This document shows positions 1-64,000 of a stretch of 64,000 nt of DNA, piece by piece. A program made the translations under genes and the position numbers. How positions within the stretch are numbered: the first letter of the stretch is position 1; each line of letters opens with the position of its first letter. The stretch spans positions 17,132 to 81,131 of the forward strand of contig ONPU01000008.1 of the NCBI GenBank assembly GCA_900319795.1, read 5' to 3'. This DNA comes from an uncultured Eubacteriales bacterium. GTDB lineage: Bacteria > Bacillota > Clostridia > Lachnospirales > Lachnospiraceae. The notes beneath the pieces were generated by a model. It made no database searches, had not been told where the DNA came from, and worked only from the letters and a program-made list of their open reading frames with translations.

Positions 1-262
1 GAAGCCCCGCAAGGAGCGCTCCGCACATGCTTCCCGGGAACGCGAGCGGTGTGCCGAGTCCCGTAAGATTCCGCACGAGGCTTGCGATAAATGCAGCCGC
101 AAGGCCCCACCACGGTCCGAGCAGCACGGCGCAAAGGACATTGACGAGGTGCTGGATCGGGGCGCATTTGGAGCCGAATACCGGGACCGAGAATGTCGAT
201 CCGACGACGGCCACTGCCGCGAAGATTGCCGTAAGTACCATTTTTCCTGTTTTTGAATTCAT
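1..262 (-). CDS. thiW: ThiW, S component of a thiazole ECF transporter (3' end outside window)
   Basis: This is the N-terminal 87 residues of a small membrane protein, cut by the window edge. After a hydrophobic start it carries the ThiW-type stretch GSKCAPIQHLVNVL, then LLGPWWG, SLVRNLTG and LAFPGSMCGALLAG. ThiW proteins are substrate-binding components of energy-coupling-factor transporters and are assigned to hydroxyethylthiazole uptake from their linkage to thiM and TPP riboswitches. The ATG overlaps the cytX stop as ATGA, so translation is probably coupled, and the gene is last in the riboswitch-controlled thiD-cytX-thiW unit. The family call rests on sequence recognition; the substrate is inferred from family and neighbours. 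Confidence 0.85.
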   Translation of the reverse strand, partial: MNSKTGKMVLTAIFAAVAVVGSTFSVPVFGSKCAPIQHLVNVLCAVLLGPWWGLAAAFIASLVRNLTGLGTPLAFPGSMCGALLAGL

Positions 263-1446
263 AATCTGCCTTTCTTTTGTCTGCTCCCTCCGGCAGCCGC
301 GTTTACGATCAGGCAGAGGAGGATCGTAATCGCCATATCCGGCAATGTATTTCCGACGGGTGTGTCGACGCCCATCAGGAAGCGGTAGAGCACGAAGCCC
401 GCAAGCCAGATGAGCAGATTGCGGACGCTCACAGCTTCCCGTACGGGTTCCTTCTTCAAAATGAAGTAGTCCGCGATCTGTACCGCGATCATCGGCGCGA
501 ACACCGACCCGATCAGATAGAGGAAATTCGTGATGTTGTCCATCGGGTAAATGATTGCCGCGACAGTGCCGATCACGGCGACGATGGCCGCGGCCCGTTT
601 TTCATCGATCTTCGCGGAAATGGAAACCGCCGAGACCCCCGCCGAATAGGCGTCGAGGAAGGTCGTCGTCACCGTTGAAAATACGATGATCAGAAGGCCC
701 GCCACGCCGAGTCCGGCTTTCACCATAATCGATGCGATGTCATCGCTTCCCGTGAAAATGGACGCACCCATGCCGATCATATACATGAAAATGCTGACCA
801 GCGAGTACACAACCACACTCGCGAGCGTCGCCTCAAACGGCTTCTCCGCTTCACGCGTATAGTCACTGATGAGCGGCAGCCAGGAGAGCGGCATGGCCAC
901 GGCCAGCTCCACCGCCGCGCCGAAGCTCAAGGAATCGTCGATGACTGCATCAGCGCGGCCATTTCCAAAGAAAATGACCCCGAAGAGGATGATCGAAAGC
1001 ACCAGAAGGCCCGCCATCGCGACCGTGTTGACCTTGCCGAGGTTCGTGAGGCCGATCAGGATCCAGACGAGGATGAGGCCGCCGATAATGAGGGCCCAGA
1101 CCCAAGTGCCGGCGCTGAAAATGCCGTTCGCCGCCAGCGCCCCGTCGTAGATCATAATCGCGGTCCAGCCGACCAGCTGCAGGACATTGAGAGACGAAAA
1201 CAGGATGCTGCCCTTTTGTCCGAAGCTCATTTTGACGGTTTCCATCGCGCTTTTTTCCTCGCGCGCGCCGATCATGCCGGCCGCGAACATGAGCGCGCCG
1301 CCGATCAGATGGCCGAGGAGAATCGCGGCCATGCCGCGTCCGAAGCCGAGCGTGCTGAAATAGGTACCCGTGAGAATTTCCGCGATGGACACACCCGCGC
1401 CGAACCAGATGAGGGCGTTGGCGCGTACAGAGGTTTTATTTTTCAT
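259..1446 (-). CDS. cytX: CytX, NCS1-family hydroxymethylpyrimidine permease
   Basis: A 395-residue, highly hydrophobic protein with about twelve membrane segments and the NCS1 (cytosine/purine permease) look: the N-terminal WFGAGVSIAEILTG segment, the GWTAIMIYDGA segment and a charged C-terminal tail. Within NCS1, the CytX branch is found in thiamin gene clusters and is predicted to import the HMP moiety. The neighbours fit: thiD overlaps its start by 11 bp and thiW overlaps its stop by 4 bp. With ThiD it would capture external hydroxymethylpyrimidine. Its start ATG at 1446 lies inside the thiD 3' end, so coupled translation is likely. Confidence 0.88.
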   Translation of the reverse strand: MKNKTSVRANALIWFGAGVSIAEILTGTYFSTLGFGRGMAAILLGHLIGGALMFAAGMIGAREEKSAMETVKMSFGQKGSILFSSLNVLQLVGWTAIMIYDGALAANGIFSAGTWVWALIIGGLILVWILIGLTNLGKVNTVAMAGLLVLSIILFGVIFFGNGRADAVIDDSLSFGAAVELAVAMPLSWLPLISDYTREAEKPFEATLASVVVYSLVSIFMYMIGMGASIFTGSDDIASIMVKAGLGVAGLLIIVFSTVTTTFLDAYSAGVSAVSISAKIDEKRAAAIVAVIGTVAAIIYPMDNITNFLYLIGSVFAPMIAVQIADYFILKKEPVREAVSVRNLLIWLAGFVLYRFLMGVDTPVGNTLPDMAITILLCLIVNAAAGGSRQKKGRL

Positions 1447-2275
1447 AATGAACCTCCGCCGGATCTGCTCCGTTTACGAGCCCGCTGTAGTCACCGGCAA
1501 TCGCGAACGCATGGTTCATCGGTCCGCTGCCCTTCCCGAGGTCCAGCATCGCCGCGAGCGCGCCGGACAGGTAGGCCTTCGCGAGGGTCACCGCCGTCTT
1601 CAGGTCGCAGCCTTTCGCGAGGTTCGAAGCGATCGCGCTGGACAGCGTACAGCCGGTTCCGTGCGTGTTCGGATTATCGATGCGCCTGCCGGGAATCCAG
1701 ACGGCATTCTGGCCGTCGAAGAGGAGGTCATTTGCGTCGTTGACGCGGTGGCCGCCTTTGGCAAGGACGCTGCAGCCGAAGAGGTCGTGGACGATTCGGG
1801 CCGCATTTTCCATATCTTCACCGGACGAAACGGACATGCCCGAGAGGACTTCCAGTTCCGGAATATTTGGCGTAATCACAGTTGCCAGAGGGAATAATGC
1901 TGTTTTCAGGGTGCCGATCGCGTCCTCGCTGATGAGCTTCGCGCCGCTCGTGGCGACCATCACCGGGTCGACGACGATGTTACGGGCGCCGTACTCTTTG
2001 AGCTTGGCCGCGATTACTTCGATGAGGGCGGCCGATGAGACCATCCCCGTCTTTACTGCATCCGGGAAAATATCCGTGAAGATCGCGTCCAGCTGCTCTG
2101 CCAAAAATTCGGGAGTCACTTCCATGATCCCGGTCACGCCGGTCGTATTCTGCGCAGTCAGCGCCGTGACAGCGCTCATGGCAAAGACGCCGTGAGCCGT
2201 CATCGTCTTGATATCTGCCTGAATGCCGGCGCCTCCGCCGGAATCGCTCCCGGCGATTGTTAATGCTGTCCTCAT
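1436..2275 (-). CDS. thiD: ThiD, hydroxymethylpyrimidine (phosphate) kinase
   Basis: A 279-residue ribokinase-fold enzyme. It opens with ALTIAGSDSGGGAGIQADIK, the HMP-binding and glycine-rich segment typical of ThiD, and has VVDPVMVATSG, NIPELEVL and the anion-hole motif GTGCTLSSAIA near residue 205. It phosphorylates HMP and HMP-P to HMP-PP, the pyrimidine substrate of ThiE. It is the first gene after the TPP riboswitch and its terminator (2401-2532), so its transcription should fall when TPP is high. Length is normal for the family. Confidence 0.93.
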   Translation of the reverse strand: MRTALTIAGSDSGGGAGIQADIKTMTAHGVFAMSAVTALTAQNTTGVTGIMEVTPEFLAEQLDAIFTDIFPDAVKTGMVSSAALIEVIAAKLKEYGARNIVVDPVMVATSGAKLISEDAIGTLKTALFPLATVITPNIPELEVLSGMSVSSGEDMENAARIVHDLFGCSVLAKGGHRVNDANDLLFDGQNAVWIPGRRIDNPNTHGTGCTLSSAIASNLAKGCDLKTAVTLAKAYLSGALAAMLDLGKGSGPMNHAFAIAGDYSGLVNGADPAEVHYEK

Positions 2276-2400
2276 GATGCCTCCTTTCCATCCGTCAAGG
2301 ACCAGATCGCATTAATTTTATCGGAAGTACGGGCCGTTTTTTGCCGGTCCGTCTCCCGGCGACAGAAGGTGGTGCCCCCGGTCTGCCGCCTTTACAACAC

Positions 2401-2432
2401 ATAAAAAGGGATACCCGAACGTGGATATCCCG
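2401..2432 (-). terminator. Intrinsic terminator of the TPP riboswitch
   Basis: Read on the minus strand, a 9-bp stem (GGGATATCC with GGGTATCCC, one G-U pair) closes a 6-nt loop and is followed by TTTTTAT. It lies directly 3' of the TPP aptamer and before thiD, so it is the natural expression platform: TPP binding should favour this hairpin and stop transcription. Confidence 0.88.
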
Positions 2433-2440
2433 CACTTAGT

Positions 2441-2532
2441 TCCTTATTCCCTACGTTGGCATTATCCACATCAGGTTTTGGGTCGAAACGAAACAGTTTC
2501 CTCTCAGCCGGTTTCCGCCAGCTCCCCGTTGA
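2441..2532 (-). promoter_or_regulatory. TPP riboswitch (THI box)
   Basis: The minus strand carries the conserved THI-box order: GCTGGCGGAAACCGGCTGAG (P2 with the CUGAGA element), then ACCC, then ACCTGAT, GGATAATGCCAACG and TAGGGAA. These are the invariant pyrimidine- and pyrophosphate-sensing segments. It sits downstream of the thiE-thiM fusion and upstream of thiD, so it controls thiD-cytX-thiW but not thiE-thiM itself, unless that gene is co-transcribed from a promoter I cannot see. Confidence 0.95.
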
Positions 2533-2574
2533 GCTCCATTGTACGCCCGTCCCGGGCTTTACGCAAGTTGAAAT

Positions 2575-2605
2575 TGCACCAGAGGGGTCTGGCACCTGTG
2601 GTGCA
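2575..2605. repeat. 31-nt palindromic repeat, copy of the TGCACC family
   Basis: TGCACCAGAGGGGTC, a central T, then GGCACCTGTGGTGCA. It pairs with the next copy at 2655-2685, which is its near-perfect reverse complement (one difference). The 49 nt between them hold a small hairpin, GGACGA (2625-2630) with TCGTCC (2637-2642). Confidence 0.8.
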
Positions 2606-2654
2606 GTTAGATTGACACAACCCCGGACGATCAGTCTCGTCCTTAAGTTATAGC

Positions 2655-2685
2655 TGCACCAGAGGTGCCAGACCCCTCTGGTGCA
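2655..2685. repeat. 31-nt palindromic repeat abutting the thiE-thiM stop codon
   Basis: TGCACCAGAGGTGCC, a central A, then GACCCCTCTGGTGCA. It ends at 2685, directly next to the thiE-thiM stop (2686-2688). No T-run follows on the minus strand, so it is not an ordinary intrinsic terminator. Confidence 0.8.
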
Positions 2686-4134
2686 CTATAGAAGCGAAAG
2701 TGCGTCGAAGAAGCGGGTGTGGAAGGATCCGGTGCCGGTGCCCGGCAGGGCAGCGCAGTCGCGCCGGGCCCAGCGCTCGGCGGCTTCGCCGGCGGCGGCC
2801 ATGAGTTCGCAGCAGGCGGCCGCGCTCTCGATGGACGGAGAAATGCTCATGAAGGCGCCGAGGAGCGAGCTCATCATGCAGCCGGAGCCGGTGATGTGGC
2901 GAAAGAGCGCTGTGCCGCCGGTCACTTCCTTTACGCAGCCGGCCTTTGCGATGTAGTCCGTCGCGCCGGAGGCGATGACGATCGCACCGGTCATTTCGGA
3001 AAGGCGGCGCACGTAATCTTCCTCCGCTGCAGGTGTGTCGCGGAGTTCCTCCGGATCGTCGACCCCGCGCCCGGTGTCGGCGTCCAGCACGAGCGCCTTG
3101 ATCTCGGACGCGTTTCCGCGGATGCAGACGGGCTGAAGTGCGCGAATCAGCTCCCAGCACTTCTTTCTGCGGAAACCCGAAGCCGCGCATCCCACCGGAT
3201 CAATTACAATCGGACGCTTGGTCCGGCTGCCCGCAGCCCCTTCTGCACGGCCGGCCCGGAACATCGCCTCAAGCGACTCGGTCGCGCCCATGCTGAGGAC
3301 CAGCGCGTCGCTGATTTTCGCGAAATCCTCCATCTCGTCGGGGTGGTGCGCCATCGTCGGCGAGGCGCCGATCGCCAGCAGCGCGTTGGCGCAGTCACCC
3401 GCGGTGACAATGTTCGCGATGCACTGCACAACAGGCCGCCGTTCCCTAATTTTTTCGCAAAATGCCGCGGCCTCCGGACTCAGCCTGACATCCCGGGCAA
3501 TCAGCTCCTCCGCAATTCCTCGCAGCTCTCTTGCCGCCGCTTCCACGTCCAGCGCGCCGAAAATGCCCCCGACAACCGCGAAGCCGCTCATCCCTCGGCC
3601 GGCCAGCTGTCTGATATTGTCCCGGTTAATCCCTCCGATGGCCGTCACCGGAATCGACACGCTTCTGCAGATCTTCTCAAAATGGTCGAGATCGAGCGGA
3701 ACCGCGTCCGTCTTGGTCGTACTTCCGAAGACGGCCCCGCTGCCGAGGTAATCCGCGCCCGCTGCCTCTGCCGCCAGCGCCTGCTCCACGGTTTTGGCGG
3801 TCACGCCGACAATCGCGTCATTTCCGAGGATTTCCCGTACATGGCGCGGATCCATATCCTTCTGGCCCACATGAACGCCGTCCGCACCAACTTTCGCGGC
3901 CAGTTCCACGTCGTCATTGATGATGAACGGGACGCCGTACGCATGGCAGATGGGCAGAATCTCACGGGCTTCATTTTCAAATTCTTCCCGGGAAATGTTT
4001 TTCTCACGCAGCTGGACCATCGTCGCACCGCCCCGCAGGGCGCTTTCGACCTGATCGGCCAGTGTGACGCCATTTCCCGTCCAGGCCCGGTCCGTCACCG
4101 CATAAAGCAGCAAATGTTCTTTCTGAAATTTCAT
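2686..4134 (-). CDS. Bifunctional ThiE-ThiM: thiamin-phosphate synthase fused to hydroxyethylthiazole kinase
   Basis: One 482-residue reading frame holds two complete thiamin enzymes. Residues about 1-212 are ThiE, with MVQLREK, the NDDVELA metal/diphosphate segment, GVHVGQKDM, GSGAVFGSTTKTDA and a C-terminal GGI. Residues about 218-482 are ThiM, with PVVQCIANIVTAGDCANALL, MAHHPDEMEDF, IVIDPVG, RGNASEI and the active-site TGSGCMMSSLLGAF. ThiM phosphorylates hydroxyethylthiazole and ThiE joins the product to HMP-PP to give thiamin phosphate, so the fusion performs the last salvage steps. The same domain order is known in yeast Thi6. No internal ribosome site marks a separate thiM. No THI box lies upstream (4135-4211). 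Confidence 0.93.
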   Translation of the reverse strand: MKFQKEHLLLYAVTDRAWTGNGVTLADQVESALRGGATMVQLREKNISREEFENEAREILPICHAYGVPFIINDDVELAAKVGADGVHVGQKDMDPRHVREILGNDAIVGVTAKTVEQALAAEAAGADYLGSGAVFGSTTKTDAVPLDLDHFEKICRSVSIPVTAIGGINRDNIRQLAGRGMSGFAVVGGIFGALDVEAAARELRGIAEELIARDVRLSPEAAAFCEKIRERRPVVQCIANIVTAGDCANALLAIGASPTMAHHPDEMEDFAKISDALVLSMGATESLEAMFRAGRAEGAAGSRTKRPIVIDPVGCAASGFRRKKCWELIRALQPVCIRGNASEIKALVLDADTGRGVDDPEELRDTPAAEEDYVRRLSEMTGAIVIASGATDYIAKAGCVKEVTGGTALFRHITGSGCMMSSLLGAFMSISPSIESAAACCELMAAAGEAAERWARRDCAALPGTGTGSFHTRFFDALSLL

Positions 4135-4155
4135 TTTGCAAGTCTCCTTAACATA

Positions 4156-4187
4156 CCAAAGGTGCCAGTGGTCCCTGGCACCTTTGG
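4156..4187. repeat. Variant palindrome between thiE-thiM and the giant surface protein
   Basis: A perfect inverted repeat with 13-nt arms (CCAAAGGTGCCAG and CTGGCACCTTTGG) around a 6-nt loop. It shares the GGTGCC/GGCACC core with the 31-nt family but has different ends. It lies 24 bp past the stop of the upstream gene and lacks a T-run. Confidence 0.65.
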
Positions 4188-4211
4188 CACATGATCTGAT
4201 ATTATATCACA

Positions 4212-7200
4212 TCATTTGACCTTCACCTTCAGCTTTTTATACGTTCCGTCCGCCGCGTAGCAGTAGATCGTCGCGGTGCCCTTCTTCTTCGCCTTGACCT
4301 TGCCCTTTTTGGACACGGTCGCGACCGCCGGATTCGAGGACTCGTAGCTCATCTTGCGGTGCGCCTTTGCCTTCTTTCCGCGCTTGACGGCTTTGGCCTT
4401 GATCTGGAACTTCTTGCCCTTCTTCAGCGTAACCTTGGTTTTGTTGAGCTTCACGGACTTGTAATTGTTGTAAGTCCCGCCGAGCGTCGTGATGTGGACC
4501 GTCTTGGACGTCGATACCACCTGCTGGCCGTTGCCGCTTCCCTTCACGGCCATGACCAGGAACTTGTAATACTTCTTCTTGGCAAGCTTCTTGCCGTCAG
4601 CCAGTTTCGTCACTTTGAAGCTGAACGCGCCGGTCCGGCCGATTTCCTTGAATTTCTTTCCTTTGCCGCAGGCATTGCCGAAGATAATGTACTGGGTCGC
4701 GCCGCTGACCTTGTTCCAGCGGATCGTGATCGCGTTCTTCGTCGCTTTCTTCAGCCTCAGACAAAGCGGCGCGTACTTCGTTCCCTTCGGTCCTTCGTCC
4801 GAATTGGAAGCTGCGATCGCTCCTGCCGCGGCTTTCGCCGAAGCGCCTGCTCCGACCGGAGTGCCGTCAGCGCCCTTCGTGGGCAGTGTTTCCACAGGCG
4901 TCGGTTTTGCCGTCGGAGTCACACTCGGATTCACGGTCGGTGCCGGGGTCGGGGTGGTTCCGCTGCCCGAACCATTTCCGGAATCGTCCGGTTTCACGTC
5001 GATCGGGTCTCCGCTGTCCGGAGTCTCGCCGCCCTCTTCCGGGGTGCCCGAAGGCTCACCCGAAGGCGTCACGGAAGGCTCGCCCGAAGGTGTCACAGTG
5101 GGTTCGCCAGTAGGCGTGACGGTGGGCACTTCCACCTTCTTGTACGGGATCGTCAGAGATTCCGCATTTTCCACTGCAATATTGTAAGTGATCACCGTCG
5201 CGGTCGCCGTCTCCGAAGACTCTGTCCAGAGATCCACCTCGAACACCGTCTGATCCGCCTCGTAACCCTCAGGTTTCTTCGTCTCAATCAGGTAGAGCGT
5301 CGCGTCTCCGCCCGGAGCCGGCAGAATGTTCTTAAGGCCTGTAAGAGTAGTCGAAATGTTGATCTCGGCTCCGCTGAATCCTGCAATCTTCGTCGTGCCC
5401 TCGGCATCCGCGAAGAGGCCGTATTCCACGTCTTCCAGCAGATTTCCTTCCTCGTCCTCAACGCTTACCGAAACTGCCTTGTGCACCTTATGGATGCCCT
5501 TTTCGTTGACGATTTCGATTTCCTTCTGGCCGTCGGCTGTCATCGTGTAAGAAGTCGTCGTCATGAAGACGTCCTTCTCCTCGTCGAGCGCCGTCTTGAC
5601 CGTTGTCACAATCCTCACCGAATAGACGGCGTCCTCAGCCTCGTAGCCCTCCGGGGCACTCTTCTCAAGGAAATAAAGCGTCTTCGACGCGCCGGACGTC
5701 TTAGGCAGATAGTTCGCCAGCGCCGCGTCCGCCGTACTGATCTCAAAATGATCTCCCGTATAGTGTTCGACGACCGTGTTGCCCTTTTTATCGGTGCTGA
5801 GCACAAAGCCCGCGCCTTGAAGAGGAGCGTCATTTCCGTCTTTTACATTGACGGCAACGGCGTCGTCCACTCTCGCGGTGTCCGTCTTCTTCGTGTTTTT
5901 GACGGTCAAAGAGGCTTTGTTGTTGACCGTAGTAACCGTATAGCTGATATTCTTGCCGGCATTCGTAATGACGGTCTTCAGCACGACCGGATGGGCCGTT
6001 GTGTCCGCCGCGTATCCGGCCGGTTTTCCGCTCTGTTTCAGGTAGAGCGTCTTCGTGCCGTTATGGGTCTGAGGCAGATAGGACTGAAGCGCCGCGTCCG
6101 CCGTACCGATTGAGAACGCGGGGCCCTCATAGTCGGCCAGCTTCACCGTGCATCCCTGGTCCGCGTAGAGTCCGAAGCTCATTCCGGCGAGTTCTTTCCC
6201 GTCCTCATCCGTATTGCTGACCTGAAGCGTGCTGTCACTGCGGATCACGACTTCCTCGAATCTCGGATAGATCGTCAGCTTCTTCACGCCGGAACCCGCG
6301 ACATAGCTGCCGTCAACCTGCGTTCCGCCGGACTGCGTCGTCGTATACCAGCCGATCAGTTTCTTTCCTTCCGGTATATTGAGGGCGCTGCCGTCCATCA
6401 GGTCTCTGACCCTGTAATCATCGTCCGGATCCACCGTATCGTGATTGGAAATGGCTTTGCCGACGTCGGCCCTCATTTCCCAAACCTTGTCTTTCGCGCG
6501 GCCGATCGTCACGCCCTTCGTATACGCGTCAAATACCACCGTATACTGTTTCACCCAGTCTGCCGTGATGGTCTCGGCCGTTTTCGGGATATAATTGCCC
6601 GGGTCGACCGTCCCGCTGCCGTTCTTCCAGCCCGCAAGGCGCCATTCGAATCCGTCGCTGTCATCCATCGTTACGCCGAGAATGCCGTCTCCGTGGACCC
6701 TTGCGAGTGATTCGACGCCGGCCGCGTTCTTGCGGATCTTCGTCGGGAAACCGGCACTGTTCCTTGATACGACTGTCACGCCAGTCTCGTCCATGTCGAA
6801 ATATCCGCCGCCCGCGTCGAGCGTGATCGGAATCGACGGCGTTGCCGGTGTGTAGCAGGCCCAGAGCGTCGTCACCTTCTTCTGGTTCACGAACGGATAG
6901 GCGTCTTCGGCATCCATCTTGTCCGGAACGATGGTGTTCGCGTCATTTTTCACCGTGGACCAGCCGAGGAAGACCTGGCCGTTCTTCACCGGGTCGCCGG
7001 AGTCATAGAGCACGAAGCCCTGCCCGAGCGGGAATTTCAGGTACTCCGGATCGTCGCCGATTTCGGAATCATTGTCCCAAATGCCGCCGTTCGTATTCAG
7101 TTCAATTGTATAGGCATCGGTATAGACCGCGTAGAATGTCTTATTGCCGCTCAAGGTCACCGAGGAGAGGTCGACTTCCGCATTAGTACTCTTATTGTCC

Positions 7201-9017
7201 GTCCAGTGCGAGAAGATCCGAAGCTGGTTTTCGATCTCCGGTTTTTCCGGCTCGTTGATTCCGACCGAACCGGCCGGCACCGTAACGCGCATCTTTCCGT
7301 CCGCGTCGGCTTCGTCTTCGAAGTAGCCGCTGTCCGAACCGTTCACCGGATCAAATGTGATCGTGCACGGTGAAGAGTACTGGGCCGTAAATGTCATATT
7401 GGACTCAATCAGAAGATCATCCGTTGCCATCGCGCCCGTGTTGGTCTTCCATCCCGCAAATGACTTCGTACTGTCATTGGGCGTCGGATTGCTCGGCGAC
7501 AGCACCTGTCTTACGTCGCCGAACGTCGTGCCAATGTCGACATAGTCCTCGACCAGGGTCTTCCCGTCCGCGAACTTCCCGGATCCGGAGTTCATCGCCA
7601 CCTTCACCTGCTGGATCCAACCGGCATAGAGGATGACGTTGCCCGTCGGGACATAGTTGTCCATGTCAACCGGTTCATTTCCCGAAGAATCAAGATAGTA
7701 CTGATCCGCGAAGCGGTAGTTTTCATTTGTCCAGGACGGCGCGATATAGTTTTCGTCAAAGTCAAATCTCGTTCCCTGAACCACCTTGAACGTGACCGTC
7801 TTCGGTTTCCCGTCCAGTGTGTCAAAGAATGCGGAGCTTGGGGAGCCGTGCTGCGCGCCGTTGGCGTCCAGTGTCACCGTATAGAACGGCTGCCAGACTG
7901 CGGTCATGGTCAGGTTGGATGTGACATTTTCAACAACACCCTCCGGATCATAGGTCTTCCCGTTGCTGCCCTTCCAGCCTGTCAGCATCTGGTCTGCCGA
8001 CGGCGGGTTGACCGCTATTGCAAGGGAAACATTGCCGCCCGGTTCCACGTATGCGATGCTGTCGTCATCATTTTCAAAAGTGCCGCCGTTCGCTTTGAAC
8101 GTCACAGACGGATTATTTTCAAACTGTGCCTCAATAAAAGTCTCCTGAGAAATCGTGAGCTTGTCGGTGAGGCCGTATGCCGTTCCGGTTTTCGTATTTT
8201 TAAAGGAAATAAGACGCTTGGAGTTGTCCGGCAGATTCGGCTGATAGTTCTTCAGGAAAATGGTCCGCCCGCTGCCGACCGAAAGATCCAGCTTTCCGTC
8301 GCTTGCGGCCCCCGGATAGCGGCCGAACGTCGTCGTAAAATGCACCTGCACTTTCGCCGCGTAATTCGCCGTCAGCGTCGCGCTGTCCGCCGGGCGGAAC
8401 TCCTGCTCCGTGTCATAAGTGTTTCCCGACGAATCTTTCCATGAGACAAAGCCCTTGCCGCCTTCGAGGTCCGGAACGAGGATTTCGTCCCTGTCGGTCA
8501 CGCCGTACCCCGAGATGGCCTCGAGGTCGACCTGGTGGCTGTCTCCGATCGTTCCTTCCTGAGCGTCCAGAGTAATCGTGATCTTCTGCCCGACGCCCAC
8601 TTTATAGCTTCCGGTCTTGCCGCCGCGGTTGACAACTTCGGCCAGAAGGTAATACGACTGCCCGGCCTGAAGCTGTACCGGCCCGATCAGGAAGCTCTTT
8701 TCGCCTTTTTCCGTTCCTCTTCCTGAGCCGTCTTTAACTTCGGAAGCGTCCGCCGTGAGGACTGTACCTCCCGCAGCCAGGCCGTCCTTCTCGCAGTCGA
8801 GCGCATAGAAGTAATACTCCCCGCTGCTCGACGGCTGAAAGCGAAAGGCGATCTGCTGGTTCACCTGCGTGAACACCGCTTCCGCCGGGACACCCATCAC
8901 AAGGTCCGTCGCATTGGCAAGCGGATCGATTTCCTCGGCAAACGCACCAAGAGGCATAAGAATTGTAAGAACAAGGGTGGATAAAAAGAGGATTAAAGCA
9001 TTCTTCCAAGTCTTCAT
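4212..9017 (-). CDS. Giant secreted protein with InlB-type repeats, Cna-B-like domains and C-terminal Fn3/Big2-like domains
   Basis: A 1,601-residue protein from the ATG at 9017. That start is chosen over the in-frame ATG at 9050 because GGAGAAG lies just upstream and a signal peptide begins there (MKTWKNALILF to GAFAEE). The first two thirds contain many units of the InlB B-repeat/Flg_new type, recognisable by GWK or GW followed by an aromatic and a TFTAQY, TLTANY or LTMTAVW ending. Three or four prealbumin-like (Cna-B/SpaA) domains follow, with repeated FGLYAD, GY(A/E)A and TLYL signatures. Next come a Pro/Thr/Ser/Glu linker with imperfect VTPSGEP repeats, an Fn3-like domain and a lysine-rich Big2-like domain ending VKVK. 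No LPXTG, SLH or C-terminal membrane segment is visible, so retention at the surface is unexplained. An adhesion role is inference. Confidence 0.8.
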   Translation of the reverse strand: MKTWKNALILFLSTLVLTILMPLGAFAEEIDPLANATDLVMGVPAEAVFTQVNQQIAFRFQPSSSGEYYFYALDCEKDGLAAGGTVLTADASEVKDGSGRGTEKGEKSFLIGPVQLQAGQSYYLLAEVVNRGGKTGSYKVGVGQKITITLDAQEGTIGDSHQVDLEAISGYGVTDRDEILVPDLEGGKGFVSWKDSSGNTYDTEQEFRPADSATLTANYAAKVQVHFTTTFGRYPGAASDGKLDLSVGSGRTIFLKNYQPNLPDNSKRLISFKNTKTGTAYGLTDKLTISQETFIEAQFENNPSVTFKANGGTFENDDDSIAYVEPGGNVSLAIAVNPPSADQMLTGWKGSNGKTYDPEGVVENVTSNLTMTAVWQPFYTVTLDANGAQHGSPSSAFFDTLDGKPKTVTFKVVQGTRFDFDENYIAPSWTNENYRFADQYYLDSSGNEPVDMDNYVPTGNVILYAGWIQQVKVAMNSGSGKFADGKTLVEDYVDIGTTFGDVRQVLSPSNPTPNDSTKSFAGWKTNTGAMATDDLLIESNMTFTAQYSSPCTITFDPVNGSDSGYFEDEADADGKMRVTVPAGSVGINEPEKPEIENQLRIFSHWTDNKSTNAEVDLSSVTLSGNKTFYAVYTDAYTIELNTNGGIWDNDSEIGDDPEYLKFPLGQGFVLYDSGDPVKNGQVFLGWSTVKNDANTIVPDKMDAEDAYPFVNQKKVTTLWACYTPATPSIPITLDAGGGYFDMDETGVTVVSRNSAGFPTKIRKNAAGVESLARVHGDGILGVTMDDSDGFEWRLAGWKNGSGTVDPGNYIPKTAETITADWVKQYTVVFDAYTKGVTIGRAKDKVWEMRADVGKAISNHDTVDPDDDYRVRDLMDGSALNIPEGKKLIGWYTTTQSGGTQVDGSYVAGSGVKKLTIYPRFEEVVIRSDSTLQVSNTDEDGKELAGMSFGLYADQGCTVKLADYEGPAFSIGTADAALQSYLPQTHNGTKTLYLKQSGKPAGYAADTTAHPVVLKTVITNAGKNISYTVTTVNNKASLTVKNTKKTDTARVDDAVAVNVKDGNDAPLQGAGFVLSTDKKGNTVVEHYTGDHFEISTADAALANYLPKTSGASKTLYFLEKSAPEGYEAEDAVYSVRIVTTVKTALDEEKDVFMTTTSYTMTADGQKEIEIVNEKGIHKVHKAVSVSVEDEEGNLLEDVEYGLFADAEGTTKIAGFSGAEINISTTLTGLKNILPAPGGDATLYLIETKKPEGYEADQTVFEVDLWTESSETATATVITYNIAVENAESLTIPYKKVEVPTVTPTGEPTVTPSGEPSVTPSGEPSGTPEEGGETPDSGDPIDVKPDDSGNGSGSGTTPTPAPTVNPSVTPTAKPTPVETLPTKGADGTPVGAGASAKAAAGAIAASNSDEGPKGTKYAPLCLRLKKATKNAITIRWNKVSGATQYIIFGNACGKGKKFKEIGRTGAFSFKVTKLADGKKLAKKKYYKFLVMAVKGSGNGQQVVSTSKTVHITTLGGTYNNYKSVKLNKTKVTLKKGKKFQIKAKAVKRGKKAKAHRKMSYESSNPAVATVSKKGKVKAKKKGTATIYCYAADGTYKKLKVKVK

Positions 9018-9143
9018 AAGGCACTTCTCCGTAAACAGCATAAAGAACATACCGCCAGACTGCGCATCTCATTTTCATAAAAATGCACATAAAAATGCAG
9101 ATACATTATTATTTTATCATGCAATACTACCTGCTGACAAGAA

Positions 9144-9174
9144 TGCACCACAGGTGCCAGGCCCCCGTGGTGCA
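9144..9174. repeat. 31-nt palindromic repeat next to the vanZ-like stop
   Basis: TGCACCACAGGTGCC, a central A, then GGCCCCCGTGGTGCA. It ends 1 bp before the stop codon of the VanZ-like gene (9176). This is an unpaired copy of the family. Confidence 0.78.
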
Positions 9175-9175
9175 T

Positions 9176-9661
9176 TTATGAAGATTCGGATTTGCGGGAA
9201 TGAAGGAATATGCAGATGAGAAGGCCGGCAAGGGCTCCCGCGGCGTCGATTAAGACGTCGCGGAGCTCGCAGCTCCGGCCGGGGACGAACATCTGGTGGA
9301 TTTCGTCCGAGATTGCGTACAGAACAGTAAAGCCCCATGCCAAAAACGCGCGGCGCTTTATAGAAATAGGAAAGCTGCCCTTCAGAGCGTTCCAGATCAG
9401 TCCCGAAAGGATCGCGTATTCCGTCGCGTGGGCGCATTTGCGCACGATGAAGGAAATGCTGTCCGCCATCCGGAGCTGCTCCGCCTTCGGCAGGGCGGAA
9501 AAGCCCGGGCGCACAAGCCGAAGGATCAGCATCCCGACCCATGCACTGTCCATGGAGGACTCGGGCCCCGGCCGCGCGGAAAACAGGAAGATCACTGTCA
9601 TCCAAAGGAGCGCGGCCCATATGAACGGATTGCTCCATTTTCTGAAATGTTTATACTTCAT
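9176..9661 (-). CDS. VanZ-like family membrane protein
   Basis: A 161-residue protein with about four membrane segments. The VanZ-domain signatures are present: KCAHATEYAILSGL in the middle, and SDEIHQMFVPGRSCELRDVL followed by IDAAGALAG near the C terminus. VanZ proteins confer low-level teicoplanin resistance in some hosts, but most chromosomal relatives are of unknown function, so no resistance is claimed. The gene starts 4 nt after the stop of the upstream epimerase gene and is probably translated with it. Confidence 0.85.
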   Translation of the reverse strand: MKYKHFRKWSNPFIWAALLWMTVIFLFSARPGPESSMDSAWVGMLILRLVRPGFSALPKAEQLRMADSISFIVRKCAHATEYAILSGLIWNALKGSFPISIKRRAFLAWGFTVLYAISDEIHQMFVPGRSCELRDVLIDAAGALAGLLICIFLHSRKSESS

Positions 9662-9665
9662 CTGA

Positions 9666-10700
9666 TTATTTTGAGCTCGTCAGACCAGCCAGCGCCTTCT
9701 CCTGCGCCTCAATAACACAGTCGCAGAAGCGATCAAACTCCGGATCCTCCACACACTCCTCCGGATGATCCTTCAGATACTCCAGCACAATCCGCACGCC
9801 CCGATGGAAAGGCACCCGCGTCGTCATCTCCGGCACCTGCGCCTTCAGCTTCGAATTGTCAAATACGACCGAAACGGCCTTGTCGCCGAGGAGCCCGCCG
9901 CCGAAGTCATAGTCCCATACCCGTCCGACCATATCAAGGAAATGAGACGCCACATAATACGGATGCAGCTCCACCCCGAGGGCATCGGCAATCGTCTGAT
10001 AGATCTGGTTCCACGTCAGAATCTCGTCGCCGGTGATCTGGAACGCCTCGCCGATCGCATGCCGGTTCGCCATAAGGCCGATAAATCCGACCGCGAAATC
10101 ACTGTTGAAAGTCAGCGCCCAAAGCGAGGATCCGTCGCCGTGGATGATGACCGGTTTCCCCTGCTGCATCCGCCGGATCACCTGATAAAAGCCCTTATGG
10201 CCGTGAATTCCGACCGGAATCTTCCTTTCATCATAAGTATGGCTCGGCCTCACGACCGTGAGCGGGAACCCTTCCTCGCGGTATTTGGCGAAGAAGAACT
10301 CTTCGCAGGCGATCTTATTTCGCGAATATTCCCAGTGCGGATTCGCCAGAGTCGTCCCCTCCGTGATGATATAGCTGGCCGCAGGTTTATTGTAGGCCGA
10401 CGCCGAGCTGATGAAAATGAACTGCCCGCACCTGCCGTTAAAGATCCTGAAATCGCGCTCCGCCTGGTCCTTCGTAAAGCAGATGAAATCGCAGACCGTA
10501 TCAAAATGCATCCCCTCGATCTTCCGCTTCACGTCCTCTTCGTCCGAAATGTCCGCCGTAATCTGCCTGATCCCCTCCGGCAGGCTCGCCGCGCGGTTCC
10601 CTCTGTTGAGGACCCAGACTTCCCACAGAGGATCCTCCGCCAGCTTCCTTACGATGCCCATGCTGATCGTTCCCGTTCCGCCGATAAAAAGCGCCTTCAT
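9666..10700 (-). CDS. NAD-dependent epimerase/dehydratase (extended SDR)
   Basis: A 344-residue Rossmann protein. The N-terminal FIGGTGTIS is the nucleotide-binding glycine motif, ISSASAYN gives the active-site Ser region, and YSRNK supplies the catalytic Tyr-x3-Lys. This is the extended short-chain dehydrogenase pattern shared by nucleotide-sugar epimerases and by the plastid mRNA-binding-like subfamily. The substrate cannot be read from the sequence. Start: GGAGGAAGAAC precedes the ATG at 10700. It is followed directly by the VanZ-like gene. Confidence 0.85.
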   Translation of the reverse strand: MKALFIGGTGTISMGIVRKLAEDPLWEVWVLNRGNRAASLPEGIRQITADISDEEDVKRKIEGMHFDTVCDFICFTKDQAERDFRIFNGRCGQFIFISSASAYNKPAASYIITEGTTLANPHWEYSRNKIACEEFFFAKYREEGFPLTVVRPSHTYDERKIPVGIHGHKGFYQVIRRMQQGKPVIIHGDGSSLWALTFNSDFAVGFIGLMANRHAIGEAFQITGDEILTWNQIYQTIADALGVELHPYYVASHFLDMVGRVWDYDFGGGLLGDKAVSVVFDNSKLKAQVPEMTTRVPFHRGVRIVLEYLKDHPEECVEDPEFDRFCDCVIEAQEKALAGLTSSK

Positions 10701-10989
10701 GTTCTTCCTCCTTATGGTGTTTCATTTTCTGAAAATGATTCATTTCCCTGATCATTCACTATCCGAACTGCTGCTACATATTATGAAGCATGTTAAGAAA
10801 AATGAAAACCTTATGCTTTTTTTAATCTTCCTTTAATTTTAACCACATTACCCATTTATCTTCGGATGATATTCTTTGATTACATCAAACGGAGATGCAA
10901 AAGCAAAGCGAAAACGATTAACATCCCGTCAAGGTGGGTTACACAAAAAAAGGAAAAGTCATTTTCAACACAAATATGGAGGTATTACA
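10701..10989. other. Intergenic region between divergent genes
   Basis: 289 bp separating the minus-strand epimerase from the plus-strand DUF4342 operon. The middle (about 10770-10880) is AT-rich and presumably holds promoters for both directions. The last part (10888-10960) has a mixed, possibly structured leader that I could not match to any riboswitch consensus I know. Confidence 0.4.
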
Positions 10990-11532
10990 ATGGAAATGCT
11001 GGAAAAAGTCGAACGTCTCGTAGAAAAGGCCAACGTATCTTATGAGGAGGCCAAAGCGGCCCTTGATGAGGCGAACGGAGATCTTCTTGACGCGATGGTG
11101 CTCCTCGAGCGCCAGGGCAAGGTGAAGAGGCCGGAACAGGCGTCATTTTCCACCCAGTACGAAGAGCAGAAGAATTACATCGACGTCCGGGACAAGGTTG
11201 AGGAGCAGGAACAGTCGGCGCCGAGCTTCGGCCGCAGCGTGAAGAAATTCTTCCGGACCATGATCCGCTTCATCAAGGAGACCACGTTCATCGTCAAGAG
11301 AAAGGAAGAAACATTTTTCACGATGCCTACAGCGGTCGCGGCACTCCTTCTCTTCATCTTCTGGGAGGCCCTTTTCCCGGTCATGATCATTGCGCTGTTC
11401 TTCGGTGTGCGGTATTCTTTTGAAGGAGCCGGCAGTGCCGAAACGGCCAACAGAGTTCTTAACAGAGCCGGCGATTTCGCGAATGACGTGAAAAATGAAT
11501 TCACCGGCGGCGACAGCAACACATCCAACTAA
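10990..11532 (+). CDS. DUF4342-type protein: UBA-like N terminus and membrane segment
   Basis: A 180-residue protein starting at the ATG at 10990, which follows a clear GGAGGTATTACA site; upstream in-frame codons lack one. Residues about 1-45 resemble a small UBA/TS-N helical bundle (VSYEEAKAALDEANGDLLDAMVLLE). A charged linker follows, then a hydrophobic segment (TAVAALLLFIFWEALFPVMIIALFFGV, given in part) and an acidic tail. This matches the DUF4342 architecture, for which I know no established function. It lies 33 bp upstream of an OmpR-type regulator gene in the same direction, so a shared transcript and a role in the same envelope-stress circuit are plausible inferences. Confidence 0.75.
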   Translation: MEMLEKVERLVEKANVSYEEAKAALDEANGDLLDAMVLLERQGKVKRPEQASFSTQYEEQKNYIDVRDKVEEQEQSAPSFGRSVKKFFRTMIRFIKETTFIVKRKEETFFTMPTAVAALLLFIFWEALFPVMIIALFFGVRYSFEGAGSAETANRVLNRAGDFANDVKNEFTGGDSNTSN

Positions 11533-11565
11533 GGAGCGTCCCCTACACGGCTCACGAAAGGAACA

Positions 11566-12291
11566 ATGATGGAACAAAGCATTTTACTGGTAGAAGATGA
11601 AGAAAAGCTCGCCCGCTTTGTGGAGCTGGAGCTTATGCATGAAGGGTACAAAGTAGACAAATCAGGGAACGGGCGCGACGCCCTTGAAAAGGCCCTTAAA
11701 AATGACTACGACCTCATTCTCCTCGACATCATGCTCCCGGGACTTAACGGACTCGAAGTCCTTCGGAGGCTTCTCAAGGAAAAAGACGTCCCCGTCATCC
11801 TTCTTACCGCCAGAGATGCCGTCATGGATAAAGTATCAGGGCTGGATGCGGGAGCCGTGGATTACATCACGAAGCCCTTTGCGATAGAAGAACTGCTGGC
11901 GAGGATCCGGGTTGCCCTGAAGCTCCATTCGGTGCGGACGGGCCGCGGGTCCTCCGCGGCGTCGGCGGAAGACAAAGAGGGTGTCCTTCGGTGGCAGAGT
12001 CTGACCCTCGACGAACGCCGCCACCAGGTCCGCTATGACGGACATGAAATCACGCTTACGAACAGGGAATTCATTATGCTGAAGACCCTTTTGGAAAATA
12101 TGGACATCGTCCTTTCAAGAGATACGCTTCTCAACAAGGTATGCGGCTACGACTACATGGGCGAGACCAATGTCGTCGACGTCTACATCCGCTACCTCCG
12201 CTCGAAGATCGACGATGTATTCGGAGTCAAAATGATCCAGACAGTCAGAGGAGTCGGTTATGTCATCCACTCAGGCGAAGACGAAAACTGA
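11566..12291 (+). CDS. OmpR/PhoB-family response regulator
   Basis: A 241-residue two-domain regulator. The receiver domain (residues 4-118) has the acidic pair at VEDEE, the phospho-acceptor Asp54 in LILLDIMLPG, the LLTARD switch residue and the TKPF lysine. The C-terminal winged helix (about 140-236) ends with the standard YIRYLRSKID and VRGVGYV signatures. Two adjacent ATGs (11566, 11569) share the AAAGGA site; either could be used. Its 3' end overlaps the histidine-kinase frame by 32 nt, so the pair is one operon with DUF4342. Confidence 0.93.
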   Translation: MMEQSILLVEDEEKLARFVELELMHEGYKVDKSGNGRDALEKALKNDYDLILLDIMLPGLNGLEVLRRLLKEKDVPVILLTARDAVMDKVSGLDAGAVDYITKPFAIEELLARIRVALKLHSVRTGRGSSAASAEDKEGVLRWQSLTLDERRHQVRYDGHEITLTNREFIMLKTLLENMDIVLSRDTLLNKVCGYDYMGETNVVDVYIRYLRSKIDDVFGVKMIQTVRGVGYVIHSGEDEN

Positions 12292-13591
12292 ATCCATCCC
12301 TAATGGAGGGAAACAAAAGGGGCGTTTCGCGCCCCTTGATCCGCAGCGGAGAATGACTTCCATCACGAGAAGGCTCCACTGGTACGGGATCCGGCGGAAA
12401 ATAGCCCGCTTCATCGGCACCGACCTCCTCTTCCTCATCCTTCTCCCCGTACTCTGGTGCGCTGAGAAGGAGTACAGCGCGATGAAAAATATCATTTTGC
12501 AAAATGAGCGCGTCATTTACTCCTATCAGCCTACCGCCGGGCACGAGTTTGACCTCATTTACCGCGTAACGGCACCAAACGGGAAAGTGCTCCTCAACGT
12601 TTCCTGCCTGGTCCCGTTTCTGGTGATCCTTTCCATCGTTTCGGTCATGCTGCTTTTCCAGCTGCTGGACATCCTGTTTTCGTATTTCAGGGAAGACCGC
12701 GCCATCCGGAAGATTCTCGGGCCGATCAACGAAATCGCGCTGAAGGCGGACGAGCTGAGCCGGATCAGTTTTACCGAGGACAAATATCAGGTCATCGAAG
12801 ACGCGCTGGAGCACATTCAGCCTGGGCAGTCCGACGGCGCGGTGCCGCTGTCCTTCGGGGATTCCGACTTAAGCGGCGTGGAGGCGGCCATGAACAACCT
12901 GCTGCTTCGCATGCGCGATACGCTCCGGCAGCAGTCCCGCTTCGTCAATGATGCCTCCCACGAGCTCCGTACGCCGATTGCCGTCATCCAGGGCTACGCC
13001 AACATGCTGGACCGCTGGGGCAAGACGGACGAAAAGATTCTCGAGGAGAGCATTTCGGCCATTAAAAACGAGGCCGAGCATATGAATTATCTCGTGGAAC
13101 AGCTGCTCTTCCTCGCAAGGGGCGACAGCGGAAAGATGGTTCTGAAGAAAGAACCGGTCCAGACGGACCTCTTCATGCGGGAAATCTACGAGGAGTCGCT
13201 TATGATCGACGAGCAGCACCTCTACCGGCTCGTCACCGGCGGCCAGTGCGCCGAAGTCACCATCGACCCCGGCCTCATGAAACAGGCGGTCCGCATCCTG
13301 ATCGACAACGCGGCCAAATACACGCCCACAGGCGAAGAAATCCTCCTCTCCTACGGCCTGGACGAAAAAAATCTCCCCTACCTGCAGGTCCAGGATACGG
13401 GAAGCGGCATCGAAGAGAGCGAACTTCCTCACATCTTCGAACGTTTCTACCGCGCGGACGAGGCGCGGGAAAGCGCGGGCACCGGCCTCGGACTCTCGAT
13501 CGCGAAGTGGATCGTCGACAAGCACAACGGCCACTTCGAAGTCCTCTCCCGGAAAGGGCTGGGCACGCGCATTCGAATCGTGCTGACGTGA
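12260..13591 (+). CDS. Sensor histidine kinase (HisKA/HATPase)
   Basis: A protein of up to 443 residues with two membrane segments (around residues 52-70 and 115-140) flanking a short extracellular loop of about 45 residues, then a HAMP-like linker. The kinase core has the H-box ASHELRTPIAV with phospho-acceptor His234, the N-box ILIDNAAKYT, the G1 box VQDTGSGIEESE, the F-box IFERFYR and the G2 box GTGLGLSIAKWIV. The upstream ATG at 12260 follows AGAGGAG and overlaps the regulator gene. A second ATG at 12353 has GCGGAGA, so the first 31 residues are uncertain. The stop codon overlaps a palindromic repeat. Confidence 0.92.
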   Translation: MSSTQAKTKTESIPNGGKQKGRFAPLDPQRRMTSITRRLHWYGIRRKIARFIGTDLLFLILLPVLWCAEKEYSAMKNIILQNERVIYSYQPTAGHEFDLIYRVTAPNGKVLLNVSCLVPFLVILSIVSVMLLFQLLDILFSYFREDRAIRKILGPINEIALKADELSRISFTEDKYQVIEDALEHIQPGQSDGAVPLSFGDSDLSGVEAAMNNLLLRMRDTLRQQSRFVNDASHELRTPIAVIQGYANMLDRWGKTDEKILEESISAIKNEAEHMNYLVEQLLFLARGDSGKMVLKKEPVQTDLFMREIYEESLMIDEQHLYRLVTGGQCAEVTIDPGLMKQAVRILIDNAAKYTPTGEEILLSYGLDEKNLPYLQVQDTGSGIEESELPHIFERFYRADEARESAGTGLGLSIAKWIVDKHNGHFEVLSRKGLGTRIRIVLT

Positions 13592-13690
13592 TAAGACAGT
13601 GGGGACAGTCCCTTGTGTCTTATCGAAAAAGACGCCGAAAATTCGGCGTCTTTTTTCATAAGACACCGGGGACTGTCCCCACTGTCTTAT
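13591..13690. repeat. Two GTGGGGAC-family palindromes around a bidirectional terminator
   Basis: Palindrome 13591-13623 (ATAAGACA ... TGTCTTAT), terminator hairpin 13626-13656, palindrome 13658-13690 (ATAAGACACCGGGGAC ... GTCTTAT). The outer palindromes supply part of the kinase stop codon and the whole stop codon (13687-13689) of the convergent ydcF-like gene. The same family recurs at 37206-37240. Confidence 0.75.
13626..13656. terminator. Bidirectional intrinsic terminator
   Basis: AAAAAGACGCCGAA and TTCGGCGTCTTTTTT form a long stem with A-run and T-run on either side, so it can end transcription of the histidine kinase (plus) and the ydcF-like gene (minus). Confidence 0.88.
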
Positions 13691-15168
13691 CTCACGATCA
13701 GATACAGCATCCACGCGTCCATCAGTACGACGGCCGCAAGGAGCACCAGTTCCTGGCGGATCCGGTTTACGAAGAGTCCGACGCATTCCCGCATGAACGC
13801 GTTCGGCCAGAACCACCACTTGGTGCTGCTGCCGATTCCCTCGGCTTCAAGGCCCGCGAGGCCTGCCCAGACCCCGCTTCGGAAGATGTGGTAGTTGGTC
13901 GTGGAAAATGCCGTCTTCGCGTCCGGCTTTCTCTCCCTAATAATTCTTTTTGAAAATTGCATATTCTGGAAGGTATTGACCGACTTGTCTTCGCAGATAA
14001 TGCGGTCGTCCGGGACCCCGGCCTCGATCAGGTAATTCCTCATCGCGTGGGCCTCCGGCATCGGCTCATCCGAACCCTGTCCGCCCGAAGGAATGAGGAT
14101 CGCGTCCTTGCCGGTCTTTTCGAGCTGTTCGTTCCGGAACTCGATCGCCCGGTCGCAGCGGCCCTTAAGGAGCGGCGTCAGCGTCCCGTCCTTGCGGAAG
14201 CGGCAGCCGAGAATCACGATAAAATCCCTGTCCGGGGAAACGCGGTGCTTCGCGGCGCGGATCCCGCAGATCACGGAAGCCGCGAGCATATATTCGAAAT
14301 AGACGTAAATCGTAATGAAGACGTTGTCAAGCAGAAGGCGCCTTCGGTAGTCATTGAAGGATCCGGAAAAATCCCGCGTCGCGAAGAGTACGCAGAACAC
14401 CTCCCCGCCGATCATAAGGAGCGGAATCAGAAGACCCAGCACATTGGACAGCCTCGGCCGTTCGTGCCGGAGCAGCTCAATATTGCTGATGATCATCGCG
14501 ACCGCGAACAGAAGCATCGGCAGCGTCATATAGAGCATGCAGTTGTTCGGAATGGCCCACAGAGAATCGAGCAGGACCGGAATCCCGTAATAATAGGGGT
14601 CGATCAGATAGCGGACGAATTCAAATAGAACGCTGACTCCGCCCACTCCGAAGAAAATGGCAAGACCTGTCAGGAAAATGGAGACATAGGAGTAGAGCAC
14701 GCTGTCTTTCATTCTGACAAATGTCACGATACACAGAATCGCCACTCCCAGATAGAAAATGCCCGCTGCCAGAATATACATTTCCAGCCCCGTAAAATAC
14801 GAGTGGTTGCAGAAAATGTTCATCCAGCGGTCTACCCGCAGATAACAGTAGGCGCTGTCCTCATCCCCCTCCATCCGGATGGAACATCCTGTACTCCCGG
14901 GAGCGACAGCCCGGAAACGGAGTTCAATGTAGTCCTCGTGAATCCGCGCCTGATCCGCGCTGACGACCCCTTCGGTCTCCATTTCCATAATCAGCTCGTC
15001 CGGAAGGTCCTCAAAAGAGGTGTTCGCGGGAAGGCCCGGATTCGTAATCACCGCCACAACGGTGTTCCCGATCCGGACCCTGTACAGAGCGCAGATAAGG
15101 AGCAGAATGAAAGCCAGCACCGCTATGCCGATCGACATTCTTCTCATTATCTGACTGTATTTCTCCAT
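13687..15168 (-). CDS. YdcF/ElyC-family (DUF218) membrane protein
   Basis: A 493-residue protein. An N-terminal membrane anchor and an extracytoplasmic segment of about 85 residues are followed by a block of about six hydrophobic helices (residues 125-315). The C-terminal DUF218 domain (about 318-470) starts DFIVILGCRFRKDG and contains LIPSGGQGSDEPMPEA, ICEDKSVNTFQN and FSTTNYHIFRSG, the conserved core of YdcF, SanA and ElyC. These proteins are linked to envelope maintenance, and the precise reaction is unknown. It lies 30 bp downstream of carB in the same direction. Confidence 0.85.
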   Translation of the reverse strand: MEKYSQIMRRMSIGIAVLAFILLLICALYRVRIGNTVVAVITNPGLPANTSFEDLPDELIMEMETEGVVSADQARIHEDYIELRFRAVAPGSTGCSIRMEGDEDSAYCYLRVDRWMNIFCNHSYFTGLEMYILAAGIFYLGVAILCIVTFVRMKDSVLYSYVSIFLTGLAIFFGVGGVSVLFEFVRYLIDPYYYGIPVLLDSLWAIPNNCMLYMTLPMLLFAVAMIISNIELLRHERPRLSNVLGLLIPLLMIGGEVFCVLFATRDFSGSFNDYRRRLLLDNVFITIYVYFEYMLAASVICGIRAAKHRVSPDRDFIVILGCRFRKDGTLTPLLKGRCDRAIEFRNEQLEKTGKDAILIPSGGQGSDEPMPEAHAMRNYLIEAGVPDDRIICEDKSVNTFQNMQFSKRIIRERKPDAKTAFSTTNYHIFRSGVWAGLAGLEAEGIGSSTKWWFWPNAFMRECVGLFVNRIRQELVLLAAVVLMDAWMLYLIVR

Positions 15169-15198
15169 GTGTCTTTAAGCCTCTTACGTGTAAAACGA

Positions 15199-18100
15199 TC
15201 AACGAATCTGGGCGTGACGTTCCTGCAGCGAACAGATCTCGCCGTTTCCGTGATTCTTAAGATAGCGGATGCCCTCCGCCGCAGCCCTTGCGGCCGCGAT
15301 TGTCGTAATGTACGGAATTTTCGCCTTGATGGCATTTTTCCGCAGATAGCTGTCGTCGTGAATGCTGTCCTTGCCGACCGGTGAATTGACGATCAGCTGA
15401 ATCCGGTCATTGGCGATGAGGTCCAGAATATTCGGTCTGCCCTCATAGAGCTTCTTGACGTATTCCGCCGGGATGCCCGCCTCACGGATGAGCTCGCAGG
15501 TCCGTCCCGTCGCGAGGATCTTAAATCCGCATTCGTGGAAGATCTTCGCGATTTCCGGAGCCTCCGGCTTGTCTTTTCTATTGACGGAAATGAGGACCGT
15601 CCCCTCAAGCGGAAGGGTTGCATTTGCCGCTTCTTCGGCTTTGAAAAATGCCTCGCCTGCCGTATCGGCAATGCCCAGCACCTCGCCCGTGGAACGCATT
15701 TCCGGTCCGAGGAGCGGATCGACTTCCTGGAACATATTGAACGGGAAGACTGCTTCCTTTACGCCGTAGTACGGTATTTCCCTCTCTTTTAAGCTCCCGA
15801 CCGGCGAAGGTCTGCCGGTGAGTTCCGAAGTAATGATGTCCGTCGCGATCGGCACCATGCGGATTCCGCATACTTTCGATACGAGCGGCACGGTTCTCGA
15901 CGCTCTCGGGTTGGCCTCGAGCACGAAGACGCGGTCATTTTCAATCGCGTACTGCATGTTCATAAGGCCGACGACATGCATTTCTTCAGCGATTTTCCTT
16001 GTGTAGTCGCGGATCGTCGCCAGATGCTTTTCCGGAATGTGCTTCGACGGGATGATGCACGCGGAGTCTCCGGAGTGGATTCCTGCCAGCTCGATATGCT
16101 CCATCACGGCCGGTACGTAGGCATGCTCTCCGTCGCTGATCGCGTCCGCCTCGCACTCCAGCGCGTGGTTCAGGAAGCGGTCGATCAGGATCGGACGGTC
16201 AGGCGTCACGCCAACCGCTGCCCTCATGTAGTCCGCCATCGCATCGTCATCGTAGACGACTTCCATTCCGCGGCCGCCAAGAACGTAGGACGGGCGTACC
16301 ATCACCGGGTAGCCGATTTCCGCTGCGATCGCGATCGCTTCTTCGACGGTCGTCGCCATGCCGGATTCCGGCATCGGAATTCCGAGTTTTTCCATCATGC
16401 CGCGGAAGAGATCGCGGTCCTCGGCAAGGTCGATGACCTCCGGCTGTGTGCCGAGGATATTGACACCGTTCGCCTTCAGGTCAGCCGCGAGGTTGAGCGG
16501 AGTCTGTCCGCCGAACTGCGCGATGACACCGACCGGCTGTTCTTTTTCATAGATCGCGAGCACGTCTTCCAGCGTCAGTGGCTCGAAATAGAGCTTATCC
16601 GACGTGTCGTAGTCCGTGGAAACCGTCTCGGGGTTGCAGTTGACAATGATCGTCTCAAACCCGAGCTCGCGAAGCGACTTCGCCGCGTGGACGCAGCAGT
16701 AGTCGAATTCGATTCCCTGGCCGATCCGGTTCGGTCCTCCTCCGAGGATCATGATCTTCTTCCTGTCGGTATTGACCGGATCATTGTCAGGCGCGTTGTA
16801 GCTTGAATAGTAATATGCGCTGTCTTCGGTTCCGCTGACATGCACCGCGTCCCAGGTCTCCGTGACACCGAGCGCTTTTCTGCGGTTGCGGATCTCTTCC
16901 TCAGATACACCAAGAAGTATTGACAGATACTTGTCGCTGAAGCCGTCCTTCTTCGCCTGAATGAGCGCCTCGTCCGTCAGGGTTTCGGCCGCAATGAGGG
17001 CTTCTTCTTCCTCGACCAGTTCCTTCATCTGTTCTATAAAATAGTGCTTCACCTTCGTCCGCTCGAAGATCTCATCGACCGTCGCGCCCTTGCGAAGAGC
17101 CTCGTACATAATGAAATGGCGTTCGCATCCGGTGCCGTTCAGAAGCTTCAGCAGCTCTTCCTTCGGAAGGTCGTGATAGTTCTTCACGAAACCGAGGCCG
17201 TAGCGGTCTTTTTCAAGCGAACGGATCGCCTTCTGAAATGCCTCCTTGTAGGTCTTTCCGATGCTCATGACTTCGCCGACCGCGCGCATCTGGGTTCCGA
17301 GCTGGTCGCTGACGCCCTTGAATTTTTCAAATGCCCAGCGGGCAAATTTGACAACGACGTAGTCGCCGTCCGGGACGTATTTGTCGAGCGTGCCGTATTT
17401 TCCGCAGGGAAGTTCGGCAAGGGTGAGTCCTGTCGCCAGCTTCGCGGATACCAGCGCGATCGGGAAACCCGTCGCCTTGGAAGCGAGCGCGGAGGAGCGG
17501 GATGTACGCGGATTGATCTCGATGACGACCACGCGGCCGGTCTTCGGATCATGGGCGAACTGGACATTGGTTCCGCCGATGACGCCGATGTGCTCAACAA
17601 TTGCGTAGGCCTCATTCTGAAGTTCCTTCTGCAGGTCTTCATCGATGGTCAGCATCGGGGCGGTACAGAAGGAGTCGCCGGTGTGGATGCCGACAGGGTC
17701 TACATTTTCAATAAAGCAGACCGTAATCATGTTGTTGTCCTTATCGCGGACAACTTCCAGCTCCAGTTCTTCCCAGCCGAGGATCGACTCTTCCACCAGT
17801 ACCTGATGGATGAGGGACGCCTGCAGGCCTCTGGCGCAGACGACCTTTAATTCCTCACGGTTATAAACAAGGCCGCCGCCGGCACCGCCCATCGTATAGG
17901 CGGGACGGAGTACGACCGGATAATTCAGCTCTTCCGCAATGGCGAGCGCCTCTTCCACCGAATAGGCCACTTCGCTGCGCGCCATCTCAATGCCGAGTTT
18001 ATTCATGGTTTCCTTGAACTCGATGCGGTCCTCGCCGCGCTCGATCGCGTCGACCTGCACGCCGATGACCTTGACATTGTAACGGTCAAGAATTCCTTCT

Positions 18101-18411
18101 TTATAGAGTTCCGAACAGAGATTGAGGCCGGACTGGCCGCCGAGATTGGGGAGAAGGGCATCCGGGCGTTCTTTCGCGATAATCTGCTCGAGGCGCCGGA
18201 CATTAAGAGGTTCGATATAGGTGATGTCGGCCATTTCCGGATCTGTCATGATCGTCGCCGGATTGGAGTTGACCAGTATGATCTCATAGCCGAGGGACCG
18301 AAGCGCTTTACACGCCTGTGTTCCGGAATAGTCAAATTCACATGCCTGTCCGATTACGATCGGCCCCGAACCAATGATGAGAATCTTGTGAATATCTGTT
18401 CTTGATGCCAT
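15199..18411 (-). CDS. carB: Carbamoyl-phosphate synthase large subunit
   Basis: A 1,070-residue protein of normal length for CarB. Both ATP-grasp halves are present: the first begins IGSGPIVIGQACEFDYSG, and the second, around residue 555, begins GGGPNRIGQGIEFDYCC. EINPRTSRSSALASKATG and LEANPRASRTVPLVSK are the paired metal/ATP sites. The last roughly 130 residues are the MGS-like allosteric domain. It makes carbamoyl phosphate for pyrimidines and arginine. No carA is adjacent, so the glutaminase subunit must be encoded elsewhere. The start is fixed by GGAGGGAGAAT before the ATG. Confidence 0.96.
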   Translation of the reverse strand: MASRTDIHKILIIGSGPIVIGQACEFDYSGTQACKALRSLGYEIILVNSNPATIMTDPEMADITYIEPLNVRRLEQIIAKERPDALLPNLGGQSGLNLCSELYKEGILDRYNVKVIGVQVDAIERGEDRIEFKETMNKLGIEMARSEVAYSVEEALAIAEELNYPVVLRPAYTMGGAGGGLVYNREELKVVCARGLQASLIHQVLVEESILGWEELELEVVRDKDNNMITVCFIENVDPVGIHTGDSFCTAPMLTIDEDLQKELQNEAYAIVEHIGVIGGTNVQFAHDPKTGRVVVIEINPRTSRSSALASKATGFPIALVSAKLATGLTLAELPCGKYGTLDKYVPDGDYVVVKFARWAFEKFKGVSDQLGTQMRAVGEVMSIGKTYKEAFQKAIRSLEKDRYGLGFVKNYHDLPKEELLKLLNGTGCERHFIMYEALRKGATVDEIFERTKVKHYFIEQMKELVEEEEALIAAETLTDEALIQAKKDGFSDKYLSILLGVSEEEIRNRRKALGVTETWDAVHVSGTEDSAYYYSSYNAPDNDPVNTDRKKIMILGGGPNRIGQGIEFDYCCVHAAKSLRELGFETIIVNCNPETVSTDYDTSDKLYFEPLTLEDVLAIYEKEQPVGVIAQFGGQTPLNLAADLKANGVNILGTQPEVIDLAEDRDLFRGMMEKLGIPMPESGMATTVEEAIAIAAEIGYPVMVRPSYVLGGRGMEVVYDDDAMADYMRAAVGVTPDRPILIDRFLNHALECEADAISDGEHAYVPAVMEHIELAGIHSGDSACIIPSKHIPEKHLATIRDYTRKIAEEMHVVGLMNMQYAIENDRVFVLEANPRASRTVPLVSKVCGIRMVPIATDIITSELTGRPSPVGSLKEREIPYYGVKEAVFPFNMFQEVDPLLGPEMRSTGEVLGIADTAGEAFFKAEEAANATLPLEGTVLISVNRKDKPEAPEIAKIFHECGFKILATGRTCELIREAGIPAEYVKKLYEGRPNILDLIANDRIQLIVNSPVGKDSIHDDSYLRKNAIKAKIPYITTIAAARAAAEGIRYLKNHGNGEICSLQERHAQIR

Positions 18412-18525
18412 ATTCTCCCTCCTTTTTGCGTATAATCTGATTTCCTTTTGAGTATTTTATAGGAAAACCGTCTGAAATACTACACAAAAAATAGAGGACA
18501 GAACAGGTTATCTCTGTAGCACTTT

Positions 18526-18597
18526 AACGTGTCAAAGGTTCCTGACACCTCCGCCACATCAACGTGGCAAAGCTGTCAGGAACCTCCGGTACGTCAA
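18526..18597. repeat. Third palindromic repeat type, 5' of carB
   Basis: A long imperfect inverted repeat in the gap between the phosphatase stop and the carB start. Arms AGGTTCCTGACA (18536-18547) and TGTCAGGAACCT (18574-18585) enclose an inner GCCAC...GTGGC pair. I saw no second copy in the window. It has no T-run and no coding potential. Confidence 0.6.
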
Positions 18598-18611
18598 TAT
18601 TATACGGCACC

Positions 18612-19211
18612 TCAATGCCGTCCGGGGCGATGAATCACGCGCAATTCCTCCGGCACTGTATACTGCCCGTCGATAAGATCTGCGCCGTATATCGCGCAGT
18701 TGCCGATATATTTCGACCAGTAAGAACCCTCCGACTCCGGTGTCAGATACTCCAGAAGGCCTTTCATCGCAATCGCATGTGTGGAAATCAGGATATTCTT
18801 CCCTTCCGCGCTCTCCCGGATCTCTTCCAGAAACCGGCCCGCTCGAGCCACGACCGAACTTAACTGCTCCATTCCTTCGGGTGCCGGATTATGCTGAAAA
18901 TCCTGGAAAAATGTCATCACCTCCGGCGGCAGGTTCATAAGATCCGTCCCTTCATACGGGCCGTAGTCCATTTCAATCAGCCGCTCGTCGACCACCTGCG
19001 CGACTCCCGGCGCCGCGATCCGGCCGCTTTCGACCGCCCTTATAAGCGGACTCGTATACACGAGGTCCAGGTCGATCTCCTGACTTTTGAACCACTCAAA
19101 GGCCTCCCGGGCTTCCTGCCTCCCGGCGTCATTCAGCGGATCGTCCTTGCGTCCCTGCAGCGCCAATGCCTTATTCTTTGCTGTCTGTCCGTGCCGCATC
19201 ATATAAATCAT
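18612..19211 (-). CDS. Histidine phosphatase family protein (phosphoglycerate mutase-like)
   Basis: A 199-residue protein with the N-terminal phospho-acceptor motif MRHGQT, followed by PLNDAGRQEA and YTSPLIRAVES. The proton donor Glu sits in IEMDYGPYEG and the second catalytic His in ISTHAIAMKG. This is the branch-2 histidine phosphatase pattern, a family that includes CobC-like and broad-specificity phosphatases, so the substrate is open. AAGGAGATAATGAC precedes the ATG. A second family member lies at 24808-25446. The palindrome/structured-RNA element lies directly upstream. Confidence 0.88.
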   Translation of the reverse strand: MIYMMRHGQTAKNKALALQGRKDDPLNDAGRQEAREAFEWFKSQEIDLDLVYTSPLIRAVESGRIAAPGVAQVVDERLIEMDYGPYEGTDLMNLPPEVMTFFQDFQHNPAPEGMEQLSSVVARAGRFLEEIRESAEGKNILISTHAIAMKGLLEYLTPESEGSYWSKYIGNCAIYGADLIDGQYTVPEELRVIHRPGRH

Positions 19212-19228
19212 GTCATTATCTCCTTAAG

Positions 19229-19519
19229 TGCACCACAGGTGCCTGGCACCTGTGGTGCAGTTTTATACTTCAGGTCGAGACTGAATTCTATCATTTCAAA
19301 CTACTTTTGAGGCGCTTTTAGGGATTGGCGAGACAAGCAGCTTAGTAAGACTTGGGAGCGAAGGGGCTCCCCGGTCCGAGGGGAGACCCGAAAGTGAGCT
19401 AGTCGCACTTGGCTGGTGGCTCGACAACCCGTTGCCGGGTAGTTTGAAATGATAGAATTCAGTAAGGCCGGGATCGTGTTATACGAAGTGCACCACAGGT
19501 GCTTGGCACCTGTGGTGCA
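19229..19519 (+). repeat. Composite element A: two 31-nt palindromes flanking a 184-nt structured core
   Basis: The left palindrome (19229-19259) is perfect: TGCACCACAGGTGCC, T, GGCACCTGTGGTGCA. The right palindrome (19489-19519) differs by one C-to-T and ends 2 bp before the stop of the ABC permease gene (19522). Between them are a conserved lead (TATACTTCAGGTCGAG), the 184-nt core and a 25-nt tail. The same arrangement recurs at 38440-38728. The element fills the gap between two minus-strand genes and has no open reading frame of note. Confidence 0.85.
19280..19463 (+). ncRNA. Candidate structured RNA, copy A
   Basis: The core is closed by a perfect 24-bp inverted repeat (19280-19303 with 19440-19463; the arm begins ACTGAATTCTATCATTTC). 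Inside are further hairpins: GGGAGC/GCTCCC, GGTC/GACC, GTCG/CGAC and ACCCG/CGGGT closing TTGC. CTCCCC can alternatively pair with GGGGAG, which would suit a switch or pseudoknot. Copy B is 180/184 identical. The four differences are C/T on the plus strand, favouring plus-strand transcription. The function is unknown; I see weak resemblance to HEARO/omega RNA and cannot test it here. Confidence 0.55.
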
Positions 19520-19521
19520 TT

Positions 19522-20265
19522 TTACAGTTCCAGTTCCTTCTTGCGGAAGACGAGCCACGACACAAGATACGCCAGCCCGAGATACAGGACGGCTCCGGCA
19601 AGAAGACGCAGGAACCCGCCGCCCGTGAGCATCATATCCGCGAAAAATCCGTTCGCGAAGCCCGTGACATAGAGAGAATCCAGGTGGAAATTGTGTATAA
19701 GGGGCTTACTGCCCATCATCTCCAGTGCAAGCGGAATCACAGAAATGAGAAGCAGTTCCGCAAAGACGGACAGTGCCGTATTGTCCGTCGCGTACAGAAG
19801 AATGGCCGCAAGGGGCGTGCAGCAGATCACGATGTATGCTCCCGACACGGTCGCGAGGGCCAGAATCTTCACATCCTCAGGGGACATGTGTGCCCCAAGG
19901 ATCCGTCCCAACAGGACGAAAAATACGAAAAAGACGACAAATACAATGGCCGTAAGAATCGAGCAGACGATGATTTTCGAAAGGATCAGCCGCCGGCGGG
20001 GCATACCCCTGCCGATCGCGGCCTGCAGCGATTTCGACTGGAATTCGTCGGCGTAAATTCCCAGAAAGGACGCGATCCCGATAATCACCGGAATCGTGGT
20101 CGTAAGAGCATTGATCCGGTTCACCGCGTATACGAACCCGTTCCAGAACTTCAGCCGGTCCGGAATCACAAGCGCCAGAACCAGAGCCGCGGTCACGGCC
20201 AGCACAATCTGAAAACTTCTCTTGTTCAGGATCCTTAAAAGATCCGCTTTTATCAAACTGATCAT
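19522..20265 (-). CDS. ABC-2 type permease subunit (LanE/G- or BcrB-like), second
   Basis: A 247-residue protein with six predicted membrane helices, starting MISLIKADLLRILNKRSF. The pattern of a positively charged amphipathic start and the loop GRGMPRRRLILSKII is shared with its partner and with lantibiotic-immunity permeases. It is last in a three-gene operon; its ATG overlaps the stop of the first permease gene by 4 bp. The 31-nt palindrome begins 2 bp past its stop. Together the genes encode a small ATP-driven exporter; the cargo is not evident. Confidence 0.85.
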   Translation of the reverse strand: MISLIKADLLRILNKRSFQIVLAVTAALVLALVIPDRLKFWNGFVYAVNRINALTTTIPVIIGIASFLGIYADEFQSKSLQAAIGRGMPRRRLILSKIIVCSILTAIVFVVFFVFFVLLGRILGAHMSPEDVKILALATVSGAYIVICCTPLAAILLYATDNTALSVFAELLLISVIPLALEMMGSKPLIHNFHLDSLYVTGFANGFFADMMLTGGGFLRLLAGAVLYLGLAYLVSWLVFRKKELEL

Positions 20266-20987
20266 AACTGCAGCTCCTTATTCCGAAATACCGCCGCTGC
20301 CACCGCGAAAACAGCCCCGACATAGATGAGAAGAACGACGATCAGCTGCCATGGAAATCTTCCCGCGGCAATATTGTTATAAGCGTTCTCCACGAGTCCG
20401 TCCGGTGTGTAATCGCCGATATTCACATTGTAAAACAGCGCGGCCATTCTCGTCCCGAGGGTTATGAACACCACCTGCGCCACATTTGCAAGAATGGCCA
20501 GTGCCGTGCTGTCCGTTAAAATATCCACCAGCATATCAATGATCAGGACGCTGACTCCCCGGATCACCTGTAACCCGGCATAAACAACCAGTAAACTCAG
20601 CTGCCTCCCTGAAAGCGGCAGGCTCGTCACCGCATAGAAGAAGAGTCTCTCAGGAACAAGTACGGCATAGAAAATGACCATGAGTATCACGAAGACAATC
20701 GCCTTTGCCCAAATGAGTTTTCTCCGCCCGATCCCGATTCCGATATCATATGCCCACGAATTGCTGTTCCTGTCATTTGAAAGAACGCTTATGGCTATAA
20801 AGATCGTAATAATGAGCATAAAGGTCAGACCGAACCTGTTTCTGGCAGACGTGAGGACCTGTTCCATCGGTTCATCCGTAATCGTCAGGACATCAAAAAA
20901 CTGAACGATGATCATGATTGCCATGAGAATCCACATTGAGGGTTTCCGGCAGACTCTCCTCAAATCCGCCCGGATCAGCTTCCTCAT
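20262..20987 (-). CDS. ABC-2 type permease subunit (LanE/G- or BcrB-like), first
   Basis: A 241-residue membrane protein related in layout to the following gene: a short basic N terminus (MRKLIRADLRRVCRKPSM), six hydrophobic segments and the cytoplasmic loop GIGRRKLIWAKAI. Both ends overlap neighbours by 4 bp, the sign of tight translational coupling with the ATPase and the second permease. Two unequal permeases with one ATPase is the layout of LanFEG immunity transporters, but no lantibiotic biosynthesis genes adjoin it, so a role in peptide resistance is inference. Confidence 0.85.
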   Translation of the reverse strand: MRKLIRADLRRVCRKPSMWILMAIMIIVQFFDVLTITDEPMEQVLTSARNRFGLTFMLIITIFIAISVLSNDRNSNSWAYDIGIGIGRRKLIWAKAIVFVILMVIFYAVLVPERLFFYAVTSLPLSGRQLSLLVVYAGLQVIRGVSVLIIDMLVDILTDSTALAILANVAQVVFITLGTRMAALFYNVNIGDYTPDGLVENAYNNIAAGRFPWQLIVVLLIYVGAVFAVAAAVFRNKELQL

Positions 20988-21811
20988 TCCCCCTCACCCC
21001 CGATCAGACTGAAGTAGAAGTCTTCCAAAGTGGCCTTCTCTTCCACTTCGCGAAGCACCTTTACACCGCCGGCCGCAAGAAGCTCTTTGGCCTTCTCAAG
21101 ATCATCCACGGAAATCTCAACGGCCCTGTTCTTCTCCTTCAGGTCATCCTCCGTGATTTCACGTACGACAATGCCCTCGTTGACAATTCCGAAACGGTGT
21201 GCCGTATGCTCCAGTTCGCCCAGGATATGGGAAGAGACGATCACGGTCATGCCGAATTCCTCGTTGAGGCGCCGGACCAGATGGCGGACATCCGCGATTC
21301 CCTGCGGGTCGAGGCCGTTGGTCGGCTCATCGAGGATCAGGATTTCGGGATTCCCGAGGATGGCGTTCGCGATGCCGAGGCGCTGCTTCATTCCCAGTGA
21401 ATAGGTTTTCACCGGCTTCTTCACACCCTGAAGATTCACGATTTCCAGCACCCGTTCGATCTCCTTCTTCTGCTCTCTCCCGGGAATGCCCTTTACGGTC
21501 GCGTAATAGCGCAGATTCTCCTTCGCCGACAGGTACGAAAAGAAACTGTGCCCGACGAAGAAGCCGATTTTCCGGCGGTTGGCCGCCAGCTCCCTGTCAT
21601 TCGAGGAGCCCGCTATGGAAAGCATCCCTCCGTTCTTTTCGGACAGGCCGAGCAGGATTTTGAAAATGGTCGTCTTACCGGCCCCGTTCTTCCCTATAAG
21701 ACCGTAAATATCGCCCTTGTTAACGGCAAGCGTCACGCCCTTCAGCACATCGTGTTTGCCATAGCTTTTGTAAATATTTTCCATGCGGATCACTGCATTT
21801 TCAGCACTCAT
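20984..21811 (-). CDS. ABC transporter ATP-binding protein (BcrA/LanF-like)
   Basis: A 275-residue ATPase with Walker A GKNGAGKTT, the signature YSLGMKQRLG, Walker B ILILDEPTNGLD and switch His in VSSHILGE. The roughly 60-residue C-terminal extension ending in TLEDFYFSLIGG is typical of the bacitracin/lantibiotic-resistance subfamily. It energises the two permeases encoded immediately downstream with 4-bp overlaps. GGAGTAAAATGAT precedes the ATG. No two-component system adjoins it, unlike many Bce-type modules. Confidence 0.9.
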   Translation of the reverse strand: MSAENAVIRMENIYKSYGKHDVLKGVTLAVNKGDIYGLIGKNGAGKTTIFKILLGLSEKNGGMLSIAGSSNDRELAANRRKIGFFVGHSFFSYLSAKENLRYYATVKGIPGREQKKEIERVLEIVNLQGVKKPVKTYSLGMKQRLGIANAILGNPEILILDEPTNGLDPQGIADVRHLVRRLNEEFGMTVIVSSHILGELEHTAHRFGIVNEGIVVREITEDDLKEKNRAVEISVDDLEKAKELLAAGGVKVLREVEEKATLEDFYFSLIGGEGE

Positions 21812-21859
21812 ATCATTTTACTCCTTTATTGAGCACGTATCATTTTCGACACAAAAAGA

Positions 21860-23911
21860 TCACCATACCGAAATCCGGCTACCCGGGGCCAGATACATGG
21901 CGTCGCTCTCTTCCACACCGTAGGTCGTATAGAATTCCTCAAACTGCTGGACCCCGACATTCACTCTCAGATACGGGAGCGGGTGAACATCCGTGCGGAA
22001 TTTACTGAGCTCCTCTTCTTCGGTGGCGACGCTGCGCCACAGATCGGCATATTTCCGGAAGTAGGCATCATAGTCGAAGCCTTCGGTCGCAGAAGCGATC
22101 GAAAGGGTTACCTTAAGGCCGCCCATATCGGCCGTGGCTTCCGTAACCACATTCTGACCGTTATACGCAGTGCTTCCCGGGAACGGGCGGATCGTCGAGT
22201 AATAGGCCGCCACCTTACTGCAGCGGTCGAGGAATTTCATCTGATCCTGCATCGGCAGCCAGTTATTTTCAAGACCGTTTTTGTCGTATCGGCTGCCGCC
22301 CTGGTCGAAGCCGTGGGTGATCTCGTGTCCGATCACGGTTCCCATTCCACCCAGTTTCTCTTCAAGAGACATCCCCGGATTATACATGGGATCCGTCGCG
22401 AACCCCGCCAGAATATAGATGCTGTTTTCGCTTGGCATGTAATAAGCGTTAATGGTTGTCGTATCCGTGAGAGGGTTCCATTTGCCCCGATCATAGGGTT
22501 CGCCGCAAAGCGATATGGACTGCTCCTTCAAAACATTTTCCGAATGAAAATAAGCGTCCAGGAAGGTACCTCCCTCCTCCTTCGGGACAATGTTGAGCCC
22601 GTCGAAATTCAGCATGTCGAAGTCTGGTTCGATGACATGAAGCTTGATCGCGTCGAGCTTCTCGATGCAGAGTTCTTTCCCATTGTCGCTGAGCCAGTCC
22701 TCTTCGGAAAAGACCTTATGAAACTCCTCGATAATTCTCTTCGTAAGAGCCGCCAGATCTTCTTTTGCATCCGTACTCTGATAGGCGTCAAGATAGTATT
22801 TCTGAAGGATCGGTCCGCAGGCGCTTCCCGCGACATAGTCCATGAAAAGGAGCACGTCGTCCTTCACCTCTTCCGGAACAGTATCTTCCGGCTCTTCGGA
22901 AAGACGGCTCTTTTGGAGTTCACTGTTCAGTTCCTCCGTCTCCCGGTCCAGATAACGCGCGCCCTTCAGCACGGTATGGACGATCAGCATGGACTTGATG
23001 TCCTCAAGATTCTGCTCGGAACAGAGGGAAATGATGCCGTCCATTTTGCCCTTATTGTAGAAGCAGACCCCCTCTTCCGGTACATTCCAGGCGTCGAGAA
23101 TCTTTTCGAGAGGATAATCCCCCGCGGCTTCGATGGTATCCGCGCGGCTTCTCTGCTGACCTTCAACCAATACTTTCGCCAGCAGAACGTCCTTTTCCGC
23201 AAGCTTTTTTTCAAAGCGGTAATTCGCCTTTTGAATCGCGTTGATGCGGCTCTTTTCATAGCCCAGTTTTGTGAGAACGGCTTCCGTAATGCCATTTACA
23301 TAATGCTGTTTTTCCAGGCCGCCGGAAGTCAAATGCAGGTACTCCCCGTCGCTCCCCAGAGAATAGGACGGTCCGTCGATGGTCAGAATCGAAAGCTCCG
23401 GATTTACCGAAGACTGACCGCTGTTTTGAGGCATGATCAGGCCGAGGCCGAGAGGATTGTGTTCCCGGTCGCACTCATAGGCTGTCAGGTCTTCGAGCGA
23501 GGAAATGGCTTCAATCGCCTCCAGATACTTTCTCAGCGGCTCCGCGCCTGCTTTGTCTCTCGTCTCCCAATCCATGGCCAGATCGACAAATTTTTTCAGC
23601 TCATTGGCATCCTTCTCGTCCGGAAGGCTGTCCATAAGCTTTTTCTTTTTGTCAAGCACGCTCAGCGTCACTTCCGTGATCGTACCGTCCCCGGCTTTGG
23701 CGTTCACGATAAAGTCCTTATTGACCGCGGCGGCAAAATCATCCTGCAGCCGGATCTCCTCCGACTCCGACACGCTTCCGGCAATTCCGGAGTTGTGCCA
23801 TTTTCCGTTTCCGGGCTGGTCCTTTGCCATCGCGCCCCCGGAGGATGCCGCGCCGCACGCGGACGTCATGAGCGCCGCGGCACAGATCACACTCAGCAAT
23901 TTGAATCTCAA
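21860..23911 (-). CDS. M13-family (neprilysin-like) zinc metallopeptidase, lipoprotein
   Basis: A 683-residue exported peptidase. The signal peptide ends in a lipobox (TSAC, Cys19), so the mature protein should be lipid-anchored. The N-terminal cap domain runs to about residue 430. The catalytic domain has YMPSENSIYILAG, the zinc motif HEITHGFDQ and the third ligand in TEATADMGG. The family's usual C-terminal CxxW is here ISVW, with Ser in place of the Cys that is disulphide-bonded in mammalian members. It probably trims small peptides outside the membrane. It lies just upstream of the BcrA-like operon, which has its own start signals. Confidence 0.92.
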   Translation of the reverse strand: MRFKLLSVICAAALMTSACGAASSGGAMAKDQPGNGKWHNSGIAGSVSESEEIRLQDDFAAAVNKDFIVNAKAGDGTITEVTLSVLDKKKKLMDSLPDEKDANELKKFVDLAMDWETRDKAGAEPLRKYLEAIEAISSLEDLTAYECDREHNPLGLGLIMPQNSGQSSVNPELSILTIDGPSYSLGSDGEYLHLTSGGLEKQHYVNGITEAVLTKLGYEKSRINAIQKANYRFEKKLAEKDVLLAKVLVEGQQRSRADTIEAAGDYPLEKILDAWNVPEEGVCFYNKGKMDGIISLCSEQNLEDIKSMLIVHTVLKGARYLDRETEELNSELQKSRLSEEPEDTVPEEVKDDVLLFMDYVAGSACGPILQKYYLDAYQSTDAKEDLAALTKRIIEEFHKVFSEEDWLSDNGKELCIEKLDAIKLHVIEPDFDMLNFDGLNIVPKEEGGTFLDAYFHSENVLKEQSISLCGEPYDRGKWNPLTDTTTINAYYMPSENSIYILAGFATDPMYNPGMSLEEKLGGMGTVIGHEITHGFDQGGSRYDKNGLENNWLPMQDQMKFLDRCSKVAAYYSTIRPFPGSTAYNGQNVVTEATADMGGLKVTLSIASATEGFDYDAYFRKYADLWRSVATEEEELSKFRTDVHPLPYLRVNVGVQQFEEFYTTYGVEESDAMYLAPGSRISVW

Positions 23912-24060
23912 GTTTCACCCACTCCTTTCCGGAGCAATCCATGTTGCTTTTTTACTTCGTTTTGCTATGATAAACACGAAAGACTTATCGAAAGCCTTAT
24001 TTCACAATCAGAATAGCATAATGCCATCAGTAACCGCCAGTAATAGTGAGGAGATCCGAT

Positions 24061-24726
24061 ATGAAATACACGAAAAAAAGCGTTGCCGCCATGATTGATC
24101 ATACCCTGCTGAAGCAGAATGCCACAAAGGAGCAGATCGCGAAGCTCTGCGAAGAAGCGAAGGAATACGGATTTGCTTCCGTCTGTGTCAATCCCGGATA
24201 TGTTCCCGAGGCCGCAGAAGCCCTTCGGGGCACGGATGCAGCCGTCTGCACCGTGATCGGGTTCCCTCTGGGCGCCACCACTTCCGCCGCAAAGGCGGCC
24301 GAGACCGAGGACGCCATCCGGAACGGCGCTCAGGAAGTCGACATGGTTGTCAACGTCGGCCGGATCAAGTCCGGAGACTGGGATTACGTGAAATCCGACA
24401 TCGAAGCGGTCGTCAACGCCGCGAAGGGGAAGGCTCTGACAAAAGTCATTATCGAAACATGCCTTCTGACCGATGAAGAGAAGGTCCGCGTCTGCCTCAC
24501 CGCGAAGGAAGCGGGCGCCGATTTCGTCAAAACCTCCACCGGCTTCTCCACCGGAGGCGCCACCTGCGAAGACGTGGCCCTCATGCGAAAAACGGTCGGC
24601 CCGGACATGGGCGTCAAGGCCTCCGGCGGCATTCACAATACCGAAGAAGCTCTCGCCCTGATCGAAGCGGGCGCGAGCCGGATCGGTGCCAGCGCCGGCA
24701 TCGCCATTGTCAGCGGGCTTGACTGA
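24061..24726 (+). CDS. deoC: Deoxyribose-phosphate aldolase
   Basis: A 221-residue class I aldolase. The start at 24061 is chosen because GTGAGGAGATCC lies just upstream; the GTG at 24046 is within that site. The family hallmarks are [17 protein letters not shown] and the Schiff-base Lys157 in [13 protein letters not shown], with VKASGGI near the C terminus. It cleaves deoxyribose 5-phosphate to glyceraldehyde 3-phosphate and acetaldehyde. It is monocistronic here: minus-strand genes lie on both sides and an intrinsic terminator follows. Confidence 0.95.
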
Positions 24727-24747
24727 TCTTTATCTGCAAAATAATTT

Positions 24748-24778
24748 CGCCGCAGTCCCAAAGGGCTGCGGCGTTTTA
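24748..24778 (+). terminator. Intrinsic terminator of deoC
   Basis: CGCCGCAG pairs with CTGCGGCG around a 10-nt loop and is followed by TTTTAT, 22 bp after the deoC stop codon. Confidence 0.88.
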
Positions 24779-24807
24779 TAGGCTCTTCCTCTTTGAGGAA
24801 GAACCTT

Positions 24808-25446
24808 TTAAACCGCGAAGCGGTCCACCGCCTCCGCGGGGTCATAGTAGAGTTTGTCGTCCGCTATGAGCCTTGCCTTCCCGTCTTTTATTTCAACAAT
24901 ATTGACAGCGCAGTTATACGGTACATGACCGTGCCAGAAGTCGTCCGGATTCTCATAAAGGCTGTTCAGCAGCGCGCGTACGGCGCAGCCGTGAGTGCCG
25001 ATGAGATACGTGCGGTCATCGGAAATCCGGCACATCTCATCGAGGAACTCTTTCGTCCTTTGCTTGACCTCCTCCAGCGTCTCTCCGTTCGGAAATCCCG
25101 GAAACTTCGCCGTATCCTTAAAAAAGGCATTGGCCTCTTCACGGGACAGGGGCCCGTCATCCAGATGGCGCCACTCATAATCTCCCGCGTCCACCTCGAT
25201 CAGTCTTTCGTCCGTCTCAACCGGAACCTGCCCGTTTCCGCTCTCTTCAAGGACAATCCTGGCCGTCTCCTGAGCTCTTTTCAAAGGACTCGAAATACAC
25301 CGGTCAAACCGGATTCCGTTCATGTTCCGCCCGCTGATCTTCGCGAGCCTTATACCCGCTTCATTCAGCTCAGTGTCTCCCCGTCCCTGAATCACACCGC
25401 TCTTATTGCAGTCAGTCTCCCCGTGCCGGATGATATACAGCAGCAT
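24808..25446 (-). CDS. Histidine phosphatase family protein
   Basis: A 212-residue protein starting at the ATG at 25446 (AAGGAGAAGATCA upstream); an in-frame extension to 25536 only translates the palindromic repeats and is rejected. The catalytic motif is IIRHGETDCN, followed by ELNEAGIRLA, ISSPLKRAQET, the acid/base Glu in IEVDAGDYE and the second His in IGTHGCAVRAL. It resembles GpmB/CobC-like phosphatases; the substrate is unknown. It is a distant paralogue of the protein at 18612-19211. Confidence 0.88.
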   Translation of the reverse strand: MLLYIIRHGETDCNKSGVIQGRGDTELNEAGIRLAKISGRNMNGIRFDRCISSPLKRAQETARIVLEESGNGQVPVETDERLIEVDAGDYEWRHLDDGPLSREEANAFFKDTAKFPGFPNGETLEEVKQRTKEFLDEMCRISDDRTYLIGTHGCAVRALLNSLYENPDDFWHGHVPYNCAVNIVEIKDGKARLIADDKLYYDPAEAVDRFAV

Positions 25447-25470
25447 TGATCTTCTCCTTGTCGTTTGAAG

Positions 25471-25535
25471 TGCACCACAGGTGCCTGACCCCTCTGGTGC
25501 ATTTTGCACCAGAGGGGTCAGGCACCTGTGGTGCA
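25471..25535. repeat. Head-to-head pair of 31-nt palindromes
   Basis: Copy one (25471-25501) is TGCACCACAGGTGCC, T, GACCCCTCTGGTGCA. Copy two (25505-25535) is its exact reverse complement, separated by TTT. The whole therefore forms a perfect 31-bp hairpin with a 3-nt loop. It lies 7 bp past the stop of the HPr/LDH fusion gene. Confidence 0.85.
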
Positions 25536-25542
25536 CGTTAAG

Positions 25543-26844
25543 TCAGACTCCGCACTCAGCCTCTCCCAGCGAGCGCCCCTCATTGAAGTTGCGGGCGTTC
25601 TCCAGCGTCTGGGCCGCGATGGCCTGCAGCGCCTCGCGAGTGAAGAAGGCCTGGTGGGATGTCAGGACCACGTTCGGGAACATCATGAGTCTCGCCGTGA
25701 TGTCGTGATGCAGGTAGTCGTCGGAACGGTCCATATAGACGTTCTTGTCTTCGCCTTCGTAGACATCGAGCGCCACGGCGTGGAACTTGCCTTCCTTCAG
25801 CGCGTCGATGAGAGCCTCCGTGTCAATCAGGCCGCCGCGGGCCGTATTGACGAGCATGGCCGAATCCTTCATGAGGTCGATCGCTCTTTTGTCGATCAGA
25901 TGGTAGGTCCCGTACTCGCCTTGGATGAGCGGCGCGTGAAGGGAGATCAGATCGGCTCTTTCAAAGAGTTCGTCTTTGTCGACATAGGTCAAAAGCCCCT
26001 CTTCTTCCAGAGACTTGTTCGGGAATGCGTCCCAGGCAATGACGGTCATGCCGAAGCCCTTGCAGATTCTGGCCATGCACTGGCCGATCTTTCCGGTTCC
26101 GACGATTCCCGCGACCTTGTTGTGAAGGTCGACGCCCAGAAGGCCGCTTAAAGCGAAGTTGTTGTCACGGACCTTATTGACCGCCTTGTGCAGACGGCGG
26201 TTCGCTTCCATCAGAATCGCGATCGCGTGCTCCGCCACCGCGTAAGGAGAATAAGCCGGCACGCGGGCCACTTTGATTCCGCACTCCTTGGCCGCCTGCA
26301 GGTCCACGTTGTTGAAGCCCGCGCAGCGGAGGAGAATCAGTTTGACTCCGCAGTCCTTCAGGATTTCCACCGCCTCCCTCGGGCACTCGTCATTGACGAA
26401 AATGCAGACCGCTTCATATCCCGCAGCCAGGTTGGCCGTTTCGGGCGTCAGGCGGCAGCGGAAATATTTGATGTCGCAATTGTATGTTCCCTCGCCGCGG
26501 TCCTTGGCCAGTTCGCTGAAGAACATGCGGTCATAGTCCTTCGTCCCGAAAAACGCGATTTTCATGGGCGCTTCGTTCCGGCGGCTCTTCATTTTCTCAT
26601 CGAGAATGGCCAGCACCTCATCGAGAGCCGCGTCCTCGTCTCCGCCGTCCGCGGTGATTTCCAGAATCGAGCCGTCTGTGGCATGCAGTCCGAGGAGCTG
26701 CAGCACATCGCTGCCGTTGGCGGTCTTCTCGCCGCAGCGGATCGTGATCTGGGATGTCAGTCTCACACAGGTCTGAGCCAGAAATGCCGCCGGGCGGGCG
26801 TGCATTCCGAGCGGGTTTCTCACTTCGTAACGAATTGTTTTCAC
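25543..26844 (-). CDS. HPr-domain / D-lactate dehydrogenase-type 2-hydroxyacid dehydrogenase fusion
   Basis: A 433-residue two-domain protein. Residues 1-85 are an HPr phosphocarrier domain with the active site GMHARPA (His15) and the ANGSDVLQLLGL helix. Position 46, the regulatory serine in Gram-positive HPr, is Asp in an ungapped alignment. Residues 94-433 are a D-specific 2-hydroxyacid dehydrogenase of the LdhA type: Rossmann motif VGTGKIGQ, the substrate Arg in NTARGG, Glu in DVYEGED and the catalytic His in LTSHQAFFT. It probably reduces pyruvate to D-lactate with NADH. The GTG start at 26844 follows AGGAGGTACAGCT; no ribosome site precedes Met94, so the fusion is translated as one chain. 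A link between PTS phosphorylation and fermentation is inference. Confidence 0.9.
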   Translation of the reverse strand: MKTIRYEVRNPLGMHARPAAFLAQTCVRLTSQITIRCGEKTANGSDVLQLLGLHATDGSILEITADGGDEDAALDEVLAILDEKMKSRRNEAPMKIAFFGTKDYDRMFFSELAKDRGEGTYNCDIKYFRCRLTPETANLAAGYEAVCIFVNDECPREAVEILKDCGVKLILLRCAGFNNVDLQAAKECGIKVARVPAYSPYAVAEHAIAILMEANRRLHKAVNKVRDNNFALSGLLGVDLHNKVAGIVGTGKIGQCMARICKGFGMTVIAWDAFPNKSLEEEGLLTYVDKDELFERADLISLHAPLIQGEYGTYHLIDKRAIDLMKDSAMLVNTARGGLIDTEALIDALKEGKFHAVALDVYEGEDKNVYMDRSDDYLHHDITARLMMFPNVVLTSHQAFFTREALQAIAAQTLENARNFNEGRSLGEAECGV

Positions 26845-27012
26845 AGCTGTACCTCCTGAAAAATATAATAAAATGCCTCCTTTTCATCCTCTGCGGCGTC
26901 CGGCATTAACTTTAATCCATTTCCCATAATAACACAAACCGGCCGTTTCGTAAGAGCAAAATAGACATGGCATTTTTCGAAACCGTACGGTATCATAGAT
27001 ATCAGGGTTTTT

Positions 27013-27678
27013 ATGAATTTTCTTTTGGAGCGTTTTTTGGAAATGGCTGATCAAGGCGGAATGTCCGCGGAAGAATGGCTGCCCTACGCAGTCTATCGCT
27101 CTACGGGCTGTTATTCACATCTGGGGAAAGGATACGTCAATCACTGTGGGCCGACAGCGATCACCAACGCGGTGCTGACGCTTCGGCGCAGAGCGGGCGG
27201 CGAATCCGGCAAAAGGGGACCGGACGGTGAGGACCGCGCGCTCTTCGAAAAGATCGCCCGCTACGGGACAAGGCATCTGTTCTATTTCAACTTCTCGTTC
27301 CTGAAGATTTACGGAGGAACACTGGACGTCCTCGCGGGCTTTTACCTGAGAAACATGCTCAGGCGCTATGTCTCCGGAAACATCCATGTGAGCCTTCTTC
27401 GACCGCTGTTCACGCGTCTTATGAAAAAAGAACTGTCCCGCGGGCGCATCCTCTACATCCAGGTCCTGCGGCATCCGAAGTACAAAAACCATCATTTCCT
27501 GTGCTACGGGTATAAAACGGAACCGTCCGCGGAGGGACCCCGCGGACGTAAAAAGGACAATATTCGATTTATCTGTGCCGACGGCTGGTCCATGGGACCG
27601 AAAGAACTGACAAAAGACGATTTCCGCTTCGGAAGCTTCCGGAGCATTTCTTTGGAAAGGAGAACATTCCATGAATGA
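27013..27678 (+). CDS. C39-like (papain-fold) peptidase family protein
   Basis: A 221-residue protein with a peptidase C39-like triad: Cys45 in NHCGPTAITN, His160/161 in KNHHFLCYGY and Asp in ICADGW. No signal peptide is obvious, so it may be cytoplasmic. The ribosome site before the ATG at 27013 is weak; Met17, preceded by AAGGCGG, is an alternative start. Its last 8 bases overlap the start of a tiny membrane-protein gene, which argues that the two work together. The substrate is unknown. It is not fused to an ABC transporter, unlike the C39 domain encoded at 32347-34527. Confidence 0.65.
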   Translation: MNFLLERFLEMADQGGMSAEEWLPYAVYRSTGCYSHLGKGYVNHCGPTAITNAVLTLRRRAGGESGKRGPDGEDRALFEKIARYGTRHLFYFNFSFLKIYGGTLDVLAGFYLRNMLRRYVSGNIHVSLLRPLFTRLMKKELSRGRILYIQVLRHPKYKNHHFLCYGYKTEPSAEGPRGRKKDNIRFICADGWSMGPKELTKDDFRFGSFRSISLERRTFHE

Positions 27679-27823
27679 TCGGGATAAACTGCGCAGAAGC
27701 AACCTCTTCCTCATCCTCATTGTCGTGACGATCCTCATCTTCGGTCTCATTTACCGTATGAAGACCGGCGATCCGACCCTGTATCTGTTCGGATATGAAA
27801 TCCCTCTGCCCTTCGCGTCTTAA
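27671..27823 (+). CDS. 50-residue single-pass membrane protein
   Basis: A small frame with an excellent start (GGAAAGGAGAACATTCC before the ATG at 27671) that overlaps the C39-like gene by 8 bp. It has ten charged or polar residues, one hydrophobic helix (about residues 12-28, LFLILIVVTILIFGLIY) and a roughly 20-residue tail ending PLPFAS. I do not recognise a family. The tight overlap suggests co-translation with, and perhaps membrane tethering of, the C39-like protein. Confidence 0.65.
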   Translation: MNDRDKLRRSNLFLILIVVTILIFGLIYRMKTGDPTLYLFGYEIPLPFAS

Positions 27824-27928
27824 AATGCCCTGCGAATCCACTTTTCGTATCCTGCCGGCACGGACGTATACTGCAGAAGGAACGAATCGTCGTACAATGC
27901 ATATACTCTTACGAATATATTCGACGAA

Positions 27929-29428
27929 TTATTTCACCCGCGAAATGCGCTTCCGCGCGGGCACCACCGCCTTCTCGGGACATACAAGGATGCAGAGATG
28001 GCACCCGACGCATTTTTTGCCGTTCAGAACCGGTTTCCGCTCATCGGACATCGTAATCGCCTGATGTCCTCCGTCCATGCAGGAAATGTAACACCTGCCG
28101 CAGCCGATACATTTTTCATGACGGAAACGCGGGAAGAGAATCGTGTCGCGCTCCAGCACATCCGTCGATTCGCTGACGGAGGAAAGGCCGAGGCCCTGAA
28201 GTTCCCTGACGCTGTGGAATCCGCCCGCGGCGAGATAGTAATTGAGGCCGTCCTTCAGGTCGTCGATAATGCGATAGCCGTACTGCATCACGGCGGTCGT
28301 CACCTGGATGCTGCCCGCCCCGAGCAGCATGAATTCGATCGCGTCCGTAAAGTTCTCGACGCCGCCCATACCGCTGATATGGGCGTTCTCAAGCGCCGGG
28401 TTCTGCCCGAGTTCGGCGATAAAGCGAAGCGCAATCGGCTTGACGGCATTGCCGCTGTAGCCGCCGATCGCGGATCTGCCGTGAACGGCAGGCGCTGAAA
28501 TATAGGTGTAAAGATTGATTCCGGTAATGCTTTTGATCGTGTTGATCGCGGCCACCCCGTCCGCGCCTCCGCGCATGGCGGCCTCCGCTGCCGGACTCAT
28601 CGATTCGACGTTCGGGGTGAGCTTCGCGAGAATCGGAATCTTCGTGCCGCGTCTGGCGGCGGCGGTAAAGCGTTCCACCTGATCCGGATTCTGGCCGATC
28701 GCGGAGCCCAGATCTCCCTCCATCATATTCGGACATGAGAAATTGAGCTCGACCGCGTCCGCGCCGTTCTCCTCGCAGAGCCTTGAGAGTTCTTCCCACT
28801 CCTCGTCATTCCGCCCCATAATGGAGGCGAGAATGAATTTCGTCGGATAGCGCTCCTTGAGACGGCGGAAAATCTCCATATTTTCCTGAACGCTGTGGTC
28901 CGAGAGCTGTTCGATATTTTTAAAGCCGATGATGCTTCCGTCCGCTCCGGTAATCGCGGAAAAGCGGGGGGATGCCTCATGGATGTCAAAGGCGCAGATG
29001 GTCTTGAACGCGATGCCTGCCCAGCCCGCCTCAAAAGCCCTCGCGCACATCTCATAGGTGCTGGCGACAACCGAGGAGGAAAGAAGGAAGGGATTTTCCA
29101 GAGGAATGCCGCAGAAATCCGTTCTCAGGCGTTCCTCGTCCTTCGGGGCTTCGATCTCGAGCTTCGGACGGACTTTCTCATAGAGCCTTTCAATCAGATT
29201 TCGGATCGGCACCTGATGGGGCCGTACACAGGCCTCTTCGCAAGGAGCACTGCAGCCGATACAGGGATTCTCAGGAGGAAGCTTTGCGGCCGTCGCGTTT
29301 TCATTCTGAAACCAGATTCCCCGAAGGATCCGTGCCGGATCCGTTTTTCCGCATGCCGCGGTACATGGCGCCTCGTGACAGAGCGCGCAGGACAGCATTG
29401 AAGAGCGGTAGATCTTCTTTTCAAGCAT
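27929..29428 (-). CDS. PreA-like dihydropyrimidine dehydrogenase / dihydroorotate dehydrogenase-fold iron-sulfur protein
   Basis: A 499-residue protein in three parts. Residues about 10-75 are Cys-rich (CALCHEAPCTAAC, CIGCSAPCEEACVRP), resembling the Fe-S domain normally found on the partner PreT/GltD-type subunit. Residues about 105-420 are the FMN-binding TIM barrel (GIPLENPFLLSSS, ELNFSCPN, AKLTPN, GMGGVENF, VTTAVM). Residues about 445-490 are a 2[4Fe-4S] ferredoxin domain (CIGCGRCYISC, CVGCHLCILVCP). E. coli PreA has only the last two parts. It likely reduces or oxidises a pyrimidine-type substrate with electrons from an unseen partner. GGAGGTTCTTAAG precedes the ATG. Confidence 0.82.
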   Translation of the reverse strand: MLEKKIYRSSMLSCALCHEAPCTAACGKTDPARILRGIWFQNENATAAKLPPENPCIGCSAPCEEACVRPHQVPIRNLIERLYEKVRPKLEIEAPKDEERLRTDFCGIPLENPFLLSSSVVASTYEMCARAFEAGWAGIAFKTICAFDIHEASPRFSAITGADGSIIGFKNIEQLSDHSVQENMEIFRRLKERYPTKFILASIMGRNDEEWEELSRLCEENGADAVELNFSCPNMMEGDLGSAIGQNPDQVERFTAAARRGTKIPILAKLTPNVESMSPAAEAAMRGGADGVAAINTIKSITGINLYTYISAPAVHGRSAIGGYSGNAVKPIALRFIAELGQNPALENAHISGMGGVENFTDAIEFMLLGAGSIQVTTAVMQYGYRIIDDLKDGLNYYLAAGGFHSVRELQGLGLSSVSESTDVLERDTILFPRFRHEKCIGCGRCYISCMDGGHQAITMSDERKPVLNGKKCVGCHLCILVCPEKAVVPARKRISRVK

Positions 29429-29537
29429 CTTAAGAACCTCCTTTCCTTCCGATGCACCTTAAGGGGGTGCTCCTTCATGTGAAACCATACTTCCTGAAAT
29501 ATTTTATGCCATATCACAAATGACACAGACTTGTAAA

Positions 29538-29566
29538 TTGTAATCCGGATTCTTCTGTGATATGAT
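29538..29566 (+). promoter_or_regulatory. Predicted sigma-A promoter for the 162-residue protein gene
   Basis: TTGTAA (29538-29543), a 17-bp spacer, then TATGAT (29561-29566), 45 bp upstream of the ATG at 29611. Spacing and hexamers fit the vegetative consensus well. Confidence 0.65.
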
Positions 29567-29610
29567 AAGTCCACTTCAAACAGACTGGCTTTCCTAGGGG
29601 GGAAACATCC

Positions 29611-30099
29611 ATGGCACATCCATACATCAACCGTCAGTTTTACGATTCGATCGTTCACTTTGACGAGAGCAAAGAAGCCCAGGACTACTACTATATGGTC
29701 ATGAATACCGAAACCGTCCGTGGCAACAAAATCGATACGCTTCGTACACAGATCCTCCGCGTCTATGCCATGCTCTTCTGCGATGATCTCGGCCTTTCAG
29801 CCGGCGCTGTCGCGGGTCCCGATGAGGTCGAGGCCACGGCTGACCGTCTGTATATCGGCATGATCGGGTTCGATCCGAATCACTGGTACAGGATGCGCTA
29901 TCATTTCCCGGTCATTGACGAGGACAACTATGACCGCTTCGCCGCGCTCGTAATCGCGGACCTCAACGCCGGTCCCTTAAGGGACGCAGTGGTGGACGGC
30001 GGCCAGATGCTGCTCCTCGGCGAAAACGATCCTCTTCACATGACAAAGGAACAGAGGAGGCATCAGAAGGTATCGGTCATCAGTACAAATCTGAAATAA
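29611..30099 (+). CDS. Uncharacterised 162-residue cytoplasmic protein
   Basis: The protein has no signal peptide or membrane segment. It begins MAHPYINRQFYDSIVHFDES and has a tail rich in charged residues (MTKEQRRHQK). I do not recognise a family or catalytic motif. The start is secure (AGGGGGGAAACATCC before the ATG) and a good promoter lies upstream, so it is a real, independently expressed gene. It converges on the NHLP export operon, whose stop is 12 bp from its own; no functional link can be claimed. Confidence 0.75.
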   Translation: MAHPYINRQFYDSIVHFDESKEAQDYYYMVMNTETVRGNKIDTLRTQILRVYAMLFCDDLGLSAGAVAGPDEVEATADRLYIGMIGFDPNHWYRMRYHFPVIDEDNYDRFAALVIADLNAGPLRDAVVDGGQMLLLGENDPLHMTKEQRRHQKVSVISTNLK

Positions 30100-30111
30100 A
30101 ACCCCCTTATT

Positions 30112-32283
30112 TTAAATTCTCTGCCTGCTTACGAGTTCCGCAAATGACCCGTTAAGGGCAATCAGCTCGTCAAATGTTCCGCTCTCCTTGATCTTTCCTC
30201 CCTCGAGAAGAAGGATCCGGTCACAATTCTTAATCGTGGAGAGCCGGTGCGCGATGACAATTCGCGTGCACTTCAGGCTGTCCAGCGCCTCGGAAACCTG
30301 TTTCTGAGTCTTGTTGTCAAGCGCGCTGGTCGCTTCGTCGAAAATCAGGATCTTCGGCTTCGGGGCGATTGCTCTCGCGATCATCAGCCTCTGTTTCTGA
30401 CCGCCGGAGATTCCGCCCTGTCCTTCCGCGATAACGGTCTGCATCTGCATCGGCATGTCGCGGATATCATCCGCGATTCCCGCTATTTCCGCGGCTTCCC
30501 ACGCCTCGTCCAAAGTCAGTTCCGGTGCCGAAACCGTGATATTGGAGTAGATGTCTCCCTGGAACAGCTGTCCGTCCTGCGTGACGGTTCCGATCTTTCT
30601 GCGGAGAGACTGCAGGTCAATTCCCGTAATATCCTTTCCGTCATAGTAGATCGCGCCGCGTTCGGGTTTTTCAAATCCCAGAAGGAGGCGTACCAGCGTG
30701 CTCTTTCCGCAGCCGGTCTTGCCGACGAGCGCAATATATTCGCCCGCCTTGATCTTCAGGGACAGGCCGTCCACCACATAGGGCATATTGTCCTGATAGC
30801 GGAAATAGACGTTGTTGAGTTCGATCCCGCCGTTCAGGCTGGTCAGGATCTCTTTCCCGTCGGACATTTCCGGTGTTTCCTTCAGGATCGGTTCCGCCAT
30901 TTCCAGGATCGGCTTGATCTGGGCGACGGAAATCGCGATTCCCGAAAGCGCCGAAAACGCGGCCGTCACCTGTCCGTAGGACAGAGAAAACGCGATGTAT
31001 TCGGAAGTTGTGACGTTATTTTTAACGGCAATATAGTAAATCGCGATCGAGCCGGCAAGCAGTATGGCCTGCATGGCAGCGCTGCTGATCTTCAGGATCA
31101 TCGGCGGGTTGTACCTTACGCCGGAGGTTTCGGCGTAGGCAGTGGCCCATTTTGAAAATGCTCTCTTCTCGGCGCCCGCCAGTTTGATCTTCTGCACGCC
31201 GGAAATGAGGGCGTAGCTGATACCGTTTTCCTTCGCGCCGAGTTCCATCTGGCGCTTGCTGACCTTCACCTGCCTGATACTGACATAAAGTGAAAGAAGC
31301 GTGGTCGCAAAGATGATCAAAAGCGCGGGCAGCGCAAGGCTCGGCGTAAAATTCACGATCTGCGTAATGTAGAGAAGGGAGGCCACCGATGTGATGCAGG
31401 TGGCAAAGACTCCGCTTACGATCAGGGAGGACAGGGTCGAGACGGACTCGAACCTGGTCTGCAGTTCACCGGAAGTATATTTGCGGAAAAATGTGGTCGG
31501 AAGCCCCATCACGCGCATCATTACGGCTGATTCCACGGCGAGGTCCGTCTTCGTCACCAGTCTGTCCATCATGAGTTCCCTGGCTGTCTGGAACAGCTGG
31601 CTTGTGACGGCCACGCTGAAGATAAAGAGCGCGGTTCCCCACAGGAAGGTCATATTGCCGCTCTCAAGCACCATTCCGGTGAGCAGTTTTGAGATCTGCG
31701 GAATGATCATGCCGACGATGACCACCGCAAGCGTAAGACCCACAAACATGACGACATCGCTTGCGCTGATGCAGCTCCACAGCCATGCGGTCAGATCCGG
31801 AATCCCGATGCTCTTCTGCGGAAGCGGCCTGTAGAAACACAGCGCCCGCCTCTCGAACTGTTCGGCTATCTTTGATGTAATGGTGACGGTCCTGTCTCCG
31901 TCTTTGTAATAATATCCTGAAAGGAGCTTCGGAAATACCGCCTGCGGGATCCCGTTCTCTTTCCAGTAGACAATCATCGGCCCGAACGCGTCCTTCTGCC
32001 AGCCTTCATTGAGGTCCACCTCGCGTCTCATGATGCCGTGAGGACGCAGCGCGTAGTTCATCTGCTCCTCGGCGTCCTTGATCACTTCGGGGACTTCCGT
32101 CGGCTTAAAACGGTAGTACTTCAGGATCTCATCCACGGCTTCCTTGGTCTCAAGACGGAAGTCGTTCAGCTTTCCGGCGCCTTTCTGGCCCAGCACGGCC
32201 GAAGCCATCCTGAAAATGGATTCCTCGAAGACATCCTGGTCGTTCTGTTTTCTCAGTTTAATCTGTTCTTCAAACCAGCCCAT
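30112..32283 (-). CDS. NHLP-type bacteriocin export ABC transporter, permease/ATPase subunit without peptidase
   Basis: A 723-residue half-transporter. The N-terminal roughly 165 residues are a soluble, cyclic-nucleotide-like or degenerate domain instead of a peptidase. Six membrane helices (about 170-450) follow, then an ATPase with Walker A GKTGCGKST, signature ISGGQKQRL, Walker B ILIFDEATSALD and the H-loop IVIAHRLST. The pairing with the C39-containing transporter encoded upstream is the hallmark of NHLM/NHLP RiPP export systems. No strong ribosome site adjoins the ATG (GAGGAGAAGG lies about 20 nt upstream), so the exact start is somewhat uncertain. The gene is last in the operon. Confidence 0.88.
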   Translation of the reverse strand: MGWFEEQIKLRKQNDQDVFEESIFRMASAVLGQKGAGKLNDFRLETKEAVDEILKYYRFKPTEVPEVIKDAEEQMNYALRPHGIMRREVDLNEGWQKDAFGPMIVYWKENGIPQAVFPKLLSGYYYKDGDRTVTITSKIAEQFERRALCFYRPLPQKSIGIPDLTAWLWSCISASDVVMFVGLTLAVVIVGMIIPQISKLLTGMVLESGNMTFLWGTALFIFSVAVTSQLFQTARELMMDRLVTKTDLAVESAVMMRVMGLPTTFFRKYTSGELQTRFESVSTLSSLIVSGVFATCITSVASLLYITQIVNFTPSLALPALLIIFATTLLSLYVSIRQVKVSKRQMELGAKENGISYALISGVQKIKLAGAEKRAFSKWATAYAETSGVRYNPPMILKISSAAMQAILLAGSIAIYYIAVKNNVTTSEYIAFSLSYGQVTAAFSALSGIAISVAQIKPILEMAEPILKETPEMSDGKEILTSLNGGIELNNVYFRYQDNMPYVVDGLSLKIKAGEYIALVGKTGCGKSTLVRLLLGFEKPERGAIYYDGKDITGIDLQSLRRKIGTVTQDGQLFQGDIYSNITVSAPELTLDEAWEAAEIAGIADDIRDMPMQMQTVIAEGQGGISGGQKQRLMIARAIAPKPKILIFDEATSALDNKTQKQVSEALDSLKCTRIVIAHRLSTIKNCDRILLLEGGKIKESGTFDELIALNGSFAELVSRQRI

Positions 32284-32346
32284 GTATCTGAAATGCGTCT
32301 GCCTTCTCCTCGATTTGAGGGCAGCGCATCGTCCTCCTTCCCGAAA

Positions 32347-34527
32347 TCAGTCACTGGCAATCAGCGCCGTGTAGTACCCGCCTTTCGCGTACAGCTCATC
32401 ATGTGTGCCGCGCTCGACAACGTCTCCATGGTGAAGAACGATTATTTCGTCACAGTCGCGGATCGTCGAGAGACGGTGGGCGATCACGATGCAGGTAATG
32501 CCTCTGTCCGTCACGGCTTTGACCAGGTCATATTCCGTCTTGGCGTCCAGAGCGCTCGTCGCCTCGTCCATAATGATGATGGACGGATCCTGGGCGAGCA
32601 CGCGGGCGATCTCCAGTCTCTGTCTCTGGCCTCCGGAAAGATCCTTTCCGCCTTCGGTGAGGCGCCCGTAATAACCGCCGTTCCGGGCGACGATATCGTT
32701 GTGAATCTGGGCATCCCTGGCCGCGAGAATCATTTCAAAGTCTTCGATCGAATTGTCCCACATCTTGATGTTGTTGGCGATCGTGTCCTCAAAGAGGATA
32801 ATATCCTGGTCCACGACCGCTACGGATCCGGTAAAGATGCTGCGGTCAATTTCGGAAATGGGTTTTCCGTCGAACAGAATCTCCCCGCTCCACGGCTGAT
32901 ACAGTCCGGAGATCAGCCTGGAAAGGGTGGATTTTCCGCATCCGCTCATACCGACAAACGCGACGCGGCTTCCGGGTTTCACGCTCATCGAGAAGTCCTT
33001 GATCAGGGGCTCGGAGAGGCGGGAATAGCCGAAGCAAACGTTCTTCATCTCGATCTGACCGGAGAGTTTGCGGTATTTGATTTCCTCCTCCGGGATCGTA
33101 TGTGTGTAAACCACATCCTCCGGATATTCCATGACGTCGTCCACGCGCTCCATCTGGGTCCGCATTTCCTGGATTGTCTGCCCGGCGTTGATCAGGGTCA
33201 TCGCAGGCGCCATGAAGCTGCTTAAGAAGCCCTGGAACAGCATGAGGAGGCCGAGGGTGAATTCATTTCTCATACAGAGGAAAATACCGAGTATAAGAAC
33301 GAGATAGTTGGCAACTGTGGAGAGAAATGCCGGAATCATGCCGAGGTAGGCATTCGTTTTGGCAAAGCGCACGTCCTGCGCGTTCACCGAAGCCTGGAAG
33401 CCGGACCATCTCTGGAAGAAGCCGTTCTCCGCGCCGCTGGCCTTGATGGTTTCGATCATCTGGATGCCGGAAACCGTGGCGGCCGAGAGCTTGCCCGCGT
33501 CGCGCATCTGCACACGGGTGATGTTGACGCGCTGCCTCGAAATCAGCTGCGCGAGGAGAAGGTTCAGCACAATCGTCACAAGGCCTACCAGCGTCAGCAG
33601 GACACTGTGCTTCAGCATGAGGACCAGATAGATCACCATCATCACCGCGTTGAGAGCAAGCGGGGCGATGGTATTGACGAGAATCTCCGCGATGGAGGCG
33701 TTCGCGCTCTGCCGAAGCAGAATATCGCCCGCCATACGCTGTGTAAAGAACTGCATCGGCATATGCAGCACCTTCCACATGAAGCTGCTGCTTCCGATGA
33801 TGGCCATTTTGCCGTTGATTTTCAGGGAATAGATCGCCTGAACGGCCAGAACGAGGACCTGCGCCCCGCCGACTATAAGCATCAGGATAATAAACGGCAT
33901 GAGAAGATCCCTGTTCTCTCCGGTCAGAAGGCGGTCCATAAAGAAACGCGTGAAAACCGGATTGATCAGGTTGAAGAGATAGGCGATAATCGTGCAGATC
34001 GTCACAAACGCGACGGCGGCGGATGCCCCTTTGAGGCGCTTCGCGGCGAAATCGAGCACGCTCTTCCGTTTGCCGGACGGGACAAACTCCTCGGTCGGTT
34101 CCAGCATCAGGACGACGCCCGTGAAGGATTCGTCGAAATGCTCCATCGGCATTTTCAGCATGCCTCTGGCCGGGTCGTTGATATAGACCGTATTTCCCTT
34201 AAAGCCGCAGCAGACGACGAAATGGTTGAACTCCCAGTGGACAATGCAGGGGAATTTTCCCTCGTCCCTCAGAACTTCCGGCTCGCAGCGAAAGCCTTCG
34301 GCTTTGAGGCCGTAGTTGCGTGCCGCGATCAGTACATTTCTCGCGGTGGAACCGTCTCTCGAGACGCCGCAGTCCAGACGGACCTGCTCGAGGGGGATCC
34401 ATTTGTCATAATATGCCAGTACCATTGCCAGCGAGGCGGCGCCGCACTCCAGCGCCTCCATCTGCATGACGACAGGCACTTTTGCTACGCCTTTCGTGAC
34501 AGGCTCTTTGGTCTTTATTTCACTCAT
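32347..34527 (-). CDS. NHLP-type peptidase/permease/ATPase (C39 leader peptidase ABC exporter)
   Basis: A 726-residue protein of the PCAT class. The C39 peptidase domain (residues about 17-140) has Gln22, catalytic Cys28 in ECGAAS, His102 in NHFVV and Asp118 in INDPARG, so it should be active; it would cut a leader after a Gly-Gly-type motif. A transmembrane domain (about 165-440) and an ATPase follow, with GMSGCGKST, LSGGQRQRL and IIMDEATSALD. It exports and matures a peptide substrate together with the neighbouring subunit. No precursor peptide gene with a GG motif is visible nearby. CGCGGAGACG lies upstream of the ATG. Confidence 0.92.
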   Translation of the reverse strand: MSEIKTKEPVTKGVAKVPVVMQMEALECGAASLAMVLAYYDKWIPLEQVRLDCGVSRDGSTARNVLIAARNYGLKAEGFRCEPEVLRDEGKFPCIVHWEFNHFVVCCGFKGNTVYINDPARGMLKMPMEHFDESFTGVVLMLEPTEEFVPSGKRKSVLDFAAKRLKGASAAVAFVTICTIIAYLFNLINPVFTRFFMDRLLTGENRDLLMPFIILMLIVGGAQVLVLAVQAIYSLKINGKMAIIGSSSFMWKVLHMPMQFFTQRMAGDILLRQSANASIAEILVNTIAPLALNAVMMVIYLVLMLKHSVLLTLVGLVTIVLNLLLAQLISRQRVNITRVQMRDAGKLSAATVSGIQMIETIKASGAENGFFQRWSGFQASVNAQDVRFAKTNAYLGMIPAFLSTVANYLVLILGIFLCMRNEFTLGLLMLFQGFLSSFMAPAMTLINAGQTIQEMRTQMERVDDVMEYPEDVVYTHTIPEEEIKYRKLSGQIEMKNVCFGYSRLSEPLIKDFSMSVKPGSRVAFVGMSGCGKSTLSRLISGLYQPWSGEILFDGKPISEIDRSIFTGSVAVVDQDIILFEDTIANNIKMWDNSIEDFEMILAARDAQIHNDIVARNGGYYGRLTEGGKDLSGGQRQRLEIARVLAQDPSIIIMDEATSALDAKTEYDLVKAVTDRGITCIVIAHRLSTIRDCDEIIVLHHGDVVERGTHDELYAKGGYYTALIASD

Positions 34528-34542
34528 ACAATCGTCTCCGCG

Positions 34543-34959
34543 TCAGCTGAAGAGCATTTCGATTACTTTTGTCGTCTTGTAAGTAGCGGAAAAATCATAG
34601 GATCCGTCAGGGATCTCCTGGTCAACGCCGATCAGGACCTGGCCTTCTTCGCCTCTGCCCGTAAAGGTGATCTGCGCGTTCACACCTCCGATCGTCGCGG
34701 ACATGCCTTTCTCGATCTTGGACGCGTTGGTCCTGTCTTTCAGAATGACGGAGATATTGTCCTCGCTGACAACCGCGGTTCCGGTGACACGGCTCTCGAT
34801 GACGGCAAAGTTGCTCCAGACGATAATGCCGGCAAGGAGAAGAACCGTCGCGGTCAGCATCACCCAGACAGAGGGGCTGGTCACGTGCATATAGTCATTC
34901 AATGCTTCCGGAGAAGAAAGCCGGTCCAGGCTCTTCTGCCTGAAAATCTGTTGCGCCAT
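34543..34959 (-). CDS. Short NHLP-system secretion protein (HlyD-like adaptor)
   Basis: A 138-residue protein beginning MAQQIFRQKSLDRLSSPEAL, the characteristic NHLP-secretion start, followed by one membrane helix (about 30-50) and a small beta-rich outer segment of about 85 residues. Classical HlyD adaptors have a long coiled-coil hairpin and lipoyl domains; these are missing, so this is a minimal version or a truncation. The start is well supported (GGAGGATCCATAAAA). It sits between the alpha-CTD-like gene and the peptidase/permease gene, 15 bp upstream of the latter. Confidence 0.82.
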   Translation of the reverse strand: MAQQIFRQKSLDRLSSPEALNDYMHVTSPSVWVMLTATVLLLAGIIVWSNFAVIESRVTGTAVVSEDNISVILKDRTNASKIEKGMSATIGGVNAQITFTGRGEEGQVLIGVDQEIPDGSYDFSATYKTTKVIEMLFS

Positions 34960-34991
34960 TTTTATGGATCCTCCTTCATGTTTCAGATTCT

Positions 34992-35246
34992 TTATGTGAA
35001 ATGATGTTCCAGCTGCCGGAGAATTTCGATGAGATCCTCCGTGCGAAGGCCGCGTACCGTCAGAAGGTCTTCAACGCTGGTATCGTAGAGATCGGCGGCC
35101 GTCAGGAGTTTCGCTTTCGTAAGGCACTCTTCTATGTGTGCGTCAAGTCCAAGAGCACCGATCGGAATGTCCTCATAGTACTTGTGAGGCCTCTTAAGGA
35201 TCTCACGCGTTTTCCCGGCTCCGTCATTTACGTAATCGTCATTCAT
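34992..35246 (-). CDS. Stand-alone RNA polymerase alpha-CTD-like protein
   Basis: An 84-residue protein. Residues about 27-82 match the helix-hairpin-helix fold of the RpoA C-terminal domain: IGALGLDAHIEECLTKAKLL, then TAADLYDTSVEDLLTVRGL and TEDLIEILRQLEHH (quoted in parts). It lacks the alpha N-terminal domain and so cannot be an RNA polymerase subunit by itself. It heads the NHLP operon (32 bp gap to the adaptor gene). It could act as a DNA- or protein-binding regulator of the operon; that is inference. Confidence 0.75.
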   Translation of the reverse strand: MNDDYVNDGAGKTREILKRPHKYYEDIPIGALGLDAHIEECLTKAKLLTAADLYDTSVEDLLTVRGLRTEDLIEILRQLEHHFT

Positions 35247-35392
35247 CTGTGTCCCTCACAGCAGTCCCAAGATAGTCTTATTTTTCATTCTACCACAAGA
35301 AAAAAAAGGTCGCGAGCATAAAAGAATGGGACTTGCCCCCGAATAAGAAGAGTGATTAAAATATAGAAAAACTATGTAAAAAGGTGAGCAAA

Positions 35393-36256
35393 ATGCTGCA
35401 TATTATCGCAAATGAAACCGCGGGAAGCGGAGCCGGCGCCAAAGTACTGAAACGGGTCACGCAGATTCTGAATGAGAAAGGCCTCTCCTATCGCGTCAGC
35501 CCGACTTCCGGTCCCGGAGACGCCTCCCGTTTAGCGTCCCTCGCCGTCGAGAACGGGGACACGGATCTCATCTGCCTCGGAGGGGACGGCACGATCTTCG
35601 AAGTGGTAAACGGCCTTCAGGGGCGTTTCGCCAGACTCTATTTTGTCCCCTGCGGAACCGGAAATGACTTCGTCAAAGTCCTCGATCTTCCCAAAGATCC
35701 CGTGGGAGCTCTCGCGAAGCAGCTCGAAGGAACGCCGCACCGCATCGACGTCGGGCGCGTCAATGACCACTATTTTCTGAATGAGTCCGGCGGAGGCTTC
35801 GACGTGGAGGTTCTGAAGGAAACCCTCCGCTTTAAAAAGTTCGGCAAGGGCCTCGTTCCGTATCTGTTCGGCCTCCTCACCTCGTTAAAATCGTTCCGGC
35901 CGCTGCCCGTCGAGATAGAGGCGGACGGACATGTCAAAAAAACCGATGTCACGGTTTTCATCGTCGGAAACGGAAGATATATCGGCGGAGGGATGAAGGC
36001 CGCGCCGCACGCGCTGATTGACGACGGCTATTTCGACGTCCTCGTGGCGGACGCGATGAACCGCCGCACGATTCTGAAGCTTCTCGGCAAATTCATTCCG
36101 GGCCGCCACACATCCCTTCCCGAAGTTCACGAATGGCGCGCGAAGGAACTTGTCATCCGCTGCCCGGGAATGACCGTCAACCTCGATGGGGAACTCATAG
36201 AGATGGACGAAGCCCATTATGAGCTTCTGCCGGGGGCCCTTGAAATTATGGCGTAA
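35393..36256 (+). CDS. Diacylglycerol kinase-family lipid kinase (DgkB/YegS-like)
   Basis: A 287-residue protein from the ATG at 35393, preceded by AAAGGTG; a GTG at 35384 is less well placed. It has the diacylglycerol-kinase catalytic domain with LGGDGTIFEVVNG and VPCGTGNDF, followed by the beta-sandwich domain (FIVGNGRYIGGGM, ending in VNLDGE). It probably phosphorylates a membrane lipid such as diacylglycerol for recycling. The esterase gene follows after 57 bp in the same direction. Confidence 0.9.
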   Translation: MLHIIANETAGSGAGAKVLKRVTQILNEKGLSYRVSPTSGPGDASRLASLAVENGDTDLICLGGDGTIFEVVNGLQGRFARLYFVPCGTGNDFVKVLDLPKDPVGALAKQLEGTPHRIDVGRVNDHYFLNESGGGFDVEVLKETLRFKKFGKGLVPYLFGLLTSLKSFRPLPVEIEADGHVKKTDVTVFIVGNGRYIGGGMKAAPHALIDDGYFDVLVADAMNRRTILKLLGKFIPGRHTSLPEVHEWRAKELVIRCPGMTVNLDGELIEMDEAHYELLPGALEIMA

Positions 36257-36313
36257 GCGGTATTTGCACCGCTTGCGACATTTACAAAAAAATGTATAAA
36301 AGGAGGTTTGGTG

Positions 36314-37210
36314 ATGAAGAAACTGTCGGTGGGCCGCATCATGATGGGCGATGTGGTATTTCCGCTTTTTTGCAGAACGATGTTCAGGAAAAATGACGAC
36401 AAAAGAGACGCGGGCCTGACCGTGCCGGACAATATTTCCATCACGGCGGACCTCCACTACGGTCCCGACCCGGAGCAGGTTCTGGACGTATACAAACCGC
36501 TTCCGCTCACTCCCGGGGAAGCGCTCCCCGTGATCATCAGCATCCACGGCGGCGGGTACGTCTACGGGGATAAAGAGCGCTACCGTTTTTACGCGATGGA
36601 CCTCGCCCGGCGCGGATTCGCGGTCGTCAATTTCAGTTACCGCCTCGCACCGAAACACAAATATCCGGCGCAGATCCTCGACGTCATGAACTGCGTCAAT
36701 TACGTCATGAAACACGCACCGGAACTCGGCATTGATCCCGGGCGCGTGTTCTTCGTCGGCGACTCCGCCGGCGGGCAGATGCTGACCCAGTACGTGGCTG
36801 CCTGCAGCAATCCCGCTTACGCGGAGCTCTTAAATCTGACATTTCCCGAAATGAATGTCCGCGCGGTCGCGATCAACTGCGCGCTGTCCCATTTAAATTC
36901 CGCGAACCCGGCGGTAAAGAGCTACCTCCCGCGGGAAGCCTGGACGTACGGCAGGGAGCTGCGCGTCATGGAGCACATCACCGACGCTTTCCCACCCGCT
37001 TTCGTTATGACCGCCTACGGCGACGGCCTCTTCGAGGACGCGTTCACGATCAGCCACCACCTGACGGAAGCCGGCGTCGAGAACGAGCTCCACATCTACG
37101 GCACCAAAGAGAACCCTCCGGGCCATGTCTTCCACCTGAATATCCGCAATCCCGAGGCAATCCGCTGCAACGACGAGGAATGCGGCTTCTTCCGGAAGCA
37201 CATGGAATAA
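36314..37210 (+). CDS. Alpha/beta-hydrolase (hormone-sensitive-lipase-like esterase)
   Basis: A 298-residue protein from the ATG at 36314, 7 nt after a perfect AGGAGG. It has the oxyanion-hole motif HGGGYVYG and the nucleophile elbow GDSAGG. An acidic residue is available in MTAYGDGLFEDA and the catalytic His probably lies in GHVFHLN. The pattern is that of bacterial HSL-type carboxylesterases. A second, membrane-anchored relative is encoded at 58952-60031. Its stop codon overlaps a palindromic terminator. Confidence 0.88.
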   Translation: MKKLSVGRIMMGDVVFPLFCRTMFRKNDDKRDAGLTVPDNISITADLHYGPDPEQVLDVYKPLPLTPGEALPVIISIHGGGYVYGDKERYRFYAMDLARRGFAVVNFSYRLAPKHKYPAQILDVMNCVNYVMKHAPELGIDPGRVFFVGDSAGGQMLTQYVAACSNPAYAELLNLTFPEMNVRAVAINCALSHLNSANPAVKSYLPREAWTYGRELRVMEHITDAFPPAFVMTAYGDGLFEDAFTISHHLTEAGVENELHIYGTKENPPGHVFHLNIRNPEAIRCNDEECGFFRKHME

Positions 37211-37240
37211 GACAGTGGGGACTGTCCCCACTGTCTTATT
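37206..37240. terminator. Perfect palindrome acting as a shared terminator between convergent genes
   Basis: AATAAGACAGTGGGGAC, a central T, then GTCCCCACTGTCTTATT: 17-bp arms. It supplies the TAA of the esterase gene and one base of the stop of the converging aldo/keto reductase gene. The same repeat type flanks the terminator at 13591-13690. Confidence 0.7.
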
Positions 37241-38415
37241 TACCGTTTCATGACCTTTCGGGCGACGGCAATGCCGATTTTATAGGGAAGCGGGCGCAGA
37301 GCGCGGTCCGCTTCCTTTAATTTTGCGCGGATCGGAAGGTGCTGCGGGCAGTGCTTTTCGCATTTGCCGCAGCCGACGCACAGAGAGGCCACGCCGGCGT
37401 TCTTCTGGAGCGCGAGGTTGCGCGCGTATTCGAAGCGTGCCGATGCTTTGTCCTGGAAATACATGAGGTTGTAATAGTGGAAATTGCCCGGGATGTCCAC
37501 GCCCTTTGGACATGGCATGCAGTAGCGGCAGCCGGTGCAGCCGACTTTTTCCTTCGATTTGATGATTCCCCGGACGCGCTCGATGAGCGCGTTTTCCTCT
37601 TCGGAAAATGAACCGGGTTCTGCCGCAGAGGCAATCCGGATATTTTCCTCCACCATTTCAAGCGAATTCATTCCCGAAAGGACCACCGTCACCTCCGGCT
37701 GGTTCCACAGCCAGCGAAGGCCCAGTTCCGCGGCGGACATGCCATTTCCCGAAGCGGAAATCGCCTTCTGCGCCTCAGCCGGAAGATTGACCAGCTTGCC
37801 GCCCCGAAGCGGTTCCATGATGATGACCGGAATGCCCTTTGCCGCCGCTGCCTGAAGGCCTTTGCGGCCGGCCTGACTGTGTTCGTCCATATAGTTGTAC
37901 TGAATCTGGCAGAAGTCCCAGTCATAGGCATCGAGAATCTTCAGGAACATCTCGCTGTCCCCGTGATAGGAGAAGCCGATCTGCCGGATGCTCCCGTCTT
38001 CCTTTTTCGAACGGATCCACTCCTCGATCCCGTAGCTCTTAAGGCTCTCCCACTCGGAATAGTCCGTAAACATGTGCATGAGATAATAGTCGATATGATC
38101 CGTACGGAGCCTCTTAAGTTCCTCCTGGAACGTCTTCTCCACCGCCTTCAGCGAACGCAGCACATACTGCGGGAGTTTCGTGGCAATATACACCTTGTCA
38201 CGGACATGGTTCTCTTCCAGAATCCGTCCGAGCAGCTCCTCGCTCCCCGAGTAGATATAGGCAGTATCGAGATAATTCACACCGAGTTCGATCGCGCGCA
38301 TCACTTCCTGCTCGGCCTTCTTATAGTCGATGCCGGAGCCCTTCTTCGTAAAGCGCATGCAGCCGAATCCCAGCTGCGACAGCTCGTTCCCGTAACGGTC
38401 TTTTCTGTACTTCAT
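37240..38415 (-). CDS. Aldo/keto reductase with C-terminal ferredoxin-type domain
   Basis: A 391-residue protein from the ATG at 38415 (GAGGA upstream); the extension to 38460 only reads through the palindrome. The AKR TIM barrel (1-about 280) has the catalytic tetrad Asp/Tyr in NYLDTAYIYSG, Lys in YIATKLP and His in YLMHMF. The C-terminal 90 residues bind two [4Fe-4S] clusters (CTGCRYCMPCPKG and CVGCGKCEKHCPQ). This architecture is common in anaerobes; its electron partner and substrate are unknown. Confidence 0.88.
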   Translation of the reverse strand: MKYRKDRYGNELSQLGFGCMRFTKKGSGIDYKKAEQEVMRAIELGVNYLDTAYIYSGSEELLGRILEENHVRDKVYIATKLPQYVLRSLKAVEKTFQEELKRLRTDHIDYYLMHMFTDYSEWESLKSYGIEEWIRSKKEDGSIRQIGFSYHGDSEMFLKILDAYDWDFCQIQYNYMDEHSQAGRKGLQAAAAKGIPVIIMEPLRGGKLVNLPAEAQKAISASGNGMSAAELGLRWLWNQPEVTVVLSGMNSLEMVEENIRIASAAEPGSFSEEENALIERVRGIIKSKEKVGCTGCRYCMPCPKGVDIPGNFHYYNLMYFQDKASARFEYARNLALQKNAGVASLCVGCGKCEKHCPQHLPIRAKLKEADRALRPLPYKIGIAVARKVMKR

Positions 38416-38439
38416 TCCTCTATCTCCATTTGCCGGCAC

Positions 38440-38728
38440 TGCACCAAAGGTGCCTGGCACCTGTGGTGCGTTTATACTTCAGGTCGAGACTGAATTCTAT
38501 TATTTCAAACTACTTTTGAGGCGTTTTTAGGGATTGGCGAGACAAGCAGCTTAGTAAGACTTGGGAGCGAAGGGGCTCCCCGGTCCGAGGGGAGACCCGA
38601 AAGCGAGTTAGTCGCACTTGGCTGGTGGCTCGACAACCCGTTGCCGGGTAGTTTGAAATGATAGAATTCAGTTCGGCCGGGACAGTGTCACATGAACTGC
38701 ACCAAAGGTGCCTGGCACCTGTGGTGCA
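38440..38728 (+). repeat. Composite element B: two 31-nt palindromes flanking the 184-nt core
   Basis: The palindromes at 38440-38470 and 38698-38728 (TGCACCAAAGGTGCC, T, GGCACCTGTGGTGCG or ...GCA) are in direct orientation. They enclose the same lead sequence, the 184-nt core and a diverged tail, as in element A. The right palindrome ends 1 bp before the stop of the TIM/AMP-ligase fusion gene (38730). The spacer is 227 bp, against 229 bp in element A. Confidence 0.85.
38489..38672 (+). ncRNA. Candidate structured RNA, copy B
   Basis: Same length and fold as copy A. The four differences are C-to-T in the closing stem (opposite G, so G-U is kept), C-to-T in GCG(C/T)TTT, T-to-C in AAAG(T/C)GAG and C-to-T in GAG(C/T)TAG. 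No Shine-Dalgarno-led frame runs through it. The strand is assigned from the substitution pattern only. Confidence 0.55.
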
Positions 38729-38729
38729 C

Positions 38730-41228
38730 TTACGCGGTTTCCACGCTCGCGGCCTTCTGAAGGCCGAGCTTCTCCACCGCCATCTCTCTCATCTTGTACT
38801 TCTGGATCTTCCCGGCGTCGTTCATCGGGAAGCTGTCGACGAAGTCGATGTACTTCGGCACCTTGTGCTTGGCCATGTGGTCGAGCACGTAGGTCTTCAT
38901 CTCTTCGACGGTCATCTCCTCACCTTCCTTTAAGATGATGCAGGCCATGATCTCTTCGCCCATCGCCTCGTCCGGCACACCGATGACCTGGACGTCGCTT
39001 ACCTTCGGGTGCGTGTAGATGAATTCCTCGATTTCTTTCGGGTAAATGTTTTCGCCGCCGCGGATAATCATATCCTTCAGACGGCCGGTAATGCGGTAAT
39101 TTCCTTCCGCGGTGCGGCAGGCCAGGTCGCCGGTGTGCAGCCAGCCGTCCTTGTCGATCGCCGCCGCTGTCGCTTTCGGCATCTTATAATAGCCCTTCAT
39201 GATATTGTAGCCGCGGGCCACGAATTCACCGATCACTTCGTCCGGGCAGTCCTCGCCGGTTTCCGGATCCACGATCTTGCACTCGACCTCCGGGAACGCG
39301 CTTCCGACTGTCGTCACGCGAACCTCCAGGGAATCCGTGGTACGGGACATTGTACAGCCCGGCGCGGCCTCGGTCTGGCCGTAAACAATGACGATCTCCG
39401 GCATATGCATTTTCTCGACGACGTCGCGCATGACCGCGATCGGGCAGGGGCTTCCCGCCATGATGCCGGTCCGCATATGGCTGAAATCCGTCTTCGGGAA
39501 GTCCGGGTGTTCCAGCATCGCGATGAACATCGTCGGAACGCCGTGGAATGCCGTAATCCGTTCGTTGTGAATGCACGACAGCGAGGATTTCGGTGAAAAA
39601 TACGGTATCGGCAGAATTGTGCCGCCGTGTGTCATCGTCGCGGTCATCGCCAGCACCATGCCGAAGCAGTGGAACATCGGAACCTGGATCATCATGCGGT
39701 CTTCCGTCGACAGGTCCATGCCGTCGCCGATGCTCTTGCCGTCATTGACGATATTGTAGTGCGTCAGCATTACGCCCTTCGGGAATCCTGTCGTACCGGA
39801 AGTGTACTGCATGTTGCAGACATCGTTGACATCGACTGCCGCCGCCATGCGCCGCACTTCCTCAATCGGCGTGCGGGACGCGTAGGTCAGGGACTCTTCC
39901 CATGTAATCGCGCCCGGCATGCGGAATCCGACCGTAATGACGTTCCGAAGGAACGGAAGCCGCTTCGAGTGAAGCGCTTCTCCCGGTTTTTTCTCCGCAA
40001 GCTCCGGACACAGCTCGCTGATGATCTTCTTATAGTTCGAGTCGCGGTAGCCTTCAATCATCACCAGCGTATGCGTATCCGACTGCCTGAGCAGATACTC
40101 CGCCTCGTGGATCTTGTAAGCCGTGTTCATCGTCACGAGAACCGCGCCGATCTTCGTGGTGGCCCAGAACGTCAGGAACCACTGCGGCACGTTGGTCGCC
40201 CAGATCGTGACCTTCGAGCCCTGCTTCACTCCGAGTGAAACAAGCGCGCGGGCGTATTCGTCCACATCCTCGCGGAACTGGCTGTAAGTGCGTTCATAGT
40301 CCAGCGTCGTGTACTTGATCGCGGTCTGGTCGGGGAAGGTCTCCGCCATCGTATCCAGTACCTGTGAAAATGTCTTGTCAATCAGGTCTCCCTTTTTCCA
40401 GACATAGCGGCCTTTGTGCCGGTTGCTCCAGAAGAGGTGCTTCTGACCGCGTTTTGTATTTTCATAGCGTTTCATCGCATTTGCAAAATGCGTGAAAATG
40501 ATCTCCATATCCGCGATCTCCGGCATCCACTCCGGGTTCCAGCGGATCGAGACAAATCCGTCGTAGTTGACGGAACGCAGGGCGTCCATGAGCTCCTGCA
40601 TCGGGATTTCCCCGTCTCCGATCAGTTCCGGGGCGAATTCGTCGCCCTCTTTCCGGAAGTCATGGATATGCACGTGCTGCACGTAGGCGCCGAGGTTCGT
40701 GATCGTCTCCTCCGCGCTCTCCCCGCCTTCGGATGTCGTCGTATGCATGTTCCAAAGCGCCGCGAGCCGGTCGTCGGCGAAGCGGTTGAGAAGATCCCTG
40801 AGGCTCACTGTGTTCGCGAACGCTCCGGACGTCTCCACAAGAACCGTCACCGGCCGCTCTCCCAGGACCTTGATGATCTTTTCTATGGCAAATGCGCACT
40901 TATCGGCATCGGTCTCGTCTGTATGGATCGCGATATACGGAATTCCGAGGTTGACGGCCGCGGCAAGGACGCTTTCCATTTCCTCGAAAAATGCACTGTC
41001 GGTAAAGTCCGTCACCGTCCCCGCGCACGGAATCGAAAGACCCCTCGCGATCAGTTCGCGGCGCGTCACCGCTGAAAGCTCCGGATTCGTCGGGCTTGTT
41101 TTGCCCCGGAAAACCGGTCCCCGGACATCGTAGATCTCAATGCCGGCCATACGTGTATTCTGAGCTGCGTCCAGGAATTCCTGCCAGCTGATATTGTCCC
41201 AGTTACGTATTGAAAATGAGAGTTTCAA
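38730..41228 (-). CDS. Fusion: sugar-phosphate isomerase/epimerase-type TIM barrel + AMP-forming acyl-CoA synthetase
   Basis: An 832-residue protein. Residues 1-about 255 form an AP-endonuclease-2/IolE-like TIM barrel (IEIYDVRGP, IAIHTDET, LVETSGAFANT, HVHIHDF). Residues about 280-825 form a complete acyl-CoA/AMP ligase: P-loop YTSGTTGFPKGVM, YGQTEAAPGC, the hinge GRLKDMIIRGGENIYPKEIEE and the catalytic Lys in DAGKIQKYKMRE. The start is a TTG at 41228 with GGAGGG upstream. It follows the LeuA-like gene after 26 bp, so it lies in the same T-box-controlled operon. It probably activates a carboxylic acid as a CoA thioester; the substrate and the barrel's role are unknown. Confidence 0.88.
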   Translation of the reverse strand: MKLSFSIRNWDNISWQEFLDAAQNTRMAGIEIYDVRGPVFRGKTSPTNPELSAVTRRELIARGLSIPCAGTVTDFTDSAFFEEMESVLAAAVNLGIPYIAIHTDETDADKCAFAIEKIIKVLGERPVTVLVETSGAFANTVSLRDLLNRFADDRLAALWNMHTTTSEGGESAEETITNLGAYVQHVHIHDFRKEGDEFAPELIGDGEIPMQELMDALRSVNYDGFVSIRWNPEWMPEIADMEIIFTHFANAMKRYENTKRGQKHLFWSNRHKGRYVWKKGDLIDKTFSQVLDTMAETFPDQTAIKYTTLDYERTYSQFREDVDEYARALVSLGVKQGSKVTIWATNVPQWFLTFWATTKIGAVLVTMNTAYKIHEAEYLLRQSDTHTLVMIEGYRDSNYKKIISELCPELAEKKPGEALHSKRLPFLRNVITVGFRMPGAITWEESLTYASRTPIEEVRRMAAAVDVNDVCNMQYTSGTTGFPKGVMLTHYNIVNDGKSIGDGMDLSTEDRMMIQVPMFHCFGMVLAMTATMTHGGTILPIPYFSPKSSLSCIHNERITAFHGVPTMFIAMLEHPDFPKTDFSHMRTGIMAGSPCPIAVMRDVVEKMHMPEIVIVYGQTEAAPGCTMSRTTDSLEVRVTTVGSAFPEVECKIVDPETGEDCPDEVIGEFVARGYNIMKGYYKMPKATAAAIDKDGWLHTGDLACRTAEGNYRITGRLKDMIIRGGENIYPKEIEEFIYTHPKVSDVQVIGVPDEAMGEEIMACIILKEGEEMTVEEMKTYVLDHMAKHKVPKYIDFVDSFPMNDAGKIQKYKMREMAVEKLGLQKAASVETA

Positions 41229-41254
41229 AACTTTCTGCCCTCCCGTATTCCCTG

Positions 41255-42667
41255 TCAGTTCTCTTCGTAGACGATCTTATTGACTGCCGCGATGTACGCG
41301 CGCAGCGAAGCACCGATAATATCCGTGGAAATGCCGTTTCCGGAATAGACCTTGCCGCCCGCGCGGAGCTTGACCAGCGCGCTTCCCATCGCGTCACGTC
41401 CCTCCGTAACGGTCTGGATCTGGAAATCATCCAGTTCGTAGTGGTGGCCGATAATCCGTTCCACAGCCGCGAACGCCGCGTCGATCGGTCCGTCTCCGGT
41501 ACCGACTCCGCGCATCTCCTCCCCGTCTTTTTCCAGGAGGATATTGGCCGTCGCCACGATGATGTTGCCGCTGTTGATGACGTAGTTTTTGAGATGATAG
41601 GCCTGCGGAACCTGCATGGCGGCACTGGCGACGATCGCGTCGAGCTCGCGGGTGCCGACGAACTGCTTCTTTCCTGCGACGCGCCGGAAGGCTTCAAAGA
41701 CCTTTCCCTTGTCCTCTTCGCTCAGATCGTATCCCAGCTGGCTGACCACGCTCATCACTTCCGCGATGCCATCGTGTTCGTCCAGGCAGACATTGGCGAT
41801 GTCACCGAGAGCGACGTTCGAGAAGCGGGACTCCTCTTCCTCTTCCGGAGTCAGCATCTTCTGAAGCTGGCCGACAGCCCTGTGGATCTCGGTAATGCGC
41901 ATGCCGGTCTCCAGATCGAGGTCGGCGCCGCGCTTTTCGATGAAGCGGATCATTTCCTCGAGCGTCGGGTAACCGTTCTCGACGGCAGTGCATTTGACAC
42001 CTGCCGCGCCTGCGCGGACAGCTGCGGCGGCGCATGCGGACGCCATATTCATGTCGTCGCTGATCTGAACATAGAGTTCAATCTGCTCCCCGAGAGCGGG
42101 TACGGCCTCAATCACTCTTTTTACAAATGACCCGAACTCGTCCGGAAGCATAATGCCGGCTGTGTCGCAGAGCGTGATCTTGTTGGCGCCGGCATTGACG
42201 GCAGTATTAATCGCGTCAAAGAGGAACGCTTCCTCGGCGCGGGTGGCGTCAATAGCGGCAAATTCCACATTTTCACAGTAAAAACGGCACTGTTTCACCG
42301 ACTCTTCGATAAGCGCGAGCATCGCCGGCGCTTTTTTATGGCAAATGTATTCCATCTGAACCGTGGAAACCGGCACGAGGAGCAGGAGCTTCGGCTTGCG
42401 CGCGCTCCGGATGCTCTCCCAGGTTTCCTCGATATTGCCCGCGGAAATGTCCACGGCCGCGGAAATCCTCGTCGCGACAGTCTGCGCGATGGTTTTGTTC
42501 GCCAGCTGATCCGCGCGGCTTCCCGAAATCGGAGGCAGCTCGATCGTATCCGCCTTCAGGCGGTCCAGAACTCTCACGATCTCGAGTTTTTCCTTAAACG
42601 TGAGCTCCTTTCCGCGGATCTCGGCCGCTTCGCGAAGCGTCATATCGATCAGTTTCAGTGTTCTCAT
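41255..42667 (-). CDS. 2-isopropylmalate synthase-like protein lacking the HxH metal motif
   Basis: A 470-residue protein with the overall plan of LeuA: a DRE-TIM barrel (1-about 280; DMTLRE at 8-13, DATRAEEAFL, ITLCDTAGIMLPDEF) and a C-terminal LeuA dimer/regulatory domain (SGNIIVATANILLEKDG, RGVGTGDGPIDAAFAAV, DIIGASLRAYI). In true IPMS the barrel strand reads H-x-H-(N/D)-D; here residues 201-205 are QISDD, and the following GERAGN-type loop is absent. Two metal ligands are thus missing, so normal isopropylmalate synthesis is doubtful. A T-box leader precedes it, consistent with amino-acid regulation. GGAGAACGTA precedes the ATG. Confidence 0.85.
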   Translation of the reverse strand: MRTLKLIDMTLREAAEIRGKELTFKEKLEIVRVLDRLKADTIELPPISGSRADQLANKTIAQTVATRISAAVDISAGNIEETWESIRSARKPKLLLLVPVSTVQMEYICHKKAPAMLALIEESVKQCRFYCENVEFAAIDATRAEEAFLFDAINTAVNAGANKITLCDTAGIMLPDEFGSFVKRVIEAVPALGEQIELYVQISDDMNMASACAAAAVRAGAAGVKCTAVENGYPTLEEMIRFIEKRGADLDLETGMRITEIHRAVGQLQKMLTPEEEEESRFSNVALGDIANVCLDEHDGIAEVMSVVSQLGYDLSEEDKGKVFEAFRRVAGKKQFVGTRELDAIVASAAMQVPQAYHLKNYVINSGNIIVATANILLEKDGEEMRGVGTGDGPIDAAFAAVERIIGHHYELDDFQIQTVTEGRDAMGSALVKLRAGGKVYSGNGISTDIIGASLRAYIAAVNKIVYEEN

Positions 42668-42721
42668 TACGTTCTCCTTTCAATCTTCCCCCAAAGGATT
42701 TTCGTTTTGCCATCCTTTTAC

Positions 42722-43005
42722 ACAAAAAAGCCCGGAGGCTCATGGAACTGAACCTCCGGGACGACTATACTTCCATAATCGCGGTACCACCCGGATTGCT
42801 GCTTCAAAAACAGCCTCTCTGCGACACTCCATCAAGTGTCCGGCCAAGGTAACGGGGCCAGCCGGATCTCCCTACGCAGCCCGGAGGCGTTCAGGAAATC
42901 TGCTCGGGCAGGAGACTGCGCTTCTGCCCCAATACCGGCTCACACCAGCCGCCGGCTCTCTGAAATATGGAAACAGAGCACATAGTGCCGTCATCGCATT
43001 TAACG
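42722..43005 (-). promoter_or_regulatory. T-box leader
   Basis: On the minus strand: stem I with the AGAGAG and GGTGTGAGCC elements (about 42970-42930), the CCCGTTA linker typical of T-boxes, the T-box core GGGTGGTACCGCG (42780-42792) and a terminator. The specifier loop seems to lie in GATTTCCTGAACGCC. CTG (Leu) followed by A is my preferred reading, with TTC (Phe) an alternative; I cannot fix it without a fold. It governs the LeuA-like/TIM-AMP-ligase operon. Confidence 0.93.
42723..42761 (-). terminator. T-box terminator hairpin
   Basis: CCCGGAGGTTCA pairs with TGAGCCTCCGGG (one G-U type pair) around GTTCCA and is followed by CTTTTTTG. It competes with the antiterminator that contains the T-box sequence. 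Confidence 0.9.
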
Positions 43006-43083
43006 TTTTATTCGCTAGAAAAGGATTTTAAAGGACTGAAGATTCTTTGTCAAGCGAAAGATCAGGCAAAAAGGCCGCCTGTA

Positions 43084-44256
43084 TCAGCTGCCGCGGTTTC
43101 TCCTCCGGTCTCTTCCGGTTCTTATATACCACTGCGATTTTGCGGCATACATCGCCTTATCGGCTTCCCTCACCAGCGCCTCCGCGGACATCTCCGGATA
43201 ATCCGACGCGAGCGCGAAGCCTGCCGCGAGATACAGATTTTTGACTTTCTCCCCGGACCATTTTTGTGTCTCCGTTTCGAGAAGGACCGACATGGCCTCT
43301 GCCTCTTCCCTGTTCATCTGGGTCATGACCACGAACTCATCCCCGCCGGTCCTGTAGATCCGGCTGTGCTCCGAAAAGACGTTCCCGATCGCGGACGCAG
43401 CGCCCTGAATCAGTTCGTCACCGGCCGAATGGCCGAGGCTGTCGTTGACCTTCTTCAATTCGTTGATATCGATCGCGAACACGGCGAACCCGACGGGCAG
43501 CTGTTCCGGCTTCGCGTAAGTATTCAGCGTCTCAGAATACGCGTGCCGGCTCAGAACCCCGGTCAGTTCATCCGTCATCAGCAGTCTTTCCTGCTGTTCC
43601 AGATAGGCATCCGCCGCCTGCTGTGAAAATCCGCTGTAATGAATGAACATCATCGCCGCCGCCATTGTAAGAGACAGATAGGCCGTTCGCGCTTCTCCGC
43701 CGCTTGCCTCCTGAAGAACGACACCGAGGACCACGAACACTATGATCGAATAAAGCGCGCGCCTGTTCTGTCTTTTGTAAGCCTGACCGTAAACGGTAAA
43801 GCCGACGATTACCAGCACGATGACTGCCAGATAGACTAAAATATAGACTAGATATAAAGGTCCGTGATGGTAATAGTGGTTCTCATCGACGGTGATCATC
43901 CCACCGAAAAATGCCGCGATGATCTGAAAGACAGAATTGGCCGCAAGGATCCCTACCAGGAGGGCGGTCCAGCGGTTGCGCATTTTCATCTGCGCGACCA
44001 GAATGCCTCCTGCCATAGGCGTCAGTATATAGTCCAGGCATTTTACCAGATAGATGAGGGCGACCGGCACATTCGGCCTGCCGTTCAGCTGAATCGCCAC
44101 CCATTCCGCCAGCGCGGAAACGGCGATCAGCGTGTAGGTAAGATAATACAGCCAGCGGTCTTCTTTCTCAATCCGCCCGTTGCCCTCTACCAGAACGCAC
44201 AGAACGAACAATGCCATCAGGCAAAGTATGATGATACAGGTATAAAAATCAGGCAT
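43084..44256 (-). CDS. Membrane diguanylate cyclase (GGDEF)
   Basis: A 390-residue protein from the ATG at 44256 (TAAGGAGTGTGA upstream), preferred to an ATG at 44334 without a site. Seven or so hydrophobic helices (residues 5-210) precede a GGDEF domain with TDELTGVLSRHAYSE, AIDINELKKVNDSLGH and the intact active site RTGGDEFVVM. The inhibitory RxxD I-site upstream of GGDEF is absent. It should make cyclic di-GMP in response to an unknown membrane signal. Synthesis of c-di-GMP is inferred from motif integrity. Confidence 0.92.
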   Translation of the reverse strand: MPDFYTCIIILCLMALFVLCVLVEGNGRIEKEDRWLYYLTYTLIAVSALAEWVAIQLNGRPNVPVALIYLVKCLDYILTPMAGGILVAQMKMRNRWTALLVGILAANSVFQIIAAFFGGMITVDENHYYHHGPLYLVYILVYLAVIVLVIVGFTVYGQAYKRQNRRALYSIIVFVVLGVVLQEASGGEARTAYLSLTMAAAMMFIHYSGFSQQAADAYLEQQERLLMTDELTGVLSRHAYSETLNTYAKPEQLPVGFAVFAIDINELKKVNDSLGHSAGDELIQGAASAIGNVFSEHSRIYRTGGDEFVVMTQMNREEAEAMSVLLETETQKWSGEKVKNLYLAAGFALASDYPEMSAEALVREADKAMYAAKSQWYIRTGRDRRRNRGS

Positions 44257-44305
44257 TTCACACTCCTTAATAATGAAAGCCATAGTCTGGCGTATTATAC
44301 AGCAC

Positions 44306-44331
44306 AAAAAAACCGGATGCAAGAATCCGGT
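44306..44331 (-). terminator. Intrinsic terminator after guanine deaminase gene
   Basis: ACCGGAT, loop TCTTGC, ATCCGGT, then TTTTTTG on the minus strand, 31 bp past the stop codon at 44362. Confidence 0.88.
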
Positions 44332-44361
44332 CAAAAAAAGGGGGTGACAAAGCGGAACCCC

Positions 44362-45612
44362 TTACAGTTTCTTTCCTCTTAAGTACCTTGCGGTGATATC
44401 CTTCGGCTCTCCGATATAGGCGAAACGCTCGACGGCTTCCGCCGGAGAAATCTCCATAAACGGATCGGCCATCGGCCGGATCACAAGCGCGTCAAACGCG
44501 TAGCCGGGCTCGAGGGATCCGACATTTCCGAAAACGGATCCGCCCTCTTTCGTAGCGATGTAAAATGCTCTCGCGAACGAAATCGCCTCATTTCCCCCCG
44601 GCTCGTAAAATGCTTTCAGCTTGGACAGCTGCACGGACTTTGCCGCCTGCCCGAAAATGCCGATGCGGTGCCCGCCCGCGATATCGCTTCCGTAAGCCAG
44701 TCGGATGCCCTGGTCCTGAAGGAAGGACGTTCTCATGATGCCGGCGATGACATTGACTGTGGCATCCGGGCACTGAACGGCGTATCCGCCGTATTTCTTC
44801 AGGATGGAGAGGTCATTTTCAGAGGGGAAAATGAAATGCGCGCCGATCACCGGGCCGTTGTCCAAAAGGCCCGCCTTCTCATAGATCTCCGTATCGCAGC
44901 TCACATCCGGGAAGCAGCGCCTCGCCTCGGCTTCTTCCCAAAGGGATTCGACAAGGTGCGTCTGCACGCCGACGCCGTATTTCGCGCCGAGCTTTCCGAG
45001 GCCCGTCATCAGCTCCTTTGTGCAGGTCGGGGCAAAGCGCGGAGTCAGGATCGGCTTCGCGAAATGATTTCCAAGATGTTCTTCAAGGAAGAGTTCCGTC
45101 TCGCGGAGCGACTCTTCCGTACTTTCACATAAGTATTCAGGAGAGGCGGTGTCCATATTGACCTTGCCGACGAAGGCATTAAGGCTCAGTGTCTCCAGCT
45201 TCCGGATCAGGTACCCGGTCGCCTCCCTGTGAATCGTGCCGAAAATGACGGCATGCAGCGTGCCGTTCAGGATGAGGTCCGCCACGAACGCGTCATAGAC
45301 CGCGCGGGCGAATTCCGGATCCGCGTACTTCGCCTCCAGCGGAAATGTGTAGTCGTTCAGCCACTCATAGAGCGTTTTATCCATCTGAAGGCCGCGCTGC
45401 GGGTACTGCGGCGCGTGGACGTGGAGATCCGAAAAGGCAGGGATGACGATATTATCTCCGAAATCCGTCACGGGCAGGCCGGCGAATTTCTCCGGAAGCA
45501 CCGGGTAGATTCCCACGACAATTCCTTCCTCGACTGCGATATAACTGTTCTCATGGACAGCCAGGGTGTCCCGGTCCTTTGAATAGACAAAAGTCCCGCG
45601 ATAAAGATCCAT
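44362..45612 (-). CDS. guaD: Guanine deaminase
   Basis: A 416-residue amidohydrolase. The metal-binding and substrate motif SDLHVHAPQYPQRGLQMD, with the downstream QTHLVES, AHFIFPSEND and GSDIAGG segments, is characteristic of GuaD rather than of related cytosine or chlorohydrolase-type enzymes. It converts guanine to xanthine. It follows the FAD-enzyme gene by 45 bp in the same direction, probably in one transcript, and is ended by a clear terminator. Confidence 0.92.
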   Translation of the reverse strand: MDLYRGTFVYSKDRDTLAVHENSYIAVEEGIVVGIYPVLPEKFAGLPVTDFGDNIVIPAFSDLHVHAPQYPQRGLQMDKTLYEWLNDYTFPLEAKYADPEFARAVYDAFVADLILNGTLHAVIFGTIHREATGYLIRKLETLSLNAFVGKVNMDTASPEYLCESTEESLRETELFLEEHLGNHFAKPILTPRFAPTCTKELMTGLGKLGAKYGVGVQTHLVESLWEEAEARRCFPDVSCDTEIYEKAGLLDNGPVIGAHFIFPSENDLSILKKYGGYAVQCPDATVNVIAGIMRTSFLQDQGIRLAYGSDIAGGHRIGIFGQAAKSVQLSKLKAFYEPGGNEAISFARAFYIATKEGGSVFGNVGSLEPGYAFDALVIRPMADPFMEISPAEAVERFAYIGEPKDITARYLRGKKL

Positions 45613-45657
45613 AGAACTCTCCTTTCCGGTGCGCGCCGCCTGTTCCTGAAACCTTCG

Positions 45658-47028
45658 TCACATCGCGATTCTTCGCGCCACATAGATGCCGCTGGCGGAG
45701 GCATGCGAAAGCGAATGCGTGACGCCGCTCCCGTCGCCGATCACATAGAGGCCGGGATACTCCGTCTCCAGGTTTTCGTCGACATCCACTTCCATATTGT
45801 AAAATTTGACCTCGACGCCGTACAGCAACGTGTCGTCATTGGCCGTACCGGGCGCGATGCGGTCGAGCGCGTGGATCATCTCGATGATCCCGTCCAGGAT
45901 TCGCTTCGGAAGCACCAAAGACAGGTCTCCCGGAGTCGCCTTCAGAGTCGGCCTGACCGTCCCCTCTTCGATGCGCTTTTCGTTGCTTCTGCGCCCGCGC
46001 TCGAGATCGCCGAAACGCTGTACGATGACGCCGCCTCCGAGCATATTCGAAAGACGCGCGATACTCTCGCCGTACTCGTTGCTGTTTTTAAACGGCTCCG
46101 AGAAATGTTTGCTCACCAGGAGCGCGAAATTGGTATTCTCAGTCTGCAGGGCCGGATCTTCGTAGCTGTGTCCGTTAACCGTAATAATGCCGTTCGTATT
46201 CTCGTTGACGACGGCGCCGCGCGGATTCATGCAGAACGTCCGGACGTTGTCCTCGAATTTCTGCGTGCGGTAGACGATCTTGCCCTCATAGAGCTCCTTC
46301 GTGATGTCCTCAAAGACCACCGCGGGCAGCTCCACGCGGACACCGAGATCGACGCGGTCGGATTTCGTCGGGATGTTCAGTTCCTCCGAGACCTGCTGCA
46401 TCCATTTGCTGCCGCTGCGGCCGACGGAGACGACGCACTTCGCGCAGGTGGCGCTCCCGCCTTCGAAATCGACGCGGAATCCTCCGTCCACAAGGGAAAT
46501 GTGCTCCACCGGCGTGCGGAAAAAGAAGGAAATGTGATCCTTCATTTCCCTGTATAAATTCTCCAGCACTACATAATTCTTATCTGTTCCGAGATGGCGC
46601 ACGGACGCGTCCAGAAGCTTCAGGTGGTTCTGAATGCAGCGTTTCTTGAAATCGGAACCGGAAGTGGAATAAAGGCGTGTTCCCTCACCGCCGTGAGTCA
46701 TATTGATCTCATCGACATACTCCATCAGTTTCGTGGCATTTGCCCGCCCGATGTGCTCGTAGAGCGTGCCGCCGAAGTCGTTGGTGATGTTGTATTTTCC
46801 GTCGGAAAATGCTCCCGCCCCGCCGAAACCGCTCATGATCGAGCAGGTCGGGCAGCCAATGCAGGTTTTCACCTTGTCACCGTCGATCGGGCAGTGTCTT
46901 TTGTCCAGCGGATTGCCGGCCTCAAAAACAGCGATGCTTAAATCCGGGCGCAGTTTCATCAGTTCATAGGCCGAATAGATTCCGCCGGGTCCGGCGCCGA
47001 TAATAATCACGTCAAAGTGCTTGTCCAT
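45658..47028 (-). CDS. FAD-dependent NAD(P)-type oxidoreductase
   Basis: A 456-residue flavoprotein. The N-terminal DVIIIGAGPGGIYSAYEL is the FAD-binding Rossmann motif, and the C-terminal YPGLYVIGDGSGVTHSLSHA closes the FAD site. Between them are CIGCPTCSIMSGFGGAGAFSDGK and VVSVGRSGSKW. This arrangement defines the 'FAD-dependent dehydrogenase' group (COG2509-like), whose reactions are mostly unassigned. It is probably co-transcribed with the guanine deaminase gene, but a purine role is only suggested by that linkage. Confidence 0.85.
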   Translation of the reverse strand: MDKHFDVIIIGAGPGGIYSAYELMKLRPDLSIAVFEAGNPLDKRHCPIDGDKVKTCIGCPTCSIMSGFGGAGAFSDGKYNITNDFGGTLYEHIGRANATKLMEYVDEINMTHGGEGTRLYSTSGSDFKKRCIQNHLKLLDASVRHLGTDKNYVVLENLYREMKDHISFFFRTPVEHISLVDGGFRVDFEGGSATCAKCVVSVGRSGSKWMQQVSEELNIPTKSDRVDLGVRVELPAVVFEDITKELYEGKIVYRTQKFEDNVRTFCMNPRGAVVNENTNGIITVNGHSYEDPALQTENTNFALLVSKHFSEPFKNSNEYGESIARLSNMLGGGVIVQRFGDLERGRRSNEKRIEEGTVRPTLKATPGDLSLVLPKRILDGIIEMIHALDRIAPGTANDDTLLYGVEVKFYNMEVDVDENLETEYPGLYVIGDGSGVTHSLSHASASGIYVARRIAM

Positions 47029-47160
47029 ATAATAAAACCCTTTCTCATTCCACGGCCATTCCTTCGGGCCGGGTTTTCATGTCCGCTACAATCATAGCAG
47101 ATTGACGGGATAATGGCACGTATTCTCTTCGACGTTCCATCTCTTCATGGGTTTCCGGAT

Positions 47161-47191
47161 AAAAAATGAGAGGGCACTAAAGCGCCCTCTC
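47161..47191 (-). terminator. Intrinsic terminator after the solute-binding protein gene
   Basis: GAGAGGGC and GCCCTCTC form the stem and ATTTTTT follows on the minus strand, about 20 bp beyond the stop. Confidence 0.88.
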
Positions 47192-47210
47192 GTAAACGGT
47201 CAGCCGTTTA

Positions 47211-48893
47211 TTATTTCTGTTCGGCAAGCCATGCGTCGAGCTGTCTCTGATACTCATCGATCACATCCTGCAGGCCTGCGTCATACATCTTCTGAATCAT
47301 CTCGGCGACCTTGCCGTCGACATCGTCGGTCAGAGCTCCTGAGGAAAGACCCGGCTTATATTCATCAACCACGGCCTTAACGGCAGTAACCTGAGTAGCC
47401 ACATTTTCAGAATCAACGGAGAAACCGAAGAATTCGGAGACCTCGGTCTTTTCGTTGGAGTCTTTCATCTGCTGGCGGATATCGACCGGCTGTCCTTCCC
47501 ACGGAATGATCTCAAGGCGGTTGCCGTAGAAGAAGTCAGCAGTATGATAGGTGTTTTCCGGGCTCTTGCCTTCCGGGAAGCAGGCCATGCCGTCCTCGTT
47601 GACGATCCAGTCCTCACCTTCGATACCCCAGGTAATCGTGTTGCGGAATTCCTCGTCTGCCCACATCAGGTTGAGGAGTTCAAGAGCCTTCTCCGGATTC
47701 TTGGAAGTGACGGGAACCGCAAATCCGAATTTCTGGAATGTATTCGTGGAAACCTTCGCGTCGCTGATCTGTACATTCAGATCCGGGAAACCGGTGGTAT
47801 TTTCAGCCTGTGTCTCGCAGCCGAGCTCTGTAGCGGAGCTGTCGCAGAAAGCGACCTGGTTGCGGATCAGGGTCAGACCGGAGTCTACGGACGTCTGGGC
47901 ATCTTTGTAAACAAGGCCTTTGTTGTACCAGTCGCGGACCATCTTAATGCCCTTGAGCCATTTTTCATTTTCAAAATAGCACTTGATCTTGTTGTCAGCC
48001 GGATCCGCATAGGTGTAGTAATAGCTGTCACCGACATTGTCAACCCATCCCGCATCCGCGAAATCGCCGTCGCCTGCCAGGAACGGCTGCGTGGTGATGA
48101 CCGTACCTTCGGAGTCGGAATTCACGATCGGGTTCAGATCCGTTTCTTCCTTGACCTTCTGAAGAATCTTTTCGAAATCCTGGAAATTCGTCAGGTTCTG
48201 CGCGTCTTCCAGAAGTCCCAGCTGTTCCAGAATATCACGTCTCATATCGATGGACAGATGCTGTTCGAAGCACTGCAGGTTGCCCACGCCGTAGATGCGT
48301 CCTTCCTTGGATGTCGCCTTCAGGTACTCACCGAGTACATCCACAACGTCCGGAGCATATTCCGGAAGCAGGTCCGTGATGTCCATGAGCTGCTTCTGGT
48401 TCATGAAGGACTGGAAGCCACAGACCGGGATCGGTGTGAACATGAGGAGGTCGAGCTGTTCGCCCGCCTGAAGCATCATCGGCACGTTGGTCATGTACGC
48501 GCCCGGATCCATCCACTGAACATCCAGTGTGCAGTTGATCTTGTCCAGAGTAATTTCGTTCAGTTTCTTCTCTACGCGCTCCATATTCTCGTTTGTGATC
48601 GGAGCAAACAGAAGAGCAGTCATGACAAGATGCTCAGCGTCTTCGGCATCTTCTTCCTCTTCTTCCGCTGCATCTTCCGCCGGAGCCTCTTCCGCTGCTT
48701 CCTCTTCCACAGCCTCTCCGCTCTCTTCCGCCGCTTCTTCGGCTGCCTCTTCCGCCGGTGCCTCTTCCGCTGCTTCCTCAGTGGCTTCGGCTGCTTCCGC
48801 CGCAGGAGCTGCTTCCTCTTCAGCGCCGCATCCCGCAAGCATCGATACTCCGAGAATACCTGTCAGAAGTAATGCCAGAATCTTTTTTTTCAT
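47211..48893 (-). CDS. Extracellular solute-binding lipoprotein with acidic linker (DUF3502-type)
   Basis: A 560-residue lipoprotein: lipobox LAGC (Cys22), then a roughly 60-residue linker made almost wholly of Glu and Ala, then a family 1-type sugar-binding fold (GEQLDLLMF, GRIYGVGN, TFQKFGFAVPVTS, the last matching DUF3502 proteins). It should capture an oligosaccharide for an ABC importer of the LplBC type, but no permease or ATPase gene adjoins it. It stands alone between two terminators with its own operator-like palindrome (48917-48937). GGAGAAAAGG precedes the ATG. Confidence 0.88.
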   Translation of the reverse strand: MKKKILALLLTGILGVSMLAGCGAEEEAAPAAEAAEATEEAAEEAPAEEAAEEAAEESGEAVEEEAAEEAPAEDAAEEEEEDAEDAEHLVMTALLFAPITNENMERVEKKLNEITLDKINCTLDVQWMDPGAYMTNVPMMLQAGEQLDLLMFTPIPVCGFQSFMNQKQLMDITDLLPEYAPDVVDVLGEYLKATSKEGRIYGVGNLQCFEQHLSIDMRRDILEQLGLLEDAQNLTNFQDFEKILQKVKEETDLNPIVNSDSEGTVITTQPFLAGDGDFADAGWVDNVGDSYYYTYADPADNKIKCYFENEKWLKGIKMVRDWYNKGLVYKDAQTSVDSGLTLIRNQVAFCDSSATELGCETQAENTTGFPDLNVQISDAKVSTNTFQKFGFAVPVTSKNPEKALELLNLMWADEEFRNTITWGIEGEDWIVNEDGMACFPEGKSPENTYHTADFFYGNRLEIIPWEGQPVDIRQQMKDSNEKTEVSEFFGFSVDSENVATQVTAVKAVVDEYKPGLSSGALTDDVDGKVAEMIQKMYDAGLQDVIDEYQRQLDAWLAEQK

Positions 48894-48916
48894 CCTTTTC
48901 TCCTTTTCATGTAGGA

Positions 48917-48937
48917 AATAGTAAATACCTTACTATT
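48917..48937. promoter_or_regulatory. Operator-like palindrome in the 5' region of the solute-binding protein gene
   Basis: AATAGTAA, 5 nt, TTACTATT: perfect 8-bp arms, centred about 35 bp upstream of the ATG at 48893. The position suits a repressor site at or near the promoter. No T-run. Confidence 0.5.
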
Positions 48938-49007
48938 GTATATGAATCGGGCCGCTGATACTTCTCTTTTATTCACCTAAAAAAGGTCTGTTTTGATCTA
49001 GTTATAA

Positions 49008-49036
49008 CAAAAGCGGACCCCGAAGGATCCGCTTTG
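49008..49036 (-). terminator. Intrinsic terminator after the first four-TM protein gene
   Basis: AAGCGGATCC, loop TTCG, GGGTCCGCTT, then TTGTT. A strong stem with a short U-tract. Confidence 0.75.
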
Positions 49037-49050
49037 ATCTGTAAAATGAC

Positions 49051-49452
49051 TCAGCCCTTTACAATTCCGGTGAAACTCCCGATCAGGAACAGCAGCCAGC
49101 TGACTCCTGCCACAATCGCGAACGTGATATAGGACTGAAGCGTGCTGAACTGGAACAGTCCGGAAATGACATAGCCGATCGCGTCGACCATCACCGTAAG
49201 ACTCCAGCCAAGGCCCGCTGCCATAAGTGCCGCCGCGCAGACACCGCCCCAGTTGACGATGGCTGCCTTGCCGGCGACCTGGCCGATCACGAGGGCAACA
49301 GCCGCTACGATCACTGCCGCGATCATAAAGCCGTATGCCTTGGAGTTCGTGCTGTAGGACTTGCCGTAAAGCGCGATGCCGACGATTCCGACGACCGCAG
49401 CCACGGCGATAATGAAGAAACCGATACTTTTCTTTGCTTTCACTGTACTCAT
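49051..49452 (-). CDS. Four-TM membrane protein paired with GH3 (copy 1)
   Basis: A 133-residue protein with four hydrophobic helices and a short basic N terminus (MSTVKAKKS). It is related to the 130-residue protein encoded at 60209-60601: both have YxKS near residue 30, a central SLTVMVDAIGYVISGL or SLVTEVETLGYLISGL segment, a following aromatic loop and the ending LIxSFTG. Both genes lie directly downstream of a permuted GH3 gene. I know no characterised family; a role in membrane placement or stability of the glycosidase is inference. Confidence 0.75.
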   Translation of the reverse strand: MSTVKAKKSIGFFIIAVAAVVGIVGIALYGKSYSTNSKAYGFMIAAVIVAAVALVIGQVAGKAAIVNWGGVCAAALMAAGLGWSLTVMVDAIGYVISGLFQFSTLQSYITFAIVAGVSWLLFLIGSFTGIVKG

Positions 49453-49479
49453 ATGAAAACCTCCTTTATTTCGCCGCGA

Positions 49480-52400
49480 TCACCGTCTCTTCTTCCCGGC
49501 TTTGATGCCGAGGAAGAGGAAGAGTGCCGTAAGAAGTGCCGTAACTGCCGCCGCCGCGTAGATGGCTCCCTGCCACCACGGCAGCACCTTGACGATCCTG
49601 GACGTTGTGCTGATTCCGTTCAGAGTATTGGACTGAGCGAGGGAATACAGCCAGGTCTTAAGGGTATACTGCATCTGCTTCTGGAATTCGGTATCCTTCG
49701 CGATTTCGGCCTTCTTCTCCTCCATCGTTCCGACGGATGTTCCCTGCCAGTTCGGAGCCGATCCGAGCATCGTGCCGCCGCCGGCGTAAACCGTGTCAAG
49801 CCAGTTCATGTAGTAAACGCCGTTGACCATATCGGTGACGTAGCCGCCGAGGAAGCCCCATTCATTTCTCGCGATCTGTTCCAGAGTGCCCTTGTAAGCG
49901 CCGACAAAGGTAGTTCCGCAGCGGTTGAACGCTGTCATGACCGTACCGGTCGCGTTGGTGGACATGACCTTCTGGAAGCAGCGGAGTTCATTTTCACGTC
50001 CTGCCTGCTCGGTCATGAAGGTGGAGATACCCGACCTGTTCAGTTCCTGATGGTTGAACGCGAAGTGCTTGGTCTGTGTAACGAGTCCCTTGGATCCCGC
50101 AGCGTCGCAGAAGTTGTACGCAAAGAGGGAAGTGAGGACCGGATCTTCCGAATAGTATTCGTGGTTTCTCGCGCAGTACGGAGTTCTGTGAAGGTTGATG
50201 CCGGGCGCGATGCAGACGCTTTCCTTTGCCCAGAGCGCGTCCTCTCCGTAGAGTTCCGCTTCCCGTCTGACCAGATCGATGTTCCATGTCGCGGATACCA
50301 CCGGTTCGGTCGGCATGACTGCCATGGAATATCCCGCATACGCGTTTCCTTTTTCCACATAGGTCGGAGCCGCGGCGTCCGCCTTGGTCCAGCGTGTGCC
50401 ATAGCCTGCCACCTGGTCGAACGCGAAACCTAACGGTCCGTCGTTCATGTAGGTTCTCGGAAGCAGGACAGAGTCGATATTTTCCACGTCGTCCGCACAC
50501 CATTCGACGAACTGAATCGCTTCGTCAAGCGTCACCTGCTCGACCAGCTGCTGCCATCTTTCGTCATTGAAGTCCGCGACGCCCGCGAAGTTGCCGTTCT
50601 CGTCGGTTTCGATCATATTGACCAGAAGGAGTCCGTTGTCAGCGCCCCATGTGACGCCTTCGCCGTTCTCGCTCAGCGCGTAAGTGCTGTTGGTCAGGCC
50701 GACCATCATTTCCGCGGTCGGGGTAATGCTTTCGACCGTCTTCCAGCCCTTGGACCAGTCGGAACGTGTTGTGTATTCAGCCGTATCCGGGATCAGCTTG
50801 TTGATGTCCGCTGCCTGAAGGGCATTTTCCACATTGACGGAATAGGTTTCGACATCGGTCTCGCCGAGGTTCCAGACTTTCGCGTTGTCCGCGGAGATGA
50901 CCTCGTCATCATTTACGGAAATAAGACCCGCGTCGGATCCCGTCTTCGCGGCCAGGATGTTGTTCAGAGCGTTGTGTACGCCGTTGCCGATCGCGAAGTA
51001 GTAATCGCCCGCTTCAAGGACCCAGGCACCGACTGTACCGTCTGCCTTTGTGACGGTTTCGTCATAGCTCGCGAAGAGTGCCGGATCGATTTCGACGGAC
51101 ACGGTTTCGCTTGCGCCCGGTTCAAGGACGGATGTCTTTGCGAAGCCCGCCAGCTGGACAGCGGATTTTTCAAGGCCGCCTTCCGTATACGGAGACTGAA
51201 CAAAGAGTTCGACCACGGATTTGCCGGCCACATCGCCGGTATTGGTCACGGTTACCTGCGCTTCGCCGAGTCCGCCGATGTTGACGTTGACGGAATCCAG
51301 CTTCTGCTCAAAGGTCGTATAAGAAGAGCCGTATCCGAACGGATAGGAGACTTCATTTGCGTAACTCCACGCGCTGCCGTTGGAAGAACCTTCCGCGGCG
51401 GAGGCATTTCCCTGACCTAAAATCTCATCTTCGTAACGGGTCTCGTAATATTTGTAACCCTGATAGATGCCTTCCTGTTCCACGACATACCAGTCGGCCT
51501 TGTTGTCGACTGTCAGCTGAGGAATGTCGCCCTGAGCGGAGCCGTTATTGGAATTGTTGGTGTACATATAGAAACCGAAGTTCTGCATTGCCGGCGCGGA
51601 AGCGGAATTGACCGCGTAGGTATCCGGCAGATGTCCGGACGGATTCGCCGCTCCGGAAAGGACGTCGGCCACGCCGAGGAAACCGTAGACACCCGGTTCG
51701 CCCGCCCATACGATCGCGTCGATATCCGGGTCATTTTTCAGCTCTTCGAGTTCCATCGGGTTGTTGGCGTTGATGAGCACGATGACCTTGGTGCTGTGCT
51801 GCTTGGCCAGTTCGATCATATCCTTTTCGTACTGAGAAAGAGCCAGCGGACGCTCGAAGGAGTCGCCTTCGGTACCGTTGAACATCATGACTTCGTAGTC
51901 CGCCGCTTCGGAGCTGTCACGCGTGATCACGCAGACCGCCGCTGTGTCGTCCGCAGAAGCAAGGACGTCATCCGTGTACATGGATGCCGGAAGTTCGCCG
52001 ACGAGATAGACTGCCGGAGCTTCCCATGTCGCTTCAAACGAAGGAACAAGACCGGCGCCCGGGAAGAATGTCTGACGGGTATAGGCAAATGCCTCATCAC
52101 TCGTCAAAAAGCCGATCATCTGCTCGTTCAGCTGGAAACCGCGCGCGAACATCGCGTCGATGAGGCCGAAATCGTCCTGGCCTTCCGCTGCCGAAGCCGT
52201 GGAACCGATCATACCGCCCTTGGCATTGAATACGGAGTTGTGACCCCAGAGAGTGACCTTCTCAGCAGCGCTGTCAAGCGGAAGCGCGGCGTTCGTATTC
52301 TTCAGAAGCGTAGTGCCTTCCGAGCTGATCTGCTCCGCGAGCTCCGCTTTGGCCCCGAGCAGGTCTTCCAGTGACGAAAATTCCGATTCGAAGTAATAGC

Positions 52401-52563
52401 TGTCGCCTTCCTGTTCGCCTGTTTCCTCCAGCTTGTAGCTGACCGTCCCGAGACGCGAGTTGATGAACGCCGCACGCGTCGGAGCGTAGGAAGACGCCAC
52501 CAGTGAAACTGCGCAAAGAGAAGCGGTAATCGCCGCAAGTCCGCGCATCAGACCTTGTTTCAT
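49480..52563 (-). CDS. Membrane-anchored, domain-permuted GH3 beta-glycosidase (copy 1)
   Basis: A 1,027-residue protein. The usual GH3 order is reversed: the C-terminal alpha/beta sandwich comes first (GTTLLKN, VTLWGHNS, DTAAVCVITRDSSEA), then the Fn3-like domain (VSYPFGYGSSYTTFEQ, VTVTNTGDVAGK), and the TIM barrel last (ARNHEYYSEDP, KHFAFNHQE, EWGFLGGYVTDM with nucleophile Asp911). Such permuted GH3s are known from Butyrivibrio and Ruminococcus. A hydrophobic N-terminal segment and a C-terminal helix ending KAGKKRR suggest that both ends are in the membrane with the enzyme outside. GAAGGAGGGAACTT precedes the ATG. The glycan is not known. Confidence 0.88.
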   Translation of the reverse strand: MKQGLMRGLAAITASLCAVSLVASSYAPTRAAFINSRLGTVSYKLEETGEQEGDSYYFESEFSSLEDLLGAKAELAEQISSEGTTLLKNTNAALPLDSAAEKVTLWGHNSVFNAKGGMIGSTASAAEGQDDFGLIDAMFARGFQLNEQMIGFLTSDEAFAYTRQTFFPGAGLVPSFEATWEAPAVYLVGELPASMYTDDVLASADDTAAVCVITRDSSEAADYEVMMFNGTEGDSFERPLALSQYEKDMIELAKQHSTKVIVLINANNPMELEELKNDPDIDAIVWAGEPGVYGFLGVADVLSGAANPSGHLPDTYAVNSASAPAMQNFGFYMYTNNSNNGSAQGDIPQLTVDNKADWYVVEQEGIYQGYKYYETRYEDEILGQGNASAAEGSSNGSAWSYANEVSYPFGYGSSYTTFEQKLDSVNVNIGGLGEAQVTVTNTGDVAGKSVVELFVQSPYTEGGLEKSAVQLAGFAKTSVLEPGASETVSVEIDPALFASYDETVTKADGTVGAWVLEAGDYYFAIGNGVHNALNNILAAKTGSDAGLISVNDDEVISADNAKVWNLGETDVETYSVNVENALQAADINKLIPDTAEYTTRSDWSKGWKTVESITPTAEMMVGLTNSTYALSENGEGVTWGADNGLLLVNMIETDENGNFAGVADFNDERWQQLVEQVTLDEAIQFVEWCADDVENIDSVLLPRTYMNDGPLGFAFDQVAGYGTRWTKADAAAPTYVEKGNAYAGYSMAVMPTEPVVSATWNIDLVRREAELYGEDALWAKESVCIAPGINLHRTPYCARNHEYYSEDPVLTSLFAYNFCDAAGSKGLVTQTKHFAFNHQELNRSGISTFMTEQAGRENELRCFQKVMSTNATGTVMTAFNRCGTTFVGAYKGTLEQIARNEWGFLGGYVTDMVNGVYYMNWLDTVYAGGGTMLGSAPNWQGTSVGTMEEKKAEIAKDTEFQKQMQYTLKTWLYSLAQSNTLNGISTTSRIVKVLPWWQGAIYAAAAVTALLTALFLFLGIKAGKKRR

Positions 52564-52668
52564 AAGTTCCCTCCTTCATAAAGTAGATATTTTGGAAAAT
52601 GCCCCATAAAGGGCGCACTTTCCGATTGCCACTTCTTGCTGATGCTATCTTACCTTCTTTGAAGGAGT

Positions 52669-52716
52669 AAAAAATGCACCGTCCGCGAACTGCTCTTTTG
52701 CGTGCGTGAACGGTGC
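52669..52716 (-). terminator. Terminator after GH78-like gene, overlapping a putative operator
   Basis: GCACCGT and ACGGTGC form the base of the hairpin, followed by ATTTTTT on the minus strand. Inside it lies a diverged copy of the cluster's GCAAAC/GTTCGT half-sites (CGCGAAC 52684-52690, GTGCGTG 52702-52708). Confidence 0.7.
52684..52708. promoter_or_regulatory. Putative operator, site 1 (upstream of GH3 copy 1)
   Basis: CGCGAAC, 11 nt, GTGCGTG. The weakest of four sites sharing the pattern RCRAAC-N10/11-GTTCGT; 120-145 bp upstream of the GH3 start at 52563. Confidence 0.4.
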
Positions 52717-52727
52717 TTCCTCTGTAT

Positions 52728-54662
52728 TCATTCAGCCAGATATTTTCCCATCAGATAGACCGGGCTTGCTCCCCAGGCGTGGCAAAGGCTCTTGCCGAAC
52801 GGATCTCCGTACATCGCGTACTGCTTTGCGCCCTCCACTTTCGGATCGAACTCTTCCCAGATCGTTACGGCTCCGCGCTCGATCATGCCGCCCCAATAGC
52901 TTCTGATCTCCTCTTCGAGCCGCTGCTTCATTCCCAGCTTTCCGAATACGTCTAATTCATAGAATTTGAAATAAGGGGTTGTAATGGCAGGTATTTCCGG
53001 ATTCTCCAATACATGGGAAATGATCTCCCCCGCCTGCTCCCCTTCCGCGAAATCATAGAGAAGCGCGAAAATATTGGGATGACGGGAGACATGCTTTTTC
53101 CCGGATTCATATGAGTCGATATAGGCTCCCTGATCCGGATCCCAGAAGAACGCGTTGATCTTTTCCCTGAGTTTCTCCGCGCAGGCGTCATAGGATTCCG
53201 CTGTCTGAAGAAGGTATCCTCGCTCCGCGTCGCTCACCGGAACCATCTCCGCCATGCGTTCGTCTTCCGGCAAAGGACGGCCGTCAGGCCCGTGAAGAAT
53301 CACGTTCCGGATATCGGACTGTCCGCGGATCGTTTCGGATTCCGCGTGGAGTCCGTCTTCATATGCCAGCGTCCGGGCGCAGTACGCCATCGCCTTCAGC
53401 GCGCGCCAAAGGAGAATCTGCTCCGCGCTGATCGCGCCGACTTTGTCGATATCCGCCCAGTCGATGTAGATCCAGTCCCGTTCGCGAGGAATCAGGAATC
53501 CGTCTTCATTTTTCTGAGAGAGAAGAAGCTCCGTAAGGGCTTCGGCCTTCGGATACATTTCCCTAAGGAACGAACCGTCGCCGTATGTGCGGTGTTCATT
53601 TTCCAAAGCGATCACCGCGAGCAGCGAATAGTCCACGATCGTATTGATGTGCTGCCGAAGCGGCCGGTTGCCGAAGAGCGCTCTCAGAGTCCGCTTATTG
53701 ATCTCCGGGTCGCGGAGAAGATACGGATTGACCGCAAAACTCTGGCACGCGTCGCCGCCCCAGATCCAGCGGTCGCGTTTGATCCCGTCGATGAAGAACA
53801 GGCCTCCGCAAAGCAGATACGTCTCCCTGCAGATGTCCCAGATCTTCTTCAGCTGCGGATCCTTCACCGGGCAATCCGCTTTTACCTCCAGTGGAATCTT
53901 CGTATGGACGGCGCTGATTTCCGCTTCCTCAGGGCTTACATCCGGAAGAAAAATATACCGGAACGCGCGCCTCCTCAGTTTCGGCTGCTCCGCTCCTTCC
54001 CGGAAGTCATCGCGGACAAGTCCGGTTTCTTTATAGTAGCACCACTTAAGATCTGTCGCCTCTTCGGCGGATTCCCCGTAGCAGATCGTAAAGGCCTGCT
54101 CTGCATTTTCTGTATCCGTAAAATGAATCACCGGCCAGCCGTTTACCATACGGCCGAAATCCGCGAGCGTACCGCCTTTGACCGCGTTTACCGATGCCGG
54201 TTCGAGCGCCTCTTCCACATACGGCACTTCATTCGGATCCACGGATTTTTCCGCGAAAAGAGGCGAAGTTCCGACCGGATGCATCTCGGTGAAATCATCC
54301 GCCATCCATGTTTCGTTGCTTTCGATCCGGCCTCCTTCGCTTTCGATAAAAACGGCCGGAAGGCCCGTCCTTGATCCCGCGAATACCTCGATCTTATTGA
54401 CACCGGGATGAAGCGCAATCTTCTGCTCGAAGGGGTATTTTTCTCCATTTACAGCCACATGGCCGACCCCGGACGCGTGCACTTCAAAAATCTCCGGCTC
54501 CTCAAGCTGATAGGTCCGGAAAAAGCGGATGTTCTTCCGCCAGTCGTCCATTTTCCAGAATGCCGGCCAGTCGTAGCCGCGTTCCTCGCGTTCGAAGTTC
54601 TGCTTCATCCCGTGAAACAGTTCCATGTCTCCCGGGTACCAGATCCACACCGGCTGATTCAT
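52728..54662 (-). CDS. GH78-like alpha-L-rhamnosidase family protein (A)
   Basis: A 644-residue protein without a signal peptide, so cytoplasmic. A beta-rich N-terminal part (about 1-270) leads into an (alpha/alpha)6 barrel with the GH78 signature FIDGIKRDRWIWGGDACQS; the Asp and Arg-Asp residues form the catalytic centre region. ERDWIYIDW and TIWEEFDP follow, the latter containing the likely base Glu. It is expected to release a terminal deoxy-sugar such as rhamnose from imported oligosaccharides. GGAGAGGGT precedes the ATG. It follows the amylase gene by 56 bp. Confidence 0.85.
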   Translation of the reverse strand: MNQPVWIWYPGDMELFHGMKQNFEREERGYDWPAFWKMDDWRKNIRFFRTYQLEEPEIFEVHASGVGHVAVNGEKYPFEQKIALHPGVNKIEVFAGSRTGLPAVFIESEGGRIESNETWMADDFTEMHPVGTSPLFAEKSVDPNEVPYVEEALEPASVNAVKGGTLADFGRMVNGWPVIHFTDTENAEQAFTICYGESAEEATDLKWCYYKETGLVRDDFREGAEQPKLRRRAFRYIFLPDVSPEEAEISAVHTKIPLEVKADCPVKDPQLKKIWDICRETYLLCGGLFFIDGIKRDRWIWGGDACQSFAVNPYLLRDPEINKRTLRALFGNRPLRQHINTIVDYSLLAVIALENEHRTYGDGSFLREMYPKAEALTELLLSQKNEDGFLIPRERDWIYIDWADIDKVGAISAEQILLWRALKAMAYCARTLAYEDGLHAESETIRGQSDIRNVILHGPDGRPLPEDERMAEMVPVSDAERGYLLQTAESYDACAEKLREKINAFFWDPDQGAYIDSYESGKKHVSRHPNIFALLYDFAEGEQAGEIISHVLENPEIPAITTPYFKFYELDVFGKLGMKQRLEEEIRSYWGGMIERGAVTIWEEFDPKVEGAKQYAMYGDPFGKSLCHAWGASPVYLMGKYLAE

Positions 54663-54718
54663 ACCCTCTCCTTTTTTCTTTATGAAGCGTTCAAAGAAAA
54701 CGATTCATAATCTGCCTT

Positions 54719-56194
54719 CTACTCATTGATGATCAGGTTCTCAAATGCGTTCTTCCGCACCCAGACAGCCACATTACCGCCTTCCGTACGGAATTCTCCC
54801 CAGCCTTCTTCGTCAATCACGACGCTTTCCTGGCAGTTGCCGATCGCGTCGCAGAATGTCTCATTGGCGTACTGCCCACCCATATACATCCGCTTTGTGC
54901 CGCCTTCCGCGTTTGAAAGGAGTACGGCCAGGCCCGAATCCGGATGTTCCTCATCACCTCTCCGTACCCAGCCAAGCAGGTGTTCATCGTCAAAGTAATC
55001 CTCCTGCTCGCCGTACGCATAGGCATACCTTGTCTTAATCAGTTTGCCGAGATTCGGAACGAGAGGACGGTTCTGAACCGGATTGCCATAGTAATCCGAA
55101 TAAAAGACGCAGGGGATTCCCTCAGCTCTCAGCAGAATCAGCGCATACGCGATCGGCTTAAACCAGTCTTCGATAAAGGACTGAAGGCTCTGACCATACT
55201 GCGTATCGTGATTATCCACGAATGTCACCGCCCGTTCCGGTCTTGCTCCCACCAGAGTGTTGTCGAAGATATGGCGCATGTCATACCCGCCCCCGGCCTG
55301 TGACGCATTGAAGAAGTTATAGTGAAGCGCCACGTCGAAGAGAGACATCTCATTTTCCACAGCATCCAGATAGTTGAGAAGCCTTTCGAGCTCGCCGCTC
55401 CAGTATTCACCGACGGCAGGCAGCTTCTTTCCGGTTTTCTCCCTGATATCCCTGAGCAGATTTCTGTAAAATGAAAAACTGATATGTTTGACAGCGTCCA
55501 GCCTGAAGCCGTCGATTCCGGTTGTGTCCAAATACCACGCAAGCCATTTCTTCGTCTCTTCGATCACTTCCGGGTTGCCCATATCCACGTTCATACCCAT
55601 CAGATAGTCGAAGTTCCCGTTCTCCGGGTCGGTATCGCGTTTCCATCTCTTTCCGGTGAAACGATAGATCCGGTCATCTTCATTTTCACGGTCTTCCGCC
55701 CAGTCCGTACCGGAAAAATGGCGGTGATCCCACACAAAATCGCTGTAGACCCCATTTCTCCCGGGAAATGTAAACTTTGACCAGACCTGAATTTTCTCTT
55801 TGCCGCCCACCTGCAGGTTGCGGTTTTCGGCGGAGTCCGTTACCGCCGTCACTTTCTCAAGCTCATCTCCGCCCATTCTGTGGTCCAGAACGATGTCCGC
55901 CAGAACACGGATTCCATGCTCATGAAATGAGTTGATTGCCTCCAGATATTCTTCCTTTGTCCCGTACTTCGTACGGACTGTCTCCTTCTGGTCAAATTCG
56001 CCCAGATCGTACATATCGTATACGCCATAGCCGACATCATCCTGCGAAATGCCTTTATAAGCAGGCGGCAGCCATACTTCCGTAACTCCTAAAGCCGCCA
56101 GATTTTCGGCCTTGGCCGCACAGCGTTTCCACCACAGACCGTCGTTTGGCAGATACCATTCAAAATACTGCATCATGGTTTCGTTATACTTCAT
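54719..56194 (-). CDS. Cytoplasmic alpha-amylase (GH13)
   Basis: A 491-residue enzyme from the ATG at 56194 (GGAAGGAGGTATGT upstream). The GH13 regions are intact: LADIVLDHRMGGDE, nucleophile Asp in GFRLDAVKHI, acid/base Glu in AVGEYWSGE and the transition-state Asp in FVDNHDTQ. There is no signal peptide, and the opening MMQYFEWYLPNDG matches the E. coli AmyA-type cytoplasmic amylases. It would degrade imported maltodextrins or internal glucans. It lies between the two GH78-like genes on one strand, with a palindrome (56230-56252) upstream. Confidence 0.94.
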   Translation of the reverse strand: MKYNETMMQYFEWYLPNDGLWWKRCAAKAENLAALGVTEVWLPPAYKGISQDDVGYGVYDMYDLGEFDQKETVRTKYGTKEEYLEAINSFHEHGIRVLADIVLDHRMGGDELEKVTAVTDSAENRNLQVGGKEKIQVWSKFTFPGRNGVYSDFVWDHRHFSGTDWAEDRENEDDRIYRFTGKRWKRDTDPENGNFDYLMGMNVDMGNPEVIEETKKWLAWYLDTTGIDGFRLDAVKHISFSFYRNLLRDIREKTGKKLPAVGEYWSGELERLLNYLDAVENEMSLFDVALHYNFFNASQAGGGYDMRHIFDNTLVGARPERAVTFVDNHDTQYGQSLQSFIEDWFKPIAYALILLRAEGIPCVFYSDYYGNPVQNRPLVPNLGKLIKTRYAYAYGEQEDYFDDEHLLGWVRRGDEEHPDSGLAVLLSNAEGGTKRMYMGGQYANETFCDAIGNCQESVVIDEEGWGEFRTEGGNVAVWVRKNAFENLIINE

Positions 56195-56229
56195 ACATAC
56201 CTCCTTCCATGACCGCAGATGTATTACCA

Positions 56230-56252
56230 CATTTGAAAATGATTGTCAAATG
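56230..56252. promoter_or_regulatory. Operator-like inverted repeat upstream of the amylase gene
   Basis: CATTTGA, 9 nt, TCAAATG; 36 bp upstream of the amylase ATG. No matching copy was seen elsewhere in the window. Confidence 0.4.
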
Positions 56253-56276
56253 CGAAACATACAAAACCGGTATCTG

Positions 56277-57896
56277 TCAGATCAGCCCTTTTCGTATAAA
56301 ATAGGCCGGCGTACAGCTCCAGGCGTGGCAGTAACTGTTGATTGCGGCGCCGCCGTACGGGGAGGCTTCCGGATGTGCCGGATCCCATGCCTCAAAGAAG
56401 GTATCGGCCCCGTAGTCCACCATGCTGCCCCAATATGCCAGAATGTGCTCCCGGGCCTCATCCTTCAGTCCGGAGCGGAGCATCGCGGCCACATAATAGT
56501 GGTGCATATACGGCGTCAGCATCGGGCAGCCTGAAGCATCTATGGACTGCTCCTGTCCGCCGAGGGCATCCCGGACCTTCTTCATCAGCCGGTTCGCCTC
56601 CTCCGGCTTGAGGATGTCCGCCAGCACCATCCAGATCTGGCTTGCCGGTGAAACCTGGCCATCCGAAACGAAGAGCTCCCGCTCCGCGTCCCAGAACATG
56701 GCCAGCGCGCCTTTTTTCAGAAGTTCCAGCTGCTCCATCAGATAATTTGCCTGGGACCAGTCATTCTTTCTTCTGGCAAGTCTCCTGCCGTAACGGAGCG
56801 CGAAGATCAGCACCGCCTGTGCCGCCGCCCTCTTATTGAGGCCTTCCGTCCAGTCGATGAAGGCGTCCTTAGCAGCATCCTCGGTAATCACAAGACCTTC
56901 CGGAGTCCGCTCACATTTCCTGAGCGACATTTCAATCTGCTGCATCGCGACATCATAGAGCTCGTTCAGCGTTTCCTCATCATCGGTCTCGGACAGATAT
57001 TCTTCCAGAGCCACCGTATAGAAAAGGGAATAGTCGAAAAGATAGGTGTCGTCCGCCTGGACCGTCGGCTCCGTGAACACGCAGGCGCTCACGCGACCGT
57101 CCGGAAAACGGCTCCCTCCGAAAAGATAGAGGCAGCGTCTCACGAGATCCATGTTCCGGAAGCTCACGTAATTCGTCAGCGCCTGAAGCCTCAGGTCTCC
57201 CATCCAGAGGCGGCGGTCCCGCTTCGGGCCGTCCTCGAATACATCCTGCATGCAGTTGGCAAGGGTTCGCAGCGCGACCTCGTCAATCCGGCCAAACCGG
57301 TCGGCCTCATCAGCGGATAAAGCGCTGCCGGATCCGTCAAAGGTCCACGGCTTTATCTTTCCTACATCCGCCGAAGTTTCCGTCAGGCACTCCGCGTGCT
57401 TTACGACCAGCTTATACTTCGGAGAAGTATCCATCATCGTGATCTTCAGGTAGCGGAACGCATAGCGGCGCGGCAGCTTCAGCTGGGCCGGCAGGACATC
57501 CACATGTATATATTCCTCCTGCATCCAGCTTCGGGAGACCCAGCCGTCGTAGTCTTCCGTATTTTCACTGAGCTCGCTGATCTGCTCGGCGAACTTCAGC
57601 TTGAGGAAGGCCGGAGCGTCCGGATGGCTGCCCGTATAGGACAGATCCAGCGTCAGATATCCCACCAGATGCGTGCCGAAATCCAGACAGAGGTTCTCGC
57701 CCTTGCCCATTGCCAGATGCGGCACCTTGTGCAGCACGACCTCTTCTTTTTCCGGGCTGTAGCGTTCTTTCAGCTTGAAACCGCCCACCGGCTCCTTCAC
57801 ATGGTGGTGCAGCGGCTGTACGAGCTCCGCTGCCCGGTCCAGAAGCCTCGCGTTATTCAGCGGGTGAAAATCCTCAATAATGCTGATGAGTGCCAT
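56277..57896 (-). CDS. GH78-like six-hairpin glycosidase (B)
   Basis: A 539-residue cytoplasmic protein. An N-terminal beta domain (about 1-180; GENLCLDFGTHLVGYLTLDL) precedes the (alpha/alpha)6 barrel with the GH78-type motif EDGPKRDRRLWMGDLRLQAL and a later TFFEAWDP that could supply the base Glu. It is shorter than classical rhamnosidases and diverged from the neighbour at 52728, so the exact sugar is open. GAAGGAGAACGAT precedes the ATG. A cluster operator (58054-58083) lies 160 bp upstream. Confidence 0.8.
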   Translation of the reverse strand: MALISIIEDFHPLNNARLLDRAAELVQPLHHHVKEPVGGFKLKERYSPEKEEVVLHKVPHLAMGKGENLCLDFGTHLVGYLTLDLSYTGSHPDAPAFLKLKFAEQISELSENTEDYDGWVSRSWMQEEYIHVDVLPAQLKLPRRYAFRYLKITMMDTSPKYKLVVKHAECLTETSADVGKIKPWTFDGSGSALSADEADRFGRIDEVALRTLANCMQDVFEDGPKRDRRLWMGDLRLQALTNYVSFRNMDLVRRCLYLFGGSRFPDGRVSACVFTEPTVQADDTYLFDYSLFYTVALEEYLSETDDEETLNELYDVAMQQIEMSLRKCERTPEGLVITEDAAKDAFIDWTEGLNKRAAAQAVLIFALRYGRRLARRKNDWSQANYLMEQLELLKKGALAMFWDAERELFVSDGQVSPASQIWMVLADILKPEEANRLMKKVRDALGGQEQSIDASGCPMLTPYMHHYYVAAMLRSGLKDEAREHILAYWGSMVDYGADTFFEAWDPAHPEASPYGGAAINSYCHAWSCTPAYFIRKGLI

Positions 57897-58177
57897 ATCG
57901 TTCTCCTTCTTTGATCTTGCAATTGGCTTGATGCCTTAATACCCTCTCCGGTACTTCACAGTCTAATCTATTATGACATTCTTAACTTTATAGCCTGTTC
58001 TAAAAACCATACATCATTTATTGTAAAGTATTTTCAAAGAAAACATGCCGGAATACGCAAACGGTAACTTCCGGTTCGCAAAATTCAATTTTATCAGAAA
58101 AGAAAATGTGTGTCTTCTGTGCTTTTTTTCCTGATATGATCCCAATATAAAGATCTCATGGAAAAGGAGTAACTAAG
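57897..58177. other. Divergent promoter region
   Basis: 281 bp between the GH78-like gene B (minus) and the secreted-protein gene (plus). It is AT-rich and holds the operator-like site at 58054-58083. A possible -10 element TATGAT lies at 58135-58140 for the plus-strand gene, without a convincing -35. Confidence 0.4.
58054..58083. promoter_or_regulatory. Putative operator, site 2
   Basis: TACGCAAACGG, TAACTTCCG, GTTCGCAAAA: half-sites GCAAAC and GTTCGC 11 nt apart. It lies between the divergent GH78-like gene B and the gene at 58178, so it could serve both. Confidence 0.5.
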
Positions 58178-58906
58178 ATGAAAAGAATAGTTTTAGCAGC
58201 AGTACTTTCCTGTATACTCGCCCTCACTTTCACAATGACCGCATTTGCGGATGACGGACAGAACCCGGTCATGAATTTCATAGGACGTTATGGCGAAAAC
58301 AGAGCCACGATTGATGTATCCGCGGAGGGTGATGCCGATGCGAAGATTCACGTCACCTGGGGCTCCAGTGCCTGGCAGACAGCAGAGTGGGACATGAGCG
58401 GAACCTTTGATGAAAAAACGCTCACTGTTACATATGATAACTGCGTAAAAAAGGTGATTACCTTTGAGGATGAAACTTCCGCCACAGAGGAGGTCGCATA
58501 CGAGAACGGCAAAGGAAGCTTTACCTTCTCAGAAGACGGCACGCTCACCTGGGACGATCAGGAGGAACATATCGCCGACGGCACTGTGTTTACCTATACA
58601 AATTACACGGAGTCCGAAAACAGCGTTACGAAGTCCGAAAAACTGATCGGTGGCTGGGAGATCGCCGAAGATCAGACCATAACCGATGAGATTCGTGATC
58701 TGTTTCAGAAGGGCATGGAAATGAGTCAGGATGAAACGGCAAAAGCCTATATGCCGGTATCCTATCTCGGACATCAGCTTGTCGCGGGCCTGAATCATGC
58801 CATCCTGTGCAAATCCCCGGAAGGCTGGGCAATCGTCTATCTCTATCAGGACTTGAATGACAATGTGTCTGTCATTAAGATCGATCAACTGACTCTCGGA
58901 ATATGA
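58178..58906 (+). CDS. Secreted protein of unknown function
   Basis: A 242-residue protein with a typical signal peptide (MKRIVLAAVLSCILALTF to TAFADD). The mature part is rich in beta-forming, acidic and aromatic residues (ITFEDETSATEEVAYENGKG, LTWDDQEEHIADGTVFTYTN), like small lipocalin- or beta-barrel-type exported proteins; I do not recognise a family. AAAAGGAGTAACTAAG precedes the ATG. It is the only plus-strand gene in the glycoside cluster and shares an upstream region with GH78-like gene B. Confidence 0.75.
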   Translation: MKRIVLAAVLSCILALTFTMTAFADDGQNPVMNFIGRYGENRATIDVSAEGDADAKIHVTWGSSAWQTAEWDMSGTFDEKTLTVTYDNCVKKVITFEDETSATEEVAYENGKGSFTFSEDGTLTWDDQEEHIADGTVFTYTNYTESENSVTKSEKLIGGWEIAEDQTITDEIRDLFQKGMEMSQDETAKAYMPVSYLGHQLVAGLNHAILCKSPEGWAIVYLYQDLNDNVSVIKIDQLTLGI

Positions 58907-58951
58907 ATAAGACGAAACTCTCTTCCAATATCTATAAAGTTCAGTACCTGA

Positions 58952-60031
58952 TCAGTCCCCTGCTTCCATATTCCCGCGGATGAACTGATCCACCTGCCCC
59001 AGAATCTCCTCACTGTACAGCATATCCGTTGCATGCCCTTCGCCGGGCACGAGGAGAAGCTTCGTCCGCTCTCCCCCCGGCAAACTCTCAACCAGCTCAG
59101 CAAGCCTCGTCGACTGGAGGTACGGCACTGTAATATCGCAGTCGCCGTGGACAATCATCACAGCCGGGTCAACGGTCTTGCCCATGTTCTTTCTGGCGTA
59201 GTATTTGGGATCAGACCACTCCTTCTCCTCAGGAGTCATATCCGTGAATTCCTTCCTCAGCCAATAGGATTCAACCGAAGAAAAGCCTTCCAGCATCTTT
59301 CCGTCGAGCCAGCCGTTGGCAATGTCCGTGACAATCTGCGGCACACCGAGCGTTTTCCAGTCCCCGTCGCCGGTCCAGATCTCACCGAGGTCCACTGCCC
59401 CGTAGTAGTCAATCAGCACATCCGCTTTCGCGGAAATGGTTCTTCCGGCCGCCTCATCCTCATCCTGCCCGATATAGCGGACCCCCATGAATTCCGTATC
59501 ATCGGTAAATGCTTCGGCACATGCAAGATAACCGCCCGCGGACTCGCCCCATACAGCGATCTTCGAAGCGTCAAATCCGTACTCATCCGCATGGGATCTG
59601 AGGAAACGCACCGCCGCCTTCACATCTTCAAGTCCGCCTGGGAACGGTTCCTCCTGGGCAAGACGGTAGTTCAGCGTCGCGCAGGCATAGCCGTGATCCC
59701 TGAAGTACTGATACATGAACATCGGCTGTCTGGTCTGAGAATCCCCATAGATGAACCCGCCGCCATGAATCATGACAAAAAGCGGTGGCTTTTCGGCAAA
59801 GCTTTCTTCCGGCACATAGAGGTCGAGATACTGGCTTTCCGTGTCCTTCGCATAAGGTATTTTCTCATAGGCGCTCCCGCCCATCCATTCCATATCTTCA
59901 TCAAGCGACAGCTTTTTCACCGTCAGATTCTTAAATACCATATGTACCGCCCTGTGATTCGCGCCGATCACAATCGCAGCCGCGGCTGCTACAACGCCCG
60001 CTGCTGTTGCAGCGATTTTTCCTGCCTTCAT
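58952..60031 (-). CDS. Membrane-anchored alpha/beta-hydrolase (esterase)
   Basis: A 359-residue protein. The N-terminal helix (AATAAGVVAAAAAIVIGAN) has a basic start and looks like an uncleaved anchor. The hydrolase core has the oxyanion motif HGGGFIYGDS, the nucleophile elbow GESAGG, the acid in VHGDCDITVP and the catalytic His in GEGHATDML. It belongs to the HSL/carboxylesterase group. Lying within a glycosidase cluster, it could remove acyl groups from glycans; that is inference. A cluster operator lies 89-117 bp upstream. Confidence 0.86.
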   Translation of the reverse strand: MKAGKIAATAAGVVAAAAAIVIGANHRAVHMVFKNLTVKKLSLDEDMEWMGGSAYEKIPYAKDTESQYLDLYVPEESFAEKPPLFVMIHGGGFIYGDSQTRQPMFMYQYFRDHGYACATLNYRLAQEEPFPGGLEDVKAAVRFLRSHADEYGFDASKIAVWGESAGGYLACAEAFTDDTEFMGVRYIGQDEDEAAGRTISAKADVLIDYYGAVDLGEIWTGDGDWKTLGVPQIVTDIANGWLDGKMLEGFSSVESYWLRKEFTDMTPEEKEWSDPKYYARKNMGKTVDPAVMIVHGDCDITVPYLQSTRLAELVESLPGGERTKLLLVPGEGHATDMLYSEEILGQVDQFIRGNMEAGD

Positions 60032-60119
60032 ATCGGTCTTGTCTCCTTTATATTTCAGACTCTGCCCCTGTTGGGTATATCCTGTATTTTATCCCTTTTC
60101 ATCCGGGAAGGGACCTCTA

Positions 60120-60148
60120 TACGCAAACGGTTATTTCCCGTTCGTAAA
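60120..60148. promoter_or_regulatory. Putative operator, site 3
   Basis: TACGCAAACGG, TTATTTCCC, GTTCGTAAA: half-sites GCAAAC and GTTCGT exactly 11 nt apart, as in site 2. It is upstream of the esterase gene start at 60031. Confidence 0.5.
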
Positions 60149-60156
60149 TGAAATGA

Positions 60157-60184
60157 GGGAATCCGGCCGTACGGCCGGATTCCC
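60157..60184 (-). terminator. Terminator after the second four-TM protein gene
   Basis: A 12-bp perfect stem, GGGAATCCGGCC with GGCCGGATTCCC around GTAC, followed by TCATTTCATTT on the minus strand. The U-tract is interrupted. Confidence 0.7.
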
Positions 60185-60208
60185 GAAGTCGTCAGTTGTT
60201 ATATCTCT

Positions 60209-60601
60209 TTATTTCTTCTTCAGCCCGAATCCCGTAAAGGAAGCAATCAGCAGCACCAGCCAGCTGGCAACCGCGCAGCCCGCGAAGTATGCCCAGTACT
60301 GAACGTCTGCCCATGTGCGAAGGCCTGAGATCAGGTAGCCGAGCGTTTCGACCTCTGTGACGAGGCTGTAGCCGCAGGCCGCGATCATGAGCACCGCACC
60401 TATAGCGACCAGAAGGGTCAGGTATTCGTTTTCAAGTTTCAGAGCAAGAATCAGGAACACCACGCAGACGATCAGAGCCGCGATATTGAGCCCGAACACC
60501 CGGGTTGTAGCTGTGCTGCCCGACTTCGAATAGAAGAACAGGGCAACGAGGGAAAGAATCGTTCCGATGACTGTCATCACATATCCGAAAGTCTTCTTCA
60601 T
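60209..60601 (-). CDS. Four-TM membrane protein paired with GH3 (copy 2)
   Basis: A 130-residue protein with four membrane helices, related to the protein encoded at 49051-49452 (shared YSKSGS or YGKSYS near residue 26, ETLGYLISGL, LIASFTG). Its ATG overlaps the GH3 stop as TAATG, so the two are co-translated. The repeat of the pairing in both GH3 modules argues for a functional partnership. No known family is recognised. Confidence 0.78.
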   Translation of the reverse strand: MKKTFGYVMTVIGTILSLVALFFYSKSGSTATTRVFGLNIAALIVCVVFLILALKLENEYLTLLVAIGAVLMIAACGYSLVTEVETLGYLISGLRTWADVQYWAYFAGCAVASWLVLLIASFTGFGLKKK

Positions 60602-63600
60602 TACCGTTCACCTTCCTTTCTGCGCTTCCCGCCCAGGAAATAGAGGGCCAGGAAGAGAATTGCCAGAATGCCGCTTCCGAACTTGGCGCCGAGGATCGCG
60701 TTCTGCCACCATGTGCGGACATAACGGATCTCCGTGTTGACTGTCATGCCGTTCAGAGCATTGCTTCGCGCAGCGCTGTACATATAATACTTCAGTCCGT
60801 CATGCATATGCTGCTGGAAGTTTGTATCTTTCTTGATTTCCTCAATTCTTGAGGTCATGGAGCCGAACTTGCTGGAGGATGTCGTACTTGCCGTTGTCAG
60901 CATGCCGCCTGTTCCGGCCGCGATGGAGTTCACCCAGCTCATGTAGTTCGGGGCAGCCGCCATATCCGTGACAACCCATCCCTGATAACCCCATTCGTTT
61001 CTCAGAATCTGTTCAAGCAGACCGGAGTGCGCACTGGAGTAAACTGTTCCGACACGGTTGTAGGAAGTCATCACACCCATCGCCTCGTTGGAGCTGAGCG
61101 CTTCCTGGAATGCCCTCAGGTCATTCTCACGGGCAGCCTGCTCGGTCATGAATGTGGACGCGCCCGAACGGTTCGCTTCCTGATGGTTGAACGCGAAGTG
61201 CTTCGGTTCCGTCATGAGGCCCTTGACCGTTCCGCCTTTGCAGAAAGCAGTCATCATGATACTGGTCATCATCGGGTCTTCGGAATAGTACTCGTGATTT
61301 CTTCCGCAGTAAGGCACTCTGTGAAGGTTGCCACCCGGAGCGAGTGTGCCCGGGATGTTGCTCCAAAGGCTCTCCTCACCGTACATCTCACCTTCTCTTC
61401 CGATCAGTGCGCTGTTAAATGTACTTGCGCAGACCGGCTCCGTCGGGAAGACGTTCATCGTCCATGCGGCGCCCTCGTCTGATTCGGAAACATAGGTGGA
61501 TTCCGCGCTGTCGGACGGAGACCATTTTACAAAATAGGCCGCGACCTGGTCATTTGCGAAACCGGTCGGTCCGTCCTGGATCGCGTTGGCCGGAAGGCCG
61601 ATGGACGGGATCCGGCTCATGCCGTTTCCTGCATTTTCAATATAGTTGATGGCTTCTTCCAAAGTGACCTGGTTGATCAGCTCATCCCATCTCGGATCCG
61701 TAAGATCCACGACCCCGACATAGCGGCCTTCTTCATCGGTTTCCATGAGGTCGATGACCATCAGGTCGCCCTCGGCTCCCCATGTCACGCCTTCGCCGTT
61801 CTCCGTAAACTGGTAGGTGTTGTTGGAAAGGTGTACGCGCATCTCGTCGGTCGGAGTGACGTCTGTCACCGGCGTCCAGCCCTTCGTCCAGTCCGCTCTT
61901 GTGAAATATTCCACCGAGCCCGGGATCAGCTTATTGAGATCCATATCCTGAAGAGCGTTCTGTACGTTCACGGAGTAGGTCTCGATATCACGCTCTGCCA
62001 GGTTCCAGAGAATGGCATTGTCCGCGCTGATCTGTTCGTCCGCGTTGACGCTGACAAGATTGCCGGTGCTGCCCGTCTTCAGAGCAAGGATATTGTTCAT
62101 GGCATTGTGGGCACCGTTGCCGATCGCGAAGTAGTAGTCGCCTTCGTCGAGGACCCAGGCACCTTCCGTGCCGTCTGCCTTGACCGCTGTCTCGTCATAG
62201 CTGGTCATGTTCTTCGGATCGAAGTGGATTTCCACGGTCTCGCTCGCGCCCGGCTCAAGTTCTCCGGTCTTCGCAAAGCTGATGAGCTGCAGGGCAGCCT
62301 TTTCAAGTCCGCCGGCTGTATACGGAGACTGAACGTAAAGCTGTGCCACGTCAGAACCTGCTACGGATCCGGTATTGGTGACCGTCACCTTCGCGACTCC
62401 TTCGCCGCCGACGCTCAGTTCCACGGAGTCAAGCTTCTGTTCAAAGGTTGTGTAGGAGAGGCCGTAGCCGAACGGATAGGAGACTTCATTTTCATAAGCC
62501 CATGCCGCGCCGTCGATTGCGCCTTCGCCTGCAGCCGCGTTGCCCTGTCCGAGCACCGCGTCTTCATAACGCGTCTCATAATAACGATAGCCTTCGTAGA
62601 TTCCTTCGCTCTCCACCAGGTAGGCATCGCCGTAGTCGAATTCGGAGATGGAAGAGTCGTTGGAAGAGTTCTTCGCGTAGAGATAGACGCCGTAGTTGAC
62701 CATAGCCGGAGAAGAAGTGCCGCTGACCGCATAGGTGTCTGTCATTTTGCCGGACGGATTCTTCTGGCCCGCGAGAACCTGTGCCATGCCGAGCATACCG
62801 TAGTTGCCGGGATCGCCGATCCAGAGGATGGAGTCAATGCCCTCGTCATTTTTCAGATCTTCAAGCTCGATGGCGCTGGATGTGTTGAGGAGAACGATCA
62901 CCTTCGTGCTGTGCTGCTTCGCGAGTTCGATCATGTCCTTCTCATTCTGGGAAAGTGCCAGCGGACGCTCGATGCTGTCGCTGTCCAGAGCGCTGGTCAT
63001 TGTCGGATAGTAGTCCGCCGCTTCGGAGCTGTCACGTGTAATCAGGACGACAGCGGCTGTATCATCGGCGGAGGAAAGCAGCTCGTCTGTGTAAACGGAC
63101 GCCGGCGCTTCACCGATATTGTAGCTCTTGAAATTCTCCCACGCGGTTGTGAACAGAGTCTCAAACGCATGGCCCGGAACCGGCATTCCGAAGAAGCTGG
63201 TCATCATCCGGTAGGGATCGCAGGCTTCAGACGCGTAGAAGTCTACGAAATCCTGATTGACGTCAAAACCGGTTTCCTGCATGGCCTGCACCGTGCCGTA
63301 CTGCGGCTGTCCGATTTCGAAGTTCGCCATCGCGGTCGAACCCATCATACCGCCGAGGATCGGCATATTGTTGTGAAGACCCCACAGCGTCACCTTTTCC
63401 GAAGCTGCATCCATCGGAAGAGCGCTGTTTTCATTTTTCAGAAGGACGGATCCTTCCGCGCCGATCTGTACGGACAGCTCTCTCTGTGCCGCCTGCATCT
63501 CGGAAAGAGATCCGAATTCAGACACAAAGTGATCTCCCATACCGGCCGGCTCGTCAGCCGTTTTGACCGTTTCGTAGTTGTTGGTGTTCAGCATGCTGTT

Positions 63601-63705
63601 GATGCGAGCCGCCCAGTTGTTGGTCGTGACCTGCGCCGCCATGGAGACCGCCGTAATGGACGCCATGAAAGTCGCAAGGCCCCGCCACAGTCCTTTCTTT
63701 GACAT
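60601..63705 (-). CDS. Membrane-anchored, domain-permuted GH3 beta-glycosidase (copy 2)
   Basis: A 1,034-residue protein from the ATG at 63705, 6 nt after GAGGAGG; an in-frame extension to 63822 has no such site. The architecture matches copy 1: GH3 alpha/beta domain first (GSVLLKN, VTLWGLHNN), Fn3-like domain (VSYPFGYGLSYTTFEQ), then the TIM barrel (GRNHEYYSEDP, KHFAFNHQE, EWGYQGWVVTDM with nucleophile Asp914). N- and C-terminal hydrophobic helices bracket the enzyme, and the tail is GGKRRKEGER. It is clearly a paralogue of the protein encoded at 49480-52563. Position +1 after the nucleophile is Met in both, where most GH3s have Trp. Confidence 0.88.
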   Translation of the reverse strand: MSKKGLWRGLATFMASITAVSMAAQVTTNNWAARINSMLNTNNYETVKTADEPAGMGDHFVSEFGSLSEMQAAQRELSVQIGAEGSVLLKNENSALPMDAASEKVTLWGLHNNMPILGGMMGSTAMANFEIGQPQYGTVQAMQETGFDVNQDFVDFYASEACDPYRMMTSFFGMPVPGHAFETLFTTAWENFKSYNIGEAPASVYTDELLSSADDTAAVVLITRDSSEAADYYPTMTSALDSDSIERPLALSQNEKDMIELAKQHSTKVIVLLNTSSAIELEDLKNDEGIDSILWIGDPGNYGMLGMAQVLAGQKNPSGKMTDTYAVSGTSSPAMVNYGVYLYAKNSSNDSSISEFDYGDAYLVESEGIYEGYRYYETRYEDAVLGQGNAAAGEGAIDGAAWAYENEVSYPFGYGLSYTTFEQKLDSVELSVGGEGVAKVTVTNTGSVAGSDVAQLYVQSPYTAGGLEKAALQLISFAKTGELEPGASETVEIHFDPKNMTSYDETAVKADGTEGAWVLDEGDYYFAIGNGAHNAMNNILALKTGSTGNLVSVNADEQISADNAILWNLAERDIETYSVNVQNALQDMDLNKLIPGSVEYFTRADWTKGWTPVTDVTPTDEMRVHLSNNTYQFTENGEGVTWGAEGDLMVIDLMETDEEGRYVGVVDLTDPRWDELINQVTLEEAINYIENAGNGMSRIPSIGLPANAIQDGPTGFANDQVAAYFVKWSPSDSAESTYVSESDEGAAWTMNVFPTEPVCASTFNSALIGREGEMYGEESLWSNIPGTLAPGGNLHRVPYCGRNHEYYSEDPMMTSIMMTAFCKGGTVKGLMTEPKHFAFNHQEANRSGASTFMTEQAARENDLRAFQEALSSNEAMGVMTSYNRVGTVYSSAHSGLLEQILRNEWGYQGWVVTDMAAAPNYMSWVNSIAAGTGGMLTTASTTSSSKFGSMTSRIEEIKKDTNFQQHMHDGLKYYMYSAARSNALNGMTVNTEIRYVRTWWQNAILGAKFGSGILAILFLALYFLGGKRRKEGER

Positions 63706-63823
63706 ACTTACCTCCTCTTCTTTCGCCGCGGATCCCTTTTTATGATCCTGATATACCTGACATGCAGGAATCCGCATCTTCTGCCAGACGTTGTTAAGTA
63801 TCAGTCTAGCATGCCGGAACATA

Positions 63824-63857
63824 AAAAACGGCCGTCTTCACAAACGGTCGTTTTTGT
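63824..63857. terminator. Hairpin with flanking A/T runs
   Basis: AAAACGGCCG and CGGTCGTTTTTG form a stem with A and T runs on either side, upstream of the GH3 gene and overlapping operator site 4. It could terminate transcription arriving from outside the window. Confidence 0.5.
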
Positions 63858-63864
63858 TCGTGAA
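63839..63864. promoter_or_regulatory. Putative operator, site 4 (upstream of GH3 copy 2)
   Basis: TCACAAAC, 10 nt, GTTCGTGAA. It shares the half-sites of sites 2 and 3 with spacing shorter by one; about 130-160 bp upstream of the ATG at 63705. Confidence 0.45.
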
Positions 63865-63865
63865 C

Positions 63866-63896
63866 TGCACCAGAGGTGCCTGACCCCTGTGGTGCA
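63866..63896. repeat. 31-nt palindromic repeat beside an IS200/IS605-type end
   Basis: TGCACCAGAGGTGCC, T, GACCCCTGTGGTGCA. The transposon end begins 6 bp further on. Any partner palindrome would lie beyond the element, outside the window. Confidence 0.78.
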
Positions 63897-63901
63897 CTCC
63901 C

Positions 63902-64000
63902 GTGACATACTCCCACCACTTTCCGCTTCGCTTTAGAAGTGGGGGCTTCTTGTTCGACAGCCCCTACGGACTGAGCATTCGCAAGCTATCCCCGCGTGCC
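63902..64000 (-). mobile_element. Right end of an IS200/IS605-family (TnpB-type) element, truncated by the window
   Basis: The minus strand ends in a GAAGCCCCCACTTCT hairpin arm, then AAAGTGGTGGGAGTATGTCAC, the terminal sequence pattern familiar from the right ends and omega-RNA regions of many TnpB-encoding IS elements. In such elements this region templates the 3' part of the TnpB guide RNA, and the sequence just outside (here reading into the 31-nt palindrome) would be the guide. The transposase and TnpB genes lie beyond the window. Confidence 0.75.
63933..64000 (-). CDS. tnpB: Possible C-terminal end of TnpB (partial)
   Basis: A frame entering from outside the window ends at TAA (63933-63935) with the tail HAGIACECSVRRGCRTRSPHF. 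TnpB proteins of this IS group commonly end in such variable Cys/Arg-rich tails overlapping the omega-RNA. Another frame also stays open for part of the stretch, so the assignment is tentative. Confidence 0.45.
   Translation of the reverse strand, partial: HAGIACECSVRRGCRTRSPHF

Follow-up and report, generated by a model that had tools for sequence, protein, structure and literature searches.

What kind of element is the 184-nt sequence that stands twice between genes in the window, i.e., the whole 64,000-nt stretch of Lachnospiraceae DNA analyzed here? The first-pass annotation took it for a candidate mobile or guide-like RNA. Read directly and recounted, the two copies occupy positions 19280-19463 and 38489-38672 and are identical at 180 of 184 positions, as had been reported. 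The 24-bp inverted repeat described as closing the unit is perfect in copy 1; in copy 2, 23 of the 24 positions are exactly complementary and the remaining one is a T-G pair. As to the location just past a stop codon, the stop codons at 19522 and 38730 directly follow the right-hand palindromes. The open reading frames of at least 100 amino acids that run over the cores (18891-19310 and 37879-38493) are mostly antisense to the real neighboring genes. The features are listed below, where R1 denotes a covariance model built from 14 sequences.

18612-19211, minus strand: neighboring gene, histidine phosphatase superfamily (ORF list, Pfam)
19229-19259, no strand: REP-like 31-nt palindrome to the left of copy 1, one of the nine exact-pattern sites
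19280-19303, plus strand: 5' arm of the closing stem (P1) of copy 1, perfect 24-bp complement of 19440-19463 (fold)
19304-19439, plus strand: conserved core of copy 1, a rod with internal loops and strands GCGCTTTTAGGG.. and ..CCCGTTGC (R1 match, covariation)
19363-19389, plus strand: terminal hairpin of copy 1, GGGGCTCCCCGGTCCGAGGGGAGACCC, of a type that varies across the family
19440-19463, plus strand: 3' arm of P1 of copy 1 (complementarity, fold)
19489-19519, no strand: REP-like palindrome to the right of copy 1, one base off the exact pattern
19522-20265, minus strand: neighboring gene with an ABC-2 permease match, stop codon just past the right palindrome of copy 1
37240-38460, minus strand: neighboring gene, 4Fe-4S aldo/keto reductase; the start of its ORF, as listed, falls in the left palindrome of copy 2
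38440-38470, no strand: REP-like palindrome to the left of copy 2, exact-pattern site
38489-38512, plus strand: 5' arm of P1 of copy 2, with one T-G pair (complementarity, fold)
38513-38648, plus strand: conserved core of copy 2 (R1 match 38515-38650, 159.8 bits)
38649-38672, plus strand: 3' arm of P1 of copy 2 (complementarity, fold)
38698-38728, no strand: REP-like palindrome to the right of copy 2, exact-pattern site
38730-41228, minus strand: neighboring gene, AMP-binding enzyme that also matches a TIM barrel, stop codon just past the right palindrome of copy 2

The N-terminal part of the last of these ORFs matches an AP-endonuclease-2 type TIM barrel, which may reflect a gene fusion or a start-site artefact.

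When 180 nt of each copy were folded as RNA, copy 1 gave a z-score of -6.95 and copy 2 one of -8.12, and in neither case was any of 200 shuffled sequences equally stable. The predicted structure is not a series of at least four internal hairpins, as had been thought, but a single long rod interrupted by internal loops. R1 matches copy 1 at 19306-19441 (157.6 bits). Throughout the family, the long closing stem P1 leads into a conserved core of internal loops, which is capped by an end hairpin of variable type. The conserved loops comprise GCGNUUUUAG opposite CGUUG, GAGAUCC opposite UUAGCUC, and UUACG.AGACU opposite AGUCG.AGUUA.

Sequence changes within the family follow this fold. In a plain MAFFT alignment, compensatory changes were found at 19 of the 34 predicted pairs. 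Among 19 sequences aligned to a model, two-sided changes affected 25 of the 34 pairs, 95.2% of the cells were paired, and 122 two-sided cells were counted versus a mean of 35.1 in shuffled alignments, none of 500 of which reached as high; slid versions of this alignment had less than 50% of their cells paired. In a plain MAFFT alignment across genera, 18 of 24 pairs covaried, with 65 two-sided cells versus 18.0 after shuffling (0 of 500), and further pair types showed no excess over the shuffles (125 of 500). Two of the alignments (A1 and A5) were made with plain MAFFT, and the pair counts of the other three (A2, A6, and A7) lean towards structure because these were aligned to models. The covariation, which exceeds that of shuffled and slid controls, strongly supports pairing of the core. 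At paired positions, read in the plus sense, G-U outnumbered A-C in the arms (36:15), A6 (28:12), A7 (35:18), and A2 (14:2). The excess favors the plus strand as the strand that would act as folded RNA, but the cells are not independent, and G-U is favored by folding and model methods themselves.

The closing stem behaves differently from the core in one respect: between paralogs the P1 sequences are unlike, some being plainly related and others not, but nearly always complementary. In 45 copies from two relatives, G513 and G752, P1 measured 19-37 bp (mean, 28.6), the 19-bp minimum being an artefact of an end search that halted at an early CGTC (L220 7897). These 45 were drawn from 51 matches, after removal of the low-scoring L225 3727 and L190 4205, of L184 13925, L192 4992, and L193 5094 with an odd 5' side, and, for no stated reason, of L225 3118, a regular copy. 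Thirteen copies have arms of 32 bp; in these, 97.8% of the cells were paired versus 65% after shuffling, two-sided changes occurred in 25 of the 32 columns, and 131 two-sided cells compared with a shuffled mean of 37. Between orthologous copies, the arms may be almost unchanged (L182/L220, L210/L221, and L216/L226) or altered with compensation (L215/L218). Three pairs (L182/L220, L183/L189, and L184/L187) combine retained arms with a different type of inner helix and end hairpin, as expected if gene conversion operates between copies. L052 and L053 have flanks that, by eye, are common to both but wholly unlike, still complementary arms. Short ends, CAG..CGTCC, recur in G513 and G752; among the sequences examined for other purposes, no autonomous relative turned up.

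An origin of the arms in adjacent genes was rejected, as a search of 294 kb gave no convincing match of an arm to a neighboring gene. Eight matches at E<=0.05 lay outside the listed elements. Six of these span 13-15 nt, a seventh (21 nt) lies close to the element of that arm, and the eighth (33 nt), at the edge of L230, probably belongs to an orthologous element missing from the list. Within these 294 kb, the arms lend no support to the idea of a stand-alone guide-like RNA.

How widespread is the element? With R1, seven copies were found in its own genome: the two in the window, one each on contigs C16 (L003), C5 (L004), and C15 (L005), and a tandem pair of diverged copies on C4. Beside this pair (L095, 8185-8361) stands a different repeated hairpin element of 177 nt, with a second copy ~330 nt further on, in which CGTTG and GCGTTTTTAGG occur in reversed order, resembling a circularly permuted core. 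Rotated, it scored 45.5 against the family and unrotated 38.5, compared with a mean of 31.6 and a maximum of 45.0 for 300 shuffles; the comparison is only suggestive of a circularly permuted relative. Such a relative, if genuine, would hint that the core works as a two-stranded module independent of connectivity, a milder form of the improbable address reading considered below.

Beyond the own genome, which is included in all counts that follow, BLAST with the core found the element in 3 of 61 genomes; of the 42 genomes sampled from the genus, R1 matched five. Model R2 picked up five genomes among 392 of the order, all of them within the family of the window. R3, a covariance model from 18 sequences of four genera that leaves out three G012 copies misaligned by MAFFT, near-duplicates, and weak or variant copies, matched 32 of the 397 family genomes at E<=0.01, in 30 of 334 genera, and 30 of the 32 also at E<=0.001; among 391 genomes of the class it matched three, all of the same family. 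Thus, the suggested search of related genomes did yield copies elsewhere, and outside the family none was found among the sampled genomes of the order (392) and class (391). Since searches of more than 40 genomes used strict filters and scored few candidates, the figure of 32 in 397 should be taken as a minimum. When 34 genomes of the genus were searched more permissively (E<=0.1), six had the element, G005 being the only addition. Relaxed filters also revealed 41 copies in G513 and 49 in a second genome from the same genus; together with the R1 search of the genus, this gave 242 matches in 23 genomes. An exact pattern scan of named genomes retrieved eight stretches: five from RUG11216 and two from RUG11217, metagenome-assembled genomes titled uncultured Lachnospiraceae, and one from Halorubrum, which is probably a chance match (R1, 18.8 bits, E 0.0026).

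Variants were also encountered. In G339, the copies at L104, L099, and L106, which lie near normal ones, have the 3' strand of the core interrupted by ~80 extra nt that form a separate hairpin. In several genera, elements form divergent inverted pairs, in which the model matches are ~100 nt apart (L155, L156, and L166) or more widely spaced (L158 and L161).

Carriage by phages or plasmids was considered and rejected. An element from G513 matched nothing in 50,697 phage records, and neither it nor the window core matched anything in 72,556 plasmid records. Three exact patterns gave no match in viral contigs; an earlier pattern had retrieved seven viral stretches, of which the three scored with R1 were all weak (best E, 0.033).

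Copies favor the 3' ends of genes. The context was tabulated for 44 of 45 copies in one set and for 57 of 62 in a second, the latter 62 remaining from 67 matches after three weak L180 matches, one mirror-strand match, and the second copy of the C4 tandem pair had been dropped. Gene pairs around the copies were convergent in 16 of 44 and 24 of 57 cases and divergent in 3 of 44 and 7 of 57. The gene on the right ran towards the element in 31 of 44 and 36 of 57 cases; of these 31 and 36 genes, 19 each had their stop codon no more than ~30 nt away (distances with a fixed 35-nt margin). Tandem contexts occurred in both orientations (15 and 10 of 44; 12 and 14 of 57), so there is no single reading strand. 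A simple consensus scan found no promoter-like site in 18900-19900. No neighboring family recurred: of 104 neighboring proteins, two very long ones were dropped, and among the other 102 the most frequent Pfam family was found in only three, while none of the families related to defence was seen more than once. In line with the statement that no iscB is present, none of the 43 window proteins, eight of which lack a Pfam match at cut-off, matches a transposase, IscB/TnpB, or reverse-transcriptase family.

The first-pass annotation proposed a non-autonomous element moved in trans, and the findings are compatible with this. The copies are dispersed, multiple, non-coding, and bounded by inverted-repeat arms, as in MITE- and ERIC-like elements, and past mobility of the family is likely. 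Movement itself was not seen. In the species pair G513/G752, 14 of 19 examined G513 copies are syntenic in G752 (for L209, judged from a single flank), the orthologous gene pair lacks L213, and four were left unassigned. At the L213 site of G752, no target-site duplication or clean footprint was discerned, the intergenic flanks being too diverged, and no empty site was found for copy 1 of the window, as the ABC gene was not found beside the phosphatase homologue in the compared loci of five relatives. Synteny of this kind is compatible with either a resident or a mobile element. A link to the Y1 transposase (PF01797) was rejected: it was present in 16 of 23 carriers and 15 of 23 other genomes tried, one of the latter (G082) being a weak carrier itself, no neighboring family recurred, and G723, G478, and G525 have 10, 8, and 10 copies of the element without any Y1 transposase. 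None of these comparisons pointed to a mobilizing protein.

In Rfam, no family, HEARO (RF02033) included, matched the element at the gathering cut-off, so that the proposed Rfam search points to no known class; the matches with low E-values were solely to microRNA hairpin models, below their cut-offs, and other Rfam classes were rejected for the element on the same grounds. Within the window, Rfam recognized only a T-box leader (42754-43003, minus strand) and a TPP riboswitch (2431-2538, minus strand). In loci of relatives that also contain the element, a Clostridiales-1 RNA (RF01699) was found at L164 8878-9057 (minus strand) above cut-off and at L210 4425-4509 (minus strand) below it.

Searches of the open-licence literature turned up nothing that describes an element like this one from Lachnospiraceae. 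The nearest likeness is MRSC-65-2, a "mobile/repeat sequence candidate," which in the available excerpt of its description also has a single long stem, strong covariation, and dozens of copies per genome, and is considered possibly relevant as DNA (PMC11109978). However, that motif has a conserved UYCCGG repeat, occurs in diverse phyla, and in some instances lies near a transposase (PMC11109978), whereas the present element differs in its core and was detected in a single family. The present family is apparently undescribed; the same excerpt counts 250 mobile/repeat candidates, and, compared by description only, the family could be one of these. The available parts of three related surveys (PMC2864571, PMC8632094, and PMC6429828) contained nothing closer than the MRSC class. 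The ERIC/IRU/RU-1 and NEMIS/Correia repeats are likewise dispersed, ~100-170 bp long, and form long stem-loops; in the excerpt available, ERIC is said to affect mRNA stability and NEMIS to be cleaved by RNase III, and for both, terminal inverted repeats as well as target-site duplications are given (PMC2229807). In contrast, the arms of the present element are unlike between paralogs, and no duplication was seen. The bcr1-bcr18 repeats of the Bacillus cereus group are intergenic repeats of Firmicutes as well, some of them MITE-like, and, according to the accessible part of the source, some have a conserved secondary structure and about half are transcribed (PMC3446304); they belong to other hosts and are likened here by description, not by sequence. 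Finally, most G513 and G752 copies end in CGTC at the foot of the stem, which recalls the GTAG/CGTC-tagged REPs, as do dimers of opposite orientation. As presented in the excerpt available, CGTC repeats seemingly have no dedicated transposase, and GTAG/CGTC REPs differ in being 20-40 bp palindromes whose families have common stems; the five phyla named there for CGTC repeats exclude Firmicutes (PMC3733652). In a broad sense, the ERIC, NEMIS, and bcr repeats are of the same kind as the present family.

The palindromes at the window copies raise a rival reading, in which they are the mobile part of a REP/BIME unit and the core is a passive spacer. They do bracket both window copies, as had been noted, and three of the four fit an exact pattern that has nine sites in the window versus none expected. 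They are not specific to the element, however, as most of the 100 matches listed for the own genome consist of the palindrome alone. On both sides they accompany four of the five close core copies of that genome, which also encodes a RAYT-like ORF, and both facts speak for the spacer reading. Against it, L005 and the C4 tandem pair lack 31-nt palindromes, as do the cores in those relatives whose flanks were inspected, and the palindrome beside the RAYT-like ORF is of another type, GGGACTGTCCC. This ORF with its different palindromes indicates that REP-type repeats are at home in the genome; the window itself contains, at 13590-13691, a near-perfect 50-nt inverted repeat with GGGGACAGTCCC, the type that adjoins the ORF. 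Moreover, REP/BIME palindromes measure 20-40 nt and have a family-wide stem, which describes the flanking palindromes only; the model-matched core spans ~115-200 nt. The 31-nt palindromes are thus a separate, genome-wide REP-like repeat and, for the family overall, not part of the element. In the own genome, they were probably carried along when the unit was duplicated, and a REP/BIME mechanism could still account for the spread of the four palindrome-flanked copies there. For the family, the spacer reading is largely refuted by the palindrome-free cores and is highly improbable. Even less credible, and barely worth entertaining, is an omega-RNA of HEARO/IscB or TnpB type acting in trans. HEARO is a structured RNA tied to mobile elements, and the first-pass annotation saw a resemblance in the order of short motifs, which is all that recalls it. 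This resemblance finds no support: HEARO gave no match at E<=10 in 19150-19600 or at E<=1 in 16 and 8 loci of relatives, the fold is an unbranched rod, no HNH/RuvC gene stands beside the window copies, none of the window proteins is of an IscB, TnpB, or transposase family, and no such family occurs in at least two of the 102 neighboring proteins of relatives.

More serious, if still doubtful, is the possibility that the copies serve the host as a multi-copy RNA or 3'-UTR module, acting in mRNA decay, in termination, or as a stand-alone regulator, and descending from an old, domesticated repeat. The persistence of 14 of 19 copies in synteny, the facing right-hand genes with their nearby stop codons, the conservation of unpaired core residues, and the plus-sense G-U excess all agree with such a role. 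On the other hand, presence in 32 of 397 genomes is patchy for a host function, the neighbors have no common function, the tandem contexts offer no single reading strand, and no promoter-like site was seen at copy 1. Perfect arms could also be kept at the DNA level, by template-switch correction or by selection on a cruciform, with no RNA role at all. Among the 13 copies with 32-bp arms, pairwise comparisons, which are not independent, gave 1052 two-sided differences versus 51 one-sided G-U differences, so wobble intermediates are rare, as this explanation would have it. However, correction would be expected to erase the asymmetric internal loops that the core conserves, and G-U is about twice as frequent as A-C, though folding and model methods favor G-U; we consider a purely DNA-level palindrome unlikely. 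The arms allow one further thought, i.e., that the variation in P1 is an address, each rod joining an individual duplex to a shared protein-binding core in the manner of a guide or small-RNA precursor. We regard this as quite improbable; were it true, the near-perfect duplexes of 20-30 bp would be copy-specific rather than a neutral clamp, in dozens of rods per genome.

The view of a structured, repeated, non-coding element has thus gained support from the copies in relatives, the strong covariation, and the lack of an Rfam match. As far as comparison of sequences can tell, the element is a rod whose pairing is kept despite sequence change and whose arms are specific to each paralog. On balance, we lean towards a new family of non-autonomous dispersed elements akin to ERIC, bcr, and MRSC repeats, which are probably bound in trans as folded RNA or as a single DNA strand. 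The copies would have spread in the past through an enzyme, encoded elsewhere, that recognized the folded core, either as RNA or as extruded single-stranded DNA, with the arms serving as a sequence-independent clamp. Copies may then swap inner cassettes by recombination, and most would persist by vertical inheritance in intergenic DNA at the 3' ends of genes.

If this reading of a dispersed element recognized through its folded core is right, the Lachnospiraceae harbor a sizeable class of structured repeats for which Rfam has no model, with up to ~50 copies per genome and in ~8% of the family genomes sampled. It would also provide a clean case of repeat arms that change in sequence yet stay almost perfectly complementary. 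Annotators might otherwise take the copies for terminators, attenuators, or omega-RNAs, and a protein that recognizes the conserved core would be a concrete target to search for.
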